Shown here: one piece after another, positions 1-64,000 of the stretch | How positions within the stretch are numbered: the first letter of the stretch is position 1 | Layout of the letters: every line of letters starts with the position of its first letter | NCBI RefSeq assembly: GCF_004335005.1 | Contig: NZ_RQRT01000008.1 | Location: forward strand, 1 to 64,000 | DNA length: 64,000 nt | Direction of reading: 5' to 3' | DNA from: Paracoccus nototheniae | GTDB taxonomy: Bacteria; Pseudomonadota; Alphaproteobacteria; Rhodobacterales; Rhodobacteraceae | Program-made: the position numbers and the translations under genes | Notes under the pieces: model-generated | Told to the model about the DNA's origin: nothing | The model's input: only the letters and a program-made list of their open reading frames with translations | Database searches by the model: none

Positions 1-122
1 CATGTTCGGCAGGCTCAAGGATTGGAGGCGCGTGGCAACGCGATATGACAGATGTCCGAAGATCTTCCTCTCGGCCATCGCCCTCGCAGCAACCGTCATC
101 TATTGGTTATGAATCCTGACCC
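1..122 (+). mobile_element. 3' end of an IS5-type insertion sequence
   Basis: The window opens inside an insertion sequence. After the transposase stop at 110-112 comes TCCTGACCC (114-122), then TA (123-124) inside CTAG. IS5-family elements of the IS427 type commonly insert at and duplicate a short TA-containing target, so the right terminus is probably at about 122. The left end lies outside the window, so the inverted repeat cannot be matched here. Confidence 0.6.
2..112 (+). CDS. IS5-family transposase, C-terminal fragment
   Basis: The frame reads MFGRLKDWRRVATRYD followed by a stretch ending in ATVIYWL and a TGA. This is the characteristic C-terminal end of IS5-family DDE transposases of alphaproteobacteria: the last catalytic-region helix with R-L-K-x-W-R-R-V-A-T-R-Y-D and the hydrophobic end. 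The catalytic triad is upstream, outside the window. The ATG at position 2 is internal, not the start. The gene is cut by the window edge, so whether the full transposase is intact cannot be judged. Confidence 0.8.
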   Translation: MFGRLKDWRRVATRYDRCPKIFLSAIALAATVIYWL

Positions 123-139
123 TAGCAAAAGACGCTCTA

Positions 140-436
140 GTGGAGGCGACCAATCAGGATGCTCAAGATCTCAGGCGGGCTTACACGCACTTTCAATTCT
201 TGGTCCCTTCATTTGAGGGGGGTGACCAGGTTCTGTCTATTGGGGTGCTTCGTCAAAAAATTGGAAACGCGATACATTCGTTAATTAATGAAATTGATAA
301 GGGTCAAAGTGAGCTAAACGCTTACCATGTCAAGCTGTTGACCCCAGAGACGTACGATACAGGCAGCATAAAGGAGCTGAATTTTGCCGTTGAGAAATTG
401 GAGAAAGAATTGAGAGGCTATATCGCAATGGAGTGA
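140..436 (+). CDS. hypothetical protein, possibly the 3' remnant of a gene cut by the IS
   Basis: A 98-residue frame with GTG start. Its sequence is hydrophilic, probably helical, and unrecognised. Base composition is clearly more AT-rich than the surrounding chromosome and codon use differs, which suggests foreign origin. The same frame is open upstream through the IS border to position 113, so the GTG may be accidental and the frame may be the tail of a longer gene truncated by the IS. No convincing ribosome binding site precedes the GTG. Confidence 0.4.
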   Translation: MEATNQDAQDLRRAYTHFQFLVPSFEGGDQVLSIGVLRQKIGNAIHSLINEIDKGQSELNAYHVKLLTPETYDTGSIKELNFAVEKLEKELRGYIAME

Positions 437-492
437 TTATTTTGTGATGAGGGGGGGAATGATATAGGAGTTTGCCGTAAAGTTATAGAAGC

Positions 493-792
493 CTACCGCA
501 ACCGCCTCCGAATATCATCCCGATCCCCGCGCACCATCCCCGGGATCAGAAACAGATCGATCACGCACCACAGCGCGACAAACGCCACCAGCGGCCAGCC
601 GATCAGCACCATCGTCAGCAGCCAGCCCAAGGCCCACAGCGACAGCATCAACAGCCCGCTGATCCAGCGGCCCAGATACATGCGGTGCACGCCAAAGCCC
701 CACAGAAAGATCAGCAGCAGATAGGCGATCAGCGGCGACTTCGCCTCATTGGCGACCCGTTGCTCGATCAGCAATTCCCGTTGCGTGTCCAT
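493..792 (-). CDS. TM2 domain membrane protein
   Basis: A 99-residue membrane protein. Residues about 18-70 fit the TM2 domain: a first hydrophobic helix (LIAYLLLIFLWGF), the turn G-V-H-R-M-Y-L-G-R-W, then a second hydrophobic segment. A further hydrophobic stretch and a basic tail (RGDRDDIRRRLR) follow. TM2 proteins are small inner-membrane proteins of unknown biochemical role. The gene stands alone, convergent with the IS remnant. The family assignment is firm; the function is not known. Confidence 0.8.
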   Translation of the reverse strand: MDTQRELLIEQRVANEAKSPLIAYLLLIFLWGFGVHRMYLGRWISGLLMLSLWALGWLLTMVLIGWPLVAFVALWCVIDLFLIPGMVRGDRDDIRRRLR

Positions 793-856
793 CCGTCCAA
801 GGCTCCTTGTCCTGCGCCGGGCCGTGATGACCCGCCTTCAGGACATAAGAACACGG

Positions 857-890
857 AAACCCCGCGCAAGGTTTCGCCTGCGCGGGGCCA
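857..890 (-). terminator. hairpin after the PPC-repeat protein
   Basis: A 9-bp perfect stem, CCCCGCGCA (860-868) with TGCGCGGGG (879-887), lies just downstream of the minus-strand gene at 927-2267. On the minus strand it is followed by only three T residues, so it is at best a weak intrinsic terminator. Confidence 0.4.
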
Positions 891-926
891 GTCCCATCCT
901 TGCGGGGATTCACATGCTTGTGGGGA

Positions 927-2267
927 TCACGGCGCGGCGGGCGCTGCCGGGGCGGGCGCCGGGGCTGCGTCCGTGTCCTGACCCACACGCTCGAACCGCT
1001 CAAAGACCAGACCCACGGGGCGGATCGGCGCGCCGGGCTGATCGGGGCGGTTCAGATCGGTCAGGGCCAGCCGGTAACGGCCCGGCTCCAGCACGACCGG
1101 GCCCATCCGGGCATCGGTGCCGCCTGCCGAATCGTCGTCCTGCCCGACCACCGCGCCATTTTCGCCGAACAGCGCCAGTTTGGCATCGACACCGACCAGC
1201 CCGCCATAGGCGCCCACGACCAGCGCGGTTTCCCGCTCCAGCGTGAAATCCAGCCATTGCGCGCTGCCATCCTGCAGGACGACCGTCTCGGTCGTGGTGG
1301 TCAGATCGATGGTCTGCATGGGGTAATCGCCGTCAAAGGGTGGCGCCAGTTCGCCCTTGCGCCAGGCGCTGCGCAGAAAGTTGTCGCGGTCCAGCGCCTC
1401 GACCGAGACATCGATCAGGCCCTCGCCTGCCGAGATCGGGGCGACCCCCAGACAGTAATCGCCCGCCGCCAGCCCGCTTGGGAAATCCAGCCGCGCATTC
1501 AGCCCGTCGGCATCGTCATTCGCGGCGATCTGGGCGCCCGCGCCGTCGAACAGCACCATGTTCGGGTCCAGCCCGACGCTGGCGGCGCGCAGGGTGACCG
1601 GCGTGGTCGCATCCAGCGAGAACCGCAGATAGCGCAGGCTGCCATCGGTCTGAGTGCGGGCGGGCAGGGCCCCGTCCAGCGCGCCGTCCGACAGCGCCTC
1701 GGCCGACAGGGGCTGGCCCTCGGTCTCGGGCGTGCAGGCGGTGATGGTGGTGCTGGCCGGTTCGCTCAGCAAGGGCGACATCTCGGGGCGCGACAGCTGC
1801 ACGGTCGCGGTCATGTCGGATGCGCCGATGGGGATCAGCCGCACGCAATAATCGCCCGGCCCGACCGATTGTTCGATCCGCGAGGCAAGGCCCACCGCAT
1901 CGTCGTTTTCGGCCAGCAGATCGCCCTCGGGCGTTTCCAGCCGCAGCGAGGGGTCGGCGTCCGGCGCATCCGCTTCGACCCGCAGGGCCTGGGACGCCGC
2001 GCTGACGCGGAACATCGCATAGGGGCTGGTCGTGGCTGTCGTGGACATCTGCCGGGACAGCGGGCCGTCCGCCGTGCTGAGGTCGCTGGTCTCGGCCCCG
2101 TCGCCCAGCCACAGCGCGGGCTGGCCCGAACAGGTCGGTCCTTCGGCTGCGGCCTCGGGCGCCGGCGGCGCGCTGTCCTGCGACAGGGCGGGCAGCGGCC
2201 AGGCTGCCAGCAAGGCCACGGGCAGCAAGGCCACGGGCAGCGGAACAAGACGGGACATGAGACTCAT
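927..2267 (-). CDS. secreted protein with tandem PPC-like domains
   Basis: A protein of 446 residues starting at the ATG with an AGAAGG ribosome binding site; the longer open frame lacks one. Residues 1-30 are a Sec signal peptide ending ALSQ. The mature part has at least three similar beta-rich modules. Each carries a pattern like L-x-D-x-x-G-x-x-I-A-x-N-D-D-A followed by G-x-Y-C-V/L. This is the pre-peptidase C-terminal (PPC) type of domain found in secreted bacterial proteins. No protease domain is present, so it is probably a periplasmic or extracellular binding protein. The C-terminus is Ala/Pro-rich. It is divergent from pheT. Function unknown. Confidence 0.6.
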   Translation of the reverse strand: MSLMSRLVPLPVALLPVALLAAWPLPALSQDSAPPAPEAAAEGPTCSGQPALWLGDGAETSDLSTADGPLSRQMSTTATTSPYAMFRVSAASQALRVEADAPDADPSLRLETPEGDLLAENDDAVGLASRIEQSVGPGDYCVRLIPIGASDMTATVQLSRPEMSPLLSEPASTTITACTPETEGQPLSAEALSDGALDGALPARTQTDGSLRYLRFSLDATTPVTLRAASVGLDPNMVLFDGAGAQIAANDDADGLNARLDFPSGLAAGDYCLGVAPISAGEGLIDVSVEALDRDNFLRSAWRKGELAPPFDGDYPMQTIDLTTTTETVVLQDGSAQWLDFTLERETALVVGAYGGLVGVDAKLALFGENGAVVGQDDDSAGGTDARMGPVVLEPGRYRLALTDLNRPDQPGAPIRPVGLVFERFERVGQDTDAAPAPAPAAPAAP

Positions 2268-2464
2268 GATGACACCTTCTGGTTGAACGGAACGGTCGGT
2301 TGGCGGCAGACTGTCACCCCGGACCGGCAACCGCAAGCGCGCGCATCCCGTGGTTTTTGTCCGGTTCCGGGGGTTTTCCGCCGATCCGGCTTGACCCTTG
2401 GCGCCCGGCACGGTTCAAGACGGCAAACCCCTTTAGCGGCCCGGATCCGGAAAGCACACAGCCC

Positions 2465-4852
2465 ATGAAGTTCACCCTCTCCTGGCTCAAGGAGCATCTC
2501 GACACCACCGCGACCCTGGGCGAGATCGCCGAGGCGCTGACCGATCTGGGGCTGGAGGTCGAGGATATCCAAGACCCCGCCGCACGGCTTGGCACCTTCA
2601 CGCTGGCGCGGATCGACCAGGCCGAACAGCACCCCGATGCCGACCGGCTGCGGGTCTGCCGGGTGATGACGGATGAGGGCGAAAAGCAGATCGTCTGCGG
2701 GGCGCCGAATGCCCGGGCGGGCATCACGGTCGTCCTGGCCAAGCCCGGCGATTATGTGCCGGGCATCGACACGACCCTTGGCGTGGGCCGCATCCGGGGC
2801 GTCGAAAGCCATGGCATGATGGCCAGCGAACGAGAGCTGGAGCTGTCCGAGGAACATGACGGCATCATCGAGCTGCCCTCGGGCGAGGTCGGCCAACGCT
2901 TTGTCGACTGGCTGGCGCAGAACGCGCCCGACAAGATCGACCCGATGATCCATATCAAGATCACCCCGAACCGCCCCGATGCGCTTGGCGTGCATGGCAT
3001 CGCACGCGATCTGGCCGCCCGGGGTCTGGGCGTGCTGAAACCGGTGACGGTCCAGCCGGTCGAGGGCGCGTTCCCCTGTCCCATCGGCGTGACCATCGCA
3101 CCCGAGGTGGCGGCCAAGGCGCCGTTCTTTGCGGGCCGGGTGGTTCGCGGCGTGACCAATGGTCCGTCGCCCGCCTGGCTGCAAAAGCGGCTGCGCGCGA
3201 TCGGGTTGCGCCCGATCAATGCACTGGCCGATATCACCAATCTCCTGACCTTTGACCTGAACCGCCCCTTGCACGTCTTCGATGCGGGCAAGGTCTCGGG
3301 CGATCTGACCCTGCGCGGGGCCGTGCCGGGCGATCAGCTGCTGGCGCTGGATGACAAGACCTATGCCTTGCCCGAAGGCGCGGTGGTGATCTGCGACGAT
3401 GCGGGCGTGGAAAGCATCGCGGGCATCATGGGGGGGGCGGCCTCGGGCGTGTCCGAGGGCACGACTGATGTGTTCATCGAGGCCGCCTATTTCGATCCGA
3501 TCAGCACCGCCGCCGCAGGCCGGGCGCTGAAGATCAACAGCGATGCGCGCTATCGGTTCGAACGCGGCATCGACCCGGCTTTTACGCGCGACGGGCTGGA
3601 GCTGGCGACCCGGATGGTCATGGATCTGTGCGGCGGTGAACCCTCGCAGGTCGTGACCGCAGGCGCGTTGCCCGACACAAGCCGCGCCTATCGTCTGGAC
3701 CCGCAGCGGACCAGCCGCCTTGTGGGCATGGACATCCCCGAGGCCGAACAGCGCGCAACGCTGGAGGCGCTTGGTTTCCGGTTGGAGGGCGACATGGCCC
3801 ATGTCCCCAGCTGGCGCCCCGATGTGCTGGGCGAGGCCGATCTGGTCGAGGAGATCGCCCGCATCGCCAGTCTGACCAAGCTGCAGGGCAAACCCCTGCC
3901 GCGTCTGCGCGCCGGTGTGCCCTTGCCGGTGCTGACGCCCCTGCAGGTGCGCGAACGGACCGCGCGGCGGATGGCAGCGGCCCTGGGCTATGATGAATGC
4001 GTGACCTATAGCTTCATCGACCAGCGTTCGGCGCAGCTGTTCGGCGGTGGCACGGATGCGCTGCGGGTGGACAACCCGATCAGCAGCGAGATGAGCCATC
4101 TGCGCCCCGATCTGCTGCCCGGCCTGTTGCAGGCGGCGGCGCGCAATCAGGCGCGCGGCTTTGCCGATCTGGCCCTGTTCGAGATGGGCCCCGTCTTTTC
4201 AGGCGGCGAGCCGGGCGAGCAGTCGCTGAGCATCAGCGGCCTGCTGATCGGCTTCAGTGCGCCCCGCGATCCCTTTACCAGCCGCCGCAAGGTCGATCTG
4301 TATGACGCCAAGGCCGATGCCGAGGCGATCCTGCAGGCGATCGGTGCCCCGGCCCGCGCCCAGATCACCCGCAAGCTGGAGGGCTGGTGGCATCCGGGCC
4401 GGGCAGGGACCATCGCGCTTGGCCCCAATGTGCTGGCGACATTCGGCGAGATCCATCCCCGCGTGCTGGCCCGGATGGATGTCAAGGGCCCTGCGGTCGG
4501 CTTTACCATCCGGCTGGCCGCCGTGCCCTTTCCCAAAGCGAAGACTCCGACGCGTCCGGCGCTGGATTTGGCGGGTCTGCAGGCGGTCGACCGCGATTTC
4601 GCCTTTGTCGTGGGGCCGCAGGTCGAGGCGCTGACGCTGGTCAATGCCGCGCTTGGCGCCGACAAGGCGCTGATCGCGCAGGTGTCGGTCTTTGATCAGT
4701 TCGTCGGGCTGGAGGGCGACCGGAAATCGGTGGGCATCACCGTGCGCCTGCAGCCGCGCGACAAGACCCTGACCGATACCGAGATCGAGGCGGTCAGCCG
4801 CAAGATCGTCGAGAAGGTCGAGAAGGCGACGGGCGGCACCCTGCGCGCCTGA
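2465..4852 (+). CDS. pheT: phenylalanine--tRNA ligase beta subunit
   Basis: A 795-residue beta subunit of the heterotetrameric phenylalanyl-tRNA synthetase, which charges tRNA-Phe. Start MKFTLSWLKEHLDTTATLGE is the conserved N-terminus. The order is: tRNA-binding OB fold (about 40-150), B3/B4 editing region (about 210-380), B5 domain (about 400-470), a catalytic-like core, and a C-terminal ferredoxin-fold anticodon-binding domain (about 700-795, with RDFAFVV and GLEGDRKSVGITVRL). Length matches the bacterial family. The alpha-subunit gene pheS, often the immediate upstream neighbour, is not next to it: the upstream gene is divergent and unrelated. Confidence 0.97.
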   Translation: MKFTLSWLKEHLDTTATLGEIAEALTDLGLEVEDIQDPAARLGTFTLARIDQAEQHPDADRLRVCRVMTDEGEKQIVCGAPNARAGITVVLAKPGDYVPGIDTTLGVGRIRGVESHGMMASERELELSEEHDGIIELPSGEVGQRFVDWLAQNAPDKIDPMIHIKITPNRPDALGVHGIARDLAARGLGVLKPVTVQPVEGAFPCPIGVTIAPEVAAKAPFFAGRVVRGVTNGPSPAWLQKRLRAIGLRPINALADITNLLTFDLNRPLHVFDAGKVSGDLTLRGAVPGDQLLALDDKTYALPEGAVVICDDAGVESIAGIMGGAASGVSEGTTDVFIEAAYFDPISTAAAGRALKINSDARYRFERGIDPAFTRDGLELATRMVMDLCGGEPSQVVTAGALPDTSRAYRLDPQRTSRLVGMDIPEAEQRATLEALGFRLEGDMAHVPSWRPDVLGEADLVEEIARIASLTKLQGKPLPRLRAGVPLPVLTPLQVRERTARRMAAALGYDECVTYSFIDQRSAQLFGGGTDALRVDNPISSEMSHLRPDLLPGLLQAAARNQARGFADLALFEMGPVFSGGEPGEQSLSISGLLIGFSAPRDPFTSRRKVDLYDAKADAEAILQAIGAPARAQITRKLEGWWHPGRAGTIALGPNVLATFGEIHPRVLARMDVKGPAVGFTIRLAAVPFPKAKTPTRPALDLAGLQAVDRDFAFVVGPQVEALTLVNAALGADKALIAQVSVFDQFVGLEGDRKSVGITVRLQPRDKTLTDTEIEAVSRKIVEKVEKATGGTLRA

Positions 4853-4875
4853 GCGGAGCGCCTTTGGCCGGAAAG

Positions 4876-4932
4876 CCGGGGGGCCAGCCCCCCGGTCCCC
4901 CCGGGATATTTTTGCCAAGATGAAAGAGGCGC
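4876..4932 (+). repeat. dispersed intergenic hairpin repeat, copy A
   Basis: An 8-bp stem CCGGGGGG (4876-4883) / CCCCCCGG (4888-4895) is followed by a core CGGGATATTTTTGCCAAGATG (4902 on) and AAAGA. Related copies lie near 30768, 40680, 40874 and 62784. Here the element sits 3' of pheT, where its hairpin could also act in termination. Confidence 0.7.
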
Positions 4933-4983
4933 CGCGGCGATGGGGTCGGGCTGCGTCTTTTTTGTGGGGGGGGGGAGGGATTT

Positions 4984-5057
4984 TGGAGCGGGTGACGGGA
5001 ATCGAACCCGTGTCTCTAGCTTGGAAGGCTAGGGTCTTACCATTACACAACACCCGC
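4984..5057 (-). tRNA. tRNA-Gly(TCC)
   Basis: A 74-nt gene including an encoded CCA. The acceptor stem GCGGGTG pairs with CACCCGC. The anticodon stem CTAGC/GCTAG encloses the loop CTTCCAA, giving anticodon TCC (Gly). The T arm contains GGTTCGATTCC. The discriminator base is T. It lies convergent to pheT and upstream of tadA in genome order but on the same strand as tadA. Confidence 0.96.
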
Positions 5058-5108
5058 GCTGAGCGGCTGTATAGGACGGAGCGGCGGCGGGTTCAAGCGC
5101 TTGCGGCA

Positions 5109-5561
5109 TCAGCGCCGCGCGGCGAAGAAGCTTTGCAGCAGCGCGCGGGAGGGCTGGGCCGAGAGGCCGTCATAGACCTGCGGGCGGTGGTGGCATTGCG
5201 GATGGTCGAAGACCCGCGCGCCATGCGTCACGCCGCCCATGCGCGGATCGTCGGCGCCGAAATAGAGCCGTGCGATGCGGGCGGCCGAGATGGCGGCGGC
5301 GCACATCGGGCAGGGTTCCAGCGTCACCCACAGGTCATGGCCGGGCAGGCGTTCCGACCCGAGGCGCGCGCAGGCGGCGCGGATCGCGAGGATCTCGGCA
5401 TGGGCGGTGGGGTCGTTCAGCTCTCGGGTGCGGTTGCCTGCGGCGGCGATGACGCGTCCCCGGGGGTCGGTGATGACGGCGCCCACCGGCACCTCGCCGC
5501 GCAGGGCGGCGGCCCGCGCCTCGGCCAGGGCCTGATCCATATGGGTGGTGAAATCCGCCAT
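5109..5561 (-). CDS. tadA: tRNA-specific adenosine deaminase TadA
   Basis: A 150-residue enzyme that deaminates the wobble adenosine of tRNA-Arg(ACG) to inosine. The start MADFTTHMDQALAEARAA is typical. The zinc/catalytic motif T-A-H-A-E (about 50-54, proton-shuttling Glu) and the zinc ligands in L-E-P-C-P-M-C-A-A-A-I (about 82-92) are intact. Length fits the family. It is divergent from the pseudouridine synthase gene, 109 bp away. Confidence 0.95.
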   Translation of the reverse strand: MADFTTHMDQALAEARAAALRGEVPVGAVITDPRGRVIAAAGNRTRELNDPTAHAEILAIRAACARLGSERLPGHDLWVTLEPCPMCAAAISAARIARLYFGADDPRMGGVTHGARVFDHPQCHHRPQVYDGLSAQPSRALLQSFFAARR

Positions 5562-5670
5562 GCCGCCCTTGTGGCAAGCTGGGGGCGGCTGCGCAAGGAA
5601 ACGCTTTCCTTGTGCGGGGGTTGGGCGTAGACACCCCTCTTTGCCCCGCAGAGATGCGAAGGAGACGCGC

Positions 5671-7488
5671 ATGACCGACGACCAGATCCCCGACCGCAAG
5701 ACCCCCCAGACCGCGCCGCGTACCGAGGCCGACCGCATCGCCAAGGTGATGGCCCGTGCGGGCATCGCCAGCCGCCGCGAGGCCGAGCGCATGATCGTCG
5801 AGGGGCGCGTCAGCGTGAACGGCAAGAAGATCGACAGCCCGGCGCTGGACGTGCTGCCCACCGACCGTATCACCGTCGATGGCAAGAAGCTGGAAGATCC
5901 GCAGGAAACCCGGCTGTGGCTGTATTACAAGCCTTTGGGGCTGATCACCTCCGAGAATGACGAACTGGGGCGGCAGACGGTTTTTGACGCCCTGCCGCGC
6001 GAGATGCCGCGGGTGATGACCATCGGTCGGCTGGACCTGAATTCCGAAGGCCTGCTGCTGCTGACCAATGACGGAGAGCTGAAGCGGCGGCTGGAGCTGC
6101 CCTCGACCGGCTGGCTGCGCCGCTATCGGGTGCGGGTGAACGGCACGCCAAGCGACATGACCTTCGACCCGCTGCGCCGGGGCGTGACCATCGAGGGCGA
6201 GGATTTCTCGCCCATGGAGATCAAGCTGGACAGCCAGCAGGGCGCCAATGCCTGGATCAGCGTCGGCATCCGCGAGGGCAAGAACCGCGAGATCCGCCGC
6301 GCCATGGCGCATGTCGGGCTGCAGGTGAACCGGCTGATCCGGATCGGCTATGGGCCGTTCAAGCTGACCGGGATCGACAAGAATCAGGTGATCGAGGTCA
6401 AGCGCAAGGTGATGCGCGACCAGCTGGGCGGGCTGTTGACCGGCGATGTGGATGAAAAGCCGCGCGAGATGCGCCCGCGCGGGGCCGAAGGGTCGCGTGG
6501 GCCCCGGCCCGAGGCCGGTGATGCCGGGCCGCGCCGCTTTGCCGCCAAGCCGGGCTTTGCGGGGAAACCGGCCTTCGCGGGCAAGCCGGGGGCGCGGGGT
6601 CCGGGGGATCGCGGCGCTGCCGGCGGCGATGACCGGGCGCCGCGCAGCTGGGGGGCCAAGGCGCCTGCGGGCGATGAGGCGCGTCCGCGCTTTCAGGGCA
6701 AGCCCGCCGGTCCGCGTGGCGATTTCGGCGACCGGCCACCGCGCCCTGCGGGTGACAAGCCGCGCTGGAAAAGCGGCGGCGCGCCCGAGGGGCGCGGCGA
6801 GGGCCGGGGTGGACCGTCGGACAGGCCGCGTCCTGCGGGCGACAAGCCGCGTTTCCCGGCCAAGCCGGGCGATGCGCGCAAGCCTTTTGGCGCATCCCGT
6901 GATGGCGGGCCCGATGGCGGTCGCAAACCCTATGGCAAGCCGCGCGGGGATGGCCCCGATGGTGCGCGCAAGCCTTATGGGGCGCGCGGGGATGGTCCGG
7001 ATGGTGCGCGCAAGCCCTTTGGCGGGCCGCGCGGGGATTCTGCCGACGGGGCGCGCAAGCCTTACGGGGCGCCCGAGGGTGGCCGCAAGCCCTATGGCAA
7101 GCCGCGTGATGCGGGGGATGCAGGCGCGTCCTCGGCCAAGCCGCGGTTCGAGGGCGGCAAGCCTTATGCCGGCCCGCGTGGGGATGGGCCCAAGGGTCCG
7201 CGCAAGCCCTTTGGCGCGCCGCGTGACGGGGCAGGCGACGGGCCGCGCAAGCCCTATGCCGGATCGAAGCCCGGCGAGGGTGGCAAGCCCCGGTCGGGCG
7301 GTGGCGGCAAACCCTATGGCGGACCGAGCCCCGAACGTGGCGGCGATCGCCCGGCGGGACCGGGCAGGCCGGGCGGGGCCGGAAAGCCCTTTGGCGCCGG
7401 TCGTCCCGCAGGTGGCGGCAAGCCGGGTGGCGCACCACGGCCCGGCGGTGCGGGCAAACCCTTTGGCAAGCCGCGCACGCCGCGCTGA
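5671..7488 (+). CDS. RluB/RsuA-type pseudouridine synthase with long repetitive basic tail
   Basis: A 605-residue protein; start ATG preceded by AAGGAGA. Residues about 22-70 are an S4 RNA-binding domain. Residues about 80-250 are the RsuA/RluB/RluE/RluF catalytic domain with the motif GRLDLNSEGLL (Asp122 is the expected nucleophile) and R-E-G-K-N-R-E-I-R-R. These enzymes make pseudouridine in rRNA; RluB modifies 23S rRNA position 2605 (E. coli numbering). From residue 262 to the end is a 340-residue low-complexity tail rich in Gly, Pro, Lys, Arg and Asp. It contains repeated R-K-P-Y/F-G and P-R-G-D-G-P-D-G units. The tail is probably disordered and RNA-binding. Such tails occur in alphaproteobacterial homologues, but this one is long. 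The exact rRNA target is inferred. Confidence 0.88.
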   Translation: MTDDQIPDRKTPQTAPRTEADRIAKVMARAGIASRREAERMIVEGRVSVNGKKIDSPALDVLPTDRITVDGKKLEDPQETRLWLYYKPLGLITSENDELGRQTVFDALPREMPRVMTIGRLDLNSEGLLLLTNDGELKRRLELPSTGWLRRYRVRVNGTPSDMTFDPLRRGVTIEGEDFSPMEIKLDSQQGANAWISVGIREGKNREIRRAMAHVGLQVNRLIRIGYGPFKLTGIDKNQVIEVKRKVMRDQLGGLLTGDVDEKPREMRPRGAEGSRGPRPEAGDAGPRRFAAKPGFAGKPAFAGKPGARGPGDRGAAGGDDRAPRSWGAKAPAGDEARPRFQGKPAGPRGDFGDRPPRPAGDKPRWKSGGAPEGRGEGRGGPSDRPRPAGDKPRFPAKPGDARKPFGASRDGGPDGGRKPYGKPRGDGPDGARKPYGARGDGPDGARKPFGGPRGDSADGARKPYGAPEGGRKPYGKPRDAGDAGASSAKPRFEGGKPYAGPRGDGPKGPRKPFGAPRDGAGDGPRKPYAGSKPGEGGKPRSGGGGKPYGGPSPERGGDRPAGPGRPGGAGKPFGAGRPAGGGKPGGAPRPGGAGKPFGKPRTPR

Positions 7489-7495
7489 TCACGAC

Positions 7496-7527
7496 AAAAG
7501 GCCGGACCCCAGGGTCCGGCCTTTTTC
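7496..7527 (+). terminator. intrinsic terminator after the pseudouridine synthase
   Basis: Stem AAAAGGCCGGACCC / GGGTCCGGCC followed by CTTTTTCTT. The A-run on the left arm means it can also terminate hemP-side transcription on the minus strand. Confidence 0.9.
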
Positions 7528-7556
7528 TTGACGCGATCGCCCGTCTGGCGCGGGGT

Positions 7557-7733
7557 CTATTTCGTCAGGATCAGCTTGCCCGCGCGGGTGATGCGCAACT
7601 GATAGACCTGTTCGTCCAGCACGATCAGGGCCTGATTGCCGCCCTGCGTCAGCTGGTTGGCATCATGTTGCGGCATCCGGGCCAGAATCGAGGTGCCGGG
7701 GCGGGTGAAATCGGCGGGGCGCGTTGCGGTCAT
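7557..7733 (-). CDS. hemP: hemin uptake protein HemP
   Basis: A 58-residue protein beginning MTATRPADFT and ending in QLRITRAGKLILTK. The C-terminal Y-x-L-R-I-T-R-x-G-K-L-I-L-T-K is the diagnostic HemP signature. HemP is a small protein encoded in heme-uptake loci; in some bacteria it acts as a regulator of heme receptor expression. The gene stands alone here between a terminator and znuA, with no heme receptor or transporter in the window. Its AT-rich upstream region (7734-7830) could hold an iron-responsive operator, but I do not see a clear consensus site. Confidence 0.88.
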   Translation of the reverse strand: MTATRPADFTRPGTSILARMPQHDANQLTQGGNQALIVLDEQVYQLRITRAGKLILTK

Positions 7734-7851
7734 GGGTCAGCCTCGTGATGTGGCATTGATGATGCCCTAAAGCTGACAAATTCATTCAGGTTTGTCAAAG
7801 TAAAAGAGTCGGGAATCTGAAATCCCTCGAAATTCCTTGCAAGCCGGGGGC

Positions 7852-7872
7852 GGCGGCCCTTCGCGGGCCGCC
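7852..7872 (-). terminator. hairpin after znuA
   Basis: GGCGGCCC (7852-7859) pairs with GGGCCGCC (7865-7872) around TTCGC, 6 bp past the znuA stop. No T-run follows on the minus strand. It may be a 3' stabilising hairpin or a weak terminator. Confidence 0.45.
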
Positions 7873-7878
7873 CGGAGG

Positions 7879-8961
7879 TCAGTCCTGCGACAGGCAGGCG
7901 ATGATCGTATCGGCCATGCCGGTCAGCAGCGCCTCGTACTGGCCCGCGCCGGGGGCAAGGTCGCCGCCCTCGGGGCTCAGCTCGCCGCCAAGGCGGACGG
8001 GGCTGCCTTCGGTCACCGTGTTCAGCAGGGCCGGATCATGGGCGAATTCGGGAAAGGCGCAGTGGGCGCCGGTCTGGGTGATCATGCTGCGGATCTGGTC
8101 GATCCGGGCCGCCGAGGGGGTCGAGGCATCGCCGAGCGAGACGGGGATCGCCGGCTGCAGCCCGAAATGATCGGTGAAATACCCATAGGCGTCGTGAAAG
8201 ACGATGAACCGCGCGTCGCCATACGGGGCCAGCCGGTCGCGCAGATCGCTGTCCAGCGCCGCGATGCGGGCGCTGGCGGCCTCGGCATTGGCGGCATAGA
8301 TGGCGGCGTTCCCGGGATCCTGCGCCGAGAGGCTGGCGGCGATGGCCTGCAGCCAGGGACCGGCATTGTCGGGGTTCAGCCAGGCATGGGGATCGCTGCC
8401 CGAATGATCGTGATCATGGTCGTCGCCCGCATGATCGTGGGCCTCATCCGCGTGGTCATGCCCGTGGTCGTGGTCGTCTGCGGCGTGTTCATGGTCATGG
8501 TCATGGTCATGATCGTGGTCGTGCCCGTGATCCTGCGCATGATCGTGATCCGCCTCGCCGTGATCATGCCCTTCGTCGGCGTGGTCATGATCGCCGCCCT
8601 CGTCATGATCCTTATGCCCGGCCTCGTCATAGCCGCGCAGGGTCACGCCCTCGACTTCCAGCAGGCGCAACTGGTCGCTGTCGGTCAGGGTGTCGGCGGC
8701 GCGGGCCAGCCAGGGGGTCAGGGACGGCCCCATCCAGATGACCAGATCGGCCCCCTGCAGCGCCTGCGCGTCCGAGGGGCGCATCTGGTAATGATGCGCG
8801 CTGGCGCCTTGCGGCAACAAGACGCGGACCTCGGCCAGATCGCCCATGACCTCTTGCACCAGTGCGCCGGTCGGGACCAGATCGGTCACCACCTGCGGGG
8901 CGGCAAGGGCGGGGCTGGCTGTCAGCGACAGGAACGCGGCGACGGATGCCTGATGGCGCAT
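7879..8961 (-). CDS. znuA: zinc ABC transporter periplasmic binding protein ZnuA
   Basis: A 360-residue solute-binding protein of the cluster A-I metal family, delivering Zn(II) to ZnuBC. Residues 1-21 are a signal peptide ending ALAA. Zinc-ligand regions are visible: A-H-H-Y-Q-M at 55-60, D-P-H-A-W-L-N at 190-196 and F-H-D-A-Y-G-Y. Residues about 116-187 are an exceptionally long His/Asp/Glu-rich charged loop, rich in HD and DH dipeptides, as in zinc-specific ZnuA proteins but longer than usual. It is divergent from zur, and the shared promoter region carries two Zur-box-like dyads. Confidence 0.95.
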   Translation of the reverse strand: MRHQASVAAFLSLTASPALAAPQVVTDLVPTGALVQEVMGDLAEVRVLLPQGASAHHYQMRPSDAQALQGADLVIWMGPSLTPWLARAADTLTDSDQLRLLEVEGVTLRGYDEAGHKDHDEGGDHDHADEGHDHGEADHDHAQDHGHDHDHDHDHDHEHAADDHDHGHDHADEAHDHAGDDHDHDHSGSDPHAWLNPDNAGPWLQAIAASLSAQDPGNAAIYAANAEAASARIAALDSDLRDRLAPYGDARFIVFHDAYGYFTDHFGLQPAIPVSLGDASTPSAARIDQIRSMITQTGAHCAFPEFAHDPALLNTVTEGSPVRLGGELSPEGGDLAPGAGQYEALLTGMADTIIACLSQD

Positions 8962-9007
8962 CGGGATCTCCTTTGGGCGGGCTTTGTTGCGATGACCGGG
9001 TTCTGTG

Positions 9008-9048
9008 TGTTACAGGATAACAAGTCAACCGGAATGTTACAGTATAAC
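9008..9048. promoter_or_regulatory. two Zur-box-like dyads in the znuA/zur intergenic region
   Basis: TGTTACAGGATAACA (9008-9022) and TGTTACAGTATAAC (9035-9048) are near-identical, 27 bp apart start to start. They contain the GTTAC...TAAC dyad expected of alphaproteobacterial Zur operators. They lie between the znuA start (8961) and the zur start (9072), so one control region probably serves both divergent units, including autoregulation of zur-znuC-znuB. Confidence 0.82.
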
Positions 9049-9071
9049 GACCCTGCCGGGGAAGGATTGCC

Positions 9072-9569
9072 GTGCCTCATGATGATGCCATCGCCGCGAC
9101 CTTTGCGCCGCATGACCACCGCGAATGCGCCCATCGGGTGCTGGACGAGGCGGCCGTGCGACTGGCGGGGCAGGGTGCGCGGCTGACCCCGGTCCGCCGC
9201 CGCACGCTTGAGATCCTGCTGGAAAGCCACCGCGCGATGGGCGCATACGAAGTGCTGGACCGGCTGGCCGCCGAGGGGTTCGGGCGCCAGCCGCCGGTCG
9301 CCTATCGGGCGCTGGAATTTCTGGTTACCCATGGGCTGGCGCACCGGTTGCAGCGGCTGAACGCCTTTGCAGCCTGTCTGCATCCGGGCCATGATCACCA
9401 CCCCGCCTTCCTGATCTGCCGCAATTGCGACAAGATCGCCGAGGCCGCCGCGATCGAGGTCCGCGACGCCCTGACCGCCGTCGCGGCCCAGGGCGGTTTC
9501 CGGGTCGAGCGGGCGACGATCGAGGCGCTTGGCCTCTGTGCCACCTGCGCCGCCGAGGGCGCCGCATGA
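9072..9569 (+). CDS. zur: Fur-family zinc uptake regulator Zur
   Basis: A 165-residue repressor with GTG start after GAAGG. The N-terminal winged helix includes L-T-P-V-R-R-R-T-L-E-I-L and the segment A-Y-E-V-L-D-R-L. The dimerisation/metal domain follows, with H-P-G-H-D-H-H-P-A-F-L-I-C-R-N-C and a C-terminal C-A-T-C giving paired Cys for the structural zinc. Fur-family position next to znuCB, together with the dyads upstream, identifies it as Zur rather than Fur or Mur. Its stop overlaps the znuC start (ATGA), indicating translational coupling. Confidence 0.93.
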   Translation: MPHDDAIAATFAPHDHRECAHRVLDEAAVRLAGQGARLTPVRRRTLEILLESHRAMGAYEVLDRLAAEGFGRQPPVAYRALEFLVTHGLAHRLQRLNAFAACLHPGHDHHPAFLICRNCDKIAEAAAIEVRDALTAVAAQGGFRVERATIEALGLCATCAAEGAA

Positions 9570-10420
9570 GCGCGCCCGACACCCTGCAAAGCGACCCCCT
9601 GATCCAGTCGCGCGCATTGACCATCCACCGTCCCGGCACCTCCGAGCCGGTGCTGTCCCATGTCGATTTCCGCATCCTGCCCGGAGAGATCGTGACCGTG
9701 GTCGGGCCAAACGGGTCGGGCAAATCCTCGCTGATCCGGGCGCTTCTGGGGCATATGCCTCTGGCCTCGGGGCAGGTGGCGCGGCGGGCGGGGCTGCGCA
9801 TCGGCTATGTCCCGCAGCGGGTTCAGCTGGACACTGCGATCCCGATGACCGTGCGCCGGTTCCTGTCGCTGCCCACCCGCGTCAGCGATGCGCAGGCCGA
9901 GGGCGCGCTGGCCCGGACCGGGGTGCCGGGCCTTGGCCCGCGCCAGCTGACGCAGCTGTCGGGCGGCCAGTTCCAGCGCGTTCTGCTGGCCCGCGCGCTT
10001 CTCAGCGACCCGCATCTGCTGGTGCTGGACGAGCCGACGCAGGGGCTGGACCAGCCGGGCATCGTGGCCTTTTACCAGCTGATCGAGGATGTGCGCCGCC
10101 AGACAGGCGCCGCCGTGCTGATGGTCAGCCATGATCTGCTGGTGGTCATGCGATCCTCGGACCGGGTTGTCTGCCTGAACGGCCATGTCTGCTGCGAGGG
10201 CACCCCCCAGCATGTCAGCACCGCCCCCGAATACCGCGCCCTGTTCGGCGCCGGGGCCGAGGGCACGCTGGCCTTGTATCGTCACAGCCACGATCATGAT
10301 CACGACCTGATGCCGGACGCATCGCATGACCATGCTGCGGGCGGGGCCGGTGCGCATGTCCACGGCCCCGGCTGCGGGCATGACCACCACCACAGCGACA
10401 AGGCGGCCCCGGCGCCCTGA
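9566..10420 (+). CDS. znuC: zinc ABC transporter ATP-binding protein ZnuC, with His-rich tail
   Basis: A 284-residue ABC ATPase. The Walker A G-P-N-G-S-G-K-S-S (47-55), the signature L-S-G-G-Q (about 132-136), Walker B L-L-V-L-D-E-P-T (about 152-159) and the H-loop V-S-H-D are intact. The C-terminal about 44 residues are rich in His and Asp (H-D-H-D-H-D, H-D-H-H-H). This is unusual for the cytoplasmic ATPase and could bind or buffer zinc. Energises ZnuB-dependent Zn(II) import. Confidence 0.94.
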   Translation: MSAPDTLQSDPLIQSRALTIHRPGTSEPVLSHVDFRILPGEIVTVVGPNGSGKSSLIRALLGHMPLASGQVARRAGLRIGYVPQRVQLDTAIPMTVRRFLSLPTRVSDAQAEGALARTGVPGLGPRQLTQLSGGQFQRVLLARALLSDPHLLVLDEPTQGLDQPGIVAFYQLIEDVRRQTGAAVLMVSHDLLVVMRSSDRVVCLNGHVCCEGTPQHVSTAPEYRALFGAGAEGTLALYRHSHDHDHDLMPDASHDHAAGGAGAHVHGPGCGHDHHHSDKAAPAP

Positions 10421-10447
10421 GGGGCGTGGGCCGGGCAGGGATGACCG

Positions 10448-11230
10448 ATGCTTGACGATTTCTTCACGCGTGCGCTGCTGGCGGGGCTGGGACTGGCGCT
10501 GGTCGCAGGCCCTTTGGGCAGTTTCGTGGTCTGGCGGCGGATGGCCTATTTCGGAGATTCGACCGCCCATGCGGCGATTTTGGGGGTGGCCTTCGCGCTG
10601 GCCTTCGACATCTCGATCTATGCGGGCACGTTGACGGTCGCGGTGGCGATGGCCTGCCTTGTCTCGGCGCTGGTGGCGCGGGGGCAGGCGATGGACACGA
10701 TGCTGGGGGTCTTGTCGCATTCGGCGCTGGCTTTGGGGCTGGTGGCGATCAGCTTTGTGCCTGCTGCGCGATCGGATCTGTCCAGCTATCTGTTCGGCGA
10801 TATTCTGGCGGTGGGGCGGGCCGATCTGGCGCTGATCTGGACCGGGGCGGCGCTGGTTCTGGGGCTGCTGATCCTGCGCTGGCAACGGCTGGTGACCAGC
10901 AGCCTGAACGAGGAACTGGCCATGGCCGCAGGCATCGATCCAAGGGTCGAGCGTCTGGTCCTGTCGCTGTGTCTGGCCGTGGTGGTGGCGCTGGCGATTC
11001 GGGTGGTGGGGTCGTTGCTGATTTCGGCCATGCTGATCGTGCCCGCGGCGGCGGCGCGCGGATGGGCGCGCACACCCGAGCGGATGGCCGCCGCCGCCGC
11101 CCTGATCGCCGCCGGATCGGTGGCTGCGGGCCTGTGGGCAAGCCTGCATCTGGATACACCGGCCGGTCCCTCGATCGTGACTGCGGCGGCGGCTTTTTTC
11201 GTCGTCTCGCAAGGGCTTCGACGGGGTTAG
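10448..11230 (+). CDS. znuB: zinc ABC transporter permease ZnuB
   Basis: A 260-residue integral membrane protein of the ABC-3 family. About seven to eight hydrophobic segments are visible, beginning LLAGLGLALVAGPLGSFVVW. The conserved F-G-D-S-T-A-H-A region follows the first helix, and a later loop has L-I-S-A-M-L-I-V-P-A-A-A-A, typical of metal ABC-3 permeases. It follows znuC after 27 bp and is the last gene of the zur-znuC-znuB unit. Confidence 0.94.
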   Translation: MLDDFFTRALLAGLGLALVAGPLGSFVVWRRMAYFGDSTAHAAILGVAFALAFDISIYAGTLTVAVAMACLVSALVARGQAMDTMLGVLSHSALALGLVAISFVPAARSDLSSYLFGDILAVGRADLALIWTGAALVLGLLILRWQRLVTSSLNEELAMAAGIDPRVERLVLSLCLAVVVALAIRVVGSLLISAMLIVPAAAARGWARTPERMAAAAALIAAGSVAAGLWASLHLDTPAGPSIVTAAAAFFVVSQGLRRG

Positions 11231-11428
11231 TGCGGAATTGTCACAACTTTTCCGTGGGTTTGCAGGTGCAGGAATAAGGGGCGTTAAACGGTGTTGGCCA
11301 ATATGCAACAGTGCATGCAGGGCCACGGGGGATTCAATCCAATCCAGCTTTTCAACCGTTCGGGTTTGTGTAACTGTCTCCTCGATGTTGCCAGCAATGG
11401 CAGCCGTCAATCGAAACGGAGCATGATC

Positions 11429-11632
11429 ATGACCAAATTCGCTATTTTCGCGGCCGCTCTCGGCCTGACCGCAACTTCGGCTCTGGCCGGTGGCTATGTC
11501 GCCCCCGTCGTCGAAGTCGAGCCGGTGATTGTTGAAGAGCGTCCCGCATCGACCAACGCTGGCCTGGTGGTTCCCGCCCTGCTGCTGCTGGGCGTCATTG
11601 CCGCTGTCGCTTCGGACGACGACGACAGCTGA
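11429..11632 (+). CDS. small secreted/membrane-anchored protein with poly-Asp C-terminus
   Basis: A 67-residue protein starting MTKFAIFAAALGLTATSALA, a clear signal peptide; GGAG lies 7 bases before this ATG, which is preferred over the ATG 6 bases upstream. After cleavage the mature peptide is short. It has a Val/Glu/Pro-rich segment, a hydrophobic C-terminal segment (GLVVPALLLLGVIAAVA), and ends SDDDDS. Comparable small exported proteins occur in Rhodobacteraceae, but I know no function. It is followed by a strong terminator and is therefore a single-gene transcript. Confidence 0.7.
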   Translation: MTKFAIFAAALGLTATSALAGGYVAPVVEVEPVIVEERPASTNAGLVVPALLLLGVIAAVASDDDDS

Positions 11633-11666
11633 TATCGGTTCGGATCGCCAACGCGATCCGCGCCAC

Positions 11667-11697
11667 AAGGGGCTGGCCAATGGCCAGCCCCTTTTTT
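11667..11697 (+). terminator. strong intrinsic terminator after the small secreted protein
   Basis: A 10-bp perfect stem GGGGCTGGCC / GGCCAGCCCC with a 3-nt loop, followed by TTTTTT. Confidence 0.95.
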
Positions 11698-11748
11698 CAT
11701 GTCCCGATCCGCTGAAGACGACGGCATCGCGACCTGACACCGGACATG

Positions 11749-11780
11749 AAAAAACCGGCCCCTCGCAGGGCCGGTTTTTC
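11749..11780 (-). terminator. bidirectional terminator after yjbF
   Basis: AAAAACCGGCCC / GGGCCGGTTTTT with a short loop. The A-run on one side and T-run on the other let it work in both directions; on the minus strand it ends the yjbH-yjbF transcript. Confidence 0.9.
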
Positions 11781-11806
11781 CTTATGGGGCATAGCTTTGG
11801 CCGGGA

Positions 11807-12478
11807 TCAGGGGCGCAGTGTCTGGATGGTGGCATAGCCCATGCCCGGGCCGACCCATTGCCGCGACACGGGGATCTGCCCGCCCTGAACCACATAGTTG
11901 TTCTGGAAGGTCGCGCCATGACCTTCGCAGCTTTCGACCATCGTGCCCGGATTGGGGCCGGGGGCGGTCGTGCAGCTGAACTGCAAAGGGCGTTCCAGCC
12001 CGTCTCCTGCCAGATAGCGCATGATGCGCGTGCCGCGGCCGGACTGGCCCGCCCGGATCAGCGCCTCGGTGCCCGGCTCGGCCACCGACAGATCGCGACC
12101 CAGACCGCGCGTGCCGATCAGCATCCCGCCGCGCAGGATCACGGATTCGTCCGATGGCGTCATATAGGTCCGCATGGCGCCGTTCTGGCCGGTCATGGCC
12201 AGAACCTGCGTGCGGCCCAACCCCTCGAACCCGATCTGGATCAGCGGGCCGGGATTGAGGCGCAGTGCCTCGGCTGCGGCCTGCTGAGGGGTTGGGGGCG
12301 GGGCGGCAGGGGCCGCAGCCGTGCGGGCGCCCACGACGCCCGCTGCGGTTTCGGCAAGCGCTGCCAGCGGTCCCGATCCGCCCTCATCCGCGCTGTTATT
12401 GCTGCAGGCGGCCAGCGCGACCAGCGCGACAGCCGACAGGGCGATCCTGAAACCTTGCATCCGAACCGGTCCGCTCAT
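11807..12478 (-). CDS. yjbF: YjbF/GfcB-family lipoprotein
   Basis: A 223-residue lipoprotein. The N-terminus has a hydrophobic segment ending in the lipobox A-L-A-A-C, followed by a Ser/Asn/Asp-rich linker. The remainder fits the YjbF/GfcB family (group 4 capsule operon type): an aromatic-poor beta-rich domain with G-G-M-L-I-G-T-R-G-L-G-R-D-L and a C-terminal V-S-R-Q-W-V-G-P-G-M-G-Y. It overlaps the upstream yjbH by 4 bp. In enterobacteria yjbEFGH is linked to exopolysaccharide production and is induced by envelope stress. yjbE and yjbG are not present here. Confidence 0.8.
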   Translation of the reverse strand: MSGPVRMQGFRIALSAVALVALAACSNNSADEGGSGPLAALAETAAGVVGARTAAAPAAPPPTPQQAAAEALRLNPGPLIQIGFEGLGRTQVLAMTGQNGAMRTYMTPSDESVILRGGMLIGTRGLGRDLSVAEPGTEALIRAGQSGRGTRIMRYLAGDGLERPLQFSCTTAPGPNPGTMVESCEGHGATFQNNYVVQGGQIPVSRQWVGPGMGYATIQTLRP

Positions 12479-14661
12479 CGCCAGAACCTCCCCCAGCCTT
12501 CATAAAGATCGACCGTATGGCTTTCGCGCACGCGGTCATACAGGCGCCCGTTCACATCCAGACGCGATCCGCCATCGCGCGACAGCGACCGCAGATTGGT
12601 CGAGACGCGATCGCGCGAGGCCTGACCCGTCGCCCAGCCAAGCGGGATCGACAGGGTGATGCCCTTGTCAAAGCTGCCCTCGCCGAATTCCTCGGCCGAC
12701 AGGTTGGTCTTGGTCGCATAGGCGCCGATCTGCCAGCCATTGGCGAATTCGCGCGTCAGGGTCACCGTCGCGCCCTCGTCGCCCGCCAGATAGCGGCCCA
12801 GATCCAGCTGCGCGGTGAACCCCTGCGCAAATTCGTAATAGGCCGAGACATGGCCCGTCGTGACCTCGTAATCGCGGAAATCGAACAGCTGGTCGAAATC
12901 GCGCTTGCGGACGCGGTTCACCTCGGCCCCGAAGGCCAGCGGCGAATTGGCGGGTTTCCACAGCGCTTCTGCCGAGACACCGCCATAGGCCCGTTCCAGC
13001 AGACCCACGGTCACGCGGGAATAGACGGTGGGCGTGGGCTTGGCATACCAGGCCAGCGTCAGTTCCGGGATCACCGGGCTGGAATTGCCGGTATACATGC
13101 GCGTGTCGGACCGGACGCGCGGCACGCCTTCGGGCGTGGTTTCCAGCGACGGTTCGTTTTCGTATTCCTCGGGCGTGTAATACTCGCCACGCTGGCCCGG
13201 AATGCCGGGGCCGCGCTGGCCGATATCGCCGAAGGCGCGCTGGCGCAGGGCGCCGGTGACGATCAGGCCGGGGCGGATCTCATAGCTGGCGCGGGCTTCG
13301 GCGCCGACCTCGTGGGTGATCCCGTCCTCGGCGCTGAAGATGCCCAGATCCAGATAGGGTTTGATCGACCAGCGGAACCGGGGATACAGCCCCTCGGTCA
13401 CGACCAGCCCGGGCGCACCGGCGGCGGCGTCCGACAGGGTCGAGGCGGCGGCGATCTGCCCGGCCTCGGTGTTTTCCAGCCGTTCGACATCGCTGCGCCG
13501 CACCGTCACCGAAGAGGTCGGCATCCCGTCGCTGGTCGAGGTGATCACGAAGGTCTCGACCGAGGGGGGCAGGGCGCGGGTCATCAGGCGTGCCGTGCGG
13601 CCCACCGCCTCGGCCTGAGAGATATAGCGCTGGTTGCGCAGCCGCACCTCGGCCCGGGTGGGCGACAGGGCCATGGATTCCAGCAGCTGGCCTTCGCTGG
13701 CCATCGCCGTGCCAAGGGCCGTCTGGATGGCGGGCTGGGCGGTCGGATCCTGCGACCAGCTGCCCGACCATCCCTCGGGATCCTGCGCCGGGGCAGGGCG
13801 CGGACGCACCGGCGCCGGGGCCTTTTCCAGACCCGAGGGGAAGGCCGCCTCGCGCGGGTTCAGCGCGATGGTGAATTGCGCGCCGATCGTCTCGCCGCCG
13901 ATGGTATAGATCCCGGCTTCGTAATTCTGGCCAAAGCGGTAATTGGCGCCCAGGTTGATCTTGCTGCCCGGCTCGTCGCCCTGCTGGAACGTGTTCCCGG
14001 TGCTGTAGCGGGCCTGATAGATGTCGTTGGAATATTCGGCCACAAGGTTCAGCCGGTCATTGACCTGCCAGCTGACCGAGGCAAAGGGCTTGGCCCCGCC
14101 GGTGAACCAGTCGTCGACATTGGGCGTGCCGCCTTCGTCCCCCACATCGATGACGCGCGGATTGCCCGCCAGCGTGCCCCAGCCCAGACCAAGCGAGGCG
14201 CGGATCGTCGGCGTCACATTGCGCGTGGCCACGATATATTCGCCCGAATAGACGCCGGTGCCCAGAAAGTCCTGCAGGCCGACCGCGACGGCGGGACGCC
14301 ATCCATCCTCGTCCACGATCTGATAGCGCAGATCCAGCGAGCGGTCGGAAATGAACCCCTCTTGCCGGAAATCCTGAATGCCATCGACGCGGCCATAGCG
14401 CAGGACCGCCGTCAGCCCCGGCAGCGCCTCAAAGAAGACGTTGCCGCGCCGCGCGTAATCGGACAGCGACAGTGTCGCGCCCAACGTGCCATCGGCCAGC
14501 GTTTCGGCGGTGGGGGTGTCGATGCCGCCCGGCAGGCCATAGCTGGACATGTTGCGCCCCAGCATCGGGTCTGCTGTCGCGATGCCGATCCCGGACCCCG
14601 CGATCAGGGCTATGGGCAGGGTGGTGGCCATCAGCTGGCGGGTCAGGCGCGAGCGGCGCAT
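12475..14661 (-). CDS. yjbH: YjbH/GfcD-family outer-membrane protein
   Basis: A 728-residue exported protein. The start ATG is preceded by AAAGGAAG. The signal peptide (about 1-30) is followed by S-S-Y-G-L-P-G-G-I-D-T-P-T-A, the hallmark of YjbH-family proteins. Next comes a long beta-strand-rich region that resembles an outer-membrane beta barrel. A central alpha/beta-like segment (about 320-400) and a second barrel-like half follow. Predicted role: export or assembly of an extracellular polysaccharide together with YjbF. Translationally coupled to yjbF. Confidence 0.85.
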   Translation of the reverse strand: MRRSRLTRQLMATTLPIALIAGSGIGIATADPMLGRNMSSYGLPGGIDTPTAETLADGTLGATLSLSDYARRGNVFFEALPGLTAVLRYGRVDGIQDFRQEGFISDRSLDLRYQIVDEDGWRPAVAVGLQDFLGTGVYSGEYIVATRNVTPTIRASLGLGWGTLAGNPRVIDVGDEGGTPNVDDWFTGGAKPFASVSWQVNDRLNLVAEYSNDIYQARYSTGNTFQQGDEPGSKINLGANYRFGQNYEAGIYTIGGETIGAQFTIALNPREAAFPSGLEKAPAPVRPRPAPAQDPEGWSGSWSQDPTAQPAIQTALGTAMASEGQLLESMALSPTRAEVRLRNQRYISQAEAVGRTARLMTRALPPSVETFVITSTSDGMPTSSVTVRRSDVERLENTEAGQIAAASTLSDAAAGAPGLVVTEGLYPRFRWSIKPYLDLGIFSAEDGITHEVGAEARASYEIRPGLIVTGALRQRAFGDIGQRGPGIPGQRGEYYTPEEYENEPSLETTPEGVPRVRSDTRMYTGNSSPVIPELTLAWYAKPTPTVYSRVTVGLLERAYGGVSAEALWKPANSPLAFGAEVNRVRKRDFDQLFDFRDYEVTTGHVSAYYEFAQGFTAQLDLGRYLAGDEGATVTLTREFANGWQIGAYATKTNLSAEEFGEGSFDKGITLSIPLGWATGQASRDRVSTNLRSLSRDGGSRLDVNGRLYDRVRESHTVDLYEGWGRFWR

Positions 14662-14702
14662 CGGCGGGCTTCCTTTCGGCGGCAGGGTCGGGGCAGATCA
14701 GT

Positions 14703-14790
14703 CAGCAGGGCTTCGGGCGCAAGGGTTTCAGGCCCAAAGGGTTCACGCCCAAGTGTTTCAGACCCAAGGGTTTCAGGCGCAGTGGCAGGC
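14703..14790. repeat. degenerate 15-bp tandem repeats upstream of yjbH
   Basis: Five consecutive 15-bp units (14703, 14718, 14733, 14748 and 14763 starts) match CCCAAGGGTTTCAGG or close variants; a partial sixth follows. They lie in the 178-bp gap between yjbH (start 14661) and the lipoprotein stop (14840). No gene of convincing quality covers them. They could be a regulatory array or an expanding minisatellite in the yjbH leader. Confidence 0.75.
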
Positions 14791-14839
14791 TTTGCCCTGC
14801 GGATCGACACACGAATGCGTGACCTGCAGGGCCTTTGTC

Positions 14840-15421
14840 TTACCCGGCGGGCGTCGCGGCCGTATCGGTTCCGGCGGCGGTATCGGCAGCAGGCGCAGGG
14901 GCAGGCTGGGCGGTGACCGCGCAGCCGGGCTGTTGCTGGCCCCCGACCGTCAGGCGGGCGGTCAGCGGGAAGCGGTCCCCCGACATGCTGTCCCGGCACG
15001 GGGCGGCGCGCATGTTGACCACGAACGGGCGCCCGTTCAGCACGCCCACATATTCGACCCCCTGATTGAACACCAACCGGTTCACCGAGATCGACCGCCC
15101 CGATGGATTGTCGGGCGTGCGATAAAGCGCGGTGTTGCCGCTGATCTGGACCCGCCAGGACGGTTCGTTCCCGGCCGCGACAAAGGCGGTGCTGCGATAG
15201 GTCAGCGGCTCGGCCATCTGGACCGGGCGGGGGGCGGTGGCGGCGGTCTCGATCGGCTGTTCCAGCGGCGAGACGGCGGGCGGGCGCGGGCCTGCGGGCT
15301 GTTCGGGCTGGGCGGCGGTCTGATCCAGCCCGATGCCACGGCGCAGGTCGGTCATCGCCTCGCTGTCGCAGGCGGCCAGAGGCAGGGTCATCAGGGCAAG
15401 GACGGCAAGACGGGGAAACAT
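14840..15421 (-). CDS. lipoprotein with COG3650-like domain
   Basis: A 193-residue lipoprotein. The start MFPRLAVLALMTLPLAAC gives a short signal peptide ending in a lipobox Cys; AAAAGG lies upstream. A Pro/Ala/Gln linker precedes a domain with F-V-A-A-G-N-E-P-S-W-R-V-Q-I-S-G, then A-P-C-R-D-S-M-S-G-D-R-F-P-L-T-A-R-L-T-V-G-G and G-C-A. That resembles the small COG3650-type domain found in lipoproteins of Proteobacteria. The C-terminus is an Ala/Thr-rich tail. Function unknown. It is not clearly part of the yjbFH unit because of the 178-bp repeat-containing gap. Confidence 0.65.
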   Translation of the reverse strand: MFPRLAVLALMTLPLAACDSEAMTDLRRGIGLDQTAAQPEQPAGPRPPAVSPLEQPIETAATAPRPVQMAEPLTYRSTAFVAAGNEPSWRVQISGNTALYRTPDNPSGRSISVNRLVFNQGVEYVGVLNGRPFVVNMRAAPCRDSMSGDRFPLTARLTVGGQQQPGCAVTAQPAPAPAADTAAGTDTAATPAG

Positions 15422-15765
15422 GGGGCTTTGGCCTTTTGGGTCGGTCACGATCGTTGTGATCCAAGCGTTACCAATCGCCGCGCCATGGGGCAAGCGCTGC
15501 GCCCCCGCCCGGCAAGCAGCCGCCGTCCCCTGTGGTAACTGAGACGATCAGAGCGTCCGCGGCCAGCGGCACGGCGGCGGCGACGCAACGGGCTGCGCCA
15601 TCGGTCCGGACAAACAGGCCGGTCGTGGGCGATGAGGTCGATTGATAAATGATATCTTCTACCCCCATAGGGCGCATCCGGTGTGTTATTCGTTGAACTT
15701 CCTTTCGAAACCGGATCATGATCGGGCTATGTTCTTCCCGAAATCCGCGCCGATATGATCCCGAC
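15422..15765. other. 344-bp gap between divergent genes
   Basis: This region separates the minus-strand lipoprotein from the plus-strand HWE kinase and must hold both promoters. The part at 15640-15740 is locally AT-richer. I see no RNA gene, strong dyad or convincing small gene. Confidence 0.5.
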
Positions 15766-16872
15766 ATGACCCCGCCAAAGCCCGCCCCGTCAGCCGCCGG
15801 CCCTGATCCCCTCTCTGCATCCGGGGGGCTTGCGCAATTTTGCTGGACCAACGGGCCGATGGCGCGCGCGATCCGGGCGCATGACTGGAGCGCGACCCCG
15901 CTTGGGCCGATGTCGGGTTGGTCGGCGTCGCTGATGGCGGCGGTGCGGATGATGCTGGGGCAGCGCCATGCGACCAGCATGTTCTGGGGCCCGGACCTGA
16001 TCTTGCTGTATAACGACGCCTATGCCCCGGTTCTGGGCCGAAAGGAATCCGGCGCCCTGGGCCAGCCGTTCCGGCGCATCTGGTCCGATGTGTGGAACGA
16101 CGTCAGGCCGCTGGTCGATCAGACGCTGTCGGGTCACGGCACATTTTCGGAAGAGATGCGGCTGGTCATGACCCGCAACGGCTATGACGAGGAAACCTTC
16201 TGGACCTTCAGTTATGGCCCGCTTTACGACGATGACGGGACCGTGGCGGGGCTGATGAACATCACCGTGGACATGACCACGCTGGTGCAGGCGCGACGCG
16301 ACCAGCAGATCATGCAGGAAGAGCTGCTGCACCGGATCAAGAACATCCTGTCGGTGACCTCGACGGTCGTGTCCTCCAGCCTGCGCAATGCCGAAACGAT
16401 CCAGGAGGCCCGCGACAGCGTCGGCGCACGGATCATGGCGCTGGCCCGCGCGCAGGGGCTGTTCACAGGCCTTGGCGACAGCGCCGACATCACCGAGGTG
16501 ATGGCCCGGTCGATCGGCGCGCATCTGGCGGGCAACGACCGCATCCGCCTGTCGGGGCCGTCCGTGCCGCTGAGCAGCCAGCAGGCCGTGGGCCTGTCGC
16601 TGGCCCTGTACGAGCTGGCGACGAATGCCGCCAAATACGGCGCGCTGGCCACCCCTGATGGCGCGGTCGATGTCAGCTGGTCGGTCGCGGGCGATGGTTT
16701 CGCGCTGGACTGGCGCGAAAGCGGCGGCGCCCCGGTGACGGACCCCGCGCGCGAGGGGTTCGGATCGCGGCTGGTCAATCAGATTGTCCCCGCCTATTTC
16801 GACGGCGAGGGGATCAGCGATTATGCGGCAGCCGGGCTGCATTACAGCCTGCGCGGGCGGCTGACGCCCTAG
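15766..16872 (+). CDS. PAS-HWE family sensor histidine kinase
   Basis: A 368-residue cytoplasmic kinase; the ATG at 15766 gives MTPPKPAPSAAG, and a start 48 bp upstream is also possible. Residues about 25-170 form a PAS-type sensor domain (F-W-G-P-D-L-I-L-L-Y-N-D-A-Y). The H box is E-E-L-L-H-R-I-K-N-I-L, followed by Y-E-L-A-T-N-A-A-K-Y-G-A-L and the W-R-E motif (LDWRESGG), both defining HWE kinases. No LOV cysteine motif is visible, so light sensing is not indicated. No transmembrane segment is seen. Its response regulator is not adjacent. HWE kinases are common in alphaproteobacteria, often in general stress signalling. Confidence 0.85.
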   Translation: MTPPKPAPSAAGPDPLSASGGLAQFCWTNGPMARAIRAHDWSATPLGPMSGWSASLMAAVRMMLGQRHATSMFWGPDLILLYNDAYAPVLGRKESGALGQPFRRIWSDVWNDVRPLVDQTLSGHGTFSEEMRLVMTRNGYDEETFWTFSYGPLYDDDGTVAGLMNITVDMTTLVQARRDQQIMQEELLHRIKNILSVTSTVVSSSLRNAETIQEARDSVGARIMALARAQGLFTGLGDSADITEVMARSIGAHLAGNDRIRLSGPSVPLSSQQAVGLSLALYELATNAAKYGALATPDGAVDVSWSVAGDGFALDWRESGGAPVTDPAREGFGSRLVNQIVPAYFDGEGISDYAAAGLHYSLRGRLTP

Positions 16873-16884
16873 GGTCGTGCCGGG

Positions 16885-18270
16885 CTAGCAGTTCGGGACA
16901 TTGACGGCCAGACCGCCAAGCGATGTCTCCTTGTACTTCTCGGACATGTCGCGGCCGGTCTGGCGCATCGTCTCGATCGCGGCGTCCAACGGGACGATAT
17001 GGTTGCCGTCGCCGCGCAGGGCCAGACTGGCGGCGGCTACCGCCTTGATCGCGCCCAGACCGTTTCTTTCGATGCAGGGCACCTGAACCAGACCGCGCAC
17101 CGGATCGCAGGTCATGCCCAGATGATGTTCCAGCGCGATTTCGGCGGCATTCTCGATCTGGCGGGGGGTGCCGCCCAGCACGGCGGCCAGACCGGCGGCG
17201 GCCATGGCGGATGCGCTGCCCACCTCGGCCTGACAGCCGCATTTCGCGCCCGAGATCGACGCGTTGTGCTTGATGAGGCCCCCCACCGCCGCCGCCGTCA
17301 GCAGGAAATCGGGCAGCTGGCGTTCGGAAGCGCCCGGCACATGGTCCAGCCAATACCGGATCACCGCAGGCACGGTGCCCGCAGCGCCGTTGGTGGGGGC
17401 GGTGACGACCGCGCCCCCGGCGGCGTTTTCCTCGTTCACGGCCATGGCATAGGTCGACATCCAGTCGTTGATGACATGCGGCGCGGTCATGTTCAGCCCG
17501 CGTTCGGCCAGCAGCTTTCCATGGATGCCCTTGGCGCGGCGGCGGACGTTCAGCCCGCCGGGCAGGATGCCGTCGGTGGCCAGCCCCCGGTCCATGCAGT
17601 CCCGCATCGCCTGCCAGATGCGCGTCAGCCCGGCCTGCAGATCGGCCCCCGAGCGAAAGCACAGCTCGTTCTGTTCCTTCATCCGGGCGATGGACCTGCC
17701 CGAATTTTCAGCCATTTCCAGCATCTCGGCGGCGCTGGAAAAGGGAAAGGGCACGCTGCTGGAGGCGTCGCTGCGGCTGTCTCCGTCGCGTTCGGCCAAT
17801 TCGCGGTCGGTCATCACGAAGCCGCCGCCGATGGAATAATAGATCTGGTGAAAGATCACGTCGCCCTGGGCATCGGTGGCCGACAGGGTCATCCCGTTCG
17901 CATGCCCCGGCAGGGCGGTGTCATAGTCGAACCGCAGGTCGCGGTCGGGATCAAAGGCCAGTGGGGCCAGTCCGGGGGGCGTCAACTGGCCCGTGTCGCG
18001 GTTCAGCGCCAGCGCGGTCTCGGCGGCGTCCATGTCGATATTGGCGGGGGTAAAGCCCGCAAGCCCAAGGATCGTGGCGCGGTCGGTGGCATGGCCCTTG
18101 CCGGTGAATGCCAGACTGCCATGCAGGCTGGCGCGCAGCCCATGGGCCTGAAACGGCTGCAGTCGCAGCGAATCCAGAAACCGCGATGCCGCCACCATCG
18201 GCCCCATCGTGTGCGAGGAGGAGGGCCCCACCCCCAGCTTGAACAGATCGAAGACCGACAGAAACATCAC
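16885..18270 (-). CDS. sdaA: L-serine ammonia-lyase (iron-sulfur type)
   Basis: A 461-residue single-chain L-serine dehydratase converting L-serine to pyruvate and ammonia with a 4Fe-4S cluster. The N-terminal beta domain begins [24 protein letters not shown], the conserved substrate-binding start. The C-terminal alpha domain carries [22 protein letters not shown] and the terminal Cys expected of these enzymes. Length is that of fused SdaA/SdaB. It is convergent with the HWE kinase gene. The divergent region toward dusB contains AGTTGC...GCAACT (18406-18428), a possible operator. Confidence 0.95.
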
Positions 18271-18508
18271 ACTCCCCTTGCATATCCTGCCCTATCCAAG
18301 CACGACGGGGGCCGTGCCGCCATGTCTGTCGCGACCTTTCTGCCCCCCGGATGCGACATGTGAACCCGTCGGGGCAGGACGCGCGGTCCGCTGAATAATA
18401 TTGCAAGTTGCCCAAAAATAGTGCAACTGGGTCGCGCCTGCGATTTGGGCAGGCCGGGCCTCGCCTGCCCTTCTTGCGGGCGGCGGCGAGCAGGGTGAAG
18501 GAACGAAC

Positions 18509-19552
18509 ATGCAATTGCCCGAACCCATCATTCTTGGCGACATGCCTCTGGGACCGCCGGTGTTTCTGGCGCCGATGGCGGGGATCACCGATGTGCCGTT
18601 CCGCCGGGCGGTGGCGCGGTTCGGCGCCGGGCTGATGGTGTCCGAGATGGTCGCCTCGACCGAGATGGTGACGCCCCGCCCCTCGACCCGCGCCGCCGTG
18701 CGCGCCAAGGCCCTGACCGAAGGGCTGCTGCCGGTCAGCGTCCAGATCGCCGGGCGCGAGGCGCAGCCGATGGCCGAAACCGCCCGCATCGTCGAAGGCA
18801 TGGGCGCAAGGGCCATCGACATCAACATGGGCTGCCCCGCCAAGAAGGTGACCGGCGGGCTGTCGGGCGCAGCGCTGATGCGCGATCTGGACCATGCCCT
18901 GACGCTGGTTGATGCGGTCGTGGGCGCGGTCTCGGTCCCGGTGACGCTGAAGATGCGGCTTGGCTGGGACGATGATTGCCTGAACGCGGCGGATCTGGCG
19001 GCCCGGGCGCAGGGTGCCGGGGTGGCGATGCTGACCGTGCATGGCCGCACGCGGGCGCAGTTCTACAAGGGCCGCGCCGACTGGACGGCGATCCGCGCCG
19101 TGGCCGATCTGCCCGGGCGACCGCCGCTGGTGGCCAATGGCGATGTGACCGATGCCGACAGCGCGCGCGCCGCGCTGGCCGCATCGGGGGCCGAGGCGGT
19201 GATGGTCGGACGCGGGGCGCAGGGGCGGCCGTGGCTGCTGGCAGATATCGCCCACCGGCTGTGGGGCTGCCCGGCCCCGGTCATTCCGCAGGGCGACGCG
19301 CTGGCCGATCTGGTCGCCGCGCATTACGAGGATATGCTGGATTTCTATGGCATCGATCTGGGCCTGCGCGTCGCGCGCAAGCATCTGGGCTGGTATGCCG
19401 ACGCGAATGCCGCACCGCTGCGCGACCAGCTGTTGCGCGCGCCCACGCCTGCGGCCACGATCGCCCTGATCCGCCGCGCCTTTGCCGACGCACCGGATGA
19501 TGCGCCCGCTTTGGACGCCCTTGCCAAGACCCCTGACGAGGCCGCCGCATGA
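18509..19552 (+). CDS. dusB: tRNA-dihydrouridine synthase (NifR3/DusB)
   Basis: A 347-residue FMN enzyme reducing uridine to dihydrouridine in tRNA. F-L-A-P-M-A-G-I-T-D-V-P-F-R, the catalytic Cys in I-N-M-G-C-P-A-K-K-V, and the FMN-phosphate motif (V-M-V-G-R-G-A-Q-G-R-P-W) are present. It is first in the unit with ntrBC, the arrangement for which the family name NifR3 was coined in Rhodobacter. The stop overlaps the ntrB start by 4 bp. Confidence 0.95.
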   Translation: MQLPEPIILGDMPLGPPVFLAPMAGITDVPFRRAVARFGAGLMVSEMVASTEMVTPRPSTRAAVRAKALTEGLLPVSVQIAGREAQPMAETARIVEGMGARAIDINMGCPAKKVTGGLSGAALMRDLDHALTLVDAVVGAVSVPVTLKMRLGWDDDCLNAADLAARAQGAGVAMLTVHGRTRAQFYKGRADWTAIRAVADLPGRPPLVANGDVTDADSARAALAASGAEAVMVGRGAQGRPWLLADIAHRLWGCPAPVIPQGDALADLVAAHYEDMLDFYGIDLGLRVARKHLGWYADANAAPLRDQLLRAPTPAATIALIRRAFADAPDDAPALDALAKTPDEAAA

Positions 19553-20658
19553 CCCGCCCGCGCGATTTCATCGAGGCCGAGCCCGGGCCGGGATGGCAGG
19601 CGCTGCCCTTGCCCTCGCTGATCCTCGATGGCTGCGGCCGGGTCGCGGCGATGAACGACGCGGCCGAGATCTGGCTGAACATCTCTCGCAATTCGACACT
19701 TGGCCGGGTGCTGGAGGGGGACGAGCTGTCCACCCGCCTGCGTCTGCTGCCCAGCCTGACGCCGCTGATCACCCGCGTTCAGGCCAGTGACGAGGCGCTG
19801 TATCAGACCTCGGTCCAGTTCGAGATCGGCGACCGTGCGGGCGGCCATCAGGCGCGGCGTGCGGCGGTCCATGCCGGGCCGGCGGCGGTGGTGGGCGGGG
19901 TCGTCATGCTGCTGATCGTGCCGCAGGACGATGACGGGCTGCATCAGGCCCGCCATGTCCGCAGCGCCGCCCGCAGCGCCATCGGCATGGCCGAGATGCT
20001 GGCACATGAAATCAAGAACCCGCTGGCGGGCATTCGCGGCGCCGCCCAGCTGATGGCCATGAACGCCACGCCGGAAGACCGCGAGATGGCCGAGATGATC
20101 GTCAGCGAATCGCGTCGGATCGTGGCGCTGCTGGATCAGGTCGAACGGTTCGGCGACACCTCGGCGCCCAAGCTGGCGGCGCTGAACATCCATGACGTGC
20201 TGGAACAGGTGCGCCGGTCGGCTCAGGTCGGTTTCGCGCGGGGTGTGCAGATCGTGACGGATTACGACCCCTCGCTGCCGATGGCGCTGGCCGATGCGGA
20301 CCAGCTGACGCAGGTCTGCCTGAACCTTGTCAAGAACGCCGCCGAGGCGATGGAGGGCAAGGCCGGTGGCACCATCCGCCTGCACAGCCATTACGATCAC
20401 ACCCTGCGTCGCCCCCCCGACGAGACCGATCCCGCAGGCCGGCCTCTGCCCCTGCAGATCGAGATCGAGGATAACGGCCCCGGCTTTCCCCCCGCCATCG
20501 CCGACCAGGTGTTCGAGCCCTTCGTCTCGGGCCGCGAGAATGGCACCGGGCTGGGGCTGGCGCTGGTCAGCAAGATCATCACCGACCATGGCGCCCTGAT
20601 CCGGGTGGACAGTCGCCCCGGTCGCACCGTGTTCCGCATTTCCCTGCCCAAGGCATAA
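19549..20658 (+). CDS. ntrB: nitrogen regulation sensor kinase NtrB
   Basis: A 369-residue soluble histidine kinase/phosphatase for NtrC that responds to PII signalling. An N-terminal PAS domain (about 20-130) precedes the H box E-M-L-A-H-E-I-K-N-P-L-A-G-I (His about 154). Catalytic boxes V-C-L-N-L-V-K-N-A-A-E-A (N box) and D-N-G-P-G-F-P (G1) with G-T-G-L-G-L-A-L-V (G2) are intact. Length is that of NtrB/GlnL. Confidence 0.95.
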   Translation: MTRPRDFIEAEPGPGWQALPLPSLILDGCGRVAAMNDAAEIWLNISRNSTLGRVLEGDELSTRLRLLPSLTPLITRVQASDEALYQTSVQFEIGDRAGGHQARRAAVHAGPAAVVGGVVMLLIVPQDDDGLHQARHVRSAARSAIGMAEMLAHEIKNPLAGIRGAAQLMAMNATPEDREMAEMIVSESRRIVALLDQVERFGDTSAPKLAALNIHDVLEQVRRSAQVGFARGVQIVTDYDPSLPMALADADQLTQVCLNLVKNAAEAMEGKAGGTIRLHSHYDHTLRRPPDETDPAGRPLPLQIEIEDNGPGFPPAIADQVFEPFVSGRENGTGLGLALVSKIITDHGALIRVDSRPGRTVFRISLPKA

Positions 20659-20670
20659 GGACCTGATCCC

Positions 20671-22122
20671 ATGGACGGCACCGTTCTGATCGCTGACGAC
20701 GACCGCACCATCCGCACGGTGCTGACGCAGGCGCTGACCCGCGCGGGCTGCCGGGTGCATGCGACGGGCAGTCTGGCCCAATTGTCGAAATGGGTCGAGG
20801 AAGGGCGCGGCGATCTGGTCATCACCGATGTCATGATGCCCGATGGCAACGGCATCGACCGCATTCCCGCCATCCGCGAGGCGCGCCCCGATCTGCCGGT
20901 GATCGTGATCTCGGCCCAGAACACCATCGTGACGGCGATCCGCGCGACCGAGGCCGAGGCGTTCGAATACCTGCCCAAGCCCTTCGATCTGCCCGACCTG
21001 ATGGCCAAGGCCCATCAGGCCCTGTCGCGCCGCCCGCGCAAATCCGATCCGCTGCCCGATCCGCTGCCGGTCCCGCGCGAGGCCGCCGATCCGGCCATGC
21101 CGCTGATCGGCCATGCGCCCAGCATGCAGGCGCTGTTCCGCATGGTCGCCCGGGTGCTGAATGCCGATCTGCCGGTGATCATCGCCGGAGAGGCGGGGGT
21201 GGGCAAGACCACCATCGCGCGCAGCTTTCATGAACTGTCCGACCGCCGCGACCGGGGCATGGCGGTCCTGACCTCGTCGGATGCCAGCGAAGAGGCGATT
21301 GCGCGCGCCGCCGACAAGGCCCTCGCGGGGACGATCGTGATCGAGAATCCGGCAGGCTTCGACCCCGCTGCGCAGGCCCGTCTGATCGGGCTGATCGAAA
21401 CGATGGAATCGGGCCCCGACCGCGCCGAGGCGCCGCGCATCGTCGCCACGACCGCCGCCGATCCGCAGGCCGATGTCTCGGCCGGGCGGTTGCGGTCCGA
21501 TCTGTATTACCGGCTGGCGGGGGTGACGGTCAGCGTGCCGCCTTTGCGCGCGCGGGTGGATGACATCCTGCCCCTGGCCGCCCATCTGCTGGCCCGCGCT
21601 GCAGCGCAGGGTCTGCCCGAACGCAGCCTGTCGGACGATGCGGCCAGCCTGCTGCGCGCGCATCCCTTTCCGGGCAATGTGCGGGAGCTGGAAAACATGA
21701 TGCGCCGTCTGGCCCTGACCGCCAGCGGCGCGGCCATCAGCGCCACCGAAATGCGCGAGGCGCTGACCCAGCAGACCGGCACCAGCCGCGTTCCCGCCCC
21801 GGTGACCGGCAACAGCGCCGCGCCTCAGGCCCCCGAACCCGCCGGTGTGGTGGCCCTGCCGCAGGCCGGATCGCGCCTGTCGGATTCGGTCGAGGCGCAT
21901 CTGCAGCGCTATTTCGATCTGCATGGCGACGCGCTGCCGCCTCCGGGCCTATATGACCGCATCCTGCGCGAGGTGGAACGTCCGCTGCTGCAGGTCGCAC
22001 TGGATGCGACAGGCGGAAATCAGCTGCGCTGCGCAGACCTTTTGGGCATCAATCGCAATACCCTGCGCAAGAAACTGACCGAGCTGAATATCGAGGTGAC
22101 ACGGCGACGCAAACTGATGTAA
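20671..22122 (+). CDS. ntrC: nitrogen response regulator NtrC lacking the GAFTGA loop
   Basis: A 483-residue response regulator. Receiver domain with acidic D9-D10-D11 and phosphoacceptor D53 (I-T-D-V-M-M-P-D). Central AAA+ domain with Walker A G-E-A-G-V-G-K-T-T. C-terminal Fis-type helix-turn-helix (C-A-D-L-L-G-I-N-R-N-T-L-R-K). The sigma-54-contacting GAFTGA motif and its surrounding segment are missing: after Walker A the sequence runs through L-T-S-S-D-A-S-E-E to A-G-T-I-V-I-E-N-P. Rhodobacter capsulatus NtrC is known to have this deletion and to activate sigma-70 promoters, so the same mode is inferred here. Confidence 0.94.
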   Translation: MDGTVLIADDDRTIRTVLTQALTRAGCRVHATGSLAQLSKWVEEGRGDLVITDVMMPDGNGIDRIPAIREARPDLPVIVISAQNTIVTAIRATEAEAFEYLPKPFDLPDLMAKAHQALSRRPRKSDPLPDPLPVPREAADPAMPLIGHAPSMQALFRMVARVLNADLPVIIAGEAGVGKTTIARSFHELSDRRDRGMAVLTSSDASEEAIARAADKALAGTIVIENPAGFDPAAQARLIGLIETMESGPDRAEAPRIVATTAADPQADVSAGRLRSDLYYRLAGVTVSVPPLRARVDDILPLAAHLLARAAAQGLPERSLSDDAASLLRAHPFPGNVRELENMMRRLALTASGAAISATEMREALTQQTGTSRVPAPVTGNSAAPQAPEPAGVVALPQAGSRLSDSVEAHLQRYFDLHGDALPPPGLYDRILREVERPLLQVALDATGGNQLRCADLLGINRNTLRKKLTELNIEVTRRRKLM

Positions 22123-22188
22123 AACCGCCACAGGGGGCAGCGCGAACGACACGCGCCGCCCACGAGCAAAAGCCGCACAAGACGGCGA

Positions 22189-24459
22189 GTGGGGGTTATG
22201 GCAGGCCTTGTGTCGGGGCTCAGCTGGGACAGGCTGGCCCGTATCCGATTGCCGCGCCAATGGCGTGGCTTGCTGACCTGGGGCATCGTGCTGTCCGGCT
22301 TTGTGCTGGCGGTGGCGACCCTGCGGGTCATGGGTCCGTTTGCGCAGGGCATGCAGGGGCAGACGCTGCGCGTGGTGCTGCTGGCAGATCTTGCCTATCT
22401 GGTGGTCCTGATCGGCTTTATCGTCGCCCGCATGGCGCGGCTGATCGCCGATCGGCGCAACACGGCGCCCGCATCCCGGCTGCATGCGCGTCTGGTGGCG
22501 ATCTTTGGCGGACTGGCGCTGGTGCCGACGGTGCTGGTCGCGCTGTTTGCGGGGTTTCTGGTCAATATCGGGCTTGAGGGCTGGTTTTCCGACCGGGTGC
22601 AGCAGGTGGTCACCACCTCTCAGGCGGCAGCCGAGGCCTATCATGCCGAACATCGGGGCGATCTGACGCAGGATGCGCGGGCCCTGGCCGGGGTGCTAAC
22701 GCAGGCCGGGCGCGCCAATCCGCTGATCGAGGATGGCGAGATGCGTCAGCTGCTGACGCAGGGTCAGTCGCTGATCCAGCGCGGCCTGCGCGAGGCCTAT
22801 ATCATCAACGGGACCGGAGAGATCCGCGCCCGCGGCGAACGCAGCTATCTGTTCTGGTACGAGGCCCCCTCCAGCGATCAGCTGGACCGCGCGCAGGCCG
22901 AGGGCCTGACCCTGATCGAGGATTGGGACAATGACGAGTTTCGCGCGCTGGTCGCGCTGCCGCCGCTGGCCGACCGCTATCTGTATGTGACCCGAGAGGT
23001 CGATGGCAGCCTGCTGGGCCTGTTGGACGACACCCGCGCCACCGTCGGCGATTACCGCCAGCTGGAGGAGATGCGCGCGCAAGTGCTGCTGGAATTTTCT
23101 CTGGTCTATCTGGGATTTGCGCTGCTTCTGGTGGCGGCGGCGATCTGGCTGGGCCTGTGGTTCGCGCGCGGGCTGTCGCGGCCCATCGGCCTGCTGGCGC
23201 AGGCGACCGACCGGGTGGGACGGGGCGATCTGGACGTGCAGGTACCCGAACCCCGGACCGGGGACGAGATCCAGACCCTTGGCGCGGCCTTCAACCGCAT
23301 GACCCGTCAACTGAAGACGCAGCGCGAAGAGCTGATCGAAAGCTATCGCCTGTCCGACGATCAGCGGCGGCTGTTCGACAATGTGCTGACCTCTGTCACC
23401 TCGGGGGTGATCGGGTTGGATGCCGCCGGAGAGATCGATTTCGTCAACCGCTCGGCCAGCCGCCTGCTGGGTCTGGATGCGAAACGCGACATCGACGCCC
23501 TGCTGTCCGAGGCGGTGCCCGAATTTGCGCCGCTGTTCGAACGGCTGTCGGCCTCGGTCGCGGAAACCATTCAGGACGAGGTGCGCCTGATGCGCGAGGG
23601 GCGCGTCGAAAGCCTGCTGGTCCGCATGGCGGTCCGGCGCGGTACCGATGGCGCGCTGGAGGGTTATGTGGTGGCCTTTGACGATGTGACCGAACTGGTC
23701 AGTGCGCAGCGCATGGCCGCATGGGGCGATGTGGCCCGCCGCGTCGCGCATGAGATCAAGAACCCCCTGACGCCGATCCAGCTGTCCGCCGAACGCCTGC
23801 GCCGCAAGTTCGGCCCTCTGGCCGCCGAGGGCGACCGCGCCGCGCTGGAACAATATACCGATGTGATCATCCGCCAGACCAACGATCTGCGCCGGATCGT
23901 GGACGAATTCAGCCGCTTTGCCCGGATGCCCGAACCCGACCGGGCAGAAACGGACATGGCCGCCCTGCTGCGAGAGGTCGCGTTGCTGCAACGCGATGCC
24001 CTGCATGGCGCGCTGGTCAGCGAGATCGGCGACACGCCGGTCATCGTCGATTGCGATGCGGGCATGATGCGGCAGGCGCTGACCAACCTGCTGAAAAACG
24101 CTGGTGAGGCGGTCGAGGAACAGGCCGCCCATCCGCCCGAGGGCTGGCAGCCGCTGATCCATATCAGCATGGACACCCAGCCCGAACAGGTCTGCATCCG
24201 CATCATCGACAACGGCCCCGGCCTGCCCGCCGACCGGTCGCGCCTGTTCGAACCCTATGTGACGCTGAAAAGCCATGGGACGGGTCTGGGCCTGCCCATC
24301 GTCAAGAAGATCGTCGAGGAACATGGCGGCAGCCTGTCCCTGACCGACGCGCCCGACCGCGTGGGTGCGATGGCCGAAATCAGGCTGCCGCGCGAACGTC
24401 ATCCCGTCCGGGGGGCGAAACCGAAAAGCAGACAAGAAAAAGACGAGGCGACACCATGA
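22189..24459 (+). CDS. ntrY: membrane sensor kinase NtrY
   Basis: A 756-residue membrane histidine kinase (GTG start; an ATG nine bases downstream at 22198 is also possible). The N-terminus has three hydrophobic helices within about 110 residues, a periplasmic sensor region, and another helix at about 300-325. HAMP (about 325-380), PAS (about 390-490), H box V-A-H-E-I-K-N-P-L-T-P-I-Q-L-S and an ATPase domain with D-N-G-P-G-L-P follow. NtrY-NtrX is linked to nitrogen, redox and envelope control in alphaproteobacteria. The stop overlaps ntrX (ATGA). Confidence 0.93.
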   Translation: MGVMAGLVSGLSWDRLARIRLPRQWRGLLTWGIVLSGFVLAVATLRVMGPFAQGMQGQTLRVVLLADLAYLVVLIGFIVARMARLIADRRNTAPASRLHARLVAIFGGLALVPTVLVALFAGFLVNIGLEGWFSDRVQQVVTTSQAAAEAYHAEHRGDLTQDARALAGVLTQAGRANPLIEDGEMRQLLTQGQSLIQRGLREAYIINGTGEIRARGERSYLFWYEAPSSDQLDRAQAEGLTLIEDWDNDEFRALVALPPLADRYLYVTREVDGSLLGLLDDTRATVGDYRQLEEMRAQVLLEFSLVYLGFALLLVAAAIWLGLWFARGLSRPIGLLAQATDRVGRGDLDVQVPEPRTGDEIQTLGAAFNRMTRQLKTQREELIESYRLSDDQRRLFDNVLTSVTSGVIGLDAAGEIDFVNRSASRLLGLDAKRDIDALLSEAVPEFAPLFERLSASVAETIQDEVRLMREGRVESLLVRMAVRRGTDGALEGYVVAFDDVTELVSAQRMAAWGDVARRVAHEIKNPLTPIQLSAERLRRKFGPLAAEGDRAALEQYTDVIIRQTNDLRRIVDEFSRFARMPEPDRAETDMAALLREVALLQRDALHGALVSEIGDTPVIVDCDAGMMRQALTNLLKNAGEAVEEQAAHPPEGWQPLIHISMDTQPEQVCIRIIDNGPGLPADRSRLFEPYVTLKSHGTGLGLPIVKKIVEEHGGSLSLTDAPDRVGAMAEIRLPRERHPVRGAKPKSRQEKDEATP

Positions 24460-25847
24460 GCGACATTCTGATCGTCGATGATGAACGCGACATCCGCGAG
24501 CTGATCGCGGACATCCTGAAGGACGAGGGCTTTGACACCCGAGTCGCCGCCAATTCCGACGAGGCGGTGGCGGCGCTGAACGATGCCGAACCGGCGCTGA
24601 TGATCCTGGACATCTGGCTGAAGGACAGCCGGATGGACGGGATCGACATCCTCAAGCAGGTCAAGCGCAACAACCCTGCCGTGCCGGTGATCATCATCTC
24701 GGGGCATGGCAATATCGAGATCGCGGTCGCGGCGATCAAGCAGGGGGCCTATGACTTCATCGAAAAGCCCTTCAACATCGACCAGCTGATGGTGGTCATC
24801 AACCGGGCGATGGAAACCGCCCGGTTGCGCCGCGAAAACAGCACCCTGCGCCGGGGCGGCGACAAGGCCGCCGAGATGCTGGGCCATTCCGCCGCCTTCA
24901 AGCGGCTGCGCGACGGGCTGGACAAGCTGGCCAAGTCGAATGGCCGGGTGATGCTGGCGGGCGAGCCGGGCACCGGCAAGGAAATGGCCGCCCGCTATAT
25001 CCACGCCCATTCGCCCCGCGCCACCGCGCCCTTTGTCACCGTCCCCTGCGCCACGATCGAGCCCGAGCGGATGGAAGAGGTTCTGTTCGGTCGCGAATCG
25101 CCGGAACGCGGGGTCGAGCCGGGGCTGCTGGAACAGGCGCATGGCGGGGTGATCTATTTCGATGAGGTAGGCGACATGCCGATGGGCACCCAGCCCAAGA
25201 TCCTGCGCGTGCTGACCGAACAGCAGTTCGTGCGCGCGGGCGGCGCCGACAAGGTGCGGGTCGATCTGCGGGTGCTGTCATCCACCAACCGCGATCTGGT
25301 GGCCGAGATCGCCGCCGGGCGGTTCCGGCAGGAACTGTACGACCGGCTGAACGTGGTGCCGATCGCGGTGCCCTCGCTGGCCGACCGGCGCGACGACATC
25401 GCCGCGCTGGCGCGGCATTTCATCGGGCAATTCCACAGCAATCAGGGCCTGACCCCGCGCGATCTGCCCGAGGAAACCGTGGCCGCGCTGCAATCCATGC
25501 GCTGGCCCGGCAATATCCGCCAGTTGCGCAACGTGATCGAGCGGGTGCTGATCCTGGCCGAAAGCGCCGGGCCGATCCTGCCATCGGAACTGGAACCGCA
25601 GGGCGCCACCCCCGACAACAGCGAGACGCTGAGCCTTGGCCCCTCGGTCACCGCGATGGCGCTGCGCGAGGCGCGCGAGCTGTTCGAACGCGAATACCTT
25701 GTTGCTCAGATCAACCGGTTCGGCGGCAATATCAGCCGCACCGCGCAATTCGTGGGGATGGAACGCAGCGCCCTGCACCGCAAGCTGAAATCGCTTGGCG
25801 TGGTCGGCGGCATGCGCGGCGATGACGAAATGGCGATGGGCAAATAG
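24456..25847 (+). CDS. ntrX: response regulator NtrX
   Basis: A 463-residue NtrC-family regulator. Receiver with D-D-E-R-D and L-I-L-D-I-W phosphoacceptor (D53). The AAA+ domain has Walker A G-E-P-G-T-G-K-E-M and Walker B V-I-Y-F-D-E-V-G-D-M-P. The C-terminus has a Fis-type helix-turn-helix (I-S-R-T-A-Q-F-V-G-M-E-R-S-A-L-H-R-K). The GAFTGA loop is replaced by G-R-E-S-P-E-R-G-V-E-P-G, as in many alphaproteobacterial NtrX proteins, so sigma-54 activation is doubtful. A 14-bp direct tandem duplication (25841-25854, 25855-25868) spans the stop codon. Confidence 0.94.
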   Translation: MSDILIVDDERDIRELIADILKDEGFDTRVAANSDEAVAALNDAEPALMILDIWLKDSRMDGIDILKQVKRNNPAVPVIIISGHGNIEIAVAAIKQGAYDFIEKPFNIDQLMVVINRAMETARLRRENSTLRRGGDKAAEMLGHSAAFKRLRDGLDKLAKSNGRVMLAGEPGTGKEMAARYIHAHSPRATAPFVTVPCATIEPERMEEVLFGRESPERGVEPGLLEQAHGGVIYFDEVGDMPMGTQPKILRVLTEQQFVRAGGADKVRVDLRVLSSTNRDLVAEIAAGRFRQELYDRLNVVPIAVPSLADRRDDIAALARHFIGQFHSNQGLTPRDLPEETVAALQSMRWPGNIRQLRNVIERVLILAESAGPILPSELEPQGATPDNSETLSLGPSVTAMALREARELFEREYLVAQINRFGGNISRTAQFVGMERSALHRKLKSLGVVGGMRGDDEMAMGK

Positions 25848-25976
25848 GGGCGGGCAAATAGGGGCGGGCATCTTGGGCCGGGCAGGGTGCCGGTCGCAAG
25901 CGCCGCGCTTGCGCCCCGCGCGCGCCCGGCATAGGCAGGACAGGCGCCGGTCACGGCAGCGGCAAGAGGGCTGTGG

Positions 25977-27353
25977 ATGAAGATCATCATTTGCGGGGCC
26001 GGTCAGGTCGGCTGGCAGATCGCGCGTCATCTGTCGGGTGAACGCAACGATGTCACCGTGATCGACAACAATCCCGATCTGGTGCGCCGCGCGACCGAGG
26101 CTTTGGACGTGCAGGGCCTGACCGGCTTTGCCAGCCATCCCGACGTGCTGGATCAGGCGGGCGCCCGCGATGCCGATCTGATCATCGCCGCCACCCATTC
26201 CGACGAGGTGAACATGGTCACCTGTCAGGTGGCCCATTCCGTCTTCCAGATCCCGCGCAAGATCGCCCGGCTGCGGTCCGGCGCCTATCTGGACGCGATC
26301 TATTCCGATCTCTACCGCACTGAACATCTGCCCATCGATGTGGTCATCAGCCCCGAACGAGAGGTCGCGCTGGCGGCGTTGCAGCGGCTGTCCGCGCCCT
26401 CGACCTTCGATGTGGAAACCTTCATGGGCGGCAAGGTGCAGCTGCTGGGCATCGATCTGGAACCCGACTGTCCGGCGCTGAACACGCCCCTGCGCCAGCT
26501 GACCGACCTGTTTTCCAGCCTGCGCGCCATCGTGGCGGGGGTGCGCCGCAAGGGGCGGCTGTTCGCGCCGGATCCCGGCGATCAGCTGTTCGCGCATGAC
26601 CAGATCTATGTCTTCGCCCATGCCGACGATGTGGCGCGCACGCTGGATATTTTTGGCAAACCGCCGCAAAAACAGGAACGCGTGACCATCATCGGCGCGG
26701 GCAATGTGGGCCTTGCCGTCGCGCAGGCGCTGGAGGCGCGGCCCGACCGCATCCGCGCCAAGCTGATCGAACGCGACCGCGCCCGGGCCGAATTTGCCGC
26801 CGACCGGCTGGAGCGCACCATCGTTCTGAACGGCGACGGGCTGTCCGCCGAAATTCTGGACGAGGCGGGCGTGCCGCTGGCCGATGCGGTGCTGGCGGTC
26901 ACCGATGACGACAAGACCAACATCCTGGCATCGGTCCGCGCCAAGCAGGCGGGGGCGAAAATGGCCATCGCCCTGATCAACGATCCGACGCTGGTGCCGT
27001 TGATGGCGGCGCTGGACATCGACGCCTATATCAACCCGCGCGCCACGACCGTGTCGACGATCCTGCGCCATATCCGCCATGGACGGGTGCGCGACATCTA
27101 TTCCATCGGCGATGCCGAGGCCGAGGTGATGGAGGCGCAGGTTCTGTCCACCAGCCCCATGGCGGGCCGGGCGATCCGCGACATCGACTTTCCCGAAGGC
27201 GCGCTGCTGGGCGCGGTGCGCAAGGGCGACCGGGTTCTCAAGCCTCTGGCCGACACCCGCATCGACGAGGGCGACATCGTGCTGATCTTTGCCCTGACCA
27301 AAGACGTCCCCGAGGTCGAGCGCCTGCTGCAGGTCTCGATCGACTTTTTCTGA
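25977..27353 (+). CDS. trkA: Trk potassium uptake regulator TrkA
   Basis: A 458-residue peripheral membrane NAD-binding protein that gates TrkH. Two RCK halves are visible. The first Rossmann motif is G-A-G-Q-V-G-W-Q-I-A at the N-terminus and the second G-A-G-N-V-G-L-A-V-A at about 238. TrkA-C domains follow each (around 145-225 and the C-terminal E-V-M-E-A-Q-V-L). Position after ntrX and before trkH is the usual alphaproteobacterial arrangement. Confidence 0.95.
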   Translation: MKIIICGAGQVGWQIARHLSGERNDVTVIDNNPDLVRRATEALDVQGLTGFASHPDVLDQAGARDADLIIAATHSDEVNMVTCQVAHSVFQIPRKIARLRSGAYLDAIYSDLYRTEHLPIDVVISPEREVALAALQRLSAPSTFDVETFMGGKVQLLGIDLEPDCPALNTPLRQLTDLFSSLRAIVAGVRRKGRLFAPDPGDQLFAHDQIYVFAHADDVARTLDIFGKPPQKQERVTIIGAGNVGLAVAQALEARPDRIRAKLIERDRARAEFAADRLERTIVLNGDGLSAEILDEAGVPLADAVLAVTDDDKTNILASVRAKQAGAKMAIALINDPTLVPLMAALDIDAYINPRATTVSTILRHIRHGRVRDIYSIGDAEAEVMEAQVLSTSPMAGRAIRDIDFPEGALLGAVRKGDRVLKPLADTRIDEGDIVLIFALTKDVPEVERLLQVSIDFF

Positions 27354-27366
27354 AGGGGCGCGGGAC

Positions 27367-28998
27367 ATGGTCGCCACCCTGCAGCGTCTGCCGCTTCTGA
27401 TCCTGCTGTCGGCAATGGCCGCGGTTCTGATGCTGCTGCCCGCTGCCTATGCCTCGGTCATCGGCTATGATGCGATCGCGCGGAATTTCTTTTACGCCGC
27501 CTTGCTGACGCTGGTCTTTTGCGGGCTGATCGGGCTGGCCACGCAGGCCAATCCCCGCCCGCAACGGGCGCGAGAGACGCTGCTGATGATGATGGGCGCC
27601 TATGGCATCCTGCCATTGCTGCTGGCCGTGCCCTTTGCGGAAAGCCAGCCCGATACCGGCTTTTTCAACGCATGGTGGGAAATGGTGTCGTCGCTGACGA
27701 CCACCGGTGCCTCGCTCTATTCCGCCGATCTTTTGCCGATGCCGTTGCATCTGTGGCGGGCCATCGTCGGTTGGATGGGCGGGTTCTTCGTGCTGGTCGC
27801 AGCGGTGGCGATTCTGGCGCCCCTGCGCGTCGGCGGGTTCGAGATCATGTCCAGCCCCTATGGCCGCGAGGAATACCGCCAGCATCTGCCCCGGTCCTCG
27901 GACCCGCGCCGCCCCGTCCTGCACCTGTCCGATCCGCGATACGAGGGGCATCTGTCCGACCCCACCAGCCGTCTGGCCCGCGCCGCGCTGGAGGTCGGGC
28001 CGCTTTACGTCGGCCTGACGCTGGCCCTGTGGGTGGGGCTGCTTATGCTGGGCGATCCGTCCTTCGTGGCGCTGACGCGGGCGATGGGAACGCTGTCCAC
28101 CTCGGGGATCTCGCCGGTCATCGGCCCCGCCGGAGAGGCGACCGGCATCGCGGGCGAGATGCTGGTGTTCGTGTTCCTGATCCCGGCCCTGTCACGCCGC
28201 TTCTGGCCCGGCGGGGCCGAATTGCGGGCCACCGAACGGCTCAGCCACGACCCGGAACTGCGTATGGCGGCAGGGCTGGTGCTGCTGGTCGGCGCGATCC
28301 TGTTCCTGCGCCATTTTCTGGGCGCGATCGAGATCGACCGCGGGACGCCCGACGGCGCGCATCCGCTGGCTGGCCTGGGCCGGGGACTGGCGGCGCTGTG
28401 GGGGGGGCTGTTCAGCGCTCTCAGCTATCTGACGACGACGGGCTGGACCTCGGTCGAATGGGCCGATGCGCGGGCCTGGTCGGGGCTGGACGCGCCGGGC
28501 CTGATTCTGGCGGGGCTGGCGATGATGGGCGGCGGCATCGCTACCACGGCGGGCGGGGTCAAGCTGCTGCGCGTCTATGCACTGGCCCGCCATGGCCAGC
28601 GGGAGATGGAACGCATCATCCATCCCAGTTCCGTGTCCGGCGGCGGGCGCATCGCGCGCAGGCTGCGCCGTGAAGGCGCCTATCTGGCCTTCATCTTCTT
28701 CATGCTGTTCGCCATGTCGATCGCGGTGGTGGTGACGCTGGTCTCGGTCCATGCGATCGAATTCGAAACCGCGACGATCCTGTCCATCGCCGCGCTGACG
28801 AATGCCGGCCCGCTGGCCGGGGCCATCCCCCTGACCCCCACATTCGAGGGCACCGCAGGCATCGCCTCGGCCCCGTGGGAGGGGTGGTCGGGCCTGCCCG
28901 GCTTTACCAAGGCGGTGCTGGCCGCTGCCATGGTGCTGGGCCGGATCGAGACTTTGGCGGTTCTGGCGCTGTTCTCGCCCGACTTCTGGCGCCGCTAG
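27367..28998 (+). CDS. trkH: Trk-type potassium transporter TrkH
   Basis: A 543-residue K+ channel-like transporter with about ten hydrophobic segments. It begins MVATLQRLPLLILLSAMAAV. Selectivity-filter-like pore segments are recognisable as S-L-T-T-T-G-A-S-L, G-T-L-S-T-S-G-I-S, Y-L-T-T-T-G-W-T-S and A-A-L-T-N-A-G-P-L. It follows trkA after 13 bp and is very likely co-transcribed. Confidence 0.95.
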   Translation: MVATLQRLPLLILLSAMAAVLMLLPAAYASVIGYDAIARNFFYAALLTLVFCGLIGLATQANPRPQRARETLLMMMGAYGILPLLLAVPFAESQPDTGFFNAWWEMVSSLTTTGASLYSADLLPMPLHLWRAIVGWMGGFFVLVAAVAILAPLRVGGFEIMSSPYGREEYRQHLPRSSDPRRPVLHLSDPRYEGHLSDPTSRLARAALEVGPLYVGLTLALWVGLLMLGDPSFVALTRAMGTLSTSGISPVIGPAGEATGIAGEMLVFVFLIPALSRRFWPGGAELRATERLSHDPELRMAAGLVLLVGAILFLRHFLGAIEIDRGTPDGAHPLAGLGRGLAALWGGLFSALSYLTTTGWTSVEWADARAWSGLDAPGLILAGLAMMGGGIATTAGGVKLLRVYALARHGQREMERIIHPSSVSGGGRIARRLRREGAYLAFIFFMLFAMSIAVVVTLVSVHAIEFETATILSIAALTNAGPLAGAIPLTPTFEGTAGIASAPWEGWSGLPGFTKAVLAAAMVLGRIETLAVLALFSPDFWRR

Positions 28999-29119
28999 GC
29001 TGGGGGGTGTGGCGCAAATGCTATCGCTCTGTGGTCGAAAAAGCGCCTTTGCTTGCAAGGGGGGGCGCATGTGCTTAGATGTTGATCCGACAGGGACAGT
29101 GAAAAACGGACGATAACAA

Positions 29120-29353
29120 ATGGCTGGCGACAAGCAGAACCTGCAGGATGCGTTCCTGAACCATGTCCGCAAGGCCAAGGTGCCCGTCACCATCTTCCTG
29201 ATCAACGGCGTCAAGTTGCAGGGCGTGATCACATGGTTCGACAATTTCTGCGTGCTGTTGCGCCGCGACGGACAGTCGCAGCTGGTCTACAAGCATGCGA
29301 TCAGCACCATCATGCCCGGCCAGCCCATCACCCTTTATGAAGGCGAGGATTGA
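29120..29353 (+). CDS. hfq: RNA chaperone Hfq
   Basis: A 77-residue Sm-like protein that promotes sRNA-mRNA pairing. N-terminus [18 protein letters not shown]. The Sm1 segment ([13 protein letters not shown]) and the Sm2 Y-K-H-A-I-S-T-I motif are canonical. It lacks the long C-terminal extension of the E. coli protein, as is normal for alphaproteobacteria. It directly abuts hflX. Confidence 0.98.
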
Positions 29354-30745
29354 TTGGCCGAGCTGACGGAAACCGCCGCCCGGCCGACGCGCGCCTATGT
29401 GATCCATCCCGATCTGGGCCGCGCCCGCACCCAACGGCGCGAGCCTGAACATTCGCTGGCCGAAGCCGTAGCGCTGGCGCTGGCCCTGCCCGGCATCGAG
29501 ATGGTCGGGTCCGAGGTCGCGAACCTGCGCGAACCCAATCCCGGCAAGCTGTTCGGCAAGGGCAAGCTGGCCGAGATCAAGGAACGGCTGGACGCGGTCG
29601 AGGCTGAACTGGTCCTGATCGACGGCCCGGTGACGCCCGTGCAGCAGCGCAATCTAGAAAAGGAATGGGGCGTCAAGCTTCTGGACCGGACCGGACTGAT
29701 TCTGGAAATCTTTGCCGACCGCGCCCGCACCCGCGAAGGCGTGCTGCAGGTCGAACTGGCGGCGCTGTCCTATCAGCGCACGCGGCTGGTGCGGGCCTGG
29801 ACCCACCTCGAACGCCAGCGCGGCGGGCTTGGCTTTGTGGGCGGCCCCGGCGAGACGCAGATCGAGGCCGACCGCCGCGCCATCGACGAACAGATGACCC
29901 GGCTGCGCCGCCAGCTGGACCGGGTGGTGAAAACCCGGACCCTGCACCGCGCGGCGCGCGCCAAGGTGCCCTATCCGATCGTGGCGCTGGTGGGCTATAC
30001 CAACGCCGGAAAATCGACGCTGTTCAACCGCCTGACCGGGGCGGATGTCTTCGCCAAGGACATGCTCTTCGCGACGCTGGACCCGACCATGCGCGCCATC
30101 CGCCTGCCCGATGCGGGCGAGGGCGGATCGGGGCGCAAGGTCATTCTGTCCGACACGGTGGGCTTCATCAGCGACCTGCCGACCGAACTGGTCGCCGCCT
30201 TCCGCGCCACGCTGGAAGAGGTGCTGGAGGCCGACCTGATCCTGCATATCCGCGACATCAGCCACCCCGAGACCGAGGAACAGGCCGAAGACGTCGCCGA
30301 CATCCTCGACAGCCTGGGCGTGGACGAGGACGTGGCCGCGATCGAGGTCTGGAACAAGATCGACGCGCTCGGCCCCGACACCCGCACAGCCCTGCGCCGC
30401 ACCGATGCCCGCACCGAAGGCGTGCAGGCCGTCAGCGCCCTGACCGGCGAGGGGCTGGACGATCTGATCGGTGCCATCGACCGCCTGCTGGGCGATGTTC
30501 TGGACGAACCCCGGACCGAGGATCGGCTGACCCTCGACTTCGCCGATGGCCGCAGCCGCGCCTGGCTGCACGAGGCCGGCGTGGTCGAACGCGAGGAGGC
30601 CACCGAAACCGGCCTCGAGCTGCACCTGCGCTGGACCGCCCGCCAGAAAGGCGCCTTCGAGGCCTTCTCGGGCACCGCCACCGCGCCGGAAGACGATGAC
30701 GAACCCGACGACTGGCGGCCCGGACAGTGGCATCCGGCCGACTAA
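29354..30745 (+). CDS. hflX: ribosome-associated GTPase HflX
   Basis: A 463-residue GTPase that rescues or splits stalled ribosomes. Its TTG start directly follows the hfq stop with no spacer, and the frame has no better start, so translation is probably coupled to hfq. An N-terminal HflX domain includes L-F-G-K-G-K-L-A-E-I and a Gly-rich segment (G-L-G-F-V-G-G-P-G-E-T-Q). The G domain has G-Y-T-N-A-G-K-S-T-L-F-N (about 214), D-T-V-G-F and W-N-K-I-D. Confidence 0.95.
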   Translation: MAELTETAARPTRAYVIHPDLGRARTQRREPEHSLAEAVALALALPGIEMVGSEVANLREPNPGKLFGKGKLAEIKERLDAVEAELVLIDGPVTPVQQRNLEKEWGVKLLDRTGLILEIFADRARTREGVLQVELAALSYQRTRLVRAWTHLERQRGGLGFVGGPGETQIEADRRAIDEQMTRLRRQLDRVVKTRTLHRAARAKVPYPIVALVGYTNAGKSTLFNRLTGADVFAKDMLFATLDPTMRAIRLPDAGEGGSGRKVILSDTVGFISDLPTELVAAFRATLEEVLEADLILHIRDISHPETEEQAEDVADILDSLGVDEDVAAIEVWNKIDALGPDTRTALRRTDARTEGVQAVSALTGEGLDDLIGAIDRLLGDVLDEPRTEDRLTLDFADGRSRAWLHEAGVVEREEATETGLELHLRWTARQKGAFEAFSGTATAPEDDDEPDDWRPGQWHPAD

Positions 30746-30767
30746 GGCTGACAGACCCGCCCACCCA

Positions 30768-30834
30768 TTCATCTTGGTAAAAATATCCTGCGGGGGGAGG
30801 CGCGCCTTGCGCGACGGGGGGCGCAAAGCCCCCC
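30768..30834 (-). repeat. dispersed intergenic hairpin repeat, copy B
   Basis: TTCATCTTGGTAAAAATATC (30768 on) followed by CTGCGGGGGG is the inverted form of the core in copy A. A stem GGGGGGC (30816-30822) / GCCCCCC (30828-30834) follows. It lies between the convergent hflX and sugar kinase genes, where it could help terminate both. Confidence 0.7.
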
Positions 30835-30860
30835 TGCGGCCTCAGCCACCTCGCGCAGCC

Positions 30861-31778
30861 TCAGGCAGATTGCGGCATCTCATGTGCCCAAGGTGGGTTC
30901 GCACCGGGCCGCGACACCGTCACGGATGCCGCCTCGGCGCCCAGTGTCAGGGCCGCGTGGATCTGGGCGGGGGTGATGGCGGCGATCCCCGCCTTGCTCA
31001 GGATGCCCTGACGATCAAGGCTGGCCAGCACGCCCGCATTGAACGTGTCGCCCGCGCCGATCGTGTCGGCGACGGTGGTGCGGACGGCGGGGGCGCTGAC
31101 CGTCTCGCCTGCCCAGATCGCCTTGGCCCCGGCCTCTCCGCCGGTCTGCAGGACCAGAAGGGGGCCGGATGCCAGGATCCGTCGCGCAGCCTCTTCGGCG
31201 GACAGGTCGGGATGCAGCCATTCCAGATCGTCGGCGGACATCTTGACGATATCGGCCATCGGCAGCAGCCGCGACAGGCGGGCGCGATAGGCGTCGGGAT
31301 CGGTGATGAAGAAGGGCCGGATATTGGGGTCGATCATCACCGGCAGGCGGGCGTGATGGGCCTTGATCAGCGCCTCGATCGTGGCGCCGCAGGGATCGGG
31401 AACCAGACTGATGCCGCCCGCGAACAGCGCGCGGACGCTGTCCGGCAGCGGGCCGATATCGTCCGGCATCAGCATCCGCCCGGCCGAACCCTCGTCATAA
31501 AAGGAATAGCGCGCCTCGCCGTTCGTCAGGGTCACCAGCGCCAGCGTGGTCAGCCGGTCGGTGCGCGGGCACAGATCGGTGCTCACCCCGGCCTCGGCCA
31601 ACGGGCGCAGGATCTGTTCGCCAAATGGATCACGGCTGATCGGCCACAGATAGCCCGTGGGCTGCCCCAAACGGCCAAGCGCGATGGCGGTGTTATAGAC
31701 CGCCCCCCCCGCCAGCGGCCGGAAGGCGCCGTCCTGCGGCACCATGTCGATCAGCGATTCACCCGCGCACAGGATCAT
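30861..31778 (-). CDS. PfkB-family carbohydrate kinase, fructokinase-like
   Basis: A 305-residue ribokinase/PfkB kinase; start MILCAGESLIDMVP, which is typical of bacterial fructokinases. The substrate-binding N-terminus G-G-A-V-Y-N-T-A-I-A-L-G-R-L-G and the C-terminal anion hole/catalytic motif D-T-I-G-A-G-D-T-F-N-A-G are intact. The longer open frame runs through tandem repeats and is rejected as the start. No sugar transporter is adjacent, so the substrate is inferred only from family resemblance. Confidence 0.85.
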   Translation of the reverse strand: MILCAGESLIDMVPQDGAFRPLAGGAVYNTAIALGRLGQPTGYLWPISRDPFGEQILRPLAEAGVSTDLCPRTDRLTTLALVTLTNGEARYSFYDEGSAGRMLMPDDIGPLPDSVRALFAGGISLVPDPCGATIEALIKAHHARLPVMIDPNIRPFFITDPDAYRARLSRLLPMADIVKMSADDLEWLHPDLSAEEAARRILASGPLLVLQTGGEAGAKAIWAGETVSAPAVRTTVADTIGAGDTFNAGVLASLDRQGILSKAGIAAITPAQIHAALTLGAEAASVTVSRPGANPPWAHEMPQSA

Positions 31779-31791
31779 GTATGTTCCCCCT

Positions 31792-31827
31792 TGGCCCCTC
31801 TGGCCCCTTTGGCCCCTCTGGCCTTGT
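31792..31827. repeat. 9-bp tandem repeats upstream of the sugar kinase
   Basis: Three units of TGGCCCCTC/T (31792, 31801, 31810) and a diverged fourth. They sit between the kinase start (31778) and the zinc-ribbon gene stop (31835). No role is evident. Confidence 0.7.
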
Positions 31828-31834
31828 GTGGTCC

Positions 31835-32992
31835 TCAGCCTGACTGCGTGACATACAGGATTGCTGTTAGCGCGACCAGCGCCACGATCACGGCGCCGGC
31901 AATTTTCCAGGCCGACCATGGACGTTCGCCCATAACCCGCCCCGATTGCCCGTTCACCACAAAGCGAAAGCTTTTGCGGTTATAGCGATAGGCGGCGGTC
32001 CAGACCGGCAGCAGGATATGCTTGAACGTCTCGGCCGAAAAATCGCTGTCCAGCGCGTCGATGCGCTGCTGGTCGCCGCCGATATCGCGGCGCACATCGG
32101 CACTGATCACCTGCGCCATCTGCGCCCGCGCCGCCTCGTGCCCCGAGGCGAGGGGCACGGTATAGCCCTCGGCCTCAAAGCCCGACAGATAGGCCGGGGC
32201 ATAATGCGCCAGCTGCGACAGATCCCAAGGGGCCAGCGCATCGGTGATGCGCGGCGGCAGCGCGGTCGAGGCCAGCACCAGCACATCGTTGAAATCCCGC
32301 GCGACCTGACCCGAAACCGGCCTCCAGCGGATGCGTGGCACCTGCCGGGCGACGCGCTGGCTGCGTCCGTTGACGGTCTGCGTCACCCATTGCGTCTCGT
32401 AATAGGTATCGCCGCGCTGGCCGCGATAGCGTGACCGGCTGGCCGCATCGAAGGTCCAGAAGGGCGAATAGACCCCGGTCAGCCGCCGGTCGTGCCGGGC
32501 ATAGGCCAAAAGCCCCGAGGGCGCGAACCACAGGCTGCCCAGCCATGATTTCATCGCCTCGCGGGCCTGATCCTCGGTCACCGCAAAGGGCAGCACGCCC
32601 TGCGGCTTGATGCGGCGGGTCGTGCCGGTATCGGTGACCACGGGGGTGGCGCAGAACGGGCAGGTGCTGGCGTGATGGGTGTCGTCCAGATCCACCCGAG
32701 CGCCGCATTGCGGACAGGACAGGGTGCGCACGACCTGCGCGATATCGGACCCTGCGTCCAGATGCAGGCCCTGATCCAGCGGGATCTCGGCCAGATCCGG
32801 GGCCTTGTGGGCGGCCTCCCATTGCAAGGGCGGCGCCTCGCCCTGACGGGTCAGACCGGGGGCGCGGGCCGGGCCGGGGCCGATATCCTGCGCGTGACCG
32901 CACCAGTCGCAGACCAGACGGTCCTGACCGGGCTGAAAGCGCAGGCTGGCCCCGCATTGCGCGCAGGGAAAGCGGTGCTCGGCGCCGGGCAT
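31835..32992 (-). CDS. zinc-ribbon protein with C-terminal membrane anchor
   Basis: A 385-residue protein. Two N-terminal zinc ribbons: C-A-Q-C...C-D-W-C at about 10-31 and C-P-Q-C...C-P-F-C at about 93-115. A large middle domain contains P-Y/F-W-T-F-D-A-type sequences (S-P-F-W-T-F-D-A). The last about 25 residues are a single transmembrane helix (AGAVIVALVALTAILYV). Homologues are often annotated as TFIIB-type zinc finger proteins or, misleadingly, as primosomal protein N-prime-like. Its ATG is immediately next to the SPFH gene stop, so it is the last gene of the telA-DUF2927-SPFH unit. Function unknown. Confidence 0.75.
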   Translation of the reverse strand: MPGAEHRFPCAQCGASLRFQPGQDRLVCDWCGHAQDIGPGPARAPGLTRQGEAPPLQWEAAHKAPDLAEIPLDQGLHLDAGSDIAQVVRTLSCPQCGARVDLDDTHHASTCPFCATPVVTDTGTTRRIKPQGVLPFAVTEDQAREAMKSWLGSLWFAPSGLLAYARHDRRLTGVYSPFWTFDAASRSRYRGQRGDTYYETQWVTQTVNGRSQRVARQVPRIRWRPVSGQVARDFNDVLVLASTALPPRITDALAPWDLSQLAHYAPAYLSGFEAEGYTVPLASGHEAARAQMAQVISADVRRDIGGDQQRIDALDSDFSAETFKHILLPVWTAAYRYNRKSFRFVVNGQSGRVMGERPWSAWKIAGAVIVALVALTAILYVTQSG

Positions 32993-34123
32993 CTATTGCG
33001 GCAAAGGCGGGGGCTGGGTGGTGAACAGCTGGGCCAGTTCGGGCACGTCTTCGGCCTGCAGCCAGCCGTCCTGACCCGGCGTCCAGACCAGCGTGTCCCG
33101 AGTCAAGCCGCCCTCGGACACCATGCGGCCCAGATGGCCGCGCCCGAAGGGGCCTTGCGCGCTGCCCTCCAGCGCGACATGCCAGACGGTTTCCACGGTC
33201 CGCCCGGGCAAAGGCGGCGGTGTGGCGGCTGGTTGTGCTGCGGCCGCGGGGGCGGTGGGCGCCTGACCCCAGGGACCGGGGCGCGCCGCCGCCCCCATCC
33301 CCATCGCCGCGCCCATCGCGGCGCCAAAGCCCGCGCCTGCGCCGCCCTCGTTGCGGGCCGCCGACAGCATCGCCTCGGAGGCCGCGTATTGGCCGAAACG
33401 GTCCAGATCGCCGATGATTCCCATGCTGGTGCGCTTGTCCAGCATCGCCTCGACCTCGGCGGGCAGGCTGATATTCTCGATATAGAATTCCGGCAGGATC
33501 AGGCCGTAACCCTCGATCATCGGGGCGATGGCTTTCGCCACCAGCGCACCCAGTTGATCGGTATTGGCCGCCATGTCCAGAACCGGGATATTCGCCGCCG
33601 CAATCGCGCGCGAGAATTCCTGCACGATCACGTTGCGGATCTGAAAGGTGATCTCGTCCCGGCTGAAATCGCCATCGGTGCCGACGATTTCCGACATGAA
33701 GCGCGCCGGGTCGCTGACGCGCATGGAATAGGTGCCAAAGGCGCGCAGGCGGATCGGGCCATATTCCGGATCGCGCGCGATGATCGGATTGCGCGTGCCC
33801 CATTTCAGATCGTTGAAACGGGTCTTGTTGACGAAATAGACCTCGGATTTGAAGGGGCTGCGAAAGCCGTGATCCCAGTGCTGCAGCCGCGTCATCACCG
33901 GCAGGTTGTTGGTTTCCAGCAGATAGAGGCCGGGGCCGAACACATCGGCCAGCTGACCCTCATGGACAAAGACCGCCGCCTGACCTTCGCGGACGGTCAG
34001 CTTGGCGCCGTATTTGATCGCCCGCCCGACCGTGTCGAAGCGCCAGACCATCGTGTCGCGGCTGTCATCGACCCATTCGATGATCTCGATGAATTCGCCG
34101 CCCAGAATATCGAATATGGACAT
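32993..34123 (-). CDS. SPFH-domain protein with C-terminal GYF-like domain
   Basis: A 376-residue protein starting MSIFDILGGEFIEIIEW. Residues about 30-235 fit the SPFH/YdjI (virion core-like) group: R-E-G-Q-A-A-V-F-V-H-E-G, then F-G-P-G-L-Y-L-L-E-T. A Gly/Ala/Met-rich linker and a Pro-rich segment follow. The last about 65 residues (W-H-V-A-L-E-G-S-A-Q-G-P-F, W-T-P-G-Q-D-G-W) match a GYF_2-type domain, which binds proline-rich sequence. It ends directly at the start of the zinc-ribbon gene. Likely a membrane-associated scaffold; role inferred only. Confidence 0.8.
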   Translation of the reverse strand: MSIFDILGGEFIEIIEWVDDSRDTMVWRFDTVGRAIKYGAKLTVREGQAAVFVHEGQLADVFGPGLYLLETNNLPVMTRLQHWDHGFRSPFKSEVYFVNKTRFNDLKWGTRNPIIARDPEYGPIRLRAFGTYSMRVSDPARFMSEIVGTDGDFSRDEITFQIRNVIVQEFSRAIAAANIPVLDMAANTDQLGALVAKAIAPMIEGYGLILPEFYIENISLPAEVEAMLDKRTSMGIIGDLDRFGQYAASEAMLSAARNEGGAGAGFGAAMGAAMGMGAAARPGPWGQAPTAPAAAAQPAATPPPLPGRTVETVWHVALEGSAQGPFGRGHLGRMVSEGGLTRDTLVWTPGQDGWLQAEDVPELAQLFTTQPPPLPQ

Positions 34124-34175
34124 GGTCTGCCTCCCTGACCCGGTGTCCCCTTGTAGGGGCGGGCCGGGGGGTGGA

Positions 34176-35234
34176 TCAAGCGGCCTCACCCAGAAGTTCG
34201 GCGGCGATCTGGCGCACGATGGGCGCGGCCTCGGCTTCGGACATGCCGGGGGTCAGGCGCGGGTCGTACAACATCTGCAGCAGCAATTCGTCATGCCGGG
34301 TCAGCAGGGCGAATTCCTCGTCATCGTTGAAGATCGAGGGGCGCGCAGCCGGGCTGTCGGCGGCAAGACCCATGCCCTGCGCCAGCTCCTCGTGAATGCA
34401 GGATGTGCGCAACAGCGGCGGCAGTTCGGCCCGGATCACCGCGACGGCATGGGCGTAATCGGCGGCATTGCCGCGCGAATAGGCAAAGACCGAACAGCTG
34501 ATCGAAGGCGGCAGGTCGGTCAGGATCGCGATGTCCTGCGTCGGAATGCCCGGCACCAACTGGGCCAGACGCGGGCCTGCGGCGCGGCGTTCATCCTCGG
34601 TCAGCACCAGGATGGTGAAATTGCCGCCCTCGGCGGTCAGGCCCACAGGATGGCGGGTCAGGCCAGACAGGCGGGTTGCGAATTCCGCCACTTCGGACCG
34701 CCATGCCGGGCGGGCGGCCATGTCGGTCGAGGCACCGAATTCCAGCTGCATGCGCACCGGGGCACGCCAGCGGCGCAGCGGGGCGGCGCTGGATTGCTGG
34801 ACCAGCCCGCCCGAGGTCTGGCCATATTCGTCACGCAGCGCGATGGCGATGAAGTTGCGGGCCAGCGTGTCGGCGTCGATGGGCGCGTCCTGCGGAACCC
34901 GCTCGCGGCGCAGACGCCCCTGGGCCACCAGCCGCCGTTCGGCTGCGGCATAGAAATCGCGCTGCGCCTGACTGGCCGGGCTGGGGCTGGCACTGGCCTG
35001 CTGGGCTGCGGCATTGGCGGCACGGTTGCGTTCCGCGCGTGCGCGGCGCAGTTCGGCCTGACGGGTGGCGGCATCGTCCTGAACGCTTGGACGCGGCGCG
35101 GGCGCAGAGGGCCCCGACGGCCCTTCGGGGTCGATCCGGCCGCAGGCAGCGGCGGCCAGCAGCATCAGCGCCAGACCAAAGGCCGGGGCGCATGAGGGCA
35201 GGGATGCGCGCGGGGGCAGGGCCGTCACCGGCAT
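34176..35234 (-). CDS. DUF2927 lipoprotein
   Basis: A 352-residue lipoprotein: signal segment ending A-A-A-A-C, then a charged Arg/Ala/Gln-rich linker to about 110. The DUF2927 domain (about 115-340) includes the C-terminal block I-H-E-E-L-A-Q-G-M-G-L, F-N-D-D-E-E-F-A-L-L and D-E-L-L-L-Q-M-L-Y-D. The H-E-E-L element has the look of a zinc-metalloprotease helix, but only the first His is certain. The start overlaps the telA stop by one base. It is probably attached to a membrane face in the periplasm. Confidence 0.8.
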   Translation of the reverse strand: MPVTALPPRASLPSCAPAFGLALMLLAAAACGRIDPEGPSGPSAPAPRPSVQDDAATRQAELRRARAERNRAANAAAQQASASPSPASQAQRDFYAAAERRLVAQGRLRRERVPQDAPIDADTLARNFIAIALRDEYGQTSGGLVQQSSAAPLRRWRAPVRMQLEFGASTDMAARPAWRSEVAEFATRLSGLTRHPVGLTAEGGNFTILVLTEDERRAAGPRLAQLVPGIPTQDIAILTDLPPSISCSVFAYSRGNAADYAHAVAVIRAELPPLLRTSCIHEELAQGMGLAADSPAARPSIFNDDEEFALLTRHDELLLQMLYDPRLTPGMSEAEAAPIVRQIAAELLGEAA

Positions 35235-36436
35235 CAGCGGGCTCCGGTCCGTCCAAGCCGGGGGCTGGCGGGCGTCGTGCTGACCGTCTCGCGCGATGAG
35301 GCACGGGCCAGCGTGTCGCGCAGCTCTGCCTCCATCCGGGTCAGGTCGGTCTCGGCGGCGGCGCGGCGCGAGCGGCCCTCGTCGGCAATGCGCAGGCTGT
35401 CCTCGATCGTGGCGATCAGCTGGGCATTGGCGGTCTGCACTGCCTGAATGTCAAAGACGCCGCGTTCGGTTTCCGCCCGGATCTGGGCATTGGCCTGACG
35501 CAGGTTGTCGGCATTGCGGGTCAGCAATTCGTTGGTCAGATCGCTGGCCTCCTTGACGGCGCGGGCGGCCTCGGCGCTGCGCTGGATGGTGACGGCCTGC
35601 GCCAGCTGGGTTTCCCACAGGGGCACCGTGTTCACCAGGGTCGAGTTGATCTTGGTCACCAGCGACTTGTCGTTTTCCTGCACCAGCCGGATCGACGGCA
35701 GCGATTGCATCGTCACCTGCCGGGTCAGCCGCAGATCGTGCACGCGGCGTTCCAGATCGTCGCGCAGGGTGCGCAGATCGCGCAGCTCCTGCGCCTCGAT
35801 CACCTGATCGGGTTCGGGTTTCGCGGCCAGTTCGGCCTCTTTGGCGGGGATCGTGTCGCTGTCCAGCTCGCGCAGCTTTTCGGTGCCTGCGGCGATGTAC
35901 AGCGCCAGCTCGTCATAGAAATTCAGCGTGCGGTCATAAAGAATGTCCAGCGACTTGACGTCTTTCAGAAGCTTTTGCTCATGCGCCTCCAGCTCGGCGC
36001 TGATGCGGTCGATCTGGGTCTGGACCTGTTCGTAATTGGCCACGAATTTCGCAAAGGGGGCGGACCGGCCCAACAGCTTTTCCCACCAGCTGCGATCCCG
36101 GCGCATGTCCAGTTCGGTCGTGGAAAAGCCTCGGATGGTGGTCACCACCTCGCGCAGGCTGTCGCCGGCGGGGCCGACCTCTTTGGTTTTGACATCGGCC
36201 AGCATGGATTGGCTGATCTGCTGCAGATCGGCCTGCGCGCGGGTGCCGAATCGCAGGATCGAGCCGCTGTCGCGCAGGTCGATCTCGGCCATGCGGCTGC
36301 GGATCTGGGCCTGCGTGGCCGGGTCGGCATCGGTCAGCCCCGAGGGGGCGGGCGCGGGTTCGGGCAAAGGCGCCTGCGTCAGCGCATCGATCTGGGCCTG
36401 AGCGGCTTCGGCGCGGCGTTTGGTGTCGTCGGTCAT
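35234..36436 (-). CDS. telA: TelA/KlaA-family toxic anion resistance protein
   Basis: A 400-residue mostly helical cytoplasmic protein. Start MTDDTKRRAEAAQ is chosen over an ATG 24 bases upstream. The body fits the TelA family throughout: I-R-G-F-S-T-T-E-L-D, W-W-E-K-L-L-G-R, V-Q-T-Q-I-D-R-I, L-Y-D-R-T-L-N-F-Y-D-E-L and N-T-V-P-L-W-E-T-Q-L-A-Q-A-V. TelA proteins are associated with tellurite or cell-envelope stress. It is first of four tightly packed genes with DUF2927, SPFH and zinc-ribbon proteins. Confidence 0.88.
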   Translation of the reverse strand: MTDDTKRRAEAAQAQIDALTQAPLPEPAPAPSGLTDADPATQAQIRSRMAEIDLRDSGSILRFGTRAQADLQQISQSMLADVKTKEVGPAGDSLREVVTTIRGFSTTELDMRRDRSWWEKLLGRSAPFAKFVANYEQVQTQIDRISAELEAHEQKLLKDVKSLDILYDRTLNFYDELALYIAAGTEKLRELDSDTIPAKEAELAAKPEPDQVIEAQELRDLRTLRDDLERRVHDLRLTRQVTMQSLPSIRLVQENDKSLVTKINSTLVNTVPLWETQLAQAVTIQRSAEAARAVKEASDLTNELLTRNADNLRQANAQIRAETERGVFDIQAVQTANAQLIATIEDSLRIADEGRSRRAAAETDLTRMEAELRDTLARASSRETVSTTPASPRLGRTGAR

Positions 36437-36576
36437 GAAGAATGTCCCTTTGTCAGCCACACGCCATTACGGCTTAGCCATGACAGCTTATGGCAAAATC
36501 CTGTCCAAAGAACGAGATCGCGCGCGGAAAGTTTCGCGTCATGGCAGAGCGGACACAGGGGGGCAGGGTCAGGGGC

Positions 36577-36604
36577 GACGGGGCCACGCTTTGGCGGCCC
36601 CGTC
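36577..36604 (-). terminator. hairpin after fadJ
   Basis: A 9-bp stem GACGGGGCC / GGCCCCGTC, 10 bp past the fadJ stop. It has no T-run on the minus strand, so it is a possible terminator or 3' stabilising hairpin. The rest of the 36437-36614 gap shows nothing else. Confidence 0.45.
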
Positions 36605-36614
36605 GGGTTCAGTC

Positions 36615-38801
36615 TCAGGCGGCCGTCTTGCCAGCGGCCTTGCGGCCATAAAAGCTGCCGCCCTTGGCGGCCATGTCGCGCAGCAGCGCAGGGGCGGCAA
36701 AGCGGTCGCCATGCGCCGAGACCAGCCCGTCGCAGATCTCGACCGCGCGGGCGGCGCCCAGCATGTCCAGCCAGCCGAACGGCCCGCCGGTCCAGGGCGC
36801 AAAGCCCCAGCCCAGAATGGCGCCGACATCGCCCTCGCGGATATCTTCCAGCACGCCGTCCTCCAGCGCGCGCACGGCCTCCAGCGCCTGCGCGAACATC
36901 AGGCGGTGCTGGACATCATGCAGGTCGGGCTGGTCGGGGCTGCGCGGATATTGCGCGTCCAGACCGTCCCACAGGCCGTGGCGCTTGCCGGCATCGTCAT
37001 AGGCATAGAAACCGGCATTCGCCTTGCGGCCCATGCGGTTCTGATCCGCCATCCAGAACAGCACATCGTCCACCGCGCCATCGGGATAGGCATCGCCCAT
37101 CGCCGCCTTGGTCGCCTTGGCGATCTTGACGCCCAGATCGATCGAGGTCTCATCGACCAGCTGCAGCGGCCCCAAGGGCATGCCCATCATCTTGGCGGCA
37201 TTCTCGATCAGCGTCGGGTTCACCCCCTCGGCCAGCATGCGGATGCCTTCGTTGATATAGGGGATGATGCATCGGTTGGCGTAAAAGAATCGCTCGTCAT
37301 TCACGACGATGGGGGTCTTGCGGATCTGGCGCACGAAATCCAGCGCCTTGGCGACGGCTTTGGGTCCGGTCTCTTTGCCCTTGATGATTTCGACCAGCAG
37401 CATCTTATCGACCGGGCTGAAGAAATGGATGCCGATGAACTGTTCAGGACGCGCGCTGGCATGGGCCAGATCGCTGATCGGCAGGGTCGAGGTGTTGGTC
37501 GCAAAGATCGCATCTGCGGGGATGACCGCCTCGGCCTTCTTCGTGACCTCGGCCTTGACGGCGGGGTCTTCGAACACGGCCTCGACGATCAGATCGCAGC
37601 CCTCCAGCGCGGCATAGTCGGTGGTGGCGGTGATGCGGTCCAGCACCTGGGCCTTCCTCTCAGCCGTCGCTTTCTTGCGGCTGATCGCCTTGTCCAGCAA
37701 CCCCTCGGACAGGGCCTTGCCCTTGTCGGCGCTGGCCTGCTGCGCGTCGATCAGCACCACCTCGATCCCGGCCATGGCGCTGACATAGGCGATCCCCGCG
37801 CCCATCATGCCCGCCCCCAGAATGCCGACCTTGCGCACCGTCTGATCGGGCGCTTCGGGACGGTTAGCGCCCTTTTCCAGTGCTTCCTTGTTGATGAACA
37901 GGCTGCGGATCATCGCGGTGCTGCTGGGGTTCATCAGGACATGCGTGAACCAGCGCGCCTCGATCTTCAGCGCCTGGTCAAAGGGCACCATCGCGCCTTC
38001 ATAGACCGCGCTCAGCAAGGCCTTGGCGGCGGGATAGACGCCCATCGTCTTGCCATGAACCATCGCGGATGCACCGACAAAGGTCATGAAGCCTGCCGGA
38101 TGGAACGGCTCGCCTCCCGGCATCTTATAGCCCTTGGCATCCCAGGGCTTGACCAGATCGGCATCCTTGGCGCCCAGCACCCATGCGCGGGCGGCTGCGA
38201 CCGGATCGGCCACGACCTCGTCGATGATCCCCGCCGCCTTGGCCTTTTTCGGGTCCGACAGCTTGCCTTCCAGCAGGAAGGGCGCGGCCATCATCGCACC
38301 CAGCTTGCGCGTCAGGCGGGTGGTGCCGCCACCGCCCGGAAAGATGCCGACCATGATCTCGGGCAGGCCGATCTTGGCCTTGGGGTTCTCGGCGGCAAAG
38401 ATGCGATGCGTGGCCAGAGGCAGCTCCAGCCCGATGCCAAGGGCGGTGCCGGGCAGCGCGCTGGCGATGGGCTTGCCGCCTTTCAGCGTCTTGGGGTCCA
38501 TGCCCGCGCGTTCGATCTTGCGCAGCAGATGATGCAGCGTCATGACGCCGTCAAAGACGCCCTGCGCGCCGCCCTGATCCTTCATCCCGGCGATGACGTT
38601 CAGATCCATCCCGGCCGCGAAATCGGGCTTGCCGCTGGTGATGACGACGCCCTTGACGGCATCATTGGCCAAAGCCTGATCGATCAGCCCGCCAAGGCTC
38701 GCCGCGCCATCCATCGACAGCACGTTCATCGACTTGTTCGGCACGTCCCAGCTGATGATCGCCACGCCATCATCGCCGGTCTTCATGGTGAAATCGGTCA
38801 T
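36615..38801 (-). CDS. fadJ: fatty acid oxidation multifunctional protein: enoyl-CoA hydratase / 3-hydroxyacyl-CoA dehydrogenase
   Basis: A 728-residue alpha subunit of beta-oxidation. The start MTDFTMKTGDDGVAIISW is selected from a longer frame. The N-terminal hydratase domain has S-A-L-P-G-T-A-L-G-I-G-L-E-L and the oxyanion G-G-G-G-T-T-R-L. The NAD-binding domain begins G-I-L-G-A-G-M-M-G-A-G-I (about 336) and the C-terminal 3HCDH domains follow. Ten bp downstream of fadI, with which it makes the thiolase-linked pair. Confidence 0.95.
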   Translation of the reverse strand: MTDFTMKTGDDGVAIISWDVPNKSMNVLSMDGAASLGGLIDQALANDAVKGVVITSGKPDFAAGMDLNVIAGMKDQGGAQGVFDGVMTLHHLLRKIERAGMDPKTLKGGKPIASALPGTALGIGLELPLATHRIFAAENPKAKIGLPEIMVGIFPGGGGTTRLTRKLGAMMAAPFLLEGKLSDPKKAKAAGIIDEVVADPVAAARAWVLGAKDADLVKPWDAKGYKMPGGEPFHPAGFMTFVGASAMVHGKTMGVYPAAKALLSAVYEGAMVPFDQALKIEARWFTHVLMNPSSTAMIRSLFINKEALEKGANRPEAPDQTVRKVGILGAGMMGAGIAYVSAMAGIEVVLIDAQQASADKGKALSEGLLDKAISRKKATAERKAQVLDRITATTDYAALEGCDLIVEAVFEDPAVKAEVTKKAEAVIPADAIFATNTSTLPISDLAHASARPEQFIGIHFFSPVDKMLLVEIIKGKETGPKAVAKALDFVRQIRKTPIVVNDERFFYANRCIIPYINEGIRMLAEGVNPTLIENAAKMMGMPLGPLQLVDETSIDLGVKIAKATKAAMGDAYPDGAVDDVLFWMADQNRMGRKANAGFYAYDDAGKRHGLWDGLDAQYPRSPDQPDLHDVQHRLMFAQALEAVRALEDGVLEDIREGDVGAILGWGFAPWTGGPFGWLDMLGAARAVEICDGLVSAHGDRFAAPALLRDMAAKGGSFYGRKAAGKTAA

Positions 38802-38811
38802 GGATGTTTCC

Positions 38812-40023
38812 TCACACGCGTTCGATGATGGTGGCCGCGCCCATGCCGGACGCGATGCACAGGGTGGCAAGGCCGATGGTCTTGTCCTGACGCTCCAGCT
38901 CGTCCAGCAGAGTGCCGATGATGATCGCGCCGGTGGCGCCAAGCGGATGGCCCATGGCGATGGCGCCGCCATTCACGTTGACCCGCGCCGGATCGACCTG
39001 AAACGCCTGCATGAAGCGCAGCACGACGGCGGCAAAGGCCTCGTTCACCTCGAACAGATCAATGTCGCCGATCGACAGGCCACTGTCCTTCAGGATTTTT
39101 TCGGTGACCGGCACCGGGCCGGTCAGCATGATCGTGGGATCGGTGCCGATCTTGGCGGTGGCGCGGATGCGCGCGCGGGGTTTCAGGCCGTAGGCCTCGC
39201 CGAATTCCTTGCTGCCGATCAGCACGGCGGCGGCCCCGTCCACGATGCCGCTGCTGTTCCCGGCATGGTGGATATGGTCGATATGGCTCAGATGCGGGTA
39301 TTTCAGCATCGCCACCTTGTCGAAGCCGGGCATCGTCTCGCCCATGTCCTTGAAGGCGGCACGCAGCCCGGCCAGATCCTCGGCCGTGGTGGCAGCGCGC
39401 ATGTATTCATCGCGCGCCAGAATCGTCAGCCCGTTCTGATCCAGCACCGGCACGATGGATTTGTCGAACCGGCCTTCCTTCCATGCCTGCGCGGCACGGC
39501 GCTGGCTTTCCAGCGCCAGCGCGTCGGCATCCTCGCGGGTAAAGCCGTATTCGGTCGCGATGATATCGGCGCTGATGCCCTGCGGCACGAAATAGGTCTT
39601 CATCGCCAGGCTGGGATCGACGGCGATCGCCGCCCCGTCGCTGCCCATGGCGACGCGGCCCATCATCTCGACCCCGCCCGCGATATAGGCCTGACCGGCG
39701 CCGCCCTTGATCTGGTTGGCGGCCAGGTTCACCGCCTCCATGCCCGATGCGCAAAAGCGGTTGATGGACAGGCCCGGAATCCGCTCGTCCAGATCGGATG
39801 CCAGAACGGCAGATCGGGCCAGACAGCCGCCCTGTTCCTTGACCTGCGTGACATTGCCCCAGATCACATCCTCGACCGCATGGCCCTCCAGGTTGTTCCT
39901 CGCCTTGACGGCGTTCAGCAGGCGGGCGGACAGGGCCAGCGAGGTGACCTCGTGCAGGCTGCCATCGGGGCGGCCCTTGCCGCGGGGGGTGCGGGCGGTG
40001 TCATAGATGAACGCGTCGGTCAT
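38812..40023 (-). CDS. fadI: acetyl-CoA C-acyltransferase (3-ketoacyl-CoA thiolase)
   Basis: A 403-residue thiolase that cleaves 3-ketoacyl-CoA. Catalytic residues are visible: the acyl-accepting Cys in [12 protein letters not shown] (about 91), His in [14 protein letters not shown], and the C-terminal Cys in L-C-I-A-S-G-M-G. It overlaps the upstream GST gene by 4 bp and directly precedes fadJ. The fadA/fadI naming is uncertain; the family is not. Confidence 0.94.
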
Positions 40024-40661
40024 GTGTCCTCCTTGGGCGCCCGGTCCGAAGGATGGCCGGGCATCAGGTCATAGGGGTGTTTCCAGCCGGGCAGGGCGGC
40101 GATGCCCCCCAGCCAGCGGTCGATATGGGGCCAGTCGGCGCGGTCGAACCCAAACGGTTCGGGATAGAACAGATAGCCGCACAGCGCGGCATCGGCGATC
40201 GTGGGGCCGCCGGGCGCAACCCAGTCCCGGTCGGCCAGATGCGCGTCCAGAACCTGATAGGCCGCCTGCAACCGCCCCTGCAGATAGGACGCAGCCCCCG
40301 CCGGGCGCTTGTCCTCGGGCAGAAAGTTCATCAGGAACCGCGCCGGGCCTGCCTGACCCGAGATCTTGTGATTGTCGAACATCAGCCAGCGCAGGGTCTC
40401 GTTGCGGTCGCTGCCCATCAGCCGCCCGGTCCGTTCGGCCAGATGCAGCTGGATCACGGCGGATTGGGTCAGGGTCAGATCGCCCTCGCGAAAGACCGGT
40501 ACCTCGCCCATCGGGTTGATCGCCCGGAACGCCGGGCTGCGCGCCTCGCCGCCGAAAAAATCGACATAGACGGGATGCCAGTCATAGCCGACCAGCTGCA
40601 TCGTCAGCGCCGCCTTGTAGGCATTGCCCGATTCGCCAAAGCACCAGAGTTGTGCCGTCAT
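40020..40661 (-). CDS. glutathione S-transferase family protein
   Basis: A 213-residue GST. The N-terminal thioredoxin-like domain has W-C-F-G-E-S-G-N-A-Y-K-A-A-L and the cis-Pro segment G-E-V-P-V-F with T-Q-S-A-V-I-Q-L-H-L. The C-terminal helical domain includes A-D-A-A-L-C-G-Y (the GST N-capping region). The 4-bp overlap with fadI suggests co-transcription with beta-oxidation genes. Substrate not predictable. Confidence 0.88.
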   Translation of the reverse strand: MTAQLWCFGESGNAYKAALTMQLVGYDWHPVYVDFFGGEARSPAFRAINPMGEVPVFREGDLTLTQSAVIQLHLAERTGRLMGSDRNETLRWLMFDNHKISGQAGPARFLMNFLPEDKRPAGAASYLQGRLQAAYQVLDAHLADRDWVAPGGPTIADAALCGYLFYPEPFGFDRADWPHIDRWLGGIAALPGWKHPYDLMPGHPSDRAPKEDT

Positions 40662-40961
40662 CTTGTCCTCCGACCACAGCCGGGGGGCTTCGCGCCCCCC
40701 GGACCCCCCGCGGGATATTTTCGTGAAGAAGAAGGGGGCGGGTTAACCCTTCCTCAATCTTTCGCCGCCACTTTGGGCGCTGCGGTACAGGCTGGGAAGC
40801 CGATGACCGCTGAAGGAGAAGTTCCCGGTTCTCGCGTCGATGCCCACGGGGCCTGCGGGGACCGGGAATGCCGTTTCTTCTTCACTGAAATATCCCCGCC
40901 GGAGGCTCCGGCGGGAAGAAAAGGCGCGGCGGCCGGTGGGCCGACGCCGCGCCCGCCATCG
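40662..40961. repeat. 300-bp gap with two inverted copies (C and D) of the dispersed repeat
   Basis: Copy C: stem CCGGGGGGC (40680-40688) / GCCCCCCGG (40694-40702), then a core with GGGATATTTTCGTGAAGAAG. Copy D, opposite orientation: TTCTTCTTCACTGAAATATC (40874 on), then the stem CCCGCCGGA / TCCGGCGGG (40895-40915). Between them TTCCCGGT (40822-40829) and ACCGGGAA (40861-40868) can pair. No gene is evident. The pair forms a boundary between the GST and acyl-CoA dehydrogenase genes. Confidence 0.75.
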
Positions 40962-42740
40962 TCAGAACGCCTCGGCGTCCAGTTCCATGACCGTGGCGGC
41001 GCCCGACTTGATGCGGGCCAGATGCGTCGCGGTCATCGGCAATTGCCGCGCCATGTAGTAACGCGCGGTTGCCAGCTTGGTCTTGTGGAAAGCCTCATCC
41101 GCCGTCCCGGCCTCCAGCGCCGCCTGCGAGGCGACAGCCATCCGGGCCCAGACATAGCCAAGCGTCACATGACCGAAGAGATGCATGAAATCGTAGGATC
41201 CCGACAGCGCATCGTTGGGGGATTTCATGCCGCGCTCCATGAAGAACATCGCCGCCGATTGCAGATCCTTGGACGCCGCCTTGAGGGGGTCGAGGATATC
41301 GGCCGCAAGGGCCGCGTTGCCGGACTGCTCCTTGCAGAACGCCTTGATCAGATCGAAGAAGGCCATGACATGCTTGCCGCCGTCCTGCGCCAGCTTGCGG
41401 CCCACCAGATCCAGCGCCTGCACGCCATTGGCACCTTCATAGATCATGGTGATGCGGGCATCGCGGACGAACTGGCTCATGCCCCATTCCTCGACATAGC
41501 CGTGCCCGCCCAGCACCTGCTGGGCCAGCACCGTCGTCTCGAACCCCTTGTCGGTCAGAAAGCCCTTGATCACCGGGGTCATCAGCGACACCAGCCCGTC
41601 GGCATCGGCATCATCCGCCAGATGGCTGCGGTCGACCAGATGGGCGGACCAAAGCGCCAGCGCGCGCGCGCCTTCCAGGAAGGATTTCTGATCCATCAGG
41701 CTGCGGCGGATGTCGGGATGCACGATCAGCGGATCGGCGGGCCCCGACGGGTTGGCAGCCCCGGTGACCGCGCGCCCCTGCAGGCGATCTTTCGCATAGG
41801 CCAGCGCGTTCTGATAGGCGGGCACGGCACAGGCATAGCCCTGCAGGCCGACGCCGATCCGCGCCTCGTTCATCATCGTGAACATGGCCCGCATGCCCTT
41901 GTGCAGATCGCCCAAAAGCCAGCCGCGCGCTCCGTCATAGTTCATGACGCAGGTCGCATTGGCATGGATGCCCATCTTGTGTTCCAGGGCGCCGACCGAC
42001 ACGCCATTGCGCGCGCCAAGCGTGCCATCCTCGTTCACCAGCATCTTGGGCACGATGAACAGGCTGATGCCCTTGGTGCCGGCGCCACCGCCCGGTGCCT
42101 TGGCCAGAACCAGATGGATGACGTTTTCGGCCATGTCGTGATCGCCGGCCGAGATGAAGATCTTTTGTCCGGTGATCAGATAGCTGCCGTCGTCCTGCGG
42201 CTCGGCCTTGGTGCGCAGCAGGCCCAGATCGGTGCCGCAATGCGGTTCGGTCAGGTTCATCGTGCCGGTCCAGTCGCAGCTGACCATCTTGGGCAGATAG
42301 GTCTGTTTCTGCGCATCCGTGCCATGGGCATGGATGGCGGAATAGGCGCCATGGGTCAGGCCCTGATACATGTTGAAGGCCATGTTGGCGCTGACGAACA
42401 TCTCCCCGGTGGCGACGCCCATCGTATAGGGCATGCCCTGACCGCCATAGTCGGGATCGCAATCCAGCGAGGTCCAGCCGCCCTCCTTGACCTGCTCGAA
42501 GGCGGCACCGAACCCATCCGGGGTGCGGACGACGCCGTTTTCCAGCCGGCAGCCCTGCTGGTCGCCGGGCAGGTTCAGGGGCGCCAGCACCTCGGAGGCC
42601 AGCTTGCCCGCCGCTTCCAGCACGGCCTCGGTAAAGCCGGGGTCCAGTTCGTCATGGCCGGGCAGATCGGATTGCGACAGCTTCAGCACGTCGTGCAGAA
42701 TGAACTGCAGGTCACGGATCGGGGGGGTATAGCTTGGCAT
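40962..42740 (-). CDS. acyl-CoA dehydrogenase with extended C-terminus
   Basis: A 592-residue FAD enzyme; start [19 protein letters not shown] with AAGG about nine bases upstream, preferred over the ATG at 42749. Domains: an N-terminal helical extension, middle beta domain ([11 protein letters not shown]), C-terminal helical domain with the catalytic Glu in [13 protein letters not shown], and an acetyl-CoA-dehydrogenase C-terminal extension. This long form resembles the DmdC/FadE-type group, including 3-methylmercaptopropionyl-CoA dehydrogenases. Substrate is not determined by sequence alone. Confidence 0.9.
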
Positions 42741-42785
42741 GGCGGTCATCCTTGGGGCTGTTCGTCAAGGTTCACAGGTCGGCGT

Positions 42786-43184
42786 TCAGGGGTCGGCGGC
42801 GTCCGGCGGGGCGGCAGAGAGGCGGCCCTCGGCATCCGAGATCTGGGTCCGCAACTGGGCGATGGCATCGCTCAGCTCGGCATATTGGCGTTCCATATCG
42901 GCCAGCCTTGCCCGTCCGACCTCGATCGTTGCGGCGATCTGGGTCCGGTTGGCGCCGCCGGGTTCATACAGTTCCAGCAGCTGGCGGATCTGTTCCAGGC
43001 TGAAGCCGAACCGCTTGCCGCGCAGGATCAGGGTCAGTCTGGCCCGGTCGCGCCGGTCGTACAGGCGATGCTGGCCGCGGCGATGGGGAAAGATCAGCTC
43101 GCGCGCCTCGTAGAAACGCAAGGTGCGGGGCGTGACCTCGAAATCGTCGCACATCTGGCGGATGGTCATCAGATCGTCGGACAT
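42786..43184 (-). CDS. MerR-family regulator, first of two paralogues
   Basis: A 132-residue regulator. Residues about 5-75 form a MerR winged helix (M-T-I-R-Q-M-C-D-D-F-E-V-T-P-R-T-L-R-F-Y-E). A coiled coil follows (about 78-118) and no C-terminal metal-binding Cys is present. It lies just upstream of the acyl-CoA dehydrogenase gene on the same strand and probably regulates it; MerR members of this kind control fatty-acid or branched-chain acyl-CoA catabolism in several proteobacteria. Ligand unknown. Confidence 0.85.
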   Translation of the reverse strand: MSDDLMTIRQMCDDFEVTPRTLRFYEARELIFPHRRGQHRLYDRRDRARLTLILRGKRFGFSLEQIRQLLELYEPGGANRTQIAATIEVGRARLADMERQYAELSDAIAQLRTQISDAEGRLSAAPPDAADP

Positions 43185-43291
43185 TGGGTGCGGTTCCTCC
43201 TCAACCGGCGTTCCGTCCTTGCACCCTGTCTAGCCGCAAGTTGACGCGGACGTAAGCAAGACGCGGCGTCACGGGCGGACCTGCCGTGACG

Positions 43292-43669
43292 TCAGTTCAG
43301 CTGGGTCAGCTGGTCTGCCGTGCTGCGGCGCAGCTGATCCAGATCGGCGCGGGCGGTCTGCAGATCGGCAATCTGGCCGTCCAGCACCGCCAGCTGGCGG
43401 TCGGCCATGTCGATCCAGACCTGATACTGTTCCCGGGAACCCTTCTTGTCATAAATCTGCAGCCATTGCCGGATCTCTTCCAGCGAAAAGCCGAAGCGGC
43501 GGCCGCGCAGGATCAGCGTCATCCGCGCCACCTCGCGCGCGCCATAGAACCGGGTGCGGCCTTCCTTGCGGGGCTGCAGCAGTTCGATATATTCGTAATA
43601 GCGCAGCGTCCGGGGCGTCACGTCAAAGCGCGCGCACATGTCTTTAAAGCTGATCCGGTCGTCGGTCAT
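43292..43669 (-). CDS. MerR-family regulator, second paralogue
   Basis: A 125-residue regulator clearly related to its neighbour: S-F-K-D-M-C-A-R-F-D-V-T-P-R-T-L-R-Y-Y-E in the DNA-binding domain and R-R-F-G-F-S-L-E-E-I-R-Q-W-L matching R-F-G-F-S-L-E-Q-I-R-Q-L-L of the other. A coiled coil ends the protein, and no metal-binding cysteines are seen. The start is the MTDDRISF ATG. The two genes are probably an old tandem duplication. Confidence 0.85.
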   Translation of the reverse strand: MTDDRISFKDMCARFDVTPRTLRYYEYIELLQPRKEGRTRFYGAREVARMTLILRGRRFGFSLEEIRQWLQIYDKKGSREQYQVWIDMADRQLAVLDGQIADLQTARADLDQLRRSTADQLTQLN

Positions 43670-43800
43670 CCGCGCCTCCTTCACGATTTCCCTTGGCGTC
43701 AACCTAAGCGCAGACGCATCCTTTCTCAACCGAATCGCGCAGTTTGGGCGTGCAACCCCGCGCCGCAGTCTGGCCGACGAACCCTGAAGGAAGCCCCCCG

Positions 43801-44226
43801 ATGACCGAACCCGATGACCATGCCCGCATCGCCCAGCAATTCATCGAGGCGATCCCTCATGCGCGGGCACTTGGCATGCAGGTGGACGAGATCGGCAAGG
43901 GGCGCGCCACGATCAGCATGTCCTGGGCCGAACATCTGGTCGGCGATCCGCGCAGCGGTGTCATTCATGGCGGCGTGGTGTCCACGCTGATGGACACCTG
44001 CTGCGGGGCGGCGGTGATGGCGCATCCGACGGCGCCGCAATCGACCGCGACGATCGATCTGCGGATCGATTACATGCGCGCGGCGACGCCGGGACAGCGG
44101 ATCACGGCGCGGGCCGAATGCTATCACATGACCCGCAGCGTGGCGTTTCTGCGGGCCGTGGCGCTGGACGAGGATGACCAGAATCCCGTGGCCACCGCCA
44201 CCGGCGCCTTCAACGTGGTGCGCTGA
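43801..44226 (+). CDS. PaaI-type hotdog thioesterase
   Basis: A 141-residue hotdog-fold protein: start MTEPDDHARIAQQF, then the PaaI/4HBT signature S-G-V-I-H-G-G-V-V-S-T-L-M-D-T-C-C-G-A-A. The catalytic Asp is in the M-D-T segment. It probably hydrolyses acyl-CoA of catabolic origin. It is two bases upstream of a second member of the same family and is divergent from the MerR gene. Confidence 0.9.
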   Translation: MTEPDDHARIAQQFIEAIPHARALGMQVDEIGKGRATISMSWAEHLVGDPRSGVIHGGVVSTLMDTCCGAAVMAHPTAPQSTATIDLRIDYMRAATPGQRITARAECYHMTRSVAFLRAVALDEDDQNPVATATGAFNVVR

Positions 44227-44227
44227 G

Positions 44228-44728
44228 ATGGGCGACCGCAACGAACCCCTGCATCAGATCAAGTCGCGCCGCGACAGCGCGCTGCATGCGATGGTCAGCA
44301 ATGTGCCCTATCTGGGCTGGTTGGGCATTCGTTTCGACCGGCGCGGAGACGAGCTGACGGCGATCCTGCCCTATGACGACAAGCTGATCGGCAATCCCGC
44401 CCCTGCCGCGCTGCATGGTGGCGTGACGGCCGCCTTTCTGGAGGTGACGGCGATCATCGAGCTGGGCTGGACCGCCATGTGGGAAGATCTGGAATCCGGC
44501 CGCATCACCCCCGATGCCGCAGTCGAGGGCAGCCTGCCGCGCCTGCCCAAGACGATCGATTTCACCGTCGATTACCTGAGGGCGGGACTGCCGCGCGACG
44601 CCTATGCGCGGGCGCGGGTGGTGCGGTCGGGGCGGCGCTATGCCTCGGTCCATGTCGAGGCGTGGCAGGACAACCGCGCCCGGCTGATCGCACAGGCAAC
44701 CGGCCATTTTCTGATGCCGCAGGGCTGA
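44228..44728 (+). CDS. PaaI-type hotdog thioesterase, second copy
   Basis: A 166-residue hotdog protein starting one base after the previous stop. A-A-L-H-G-G-V-T-A-A-F-L-E-V-T is the equivalent active-site segment, with Glu replacing the usual Asp. It has a longer insertion between the two hotdog halves (E-D-L-E-S-G-R-I-T-P-D-A). The pair may act as one heteromeric enzyme, which is inference. Confidence 0.85.
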   Translation: MGDRNEPLHQIKSRRDSALHAMVSNVPYLGWLGIRFDRRGDELTAILPYDDKLIGNPAPAALHGGVTAAFLEVTAIIELGWTAMWEDLESGRITPDAAVEGSLPRLPKTIDFTVDYLRAGLPRDAYARARVVRSGRRYASVHVEAWQDNRARLIAQATGHFLMPQG

Positions 44729-44792
44729 TCCCTGCCACTGCGGGAACGAAGGTTCGCCAGCGCACGTTATGCGGGTATGAGATGAATAGTTC

Positions 44793-44808
44793 TGTGCAAA
44801 ATTGCACA
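44793..44808. promoter_or_regulatory. 16-bp dyad, candidate operator
   Basis: TGTGCAA AA TTGCACA is a perfect 7-bp inverted repeat around two bases. It lies 88 bp upstream of the small gene at 44896. It resembles a dimeric regulator site; the regulator is not identifiable. Confidence 0.5.
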
Positions 44809-44895
44809 AGGGCTGTGCGCGCGTTGGGGTGCCGGTTTGTCGCAGGCAGCCGTATATTCTTTCACAGTGTGTTTTTTAGTTCGGAGTTCAATGTT

Positions 44896-45099
44896 ATGCG
44901 TGCACCTGTTGCCCAGACCCAATTTCGCCCGGTCATCTCGCGCAGCGATTGGGCGCTGATCGCCAACGCGCTGGTCCCCTATTCGCACAATTCGGAATAT
45001 CGCGACCTTCTGGACAGGTTGGGGCGACAAATGTCCCATATGGACCACACCCCCGCCGCCAATCTGGAGCCGCGCAGCCTTCAGCTGCGCAGGGGGTAA
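44896..45099 (+). CDS. small protein, 67 residues, hypothetical
   Basis: MRAPVAQTQFRPVISRSDW begins a soluble, probably helical protein; GGAG lies 9 bases before the ATG. It contains W-A-L-I-A-N-A-L-V-P-Y-S-H-N-S-E-Y-R and ends R-S-L-Q-L-R-R-G. Codon use agrees with coding in a GC-rich genome. The upstream 44729-44895 has the dyad described separately. No known family recognised. Confidence 0.6.
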   Translation: MRAPVAQTQFRPVISRSDWALIANALVPYSHNSEYRDLLDRLGRQMSHMDHTPAANLEPRSLQLRRG

Positions 45100-45250
45100 T
45101 CGCGCGGAACAGGCTTTGTAGCGCCGGTGATGTGGACCTGATGTCCCGCCGGCGCGTTCTCTCTTTGCTGCCAGCAAGGCTCTGTCCCAGGCAGTGCCGA
45201 TCCAGGCAAGGCCGAACCCGGCCGGGCCGAACCCAGCAAGGAATGAACAC

Positions 45251-45520
45251 ATGACTGATGCCACCCTGACGTTTGACGGCCTTCCGCCCCTGACCGGCAT
45301 GGTCGAGACCGGCGGCGATTATCTGCGCTTTCGCACATCGCCTTCCCTGTCGATGGAGGATCTGGACGGCTTGCGCGATGGCGTGGTCGTGATGGACGGG
45401 GCGTCCGAGGATGTGGTTCTGGAAAGCGCCCATCCCCGCCATCCCACACCGGGGCTGGAGGACGGCCCGGACGAGCTGGAACTGACGCTGCGCCGCATCC
45501 AGCCCGCCGCCAAGGGCTGA
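45251..45520 (+). CDS. hypothetical protein, 89 residues
   Basis: Start MTDATLTFDGLPPL after AAGGA. It is acidic, without membrane segments or recognisable motif, and probably beta-rich at the N-terminus (G-D-Y-L-R-F-R). The upstream 45180-45240 is made of diverged short repeats around GCCGAACCC. It sits between two other small genes of the same strand. Unknown function. Confidence 0.6.
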   Translation: MTDATLTFDGLPPLTGMVETGGDYLRFRTSPSLSMEDLDGLRDGVVVMDGASEDVVLESAHPRHPTPGLEDGPDELELTLRRIQPAAKG

Positions 45521-45619
45521 GACCCCGTCGGCGGATCTGCGCTGCAGCCCCTGCGTGTGCAGGGAACGGCAGACAGGGCCGCGCGTTATCGGCCCAGACC
45601 CCAGAAGGAGGAACTGGAT

Positions 45620-45916
45620 ATGGACCATACCAATCACCCCAGACTGACGACCGAGGAATATACCGATGCCGTTCTGACCGGCGCCACGGTCTATGGACCC
45701 GGCGATGAAAAGATCGGCAGCATCTCGCATACGCATGGCATTGGCGACGGTGCGCAGGCCGTCATCGAGGTCGGCGGGTTTCTGGGCATCGGCGCCAAGT
45801 CGGTTCTGGTCCCGGTCCGCGATCTGGACCTGATGCGCAACGAGGCGGGCGAGGTTCACGCGGTCACCAAATGGACCAAGGACAGCCTCAAGGACATGCC
45901 GGAACACACGCACTGA
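45620..45916 (+). CDS. PRC-barrel domain protein
   Basis: A 98-residue protein; start ATG after GGAGGAAC, a strong ribosome binding site. The single PRC-barrel is visible in A-T-V-Y-G-P-G-D-E-K-I-G-S-I, Q-A-V-I-E-V-G-G-F-L-G-I-G-A-K and S-V-L-V-P-V-R-D-L. Such proteins in Rhizobiales/Rhodobacterales are often stress-inducible and of unknown ligand. It has its own strong terminator. Confidence 0.88.
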   Translation: MDHTNHPRLTTEEYTDAVLTGATVYGPGDEKIGSISHTHGIGDGAQAVIEVGGFLGIGAKSVLVPVRDLDLMRNEAGEVHAVTKWTKDSLKDMPEHTH

Positions 45917-45938
45917 CCGGCCCCTGACATCCAACGAA

Positions 45939-45977
45939 GAACGCCCGCAGGACCGATGTCCTCGCGGGCGTTTTTTC
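45939..45977 (+). terminator. terminator after the PRC-barrel gene
   Basis: AACGCCCGC / GCGGGCGTT with inner GGAC/GTCC pairing, followed by TTTTTT. Confidence 0.93.
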
Positions 45978-46041
45978 AGGCCGATCGAACAGGGGCGGCG
46001 GTGCATGCACCAGCCCACCCGGTCGACTGGCAGGCATGATG

Positions 46042-46060
46042 ATGGTGACCCCGGCAGGAC
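46042..46060. repeat. attL, 19-bp core of the element
   Basis: ATGGTGACCCCGGCAGGAC, identical to 56016-56034. Bases immediately outside differ on both sides, so 19 bp is the exact shared core. It derives from the 3' end of tRNA-Arg. The rest of the tRNA is absent here, as expected of a left junction. Confidence 0.92.
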
Positions 46061-46102
46061 GCCGCGAGATCACGTTTTTCCAAATCAAAACAATGGGACT
46101 GC

Positions 46103-46166
46103 ACGGGACACCGGCCACGATAACGGCGCGTTGCGCGCCAATGGCTTAGCGACCGGTTCGGGACAC
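46103..46166 (+). promoter_or_regulatory. candidate integrase arm sites at the left end
   Basis: CGGGACAC occurs at 46104-46111 and 46159-46166. The same octamer, in the same orientation, occurs twice beside attR (55937-55944, 55958-55965). Repeated short motifs flanking both att cores fit arm-type integrase binding sites. An IR GGCGCG...CGCGCC lies between the two at about 46123-46137. Confidence 0.55.
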
Positions 46167-46190
46167 GAAAATCCCGGCGATGCATTCAAG

Positions 46191-46475
46191 ATGCAGGCCG
46201 TTATGCAGCGTGAGGCACAGGCACACGCCCTAACCGTGGCGGTGCTGAACTGCGACCGTGACGACCGAATCCCCTTCCTTGAGGCAATCTTGGATGGCCT
46301 GCGGGCCGGGATGCCGATTGCCCTGTTTGGCACAATCATGGCCGAGGCCAGTTTCTGGGCCGACCGCGCCAGCCGCGCCGAGCGCAAAGCCTATTGCGCC
46401 GCCTGCTTCGCCTGCCTCGACCCCGAGGACCAGGACGCCTTTCGCATCTTCATCGAAGAACGGAGGGCGGCATGA
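46191..46475 (+). CDS. element-borne hypothetical protein
   Basis: A 94-residue soluble protein from the ATG at 46191 (M-Q-A-V-M-Q-R-E); start uncertain, the frame is open further upstream but within the att region. It contains D-D-R-I-P-F-L-E-A-I-L-D-G-L-R and a Cys-containing helix (Y-C-A-A-C-F-A-C). No recognised domain. Its stop overlaps the next gene by 4 bp (ATGA), so it belongs to the same transcript as the connector-like gene. Confidence 0.55.
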   Translation: MQAVMQREAQAHALTVAVLNCDRDDRIPFLEAILDGLRAGMPIALFGTIMAEASFWADRASRAERKAYCAACFACLDPEDQDAFRIFIEERRAA

Positions 46476-47008
46476 TCGTGCAGCGCCTTGATCGCACCCC
46501 GTGGTTACTTGAGGATCTGCAAGATCTGAGAGATCACGCGCGCGTCGATCCCAATGGTTACGACGATGTAGCCCTTCGCCGAATGTTCGTCGCAGCCGTC
46601 CTTGAAGCCGAGGAACATGGTCAGCTTGCTCTGTTCCCGCAGACAGTGCGGGTCACCTTGGACGCATGGCCGCGTGGGCACACTTTCCGCCTGCCCATCG
46701 GACCACTGCTGGACTGGGACAGCGTAAGCACCACGGCGGACGGCCAGCCTTTCGAAGACTTCAACACGATGACCGGCCAGTGGCCCGTGCTGCGCTTGAC
46801 CGGCGCACGTCCCTGCGGACAGGTCGTGATCGAGTATGCGTCAGGTTGCGAATACCAAAGCCATAAAATTCCCACTGATCTGGCCCATGCCCTCATGGAT
46901 CAGGCCCTTGCCTATTACGATGCGCGCGGGCCGGGCGACCCCAAGGCTCAGGCGCTATCGCCCCATTTTGCCCGGATCGTCGGACGGTATCGCGGGGTCC
47001 GCATATGA
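46472..47008 (+). CDS. head-tail connector protein, HK97 gp6 / phiE125 gp8-like
   Basis: A 178-residue protein; GGAGGGCGGC precedes the ATG. N-terminal helices (L-L-E-D-L-Q-D-L-R-D-H-A-R-V, then L-R-R-M-F-V-A-A-V-L-E-A) and a middle segment V-R-V-T-L-D-A-W-P-R-G with L-P-I-G-P-L fit the gp6-like connector pattern. The C-terminal V-V-I-E-Y-A-S-G-C, then I-P-T-D-L-A-H-A-L-M-D-Q-A-L-A-Y-Y-D-A-R and R-I-V-G-R-Y-R-G-V-R-I also match. In HK97-type phages it forms the ring under the portal to which tails attach. Its place, at the left end apart from portal and capsid, is unusual. Confidence 0.62.
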   Translation: MIVQRLDRTPWLLEDLQDLRDHARVDPNGYDDVALRRMFVAAVLEAEEHGQLALFPQTVRVTLDAWPRGHTFRLPIGPLLDWDSVSTTADGQPFEDFNTMTGQWPVLRLTGARPCGQVVIEYASGCEYQSHKIPTDLAHALMDQALAYYDARGPGDPKAQALSPHFARIVGRYRGVRI

Positions 47009-47244
47009 GGGCCGAGCATGCCTATACCGGCGTGGCCGAGGTGGACCATCTGCTGTTCAGTTGGGGTCGCGTCATCGCAGATGCAAAGGGCTGGTCGCGG
47101 GGCTTTGCCCTGTCCATCCAGCGCGACCGCAAGAAGGCAGGCTGGGTGCCCAGTGTGCGCCAGCTGTCCATCATGCGCCAGCTGGTGGCCGAGCTGCCCG
47201 CCGTCGAGGGCGACGACGATCCCGATCTGATCGAGCGAAACTGA
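47005..47244 (+). CDS. element-borne hypothetical protein, 79 residues
   Basis: Start ATG overlaps the connector-like gene stop by 4 bp. M-R-A-E-H-A-Y-T-G-V-A-E-V-D-H-L-L begins a small protein with a probable helical segment (R-Q-L-S-I-M-R-Q-L-V-A-E-L) and an acidic C-terminus. No recognised family. Last gene before the 333-bp non-coding gap. Confidence 0.6.
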   Translation: MRAEHAYTGVAEVDHLLFSWGRVIADAKGWSRGFALSIQRDRKKAGWVPSVRQLSIMRQLVAELPAVEGDDDPDLIERN

Positions 47245-47577
47245 GACTTCCCCGCGCGCCATGTGCGCGGGTTCTTCGGACAGGTGCGGGCTTTCACGGG
47301 TTAGCCGGCGCATCCGTCTTAAAGCGCTACCGGGAACGGGCCAGAGCGCAAGGGCAGCTATCCCGCGTCACGCGGTCTCTCCAAGCCCTAAGGCCACGCT
47401 GCCACCCAAAGGCGGCGAACATGGGAGAGCGGTCCGAGCCTTGGGAAAGGCAGGACTGACCTAAGCGGCGGGCTCGTCCGAATGGGCAGGTCAAGATCGC
47501 GGCGGTCAGGGCGGGAAGGCTGGGTTTTCAACCCCGGCCCTTAACCCGCTTCCTGACCGTCACAACGGGCTGAACCG
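47245..47577. other. 333-bp non-coding region with a long hairpin; cos/pac or ncRNA candidate
   Basis: No convincing gene. CCCGCGC / GCGCGGG (47251-47271) forms a terminator-like hairpin after the 79-residue gene. At 47503-47559 three stacked helices can form: CGGTCAGG with CCTGACCG (outer), GCGGG with CCCGC, and GGCTGGG with CCCGGCC (inner). It lies directly before the 84-residue gene and terL, in the place where DNA packaging sites often are. A cos or pac site, an RNA gene or a leader are all possible. Confidence 0.5.
47503..47559 (+). other. 57-nt three-helix stem-loop upstream of the packaging genes
   Basis: Outer 8-bp stem (47503-47510 / 47552-47559), middle 5-bp stem (47511-47515 / 47545-47549), inner 7-bp stem with one G-T pair (47518-47524 / 47533-47539). 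No T-run follows, so it is unlikely to be a terminator. Confidence 0.6.
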
Positions 47578-47832
47578 ATGGGCAAGCCAGAAGATAGGCG
47601 ACGGCTGAGAATGGAGACGGGCATGAGACTGAACAACAAAAGCGCGAGACTGGCAGTGAACGCTTGGCTGGTGAGCACTGGCCGCCCGGCTCTTCCTGTC
47701 AGCCTGCCTTATGAACAGTTTGCAACCGAGCTGCGGAAGGTGTGGGCGCGGACGATGGTTCAAGTGCCTTTCGTGGACCGTGCTGAAGCCGTCGCCTACA
47801 TCCGCGACGTGGCGCGGGCGGTGTCCCAATGA
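47578..47832 (+). CDS. element-borne small protein upstream of terL
   Basis: An 84-residue basic protein; start ATG at 47578, with 47611 and 47623 as alternatives. R-L-N-N-K-S-A-R-L-A-V-N-A-W-L-V-S-T-G is followed by a probable helical C-terminus (A-E-A-V-A-Y-I-R-D-V-A-R-A-V). The stop overlaps the terL ATG by 4 bp. Position and size would suit a terminase small subunit, but I see no helix-turn-helix, so that is only a positional guess. Confidence 0.55.
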   Translation: MGKPEDRRRLRMETGMRLNNKSARLAVNAWLVSTGRPALPVSLPYEQFATELRKVWARTMVQVPFVDRAEAVAYIRDVARAVSQ

Positions 47833-49457
47833 CCCCTGACCTCTTTGAAAATGGTCCCAATGCCCCGACTTCGGTTTTGGCTGGGGACCGACGACAGACT
47901 GTTCCTTTCTCCCTTTTGGAAAAAATCCGGGGAAAATCGCCGGGCATCCGCGCAATTCAGTTTTTGGGGCTTTTGCACGTGCCCGAGGGGAAAAAAGCCG
48001 GAAAACCCCTAAAATTGGCAAATTTTCAGCGGAATTTCGTGAAAGGGGCACTTGCCAAGAATGTCACGGTCGGCGTCCTGTCGATCGGGCGCGGCAATGC
48101 CAAGACGGCGCTGTCGGCGGGCCTTTCACTGGCCGAGCTGGTCGGCGCGCTTGAGGAACGCCCTCAGCCCAATCGGGAAATCATCTTCGCAGCCCGCAAC
48201 CGCGATCAGGCCCGCATCGCGTTCAATTTCCTGCTGGGCTACATCCGGGGCCTGCCCGAGGCTGACCAGTCGCTGTTCACGATCCGCCGCGGCTCCAAGC
48301 TGGAAGTCGAATTTGGCGGCAACGGCGGCGGGTTGGCGCGCTGCATCGCCGCTGATGGCAAGTCGGTTCTCGGCGGTTCCCCGACGCTGGCGATCATGGA
48401 CGAACGCGCGGCATGGGAACGGGCCAAGGGCGACGACCTTGAGAACGCCATCCTGTCGGGTCTTGGCAAGCGCGACGGTCGGGCGCTGATCATCTCGACA
48501 TCGGCCCCCGACGACACCAACACGTTTTCGCGCTGGCTGGATCAGCCGCCCCCCGGCAGTTACGTTCAGGAACACCGGCCTTCCTTCGGCCTGCCCGCCG
48601 ATGATCTGCCGTCGCTGCTGGCGGCGAATCCCGGCGCGTCCGAAGGCATCGGCTCGTCTGCCGACTGGCTGGTTTCCCAGGCACGAAGCGCGATTGCGCG
48701 CGGCGGATCGGCCCTGTCCAGCTTCCGCAACCTGAACCGCAATGAGCGTGTGTCGATCGAGAACCGCAGCGTTCTGGTCACGGTGGACGAATGGCTGTCT
48801 GCCGAGGTGGCCCCCGATGATCTGCCCGCCCGTGAAGGCCCCTGCATTCTGGGCGTGGACCTGGGTGGATCGCGCAGCATGTCGGCGGCGGCATTCTATT
48901 GGCCCGACACCGGACGGCTTGAAGCCTTGGGCACGTTCCCGGCCTTCCCCTCACTGGCAGATCGAGGCGCGTCCGATGGCGTGTCGGGGCGCTACAGCGA
49001 AATGCACGATCGCGGCGAACTGTCCGTCATGGGCGAAAACACGGTGCCGCCCGGCCCGTGGCTGGCCGAAATCGTGCGCCAGCTCGACGGCATCCAGCCC
49101 GTGTGCATCGTGGGCGACCGCTTCCGGGTGGCCGAGTTCAACGAGGCTCTGAACAAGGCCGGGCTTGGCCGGGTGCCCTTCCTGTGGCGCGGCTTCGGCT
49201 GGAAGGACGGCAGCGAGGACATCGAGCGGTTCCGCCGTGCCCTGTTCGATGGAGAACTGAAGGTCGCGCCGTCGCTGCTGCTGCGCTTCGCCTTTTCGGA
49301 TGCGGTCACCATCATCGACCCGGCAGGCAATGCCAAGCTGGGCAAGGGCCGGTCCCTTGGCCGCATCGACGCGGCGGCGGCGACCGTGCTGGCCGTGGCG
49401 CAGGGTGCCCGCATGAAGGCGACCCCGCAGCGGAAGGCGCGTGTGCAATGGATGTGA
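47829..49457 (+). CDS. terL: phage terminase large subunit
   Basis: A 542-residue packaging ATPase-nuclease of the Terminase_1 (HK97-like) type. Walker A-like S-I-G-R-G-N-A-K-T (85-93), Walker B P-T-L-A-I-M-D-E (185-192, D191/E192). The C-terminal RNase H-like nuclease has metal-binding Asp in G-V-D-L-G-G-S (D344), I-V-G-D-R-F (D430) and G-R-I-D-A-A-A-A (D514). All parts appear intact. The first 60 codons are more AT-rich. Its end overlaps the HNH gene by 10 bp. Confidence 0.93.
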   Translation: MTPDLFENGPNAPTSVLAGDRRQTVPFSLLEKIRGKSPGIRAIQFLGLLHVPEGKKAGKPLKLANFQRNFVKGALAKNVTVGVLSIGRGNAKTALSAGLSLAELVGALEERPQPNREIIFAARNRDQARIAFNFLLGYIRGLPEADQSLFTIRRGSKLEVEFGGNGGGLARCIAADGKSVLGGSPTLAIMDERAAWERAKGDDLENAILSGLGKRDGRALIISTSAPDDTNTFSRWLDQPPPGSYVQEHRPSFGLPADDLPSLLAANPGASEGIGSSADWLVSQARSAIARGGSALSSFRNLNRNERVSIENRSVLVTVDEWLSAEVAPDDLPAREGPCILGVDLGGSRSMSAAAFYWPDTGRLEALGTFPAFPSLADRGASDGVSGRYSEMHDRGELSVMGENTVPPGPWLAEIVRQLDGIQPVCIVGDRFRVAEFNEALNKAGLGRVPFLWRGFGWKDGSEDIERFRRALFDGELKVAPSLLLRFAFSDAVTIIDPAGNAKLGKGRSLGRIDAAAATVLAVAQGARMKATPQRKARVQWM

Positions 49458-49780
49458 GGGCAGCACATACCCGGCACTCGAAGCGCGTTACCGCAACCCG
49501 CCGTTGGCAGGTCTTGCGCCATGTCATCCTTGAGCGGGACGGCTGGAAATGCCGCTGCTGTGGCGCGCGTGGCAGGCTGGAAATCGACCATATCAGGCCG
49601 GTGCGCCACGCCCCCGAGCGGGCCTTTGACCCTGCCAATTTACAGGCCCTTTGCAGCCCCTGTCACACCAAGAAAACCCGGATCGAATGCGGCCAGCCCG
49701 CCCCGATCCAGTCGTCCGCGCGTGATGCGTGGGCAAAAGCCGTTGCCGATCTGGCGACGACCCCCAACCCGGCAATGTAA
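49448..49780 (+). CDS. HNH endonuclease of the packaging module
   Basis: A 110-residue HNH nuclease. C35-x2-C38 and C69-x2-C72 bind structural zinc; the catalytic motif is E-I-D-H-I-R (H48), N64 and H73. HNH proteins beside TerL in HK97-like phages are needed with the terminase for cutting cos DNA, which suggests cos-type packaging. It overlaps the terL end and is 9 bp from the capsid gene. Confidence 0.9.
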   Translation: MDVRAAHTRHSKRVTATRRWQVLRHVILERDGWKCRCCGARGRLEIDHIRPVRHAPERAFDPANLQALCSPCHTKKTRIECGQPAPIQSSARDAWAKAVADLATTPNPAM

Positions 49781-49789
49781 GGAAAACAC

Positions 49790-51025
49790 ATGCTGAACTC
49801 TGTGAAAATCGCCCGTCGCCAGTCGGAAATCCGGCAGGCTCTGGCCGAGCTGGTCGGCAAGCCCACCCCGACCGAGGACGAAACCCGCCAGATGGAAACG
49901 CTGGACGGCGAGTATCGGACCAATGAGACCCGCTATCGCGCATCCCTCGTCTCCGAGGATCAGGAACGTCGCGAGGCCGGGGCCGATCTGGAAACCCGGT
50001 CGGATCGCGAATGGCAGGATCTGATGGGGCGGTTCGAGCTGCGTCAGGTCGCGCTGTCGCTGGACGAGGGCAAGGCGCTGTCGGGCGCGACTGCCGAAAT
50101 CGTGGCCGAGCTGCGCAACGCGGGCGGCTATCAGGGCATCCCGGTTCCTCTGGCGGCGCTGGAAACCCGTGCAGGCGAAACCATCGCGGCAGACGTGCCC
50201 AATCCCAAGGTGATCCGCCCCGTCATCGACCGGCTGTTTCCCGGCAGCGTGGCCGAGCGCCTTGGTATCCAGCGCATCAATATCACCTCGGGCGAACTAG
50301 CCTTCCCGGTGGCGACGGCGGGTGCCGTGTTCGGCTGGCAGACGACCGAGCTGGGCAATGTCGGCGCGGCGTCGGAATACCAGACCACCGAACGCAGCCT
50401 GAACCCCGATCACACGGGCGGCGCGCAGATGATCCTGTCGCGCAAGGCGCTGAAACAGGCGGGCGACGGGCTGGAAGCGGCCATTCGGCGCGATCTGAAT
50501 GCGGCGATCGGTGCAGAGCTGGACCGTGTTGCCATCATGGGAAGCGGCGCGGCGGGCCAGCCTCTGGGCATGATCCCCGGCGCAGAGGAATATGGCATTG
50601 CCATCACCCCTGTCGGCGCGGCTGCCACCTGGGCGGCGTTCCGGGCGCAGATCGTGGCCTTCATGGAGGCCAATGCGATCACCTCGGCCAGCCAAGTCAA
50701 TCTGGGCTTCGACCCCGCCATCTGGGCCGAGCTGGACGAAGCGCTGATCACCGGCACTGCTGTGTCGGAATGGGACCGACTGACCAAGCATGTCGGCACC
50801 CCCGCGATCAGCAACGTGATCCCGGACGCGACCGCGATCATGACGGCCACCGTGCAGGGCATCGCGCCGGGCTATCTGGGCATCTATGGCGGGGTGGACC
50901 TGATCCGCGACCCCTACACCAAGGCGCAGTCGGGCCAGTTGGTCCTGACCGGTCTGGTCACTGCGGACTTCACCGTCCCGCGCGGCCTGCAAACCCGCAT
51001 CCTGACCGGCATCGGGGGCGAATGA
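49790..51025 (+). CDS. major capsid protein, HK97 gp5 family
   Basis: A 411-residue capsid protein. Residues about 1-100 form a highly charged coiled-coil delta domain that acts as a built-in scaffold and is cut off by the protease. The mature HK97 fold follows (V-I-R-P-V-I-D-R-L-F-P-G, F-P-V-A-T-A-G-A, L-G-I-Y-G-G-V-D-L-I-R-D-P-Y-T). RBS AAGGAAA precedes the ATG. It is followed by the protease with overlapping stop/start codons, the reverse of the canonical protease-then-capsid order. Confidence 0.94.
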   Translation: MLNSVKIARRQSEIRQALAELVGKPTPTEDETRQMETLDGEYRTNETRYRASLVSEDQERREAGADLETRSDREWQDLMGRFELRQVALSLDEGKALSGATAEIVAELRNAGGYQGIPVPLAALETRAGETIAADVPNPKVIRPVIDRLFPGSVAERLGIQRINITSGELAFPVATAGAVFGWQTTELGNVGAASEYQTTERSLNPDHTGGAQMILSRKALKQAGDGLEAAIRRDLNAAIGAELDRVAIMGSGAAGQPLGMIPGAEEYGIAITPVGAAATWAAFRAQIVAFMEANAITSASQVNLGFDPAIWAELDEALITGTAVSEWDRLTKHVGTPAISNVIPDATAIMTATVQGIAPGYLGIYGGVDLIRDPYTKAQSGQLVLTGLVTADFTVPRGLQTRILTGIGGE

Positions 51026-51576
51026 TGCTGTGGGGCGGTCACAATGGCAGCCTTGAGCTGCGGTCGGAGGGCGGGGCAACCCGCCTGACGGCCCGCTTTC
51101 CCTATGGCCGGGAAACGGAAATCGCGGCGGGGCGTCTTGAGGTGATCGCCCCGCGCGCCTTCCGCGACCGGATCGAGCGCGGCGAGGAAATCCACCTGTT
51201 GGCCGGGCATGATTTCAACCGCCCGCTTGCGGCCCGATCGACGGGCAACCTGACCTTGACCGACAGTGACGATGCCTTGGTGATCGAGGCCGAGATTGAC
51301 AGCGGGACCAGCTGGGCCCGCGATTTTCTGGCCGCGCATGGTTCCGGCCTGATCCGGGGCGTGTCGCCGGGTTTCCGCGTCCCGCGCGGTGGGGAACGGA
51401 TCGAGCGGCGCGGCGCGGGCATCCTGCGCACGATCGCCTCGGCCGAGCTGTTCGAAATCTCGGCCGTTACCCGCCCGGCCTATCCGGAAGCGCAGATCGA
51501 GGCGCGCAACTGGCAACCCGTGGGCGAGGTGGCCGAACGCCTGGTCACGCATCACTTCAAGCGTTGGAGGCTCTGA
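51022..51576 (+). CDS. HK97-family prohead protease
   Basis: A 184-residue peptidase of family U35/S78; ATG at 51022 overlaps the capsid stop (51025 is a second ATG). Catalytic His in L-A-G-H-D-F-N-R-P-L-A (about 63) and Ser in R-G-V-S-P-G-F-R-V (about 115) are in the family pattern. It matures the capsid by removing the delta domain. Followed by the portal gene after one base. Confidence 0.93.
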   Translation: MMLWGGHNGSLELRSEGGATRLTARFPYGRETEIAAGRLEVIAPRAFRDRIERGEEIHLLAGHDFNRPLAARSTGNLTLTDSDDALVIEAEIDSGTSWARDFLAAHGSGLIRGVSPGFRVPRGGERIERRGAGILRTIASAELFEISAVTRPAYPEAQIEARNWQPVGEVAERLVTHHFKRWRL

Positions 51577-51577
51577 C

Positions 51578-52651
51578 ATGGGGCTGATGGACATTTTCCG
51601 GCGCAGGGCACCGGCAATCGAAACCCGCGCCGTCCAGCCGGGCTATACTGCCTCTTTGATGGCCACGCGCGAAGCGTGGATCTCCGGGGCGGCGGGTCTG
51701 GGCGAACTGACGGCAGCGGTGCAATCCTCCGTGAGCCTCTGGGAGGCAGGTTTGAGCCTCGCAGACGTTCGGGGCACCAACATGCTGGATCGGCGCAGCA
51801 TGGCCTTGACCGCCCGCGCTCTGGCGCTGCGTGGCGAATGCTTGTTCTTGATCAGGGATGATCAGATCATTCCTTGCACCGATTGGGACATCTTGACCCG
51901 CTACGGCCAGCCCCGCGCCTATCGCGTCGGGCTGCCCGAAATTGGGGGAGGGCGGAATGAGACCGTGCTAGCGGGGGAGGTGCTGCATTTTCGGATCGGC
52001 TGCGATGCCACGACGCCCTGGGCGGGATCTGCGCCCCTGTCGCGCGCCCGTCTCTCGGCTGAATTGCTTGAAGAAATCACCACCGCTATGCGCGACGTGT
52101 TCCGGGATGCGCCGATCGGCAGTCAGATCGTGCCCACACCCGATGGCAGCGCCGAACAGATGGAAGATCTTCGAGGCGGTTTCCGAGGGCGGCGCGGCGC
52201 CACACTGGTGGTCGAGGGCGTGGCACAGGCAGTCGCGGCAGGGATGCACCCTCAGCTTGGCAAGTCGCCTGACCAGCTTTCCCCGCAACTCGACAAGACG
52301 CTAGCCGACAAGCTGCTGATCGAGGCCAAGGGCGATATCTACGGCGTGTTCGGCATCTTGCCCGGTCTGGTCAATCAATCGACCACCGGCCCGATGGTCC
52401 GCGAGGCGCAGCGGCATCTGGCTCAGCTGGTCCTGCAGCCCATCGCCAACCTGCTGGCCGAGGAGGCCACAGACAAGCTGGGCGATGCGGTGACGATCGA
52501 CGTGGTGCGCCCGATGCAGGCGTTCGACCACGGCGGCAAGGCCCGCGCCCTGGGCGCGATGGTCAAGGCGCTGGCCGAGGCCAAGGCGGCAGGTATTGCG
52601 GACGTAGCGTTTCAGGATGCCCTGAACTTCATCGACTGGCAGGAGGATTGA
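51578..52651 (+). CDS. phage portal protein, HK97 gp3 family
   Basis: A 357-residue portal; start MGLMDIFRRR with TTGGAGG upstream. N-terminal G-L-M-D-I-F-R-R-R is typical. Stem/wing regions include V-L-H-F-R-I-G, S-P-D-Q-L and the conserved I-Y-G-V-F-G-I-L-P-G-L-V; the C-terminal helical part has L-Q-P-I-A-N-L-L-A-E-E. Slightly short for the family (typically 380-430) but without a visible break. The portal forms the DNA entry vertex. It is last of the TerL-HNH-capsid-protease-portal run. Confidence 0.93.
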   Translation: MGLMDIFRRRAPAIETRAVQPGYTASLMATREAWISGAAGLGELTAAVQSSVSLWEAGLSLADVRGTNMLDRRSMALTARALALRGECLFLIRDDQIIPCTDWDILTRYGQPRAYRVGLPEIGGGRNETVLAGEVLHFRIGCDATTPWAGSAPLSRARLSAELLEEITTAMRDVFRDAPIGSQIVPTPDGSAEQMEDLRGGFRGRRGATLVVEGVAQAVAAGMHPQLGKSPDQLSPQLDKTLADKLLIEAKGDIYGVFGILPGLVNQSTTGPMVREAQRHLAQLVLQPIANLLAEEATDKLGDAVTIDVVRPMQAFDHGGKARALGAMVKALAEAKAAGIADVAFQDALNFIDWQED

Positions 52652-52654
52652 GCC

Positions 52655-53161
52655 GTGCTCGTGATGACTCCCGCCGCAAAGAGGATGCTGCGTAACGAGC
52701 GCCGCCGCGAGCGCGATGGCCTGCGTGGGCGATTGGGCAAGGACCGATCCGAAGCCATCGTGGCCGGTCTGCGGCGCATCATGCGGCATGAGTTTGTCGA
52801 GGGTCGCACGGCAACATTGTTCGGACTGGAAGGACCGATGCGTCACGCGATGCGGGAAACGCTGTGCCTGCAAGGCTGGCAATGGGCGGATGCCGACGAC
52901 ACGGCCCGCCAGCTGGTCGCGGCTGCGCTGGCCAGCCTTTGGGCGATCCGCCCGACATGGAATGAGGGACAGCCGGAATGGACGATCGAGCAAGGGACGT
53001 TGATCGCGCGGACGCGCTGCGCCCGGTGCCAAGCACCGCTGCCGGAGGGGCATTACAAGTTCTGCTCACGCCTGTGCAGCACGGCCTTCAATTCGTGGCT
53101 TTCGAACATGCGCCGGGCAGAGGAGAGCAACGTGATGCAGATAGCTGCGCGCATGGGTTGA
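52655..53161 (+). CDS. element-borne zinc-knuckle protein, first gene
   Basis: A 168-residue protein with GTG start, three bases after the portal stop. The basic N-terminus (A-K-R-M-L-R-N-E-R-R-R-E-R) and a helical middle part precede one C-x2-C-x11-C-x3-C knuckle at residues 122-141. Its C-terminus runs into the next gene, which continues with four more knuckles in the -1 frame. Family unknown; the pair may bind DNA or RNA. Confidence 0.65.
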   Translation: MLVMTPAAKRMLRNERRRERDGLRGRLGKDRSEAIVAGLRRIMRHEFVEGRTATLFGLEGPMRHAMRETLCLQGWQWADADDTARQLVAAALASLWAIRPTWNEGQPEWTIEQGTLIARTRCARCQAPLPEGHYKFCSRLCSTAFNSWLSNMRRAEESNVMQIAARMG

Positions 53162-53580
53162 CCTGCGCCTGGTGCGGCGCTGAACTGCCCGCAGGCTGCA
53201 CGATCCGCCGCGAATACTGCGACAAGGCATGTGCTGCCCGCTTCCGCGCCGCTGACAAGCGCGCCCGGACGGTCGCAGACCGCAAATGCCTGTGGTGTAG
53301 CGGACCGATCGCCCCCGAACTGCGCCCAGGAACGATATACTGCAGCCGACGATGCAGCTGGAGATGTCAAAGCGATCAGGAAAAGAAACGCAGATCCTGC
53401 GACAATTGTGGCAAGGTTTTCCGTGGGCACGGGCGGTTCTGCCGTCATGAATGCTATGGGAAGAGCAAGCGGACGCGGCATCCAAAGGAATGCCCGGTCT
53501 GCCGTCGGACGTTCAGACCTCACCGTGTCGAGCAGGTTTGCTGTTCGCAGAGGTGCAGGCGCGCGCGTGAAAAGCTCTAA
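53158..53580 (+). CDS. element-borne protein of four tandem zinc knuckles
   Basis: A 140-residue, Cys/Arg-rich protein. Proposed start TTG at 53158, overlapping the previous stop (TTGA); the same frame is also open upstream to an ATG at 52978 within the previous gene. Four knuckles C-x2-C-x(n)-C-x3-C with n = 14, 14, 10 and 13 fill the protein. They resemble the single knuckle of the previous gene, so the two could also be one product joined by -1 frameshifting. I recognise no named family. Confidence 0.6.
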
Positions 53581-53924
53581 TTTTCTTTTTCATCGCCGGG
53601 CAGAGATCCATCACCATGCAGGGACTCGTCACTGTTGGGCAAGTATCGCCCATCTGGGTCAGGCGAAAGCCCACTCAAAACCCACTTGAATGATGGGCTG
53701 GCAACCATCTCGGCAATGTCCTTAACCGCGCGCCTCGCTTCATAGATCGACCGGGCGTCAAAGACTTTTATTGATCTAGGATCAAAAGAACCTTCAAGCC
53801 TGGCCACAATCTCAGCGTTCATGCTCCGGTTGTTTAGCTCTGCGGCATACTTGATCTGGTCGCGCATCCCGTCAGGGAGCCGCACTACAAACTGATCAAG
53901 TTGCTTGCTGGGAGGTTTTGTCAT
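53577..53924 (-). CDS. Arc-like ribbon-helix-helix repressor
   Basis: A 115-residue DNA-binding protein. Residues about 9-48 match Arc: [13 protein letters not shown], then [12 protein letters not shown]. The C-terminal about 65 residues have no recognised domain. It ends by overlapping the zinc-knuckle gene by 4 bp, tail to tail, and is divergent from a second Arc-like gene. Likely the element's repressor, acting at the 13-bp repeats in the intervening 103 bp. Confidence 0.85.
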
Positions 53925-53939
53925 GACGCTTATCCATTG

Positions 53940-54015
53940 TGTGATACGCAGATGCGATTATTCCACCTTGACTGCAATCCTACGCTTTGCATATCATAGG
54001 AATTGCATATCATAG
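53940..54015. promoter_or_regulatory. divergent control region: promoter and operator repeats
   Basis: TTGCATATCATAG is repeated exactly at 53987-53999 and 54003-54015, 16 bp apart. An inverted, diverged half (TGTGATACGC, 53940-53949; 8 of 10 match the inverse of GCATATCATA) lies on the other side. TTGACT (53968-53973) and TATCAT (53992-53997), 18 bp apart, make a good sigma-70 promoter for the rightward genes; the -10 lies inside the first repeat. A ribbon-helix-helix repressor bound there would block it. Confidence 0.75.
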
Positions 54016-54027
54016 AGGGCAATCATC

Positions 54028-54249
54028 ATGATCCAAAGTGCAGCGGGCAGTGAGGAGGTTGTTGCGACCTCTCTTCGGATGCCCAAAGACGTTCGCGACG
54101 CGCTGAAAATCCAAGCGATCAGAGCCGGGCGGTCATACAACACCCATGCGGTGATGATCCTGTCCGCCGCACTGACCAGCCATGAAAAAGACCGCCAGGG
54201 CGGCTACCCTGACGGTCTTGAGCAATCCCAACTCTCAGAAAGGATCTAG
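54028..54249 (+). CDS. second Arc-like ribbon-helix-helix protein
   Basis: A 73-residue DNA-binding protein. V-A-T-S-L-R-M-P-K-D-V-R-D-A-L-K and G-R-S-Y-N-T-H-A-V-M-I-L-S-A form the ribbon-helix-helix. It is the first gene of the rightward unit leading to the integrase and is divergent from the other Arc-like gene, an arrangement like a phage cI/cro switch. Its 3' end carries a strong hairpin. Confidence 0.82.
   Translation: MIQSAAGSEEVVATSLRMPKDVRDALKIQAIRAGRSYNTHAVMILSAALTSHEKDRQGGYPDGLEQSQLSERI
54185..54219 (-). terminator. antisense-oriented terminator within the second Arc-like gene
   Basis: AAGACCG-C-CAGGG, a 6-nt loop, then CCCTG-A-CGGTCTT: a 12-bp stem with one mismatch. On the minus strand it is followed by TTTTT (54185-54189). 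It would stop leftward transcription entering from the integrase side, while staying inside a coding region on the plus strand. Confidence 0.6.
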
Positions 54250-54251
54250 CC

Positions 54252-54557
54252 ATGAATATGGATCAGACCAAGGACGAAAGCAAGGACCGCGCGCAGCTGT
54301 CGGAGGCCGATCAAGAGGTCGAACAGTTCTGCGATCGGGTCGAGGCTGCAATGAACAGCCAGCTTGAGCTGTGCATCGCGGGCATGTTCATTCTGTTGAA
54401 CTCTGACAAGCTGCGCCACCTTGAAAGCGCGCCCGAGGTGCTGGCTCTAAGAGGCATCATCGGCGCGATCAAGGAGCGTGCGAATGCAATCTTGATCGAG
54501 GTTGAAACCGACAGCTACGACGCGGCGATCAGGGATGCTTTCGGGGGTGCGGCATGA
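54252..54557 (+). CDS. element-borne hypothetical protein, 101 residues
   Basis: Acidic, mainly helical protein: M-N-M-D-Q-T-K-D-E-S-K, E-V-E-Q-F-C-D-R-V-E, then L-C-I-A-G-M-F-I-L-L-N-S-D-K. GAAAGGATC lies before the start. The stop overlaps the next gene by 4 bp. No known family. Confidence 0.65.
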   Translation: MNMDQTKDESKDRAQLSEADQEVEQFCDRVEAAMNSQLELCIAGMFILLNSDKLRHLESAPEVLALRGIIGAIKERANAILIEVETDSYDAAIRDAFGGAA

Positions 54558-54742
54558 CTTCTGCCCCGCTGAACGAAGCTCAATTTTTGTCGATCCTCGA
54601 CCGGCTGTCCCCGGCCCAGATCCGGAAATTGGCAGTCCTCTGCAGCGGTGAAGCCGCAGGTGGTTTGCCCGACCTGGCGGCCCCGCTGCTGTCGCTTGCG
54701 GATGGCAAGGACTGGGAACAAGAACAGAGCGAGGCGGCCTGA
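54554..54742 (+). CDS. element-borne hypothetical protein, 62 residues
   Basis: Start ATGA overlaps the preceding stop. N-terminal L-N-E-A-Q-F-L-S-I-L-D-R-L-S-P-A-Q-I-R-K-L-A is a probable helical pair; the end is acidic. Not recognised. It is in a tightly packed unit with the integrase. Confidence 0.55.
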   Translation: MTSAPLNEAQFLSILDRLSPAQIRKLAVLCSGEAAGGLPDLAAPLLSLADGKDWEQEQSEAA

Positions 54743-54744
54743 TC

Positions 54745-54936
54745 ATGTCCCGGCCTTCCGCACCGTCCATGCCGACGGAACGCCAGATCCAAGACGCGTT
54801 CAAGGCCGTGACGCTTGTTAATCCCGGCGCGCGCATCGCGCGCGTCGGCCCCGAAGGCATCACCTTCGAACATCCCGACGAACGCCGCCAGTCAGGCGGA
54901 TGGGACCGCAAGCCATTTTCGGCGGTGCAGGCATGA
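54745..54936 (+). CDS. small protein immediately before the integrase
   Basis: A 63-residue protein: P-T-E-R-Q-I-Q-D-A-F-K-A-V-T, then R-I-A-R-V-G-P-E-G-I-T-F-E. Short proteins of this kind (a helix, then a beta hairpin with an E-G-I/G-T-I turn) very often precede tyrosine integrases in alphaproteobacterial elements. Role unknown; an excisionase-like function is possible but not shown. The stop overlaps the integrase start. Confidence 0.6.
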   Translation: MSRPSAPSMPTERQIQDAFKAVTLVNPGARIARVGPEGITFEHPDERRQSGGWDRKPFSAVQA

Positions 54937-55934
54937 GGTCGGTTTCATATCTGCGGTCCAAGCTGCGCCGGGGCCGGTGGTTTCACACCTACCGGCGCGG
55001 CGACAAGGAAATCTCCCTTGGGGTGCATGGTCTGCACCCGACCGACCCGCGCGTGTTCGCGGCCTATTGTGCCGAACATGCCCGTTGGGAACAAAGCCCT
55101 GCGGGAACGGTCACACCCAAAGGCGGCACCTTTGCGTGGGCGCTCGATATCTACAAGGCAAGCCCGGCATGGGCGAAGCTGGCCCGGACAACGCAAATGA
55201 ACCGCGACGCGATTTATCGTCGGTATGTCAAGGCTCAGGGCAACCGCCCGCTGTCCAGTATTGCGCCTGAGGATATCGAGGCGGCGCTGTATGCCAAAGG
55301 CGGCAATGCGGCGGTGAATGAGCTGAAGGCACTGAAGCCGATTTTCTTCCACGCCTATAAGCTGCGGATCATTTCAGCCGATCCGACGCGCGGCCTGAAA
55401 ATGGTTCGACCCGAAACAGAGGGCTTCGCGACGGCAGGTGTCGATGAAATCGCCGCCTATCAGAAAAAGTGGCCGATTGGGTCGGTCGAGCGCCTCGTGT
55501 TCGATCTGGCGCTGTATACCGGGGCCGCGCGTGTCGATCTGGCCAAACTAGGCCGCCGCAATATGGTTGACGGCGTTCTGCAATATCGGCGGCAAAAGAC
55601 CAACACGCTGGCCCAGGTGCCGCTGACGCCCGAGCTGCGCGCGGTGGTTGGCAGAACAGCACACATTGCCCCTGCTTTCATCCTGAACGGGAAGGGCAAG
55701 CCCTACACGGCGGAAAGCCTTGGAAACCTGTTCCGGGATGCCGCAACAAAGGCCGGAATGGCTGCGCGCCTTCACGGCCTGCGCAAAGCGTTTTGCGTTT
55801 ACTGGGCAGAAAAGGGGGCGACGACCCACCAGATCGCAGCCATGGCCGGTCATATGACGCTTGGCGAAGTTGAACGATACACCCGCGCAGCCGATCGGCT
55901 GAAGATGGTCAAACTGTTGGTCGAGGGATCATGA
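54933..55934 (+). CDS. int: tyrosine-type site-specific integrase
   Basis: A 333-residue recombinase. The catalytic set is complete: Arg200 (T-G-A-A-R-V-D-L), Lys222 (Q-K-T-N), His281-x-x-Arg284 (H-G-L-R-K), His307 (G-H-M) and Tyr316 (R-Y-T-R-A). An N-terminal arm/SAM-like core-binding region precedes it. It points at attR and the tRNA-Arg gene 100 bp away, the usual place, so it probably integrates and excises this element. The start overlaps the upstream gene. Confidence 0.95.
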   Translation: MRSVSYLRSKLRRGRWFHTYRRGDKEISLGVHGLHPTDPRVFAAYCAEHARWEQSPAGTVTPKGGTFAWALDIYKASPAWAKLARTTQMNRDAIYRRYVKAQGNRPLSSIAPEDIEAALYAKGGNAAVNELKALKPIFFHAYKLRIISADPTRGLKMVRPETEGFATAGVDEIAAYQKKWPIGSVERLVFDLALYTGAARVDLAKLGRRNMVDGVLQYRRQKTNTLAQVPLTPELRAVVGRTAHIAPAFILNGKGKPYTAESLGNLFRDAATKAGMAARLHGLRKAFCVYWAEKGATTHQIAAMAGHMTLGEVERYTRAADRLKMVKLLVEGS

Positions 55935-55965
55935 AACGGGACACGCAAGCCCAGAAACGGGACAC
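55933..55965 (+). promoter_or_regulatory. candidate integrase arm sites at the right end
   Basis: GAAACGGGACAC is exactly repeated at 55933-55944 and 55954-55965, 21 bp apart (two helical turns), between int and attR. Its 3' octamer CGGGACAC also occurs twice near attL. Confidence 0.6.
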
Positions 55966-56015
55966 ACTTTGCCAGAATGATGAAATTGCTCAACATTCCG
56001 GCGCGATTCTGAGAA

Positions 56016-56034
56016 ATGGTGACCCCGGCAGGAC
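56016..56034. repeat. attR, 19-bp core within the tRNA-Arg 3' end
   Basis: ATGGTGACCCCGGCAGGAC, identical to 46042-46060. It covers the CCA, discriminator, 3' acceptor strand and part of the T arm of the tRNA gene, so the element brings a replacement 3' end and leaves the tRNA functional. Confidence 0.93.
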
Positions 56035-56093
56035 TCGAACCTGCAACCGATTGATTAGAAGTCAATTGCTCTATCCAGTTGAGCTACGGGGCC
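56017..56093 (-). tRNA. tRNA-Arg(TCT)
   Basis: A 77-nt gene including an encoded CCA. Acceptor GGCCCCG pairs with CGGGGTC. The anticodon stem ATTGA/TCAAT holds the loop CTTCTAA, anticodon TCT (Arg). T arm: GGTTCGAGTCC. It is intact and is the integration site of the adjacent element. Confidence 0.96.
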
Positions 56094-56166
56094 TGACCTG
56101 TCGTTCTCTTACCGTCACAACGCGCGGCATTCAAAGCCTTATCGCATCCGCGGCAAGCGTGACGCC

Positions 56167-56628
56167 TTACAGCAGCAGCGTCATGAAGACGGAATGCGGA
56201 TCGGCGCGATAGCTGCCAAAGGGCGGGCATTCGGTAAAGCCCTCGCGCGCATAGAGGCTGCGGGCGGCGACGAAACCGGGCTGCACGCCGGTTTCCAGTG
56301 ACAGGCGATGAAAACCCGCCTGCCGGGCATGAGCGAGCAGATGCCGCAACAGCATCCGCGACAGGCCGCGCCCGCGTTGTTCGGCCAGCACATGCATGGA
56401 TTTGACCTCGGCATGGGACGCGCCCAGATCCTTGATGGCGCCCATCGCGACGGGCTGGCCCGCATCGCGAACCACGAAAAAGGCGATGGCAGCTATAGCC
56501 AACGCATCCTTGGGCATCGTGTGGACCGATTCGGGGGGCGTGTCGGCATGCATCTCGGCGGTGTGGCGCTGAAACAGCGCGTCCAGATCCGCCCCAAGCG
56601 GGTTTTCCCTGTCGATCGTCAGCGTCAT
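56167..56628 (-). CDS. GNAT-family N-acetyltransferase
   Basis: A 153-residue acetyltransferase. The acetyl-CoA-binding motif is E-Q-R-G-R-G-L-S-R-M-L-L-R-H-L (about 83-97), preceded by K-S-M-H-V. Motif B has the G-F-x-x-L/x-S-L-E-T pattern. The end Y-A-R-E-G-F-T-E-C-P-P-F-G-S-Y is typical of small-molecule GNATs (YsnE/PanZ-like group). Substrate unknown. First chromosomal gene past the element. Confidence 0.88.
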   Translation of the reverse strand: MTLTIDRENPLGADLDALFQRHTAEMHADTPPESVHTMPKDALAIAAIAFFVVRDAGQPVAMGAIKDLGASHAEVKSMHVLAEQRGRGLSRMLLRHLLAHARQAGFHRLSLETGVQPGFVAARSLYAREGFTECPPFGSYRADPHSVFMTLLL

Positions 56629-56691
56629 TCCCGGACCTCTATGCGCGTTGCCCCGCCCGACCTATCGTGGCGGGGCGCGCGGGTCAAAGGG

Positions 56692-57831
56692 TCACGACGC
56701 GGGCATCAGCACCCGATCCAGGACCGGCACCAGCCGTGCCACCGTGCCATCCACATCCTTCAGCTTGTCCAGACCGAACAGACCAAGGCGGAAGGTGGAA
56801 AAAGCATCGCCCTCGTTCAGGGCCAGCGGCACGCCCGCCGCGATCTGGGTGCCAAGGGCGGCAAAGGCGCGGCCCGACTTCACCTCGGGATCGGCGGTAT
56901 AGCCGACGACGACGCCCGGTGCCTGAAACCCCTCCGCCGCGACCGACCGGATGCCCCGCGCGGCCAGTTCGGCCCGCACGGCGCGGCCAAGGCGCCATTG
57001 CGCGTCGGCGGCTGCGGCAAAGCCCATGGCGCGGGTCTCGTCCATCGCGTCGCGCAGGCCCAGCAGCGCGTCGGTGGGCATGGTGGCGTGATAGGCGTGG
57101 CCGCCATCCTCGTATGCGGCCATGATCGCGCGCCATTTCTTCAAATCCAGCGCAAAACTGTCACTGGTCGTCGCCGCCAACCGTTCGGCGGCGCGATCCG
57201 ACAGCATCACCAGCCCGGCAGCGGGCGAGGCCGACCAGCCTTTTTGCGGGGCCGAGATCAGCACATCCACCCCGGTCGCCGCCATATCCACCCAGACCGC
57301 CCCCGAGGCGATGCAGTCCAGCACCATCAGCGCGCCGACCTCATGCGCGGCACTTGCCAGCGCGGCGATGTAATCATCGGGTAGGATCAGCCCGGCCGAG
57401 GTTTCGACATGCGGCGCAAAGACCGCATCGGGGCGGGTGTCGCGGATCTTGGCCACGACCTCGTCGATCGGGGGCGGGGCATAGGCGGGCTGGGGCTCGT
57501 TCCCCTGCGGGCGGGCCATTGCCACCGTCACCTCGCGCGCGAAACCGCCGGCGTCGAAGATCTGGCTCCAGCGATAGCTGAACCAGCCGTTTCGGACGAT
57601 CAGCGCATGGGCATCGCGGCCGAACTGGCGGGCGACCGATTCCATCGCATAGCTGCCGCCGCCCGGCACGATCGCCACCTGCGCGGCGCCGTAAACCTCG
57701 GCCAGCGTGGCGGACAGGTCGCGCATCACCTGCTGGAACCGCTGCGACATGTGGTTCAGCGAACGGTCGGTGAACACGACCGAGAATTCGTCCAGACCCT
57801 GCGGGTCGATCTGGGGGCGCTGATGGGGCAT
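56692..57831 (-). CDS. class V aminotransferase (serine/alanine-glyoxylate type)
   Basis: A 379-residue PLP enzyme. PLP Lys is in S-A-P-Q-K-G-W-S-A-S-P (about 205). Other conserved parts: G-G-G-S-Y-A-M-E-S, H-V-E-T-S-A-G-L-I and D-C-I-A-S-G-A. The start MPHQRPQIDPQGLDEFSV is chosen from a longer frame. Catalyses pyruvate/glyoxylate-linked transamination in this family. It is divergent from the glutamine amidotransferase gene. Confidence 0.85.
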   Translation of the reverse strand: MPHQRPQIDPQGLDEFSVVFTDRSLNHMSQRFQQVMRDLSATLAEVYGAAQVAIVPGGGSYAMESVARQFGRDAHALIVRNGWFSYRWSQIFDAGGFAREVTVAMARPQGNEPQPAYAPPPIDEVVAKIRDTRPDAVFAPHVETSAGLILPDDYIAALASAAHEVGALMVLDCIASGAVWVDMAATGVDVLISAPQKGWSASPAAGLVMLSDRAAERLAATTSDSFALDLKKWRAIMAAYEDGGHAYHATMPTDALLGLRDAMDETRAMGFAAAADAQWRLGRAVRAELAARGIRSVAAEGFQAPGVVVGYTADPEVKSGRAFAALGTQIAAGVPLALNEGDAFSTFRLGLFGLDKLKDVDGTVARLVPVLDRVLMPAS

Positions 57832-57978
57832 GGGGCGTCCTTTCGCATCTGTTGCGGGCAGGTTATCCAAACCGACCCCGCGCCGCCAGACCGCCAAAGG
57901 GCTGGGGCCCGTTCCCCCCTTGCAGGCACCCCCATGGCGCGACTACCTTCGCAGCTGTCAGCAACACACGGGTTTTCC

Positions 57979-58689
57979 ATGCATATCGGCATCCTTCAAT
58001 GCGGCCAGTCGCCTGCGCAGCTGAAGCAGGCCCTTGGCGACTATCCCGACATGTTCATGCGCCTGCTGGACGGGCGCGGGTTCACCTTTGCGGTCTTCCA
58101 TGTCGAGGCTATGCAGTTCCCCTCCAGCATCCATGATGCCGATGGCTGGCTGCTGACCGGATCGCGCCATGGCGTGTACGAGGATCATCCCTTCATCCCG
58201 CCGCTGCAGGATTTCATCCGTGCCGCGCATCAGGACGGCGTGCCGATGGTCGGCATCTGTTTCGGCCATCAGATCATCGCGCAGGCCCTGGGCGGCACCG
58301 TCGTCAAGCATCCCGCCGGATGGGCGGTCGGCACGCAGGATTACGAATTCGACGGCGCGACGCTGCGCCTGAACGCCTGGCATCAGGATCAGGTGGTGGC
58401 CCTGCCGCCGGGGGCCGAGGTCGCGGGCCGCAACGCCTTTTGCGAAAACGCCGCGCTGATCTATGGCGACCGGGCCTATACCGTGCAGGCGCATCCCGAA
58501 TTCGACGACGCCTTCGTGCAGGGCCTGATGGACACTCGCGCCAAGGGCGTGGTGCCCGACGACCTGCTGGCCGACGCCTCGGCCCGGATGGGGCAGGACA
58601 AGGCGTCCCCGCTGATCGCCGACCGGATCGAGGCGTTTTTCAAACAACCCCGCGCACTCGTGCGCCAAGACGCGCACGGTGCCGCATGA
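57979..58689 (+). CDS. type 1 glutamine amidotransferase
   Basis: A 236-residue class I amidotransferase of the GMP synthase-like group. Nucleophilic Cys in G-I-C-F-G-H-Q (about 94) and the His-x-Glu pair in V-Q-A-H-P-E-F (about 172-174) are intact. It is not of the PuuD/C26 sequence type. First of three genes overlapping by 4 bp, with a glutamine synthetase homologue and an FAD oxidase, suggesting a role in gamma-glutamyl amine breakdown. Confidence 0.85.
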   Translation: MHIGILQCGQSPAQLKQALGDYPDMFMRLLDGRGFTFAVFHVEAMQFPSSIHDADGWLLTGSRHGVYEDHPFIPPLQDFIRAAHQDGVPMVGICFGHQIIAQALGGTVVKHPAGWAVGTQDYEFDGATLRLNAWHQDQVVALPPGAEVAGRNAFCENAALIYGDRAYTVQAHPEFDDAFVQGLMDTRAKGVVPDDLLADASARMGQDKASPLIADRIEAFFKQPRALVRQDAHGAA

Positions 58690-60041
58690 CCGACTGGACC
58701 GACAAGCTGCCGCAGGCCGCCCGCGATTTCATGGCGGGCCGCCGCCTGGACGAGGTCGAATGCATCGTCGCCGATATCGCCGGCGTGGCGCGCGGCAAGG
58801 CGATGCCCGCGTCGAAATTCGCCCGGCAGAACCAGTTCTATCTGCCCAATTCGATCTTTCTGCAGACGATCACCGGGGAATGGGCCGACAACCCCTCGGG
58901 TGCGTTCACCGAACCGGACATGGTGATGACGCCCGATTACTCGACCGCCACCGCCGCGCCCTGGACGGCGGACTGGACCATTCAGGTGATCCACGACGCC
59001 TATGACCAGCAGGGCAACCCGATGCCCATCGCACCGCGCAATGTGCTGAAGCGCATCGTGAAACTGTACGAGGACAAGGGCTGGAAGCCCGTCGTCGCGC
59101 CGGAAATGGAATTCTTTCTGGTCGCCCGCAACATCGACCCCAACCAGCCGATCATCCCGCCGATGGGCCGGACGGGGCGCCGGGCGGCGGCCAAACAGGC
59201 CTATTCCATGTCGGCGGTCGATGAATACGGCAAGGTCATCGACGACATCTATGATTTCGCAGAGGCGCAGGGGTTCGAGATCGACGGCATCCTGCAGGAA
59301 GGCGGCGCCGGTCAGGTCGAGATCAACCTCAACCACGGCGATCCCGTGGCCTTGGCCGACGAGATCTTCTATTTCAAGCGCCTGATCCGCGAGGCCGCCC
59401 TGCGCCACGACTGCTTTGCCACCTTCATGGCCAAGCCGATCGAGGGCGAACCGGGCAGCGCGATGCATATCCACCATTCGGTCACCGATATCGCCACCGG
59501 CCAGAACATCTTTTCGGACGATCAGGGCCGCGAGACCCCGGCCTTTCTGCATTTCATCGCCGGCATGCAGAAACACCTGCCCGCCGCGGTGGCGCTGCTG
59601 GCGCCCTATGTGAACAGCTATCGCCGCTATGTCCCCGATTTCGCCGCCCCCATCAATCTGGAATGGGGCCGCGACAACCGCACCACGGGCCTGCGCGTGC
59701 CGATTTCCGGACCCGAGGCGCGGCGTCTGGAAAACCGTCTGGCGGGGATGGATTGCAACCCCTATCTGGGCATCGCCGCCAGCCTCGCCTGCGGCTATCT
59801 GGGCCTGCTCGAGGCGGAAAATCCCCGCGACGAATGTCTGGGCGACGCCTATATGTCGCGCGACGAGCTGCCCTATAATCTGGGCGACGCGTTGGATCTG
59901 ATGATGGAGAACGCCGCCATGCGCGAGGTGCTGGGCGACGAATTCTGCGCCGTCTACGAATCCGTCAAGCGCAACGAATACAAGGAATTCCTGCAGGTGA
60001 TCAGCCCGTGGGAACGCGAACATCTGCTGCTGAACGTATGA
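58686..60041 (+). CDS. glutamine synthetase-family protein, gamma-glutamylpolyamine synthetase-like
   Basis: A 451-residue ligase. N-terminal beta-grasp V-E-C-I-V-A-D-I-A-G-V-A-R-G-K-A. The ATP/glutamate site includes A-P-E-M-E-F-F-L, G-A-G-Q-V-E-I-N, G-S-A-M-H-I-H-H-S and N-R-T-T-G-L-R-V-P. Neither the gene order nor the sequence suits GlnA; PuuA-like ligation of glutamate to putrescine or a related amine is likely. Overlaps both neighbours by 4 bp. Confidence 0.88.
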   Translation: MTDWTDKLPQAARDFMAGRRLDEVECIVADIAGVARGKAMPASKFARQNQFYLPNSIFLQTITGEWADNPSGAFTEPDMVMTPDYSTATAAPWTADWTIQVIHDAYDQQGNPMPIAPRNVLKRIVKLYEDKGWKPVVAPEMEFFLVARNIDPNQPIIPPMGRTGRRAAAKQAYSMSAVDEYGKVIDDIYDFAEAQGFEIDGILQEGGAGQVEINLNHGDPVALADEIFYFKRLIREAALRHDCFATFMAKPIEGEPGSAMHIHHSVTDIATGQNIFSDDQGRETPAFLHFIAGMQKHLPAAVALLAPYVNSYRRYVPDFAAPINLEWGRDNRTTGLRVPISGPEARRLENRLAGMDCNPYLGIAASLACGYLGLLEAENPRDECLGDAYMSRDELPYNLGDALDLMMENAAMREVLGDEFCAVYESVKRNEYKEFLQVISPWEREHLLLNV

Positions 60042-61348
60042 ACCTGCTGCATCTGAACGACCGCGACGGGGCCTATCCGCCCAGCCTTTACGCCGATCAA
60101 TGCGGCCCACAGGCGCCATTGCCGCCCCTGCAGGGCGAGGCGCGCGCCGATGTGGCCGTGATTGGTGCAGGCTATACCGGCCTGTCAGCCGCCCTGCATC
60201 TGGCCCAGGCCGGGCTGTCGGTGACGGTGCTCGAGGCGCAGCGGGTGGGCTTTGGCGCCTCGGGGCGCAACGGCGGCCAGATCGGGTCTGGTCAGCGGCA
60301 AGAGGTCGACTGGCTGGAAACGCATCTGGGCCGCGACAGGGCCCGCCAGCTGTGGGATCTGGGCGAGGAGGCCAAGGCCCTGACCCGCGATCTGGCCGCC
60401 CGCGCGGGCGTGCCCGTCCGCGACGGCATCGCCCATGCCTGCCGTTCCGCCCCCGAGGTCGCCCATGCCCGCCACATGGCCGACCATCTGGCGCAGCATT
60501 ACGGCTATGACAAGGTGCAGCCGCTGGACCGCGATGCGCTGGAGGCCGCGATTGGCAGCACCGCCTATGTGGGCGGCGATCTGGACCGGGGCGCAGGTCA
60601 TGTCCAGCCGCTGGCCCTGACGCTTGGGGTGGCGCGTCTGGCCCAGGCCGCAGGCGCCCGGGTCCACGAGGGCAGCGAGGTCACGGCGATCGACCACGCC
60701 CCCCATGCAGGCGCCCCCAGCAGGATCCGCACATCGCAGGGCGATCTGCGCGCGGATCACGTCATTCTGGCCTGCAACGGCTATCTGGGGCGGCTGGACC
60801 GGAGCATCGCCGCCCGCGTCATGCCGATCAACAATTACATCGTCGCGACCGAACCTCTGGACAAGGCCTTCCCCGAGATCCTGCCGGACCGCATCGCCGT
60901 GGCCGATACGAAATTCGTGGTCAATTACTGGCGGCTGGACGATCAGCGCCGTCTGGTCTTTGGCGGGGGCGAAACGGCGACCTATCGTTTTCCCCGCGAC
61001 ATTCAGGCCGTGGTCCGCCCCCATCTGCTGTCGGTCTATCCGCAACTGCGCGATGTGGCCCTGACCCATGCTTGGGGCGGCACGCTGGCCATCACGATGA
61101 ACCGGATGCCTTGCTTTGCCCGGCCCGCGCCGAACTGCCTGTCGGCCAGCGGCTATTCCGGTCATGGCGTCGCGCTGGCCATGCTGGCTGGACGCCTGAT
61201 GGCCGAGGCGGTGAGGGGCCAGGCCGCGCGTTTCGATGCGATGGCGGCGATCCCGACGCGGCCCTTTCCCGGCGGAGCGGCCTTGCGCGCGCCGCTGCTG
61301 GTCGCGGGCATGGCATGGTTCGGATTGCGCGACCGGCTCGGGATCTGA
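60038..61348 (+). CDS. FAD-dependent oxidoreductase, PuuB-like
   Basis: A 436-residue DAO-family flavoenzyme. FAD motif V-A-V-I-G-A-G-Y-T-G-L-S-A-A (about 37-50), G-A-S-G-R-N-G-G-Q at about 74, and the C-terminal S-A-S-G-Y-S-G-H-G-V-A-L. In the puu-type pathway it oxidises gamma-glutamylputrescine. Overlap with the ligase gene supports this function. Confidence 0.87.
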   Translation: MNLLHLNDRDGAYPPSLYADQCGPQAPLPPLQGEARADVAVIGAGYTGLSAALHLAQAGLSVTVLEAQRVGFGASGRNGGQIGSGQRQEVDWLETHLGRDRARQLWDLGEEAKALTRDLAARAGVPVRDGIAHACRSAPEVAHARHMADHLAQHYGYDKVQPLDRDALEAAIGSTAYVGGDLDRGAGHVQPLALTLGVARLAQAAGARVHEGSEVTAIDHAPHAGAPSRIRTSQGDLRADHVILACNGYLGRLDRSIAARVMPINNYIVATEPLDKAFPEILPDRIAVADTKFVVNYWRLDDQRRLVFGGGETATYRFPRDIQAVVRPHLLSVYPQLRDVALTHAWGGTLAITMNRMPCFARPAPNCLSASGYSGHGVALAMLAGRLMAEAVRGQAARFDAMAAIPTRPFPGGAALRAPLLVAGMAWFGLRDRLGI

Positions 61349-61381
61349 GGGCCGGGCGCTCGGGCCAGTCAGGCCAGTCAG

Positions 61382-61843
61382 TCAGGCCGGGCGCAGGCCC
61401 GTCCGTTCCATCACCTGCTGCCGGATCTGCGCCGAATCCCGGTCGCTGACGCCCAGCAACCCGGCCACCAGACGGATCAGACTGTCCTCATCCGCGCCGC
61501 GCGCCTGATCGGCCAACGCGACCTCCCACAGGGCGCTCAGCACGCCCCGGCGATCCTCCAGCGCGATGTGATCCTTGATCTGCTTGGTAAAGCGCACCGT
61601 GTCGCTGGCCTCGGCCTCAAGCCCCTCGGCTTCGATCCGAAGCGCTGCGGCTTCCTCGGCGCTCAGGCCCCGGCGCTGCGCCAGAACCGCGTCGATGCGG
61701 CGGCGCTCGGCCTCGTCGTAATGGTCGTCGGCCCGCGCCAGCCGCACCAGCAGGGCGGCAATCGCCAGCTCGGCCTCATCGGCATCGAAGGCTGCGGGAC
61801 CGGGCGTCTTGCCCATCAAACGGCTCAGGAAATTCTGGATCAT
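61382..61843 (-). CDS. TerB-family protein (tellurite resistance type)
   Basis: A 153-residue helical protein from the ATG at 61843 (MIQNFLSRLMGKTPG). The TerB-like helical repeat is visible: A-I-A-A-L-L-V-R-L-A-R-A-D-D-H-Y-D, then A-E-R-R-R-I-D-A-V-L. The acidic D-D-H-Y-D and A-D-E-D positions suit metal binding. Encoded convergently with the polyamine operon and 70 bp after phzF. Confidence 0.85.
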   Translation of the reverse strand: MIQNFLSRLMGKTPGPAAFDADEAELAIAALLVRLARADDHYDEAERRRIDAVLAQRRGLSAEEAAALRIEAEGLEAEASDTVRFTKQIKDHIALEDRRGVLSALWEVALADQARGADEDSLIRLVAGLLGVSDRDSAQIRQQVMERTGLRPA

Positions 61844-61913
61844 CGCCAGACCCTGCCCGGCGCGGCCGTCGCGGTCCAGCCCGGCCCGATCACATCTGCG
61901 GCAGGGCGCACCG

Positions 61914-62777
61914 TCACTCGACCTCCGGAATGCGGATGCGCCCCTCGGCCACCGGCACCGCGCGACCCGACACGCAGACCTGCGCCAGCCGCCCGTCCCG
62001 GACGGTGATCCGCAAGCCCAGCTGGGACGGGCGCCCCATCTCGACGCCCTGGCGCAGCGCGATCCGCGCCGCGCCCTCGGGCAGCACGCCCGCCTCCAGC
62101 AGCGCGGCGGCCAGCACCGCCGTTGCCGAACCGGTCGCCGGATCTTCCGGAATGCCCGCCGCCGGGGCAAACATCCGCGCCCGATAGCCCGCGCCATCGG
62201 GGGCATAGCAATACAGCTTGTCCAGATCGCCGGTCAGCGCCGCAAAAGCCTCACTCATGGGCCGTGCCGCAGCCAGGGCCGCCAGATCGCGCAGCGGCGC
62301 AAAGACGAATCCCGGCCCGGCATGGGCAATGCAGGGGCGATGCGCGCCAAAGCCCACCTGACCGACCTCCAGCCCCAGCCCTGCCGCCACCGCCCCCGGC
62401 GTCACAGGCTGCGGCGACAGCACCGGCAGCACCGGGGCCTCGAACTCCGCCAGCCCCGCCGTGATCGCAACCGGCACCGGCCCGGCCTCGGCCTCCAGCA
62501 CCAGTGCCCCATCGGCGCCGCCCGCCAAATGCAGCGCACAGCCGATGGTCGGATGACCGGCAAACGGCAGCTCGGCCACCGGCAGGAAAATCCGCACCCG
62601 CGCCCGATGGGCCGGATCGCGCGGTGCCATGACGAAGATCGTCTCGGACAGGTTGAACTGGCGCGCGATGATCTGCATCTGCGCGGCGTTCAGACCGTCC
62701 GCCCCCATCACCACCGCCAGCGGATTGCCCGAGAACGCCCGGTCCGTGAACACGTCATAGATATGAAATTCCAGCAT
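61914..62777 (-). CDS. PhzF-family isomerase
   Basis: A 287-residue protein of two diaminopimelate-epimerase-like halves. N-terminus M-L-E-F-H-I-Y-D-V-F-T-D, then G-N-P-L-A-V and the catalytic-region L-S-E-T-I-F. L-P-F-A-G-H-P-T-I-G-C-A and P-E-D-P-A-T-G-S-A-T follow. PhzF proteins isomerise varied small metabolites; the substrate cannot be named without phenazine genes, which are absent. Confidence 0.9.
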   Translation of the reverse strand: MLEFHIYDVFTDRAFSGNPLAVVMGADGLNAAQMQIIARQFNLSETIFVMAPRDPAHRARVRIFLPVAELPFAGHPTIGCALHLAGGADGALVLEAEAGPVPVAITAGLAEFEAPVLPVLSPQPVTPGAVAAGLGLEVGQVGFGAHRPCIAHAGPGFVFAPLRDLAALAAARPMSEAFAALTGDLDKLYCYAPDGAGYRARMFAPAAGIPEDPATGSATAVLAAALLEAGVLPEGAARIALRQGVEMGRPSQLGLRITVRDGRLAQVCVSGRAVPVAEGRIRIPEVE

Positions 62778-62783
62778 GACGCC

Positions 62784-62848
62784 CTTTCATCTTGGCCCCA
62801 ATATCCCCGGGGGAGTCGCCTGCCAAGGCGACGGGGGCGGGAGCCCCC
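62784..62848 (-). repeat. dispersed intergenic hairpin repeat, copy E
   Basis: TTTCATCTTGGCCCCAATAT (62784 on), then CCCCGGGGG, is the inverted core; GTCGCC/GGCGAC (62815-62832) and GGGGGC/GCCCCC form hairpins beside it. It lies between phzF and ppk2. Confidence 0.7.
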
Positions 62849-62857
62849 TTCCGCCTA

Positions 62858-63763
62858 TCAGTATTTCTGCGGCACGAACAATTCGCGCGGCAGCACGTCG
62901 CGTTCGTAATCGGGGTTGAACACCCGTTCGGGCAGGCTGATCTGTTCGTGCTGGACATCGGCATAGGGGATCATGCCCAGCAGATGGTCCATGCAGTTCA
63001 GCCGCGCCCGCTTCTTGTCATTGCCCGGCACGATGTACCAGGGCGCCTCGGGGATGTTCGTGCGCTCGAACATGTCCTCCTTGGCCTTGGTATAGGCCTC
63101 CCACCGGATGCGGGACTGCAGGTCCATCGGCGACAGCTTCCACTGTTTCAGCGGATCGTGGATGCGGATCTGGAACCGCATCTGCTGTTCCTCGTCGGTG
63201 ATGGAAAACCAGTATTTCACCAGCCGGATGCCCGAGCGCACCAGCATCCGCTCGAATTCCGGAACGTCCTGAAAGAACTGCTCGACCTCGTCCTCGGACG
63301 CAAATCCCATCACCCGCTCCACGCCCGCGCGGTTGTACCAGCTGCGGTCGAACAGCACGATCTCTCCGCCCGCCGGCAGATGGGGGACATAGCGTTGGAA
63401 ATACCATTGGGTCTTTTCGCGGTCGGACGGCGCGGGGAGGGCCACGACGCGGGCCACGCGCGGGTTCAGGCGCTGTGTGATCCGCTTGATCGCACCGCCC
63501 TTGCCAGCCGAATCGCGGCCCTCGAAGATCACCACGACCTTTTCCTTGTGATGGCTGACCCAGTCCTGCAGGCGGATCAGTTCCGATTGCAGGCGCAGAA
63601 GCTCGTGGAAATAGGTCTTGCGGTCCATCTGGTCGGGATGGTGGCTGCGATAGATGCGGCGGATCTCGGCGGACAGAACGGCGTCTTCCAGCTCGATCTC
63701 GATATCCTCGTCCAGATTCTCCTGCAGCTCGGCTTCCAGCCAGTCCTTGTAGGTGTCGCTCAT
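62858..63763 (-). CDS. ppk2: polyphosphate kinase 2
   Basis: A 301-residue PPK2-family kinase that moves phosphate between polyphosphate and nucleotides. Walker A E-G-R-D-S-A-G-K-G-G-A-I (about 80-91), the lid/Walker B region F-D-R-S-W-Y-N-R-A-G-V-E-R-V-M-G-F, and R-I-H-D-P-L-K-Q-W-K-L-S are intact. Start MSDTYKDWLEAELQ is chosen over a longer frame. Length is typical of a single-domain PPK2. The nucleotide class (I-III) is not assigned. Confidence 0.93.
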   Translation of the reverse strand: MSDTYKDWLEAELQENLDEDIEIELEDAVLSAEIRRIYRSHHPDQMDRKTYFHELLRLQSELIRLQDWVSHHKEKVVVIFEGRDSAGKGGAIKRITQRLNPRVARVVALPAPSDREKTQWYFQRYVPHLPAGGEIVLFDRSWYNRAGVERVMGFASEDEVEQFFQDVPEFERMLVRSGIRLVKYWFSITDEEQQMRFQIRIHDPLKQWKLSPMDLQSRIRWEAYTKAKEDMFERTNIPEAPWYIVPGNDKKRARLNCMDHLLGMIPYADVQHEQISLPERVFNPDYERDVLPRELFVPQKY

Positions 63764-63819
63764 CAGACGTCTCCGGAATGTGTCGCTGCGGTCTAGGATG
63801 GAAGTGTGACAGTCATGTG

Positions 63820-64000
63820 TCAGCGGACGAACAGCCGCGCGCATTCCGGCGTGACCGCCAGAACCATGCCGCCGTCGCGCAGCCCGTCCACGGTGCCGCA
63901 CCAGGCGCCTTGGGTGGTGAACAGGCTTTGCGTGCCCCGCGCCGGACGATAGGCGATGCGCCGCCCATTCAGATCGAACAGGTTCAGCACCCCCCCGGCA
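63820..64000 (-). CDS. hypothetical protein, C-terminal fragment at window edge
   Basis: The last 59 codons of a minus-strand gene: V-L-N-L-F-D-L-N-G-R-R-I-A-Y-R, then G-A-W-C-G-T-V-D-G-L and a final E-C-A-R-L-F-V-R before TGA. The 5' part is outside the window. No family is assignable from this part. The stop lies 57 bp upstream of the ppk2 start. Confidence 0.55.
   Translation of the reverse strand, partial: AGGVLNLFDLNGRRIAYRPARGTQSLFTTQGAWCGTVDGLRDGGMVLAVTPECARLFVR

Follow-up and report, generated by a model that had tools for sequence, protein, structure and literature searches.

A tail-less 10-kb element with its own HK97-type head genes in Paracoccus nototheniae, a probable satellite from a widespread alphaproteobacterial family

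How does an element that encodes phage head genes and no tail propagate? The question is raised by positions 46042–56034 of the window, the whole 64,000-nucleotide stretch of a Paracoccus nototheniae contig (NZ_RQRT01000008.1) that was analysed. The element is a 9,974-bp unit flanked by an exact 19-bp direct repeat, and the second copy of the repeat constitutes the 3' end of a tRNA-Arg(tct) gene on the minus strand (56017–56093). It is most likely an intact satellite, whose own small HK97-type capsid packs its own DNA while the tail and the lysis functions come from another phage. Its features are given below with position, strand, description and main evidence.

46042–46060, no strand: attL, 19-bp direct repeat, identical to 56016–56034
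46191–46475, plus: A94, family-conserved protein, no convincing profile match
46472–47008, plus: head-tail connector (adaptor), phrog_442 9e-14, TIGR02215 53.8 bits (cut-off 39)
47005–47244, plus: C79, small helical protein, directly 5' of the structured RNA, 20 relatives
47251–47589, plus: structured RNA of ~340 nt, by conservation, covariation and fold z -3.24, absent from Rfam
47578–47832, plus: 84-aa frame overlapping the TerL start, uncertain terminase small subunit candidate
47829–49457, plus: terminase large subunit (TerL), phrog_9 5e-55, Pfam TerL_ATPase and TerL_nuclease
49448–49780, plus: HNH endonuclease, Pfam HNH 5e-11, phrog_144 9e-21
49790–51025, plus: HK97-fold major capsid protein with helical N-terminal domain, PF05065, phrog_617, TIGR01554
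51025–51576, plus: prohead serine protease (S78), PF04586 3e-21, TIGR01543 above cut-off
51578–52651, plus: portal protein, PF04860 3e-9 (slightly below its cut-off), phrog_12 4e-7
52655–53161, plus: Z168, treble-clef-like zinc protein, cysteine motif
53158–53580, plus: Z140, multi-zinc-finger protein, weak PF09889, in phrog_1271
53577–53924, minus: Arc-type repressor, PF03869 3e-16
54028–54249, plus: second Arc-type regulator, divergent, PF03869 9e-5
54252–54557, plus: D101, no convincing profile match
54554–54742, plus: E62, no convincing profile match
54745–54936, plus: F63, conserved small protein, 5' of the integrase
54933–55934, plus: tyrosine integrase, PF00589 8e-12, phrog_1 4e-25
56016–56034, no strand: attR, 19-bp repeat, within the 3' end of tRNA-Arg(tct)

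The first-pass annotation, made from the letters of the sequence, had proposed exact 19-bp att repeats, an intact integrase, a TerL, an HNH endonuclease, a capsid, a protease, a portal, a connector-like protein and two divergent Arc-like regulators, and all of these assignments hold: the repeats are identical at both ends, the integrase and the five packaging and head proteins are each backed by profile matches, the connector scores above the curated cut-off of its TIGR02215 model, and both regulators match the same Arc family. That annotation had also seen no tail, lysis or replication gene, and in the gene-by-gene profile searches (Pfam, PHROGs and NCBIfam) no such protein was found in the element, nor was any known defence gene. 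Coding sequences take up 9,291 of the 9,993 bp, with a sole large non-coding gap of 333 bp (47245–47577), and the longest gene without an assigned role encodes 168 aa, so that a complete tail module cannot fit among such genes. The element might instead produce infectious virions by itself, with a minimal unrecognized tail or a tail-less mode of entry specified by small genes, for which A94, Z168, Z140 and D101 are available, but products of this size include none that is spike- or fibre-like, and the element retains a connector that would accept a tail and has no lysis gene; a self-sufficient particle is therefore very unlikely.

The head genes are arranged as capsid-protease-portal, the usual order being portal-protease-capsid, and the connector has no recognizable match in 50,697 phage records. 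Besides TerL and HNH no terminase small subunit (TerS) is recognizable in the element by profile search, and the sole candidate is the 84-aa frame, which is 86% identical to a counterpart in L114, a close relative from a metagenome, with a dN/dS of 0.10; the counterpart was found in L114 and not in other relatives. Relatives of A94 occur at many loci with 34–69% identity, Z168 has relatives at 9 loci when the P. nototheniae element is included, and F63 is 72% identical to its homologues in L120 and L037, with dN/dS values of 0.15–0.20. The predicted model of C79 is helical with a mean pLDDT of 85.5, and a fold search with this model gave no match.

The element belongs to a family that is widespread in Alphaproteobacteria. 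Relatives of TerL are found at 100 loci in sequenced genomes, of which the 80 that were fetched belong to Rhodobacterales, Sphingomonadales and Hyphomicrobiales, and 184 pattern-matched stretches in IMG/VR encode further TerL relatives. The capsid gives at least 600 matches in IMG/VR; none of the 80 top-scoring contigs exceeds 21 kb, and most have a length of about 10 kb or less. A capsid match at E <1e-100 is present in 29 of 125 Paracoccus genomes, some of which have two, compared to 2 of 385 genomes at E <1e-60 in an even class-wide sample, one of the two being the host's own genome, indicating that the family is concentrated near the Paracoccus group. The order TerL-HNH-capsid-protease-portal is invariant among complete copies. 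The 46 relatives in which both att copies could be located are 9,455–11,392 bp long with a median of 10,612 bp, and are integrated at tRNA genes for Arg, Cys, Phe, Glu, Thr, Asn, Ala, Lys, His, Ser, Gln, Met and others. No contiguous empty site was found when searched for in relatives; in genome G075, where the element is absent, some 40 bp separate the two flanking genes.

These data bear on whether the element is merely what is left of an ordinary HK97-type siphophage after loss of its tail and lysis genes. As could be expected of a remnant, its head genes resemble those of phages and neither a replication nor a TerS gene is recognized, but the same tail-less unit, about 10.6 kb long, is found repeatedly at many tRNAs, in many genera and orders and with its att sites intact, and the genes are under purifying selection, which makes this origin extremely improbable. 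The dN/dS values against L114 are 0.05–0.28 across all nine shared genes, the head genes among those under purifying selection. No long phage version of the module was found among the genome loci, the phage records or the best 80 capsid-bearing viral contigs; the best matches of TerL and capsid among the 50,697 phage records show about 30% identity, and close capsid relatives are seen only in small elements of about 10 kb. The first-pass annotation had argued against decay, and had named descent by a unique deletion from related full-length prophages as a finding that would speak against a satellite; no full-length prophage kin were found in these sets, and a deletion derivative is rejected on account of the conserved size, gene order and att sites of the relatives, which together with the low dN/dS values support an intact element. 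The evidence thus supports a complete, mobile, tail-less capsid-encoding element.

Outside the invariant core the relatives vary. There are two head-completion layouts, one with the connector 5' of TerL as here and another with a different connector between protease and portal, and in some relatives there is also a head-completion protein (Pfam Phage_HCP). A 120-aa gene located 5' of TerL in some relatives was considered as a TerS, and resembles a head-completion protein instead. The extra genes of the relatives match replication initiators, RepA-like AAA proteins, Prim-Pol, primase, head closure and neck proteins and regulators, with no tail tube, tape measure or fibre among the 25 of 85 PHROG families listed. 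Elsewhere in the family there are AlpA-like, MerR-like and Xre-type regulators, and the earlier proposal of Arc-like control in place of AlpA is therefore correct for the P. nototheniae element and does not extend to these other members.

Five relatives (L044, L053, L084, L114 and L115) are circular, as judged by terminal overlap, with sizes of 10.1–10.4 kb, and no integrase was recognized in these five contigs. In L114 and L115 there is a gene for a RepL-like protein, the match in L114 being slightly below the Pfam cut-off. One circular relative is from Gemmobacter serpentinus, and its contig name gives a coverage of 941, which is compatible with a multicopy episome. Some relatives are thus apparently circular episomes without an integrase, and the unit size is kept near 10.6 kb in both integrated and episomal forms. 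Encapsulins and gene transfer agents (GTAs) also have the HK97 fold, and in analogy with these the locus might be a domesticated capsid serving the host; this is highly improbable given the integrase, the intact att pair, the patchy presence and the circular relatives.

In the predicted model of the capsid protein (mean pLDDT 75.6) the HK97 fold is preceded by a long helical domain at the N-terminus. In the fold search the best solved match is the capsid of roseophage R4C, GTA capsids are within the first ten, and the capsid of the capsid-forming PICI (cf-PICI) EcCI2 is found at rank 44 with 12% identity. R4C is also the only capsid matched in the sequence search, with no sequence match to the solved EcCI2 capsid, so the capsid would seem to have been acquired separately from that of the solved cf-PICI lineage, or to have diverged past recognition. 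HK97 packs a 40 kb genome in a T=7 shell, and scaling from this shell predicts about 11 kb for a T=3-sized one, the size that would be expected for a 10.6-kb genome.

Given its gene content the element could propagate as follows. The integrase would insert it at the 3' end of the tRNA-Arg gene, leaving the tRNA intact, and the Arc-type repressors would hold it silent until an active helper phage brings about its excision. Because no replication gene is recognizable in the element, its DNA would then be multiplied by helper or host machinery, after which TerL with HNH would pack one unit of about 10 kb into the element's own capsid, and the encoded connector would take on a helper tail. Of these steps we infer Arc repression, induction by the helper, replication by helper or host, packing of the 10-kb unit into the element's own capsid and the use of helper tails. 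The host genome contains, on another contig, a siphophage tape measure gene together with TerS, TerL and neck genes in an unusual order, as well as further connector loci elsewhere, and a candidate resident helper is therefore possible. The helper might also be a host GTA rather than a phage, with the element's capsids taking GTA tails: the alphaproteobacterial orders of the hosts bear GTAs, the capsid has GTA capsids among its closest structural matches, and the other connector loci could belong to such a system, but the structured RNA of the element also occurs in true phages such as Shpa, and a GTA helper seems quite unlikely.

The cf-PICIs, exemplified by EcCIEDL933 and EcCI2, were reportedly described by Alqurainy et al. 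in 2023. Like the cf-PICIs that have been described (PMC10690885, PMC10803314, PMC11389934), the element is integrated site-specifically by means of an integrase, encodes its own capsid, protease, portal, connector, TerL and HNH, and has neither tail nor lysis genes. Where the packaging set of cf-PICIs comprises TerL, TerS and HNH, the element has TerL, HNH and the 84-aa TerS candidate. The family differs from cf-PICIs in being smaller, with about 10.6 kb where cf-PICIs average 14 kb (PMC10803314), in its alphaproteobacterial hosts, a class that does not appear in the cf-PICI host list (PMC10803314), in the additional structured RNA and in the episomal state of some relatives. The element itself differs in its head order capsid-protease-portal and in its capsid lineage, the EcCI2 capsid being only 12% identical in the fold match, and the early region of cf-PICIs, with an AlpA-type regulator and a primase or Rep, is absent here, where the Arc pair is found, and present in some relatives. 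The first-pass suggestion of a capsid-forming satellite is thus upheld as regards a complete tail-less mobile capsid element and not as regards the described enterobacterial cf-PICI lineage, since the capsid fits R4C and GTA capsids better than that of EcCI2, with which the sequence search gave no match; the element would work like a cf-PICI, yet by these sequence and model comparisons it belongs to a separate lineage. The Streptomyces satellites MulchRoom and MiniFlayer, compared by their description, also have their own capsid and packaging genes and no recognized primase, and differ in having virulent Streptomyces phages as helpers and direct terminal repeats (PMC10690885).

The strategy is already known from the cf-PICIs. 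In the literature searched, which did not include most subscription journals and bioRxiv, no published alphaproteobacterial form was found, nor any earlier description of the lineage, the size, the gene order, the Arc-controlled design free of replication genes, the episomal relatives or the RNA; the words 'satellite' and 'island' are absent from a paper on the Paracoccus virome (PMC6536676). The family indicates that an own small capsid combined with a stolen tail is a widespread and apparently independent lifestyle in Alphaproteobacteria.

The 333-nt gap upstream of TerL constitutes a conserved structured RNA, present in two sequence versions, A (that of the element, 14 sequences compared) and B (20 sequences). 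The element's copy folds better than its shuffles (z -3.24). Version B has 69 predicted pairs that are 97% paired over the 20 sequences, and 29 of them are changed on both sides, compared to 16.8 in shuffles and 7–13 in slid structures. A covariance model built from version B alone detects version A, including the element's copy with an E value of 2.4e-4 in 1.6 Mb and that of the locus L033 at 6e-13, indicating that the two versions are homologous. None of the 4,227 covariance models of Rfam matches the RNA at 47251–47589.

The RNA is not restricted to one branch of the family. Among loci L033–L112 it is present in 17, none of which (0/17) carries the RepA module found in 28 of the others, an exclusion that is inflated by shared ancestry. 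It is also carried by the TerL-divergent loci L104, L276 and L286, by L215, which has the other connector layout, and by further elements with C79 or an integrase. Outside the satellites the same RNA is found in Paracoccus phage Shpa (NC_041868) and in Rhodobacteraceae prophages. Shpa, a complete siphophage of 38 kb that has tail genes and from which the satellite capsid does not derive, carries the RNA directly 3' of the primase, at 33 kb of the 38 kb; in prophages of genomes G007, G110 and G772 it lies close to methylase and P27-type TerS genes.

The mutual exclusion of RNA and RepA at first favoured a role as replication origin, which is weakened by the copy in Shpa, a phage with replication genes of its own, and by the prophage copies near terminase genes. 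A cos site as the whole role is likewise weakened, since the base pairs covary as in an RNA and the Shpa copy is some 5 kb away from the genome end, with HNH-TerS-TerL following past that end. The position of the RNA between early genes and packaging or head genes instead suggests a shared late-stage element of satellites and phages, which may act in late gene expression or packaging. A more specific and tentative possibility is that the RNA represents a new class, common to phages and satellites, by which the capsid operon or the packaging of the satellite is coupled to a helper with the same RNA: a factor from the helper would act on the RNA and turn on the late genes of the satellite, which could then do without its own activator or replication protein. 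Abundant non-coding RNAs have a precedent in the phage ICP1 and its satellite PLE (PMC7567579), and large phage RNAs have one in GOLLD and ROOL, large structured RNAs of unknown function in phages and prophages (PMC12286853). The RNA of the element differs from GOLLD and ROOL in being shorter (~290–390 nt), in its lack of a match in Rfam, and in its location near terminase genes or 3' of a primase, not at tRNA islands. Common to satellites and ordinary phages and outside Rfam, it provides a testable lead on the ties between satellites and their helpers.

The structured RNA of the satellites is also present in ordinary Rhodobacteraceae phages and prophages, where it is positioned 3' of the primase gene or close to the TerS and methylase genes:

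L274 (Paracoccus phage Shpa) 32953-33302, structured RNA
L267 9265-9677, structured RNA
L269 4846-5069 and 7728-8024, structured RNA
L271 9530-9816, structured RNA

The small hypothetical frames gp47 and gp48 of Shpa overlap the RNA, and may be spurious. The RNA is also found, together with the small helical protein C79, in another locus:

L285 3526-11594, small integrase-bearing element with C79 and structured RNA

C79 and the RNA are common to this element and the window's satellite, but the head module differs and is Shpa-like, with the order HNH, TerL, then protease and portal, and the element is possibly another capsid-forming satellite family.

Several relatives of the window's satellite are circular contigs:

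L084 1-10436, circular, satellite family
L044 1-10234, circular, satellite family
L053 1-10206, circular, satellite family
L114 1-10166, circular, satellite family
L115 1-10114, circular, satellite family

No integrase was recognised in these circular contigs; L114 and L115 each have a gene for a RepL-like protein, and one protein of L053 has motifs that, judged by eye, are like those of family-A polymerases. Their sequences suggest episomal, plasmid-like satellites. The viral contigs L212, L244, L247 and L256 each have one satellite module with two integrase-like genes around it, and are either tandem elements or contigs extending into a neighbour.

A possible helper prophage, which would supply tails, is located in the window's own genome:

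L193 12583-18123 (contig C199), TerL and a tape measure gene immediately side by side, TerS and a neck gene farther out

This gene order is either an unusual arrangement or an assembly join.

One relative, L036, has an Rfam match inside the satellite, downstream of the portal gene:

L036 15412-15498, sRNA-Xcc1 (59 bits, gathering 53)
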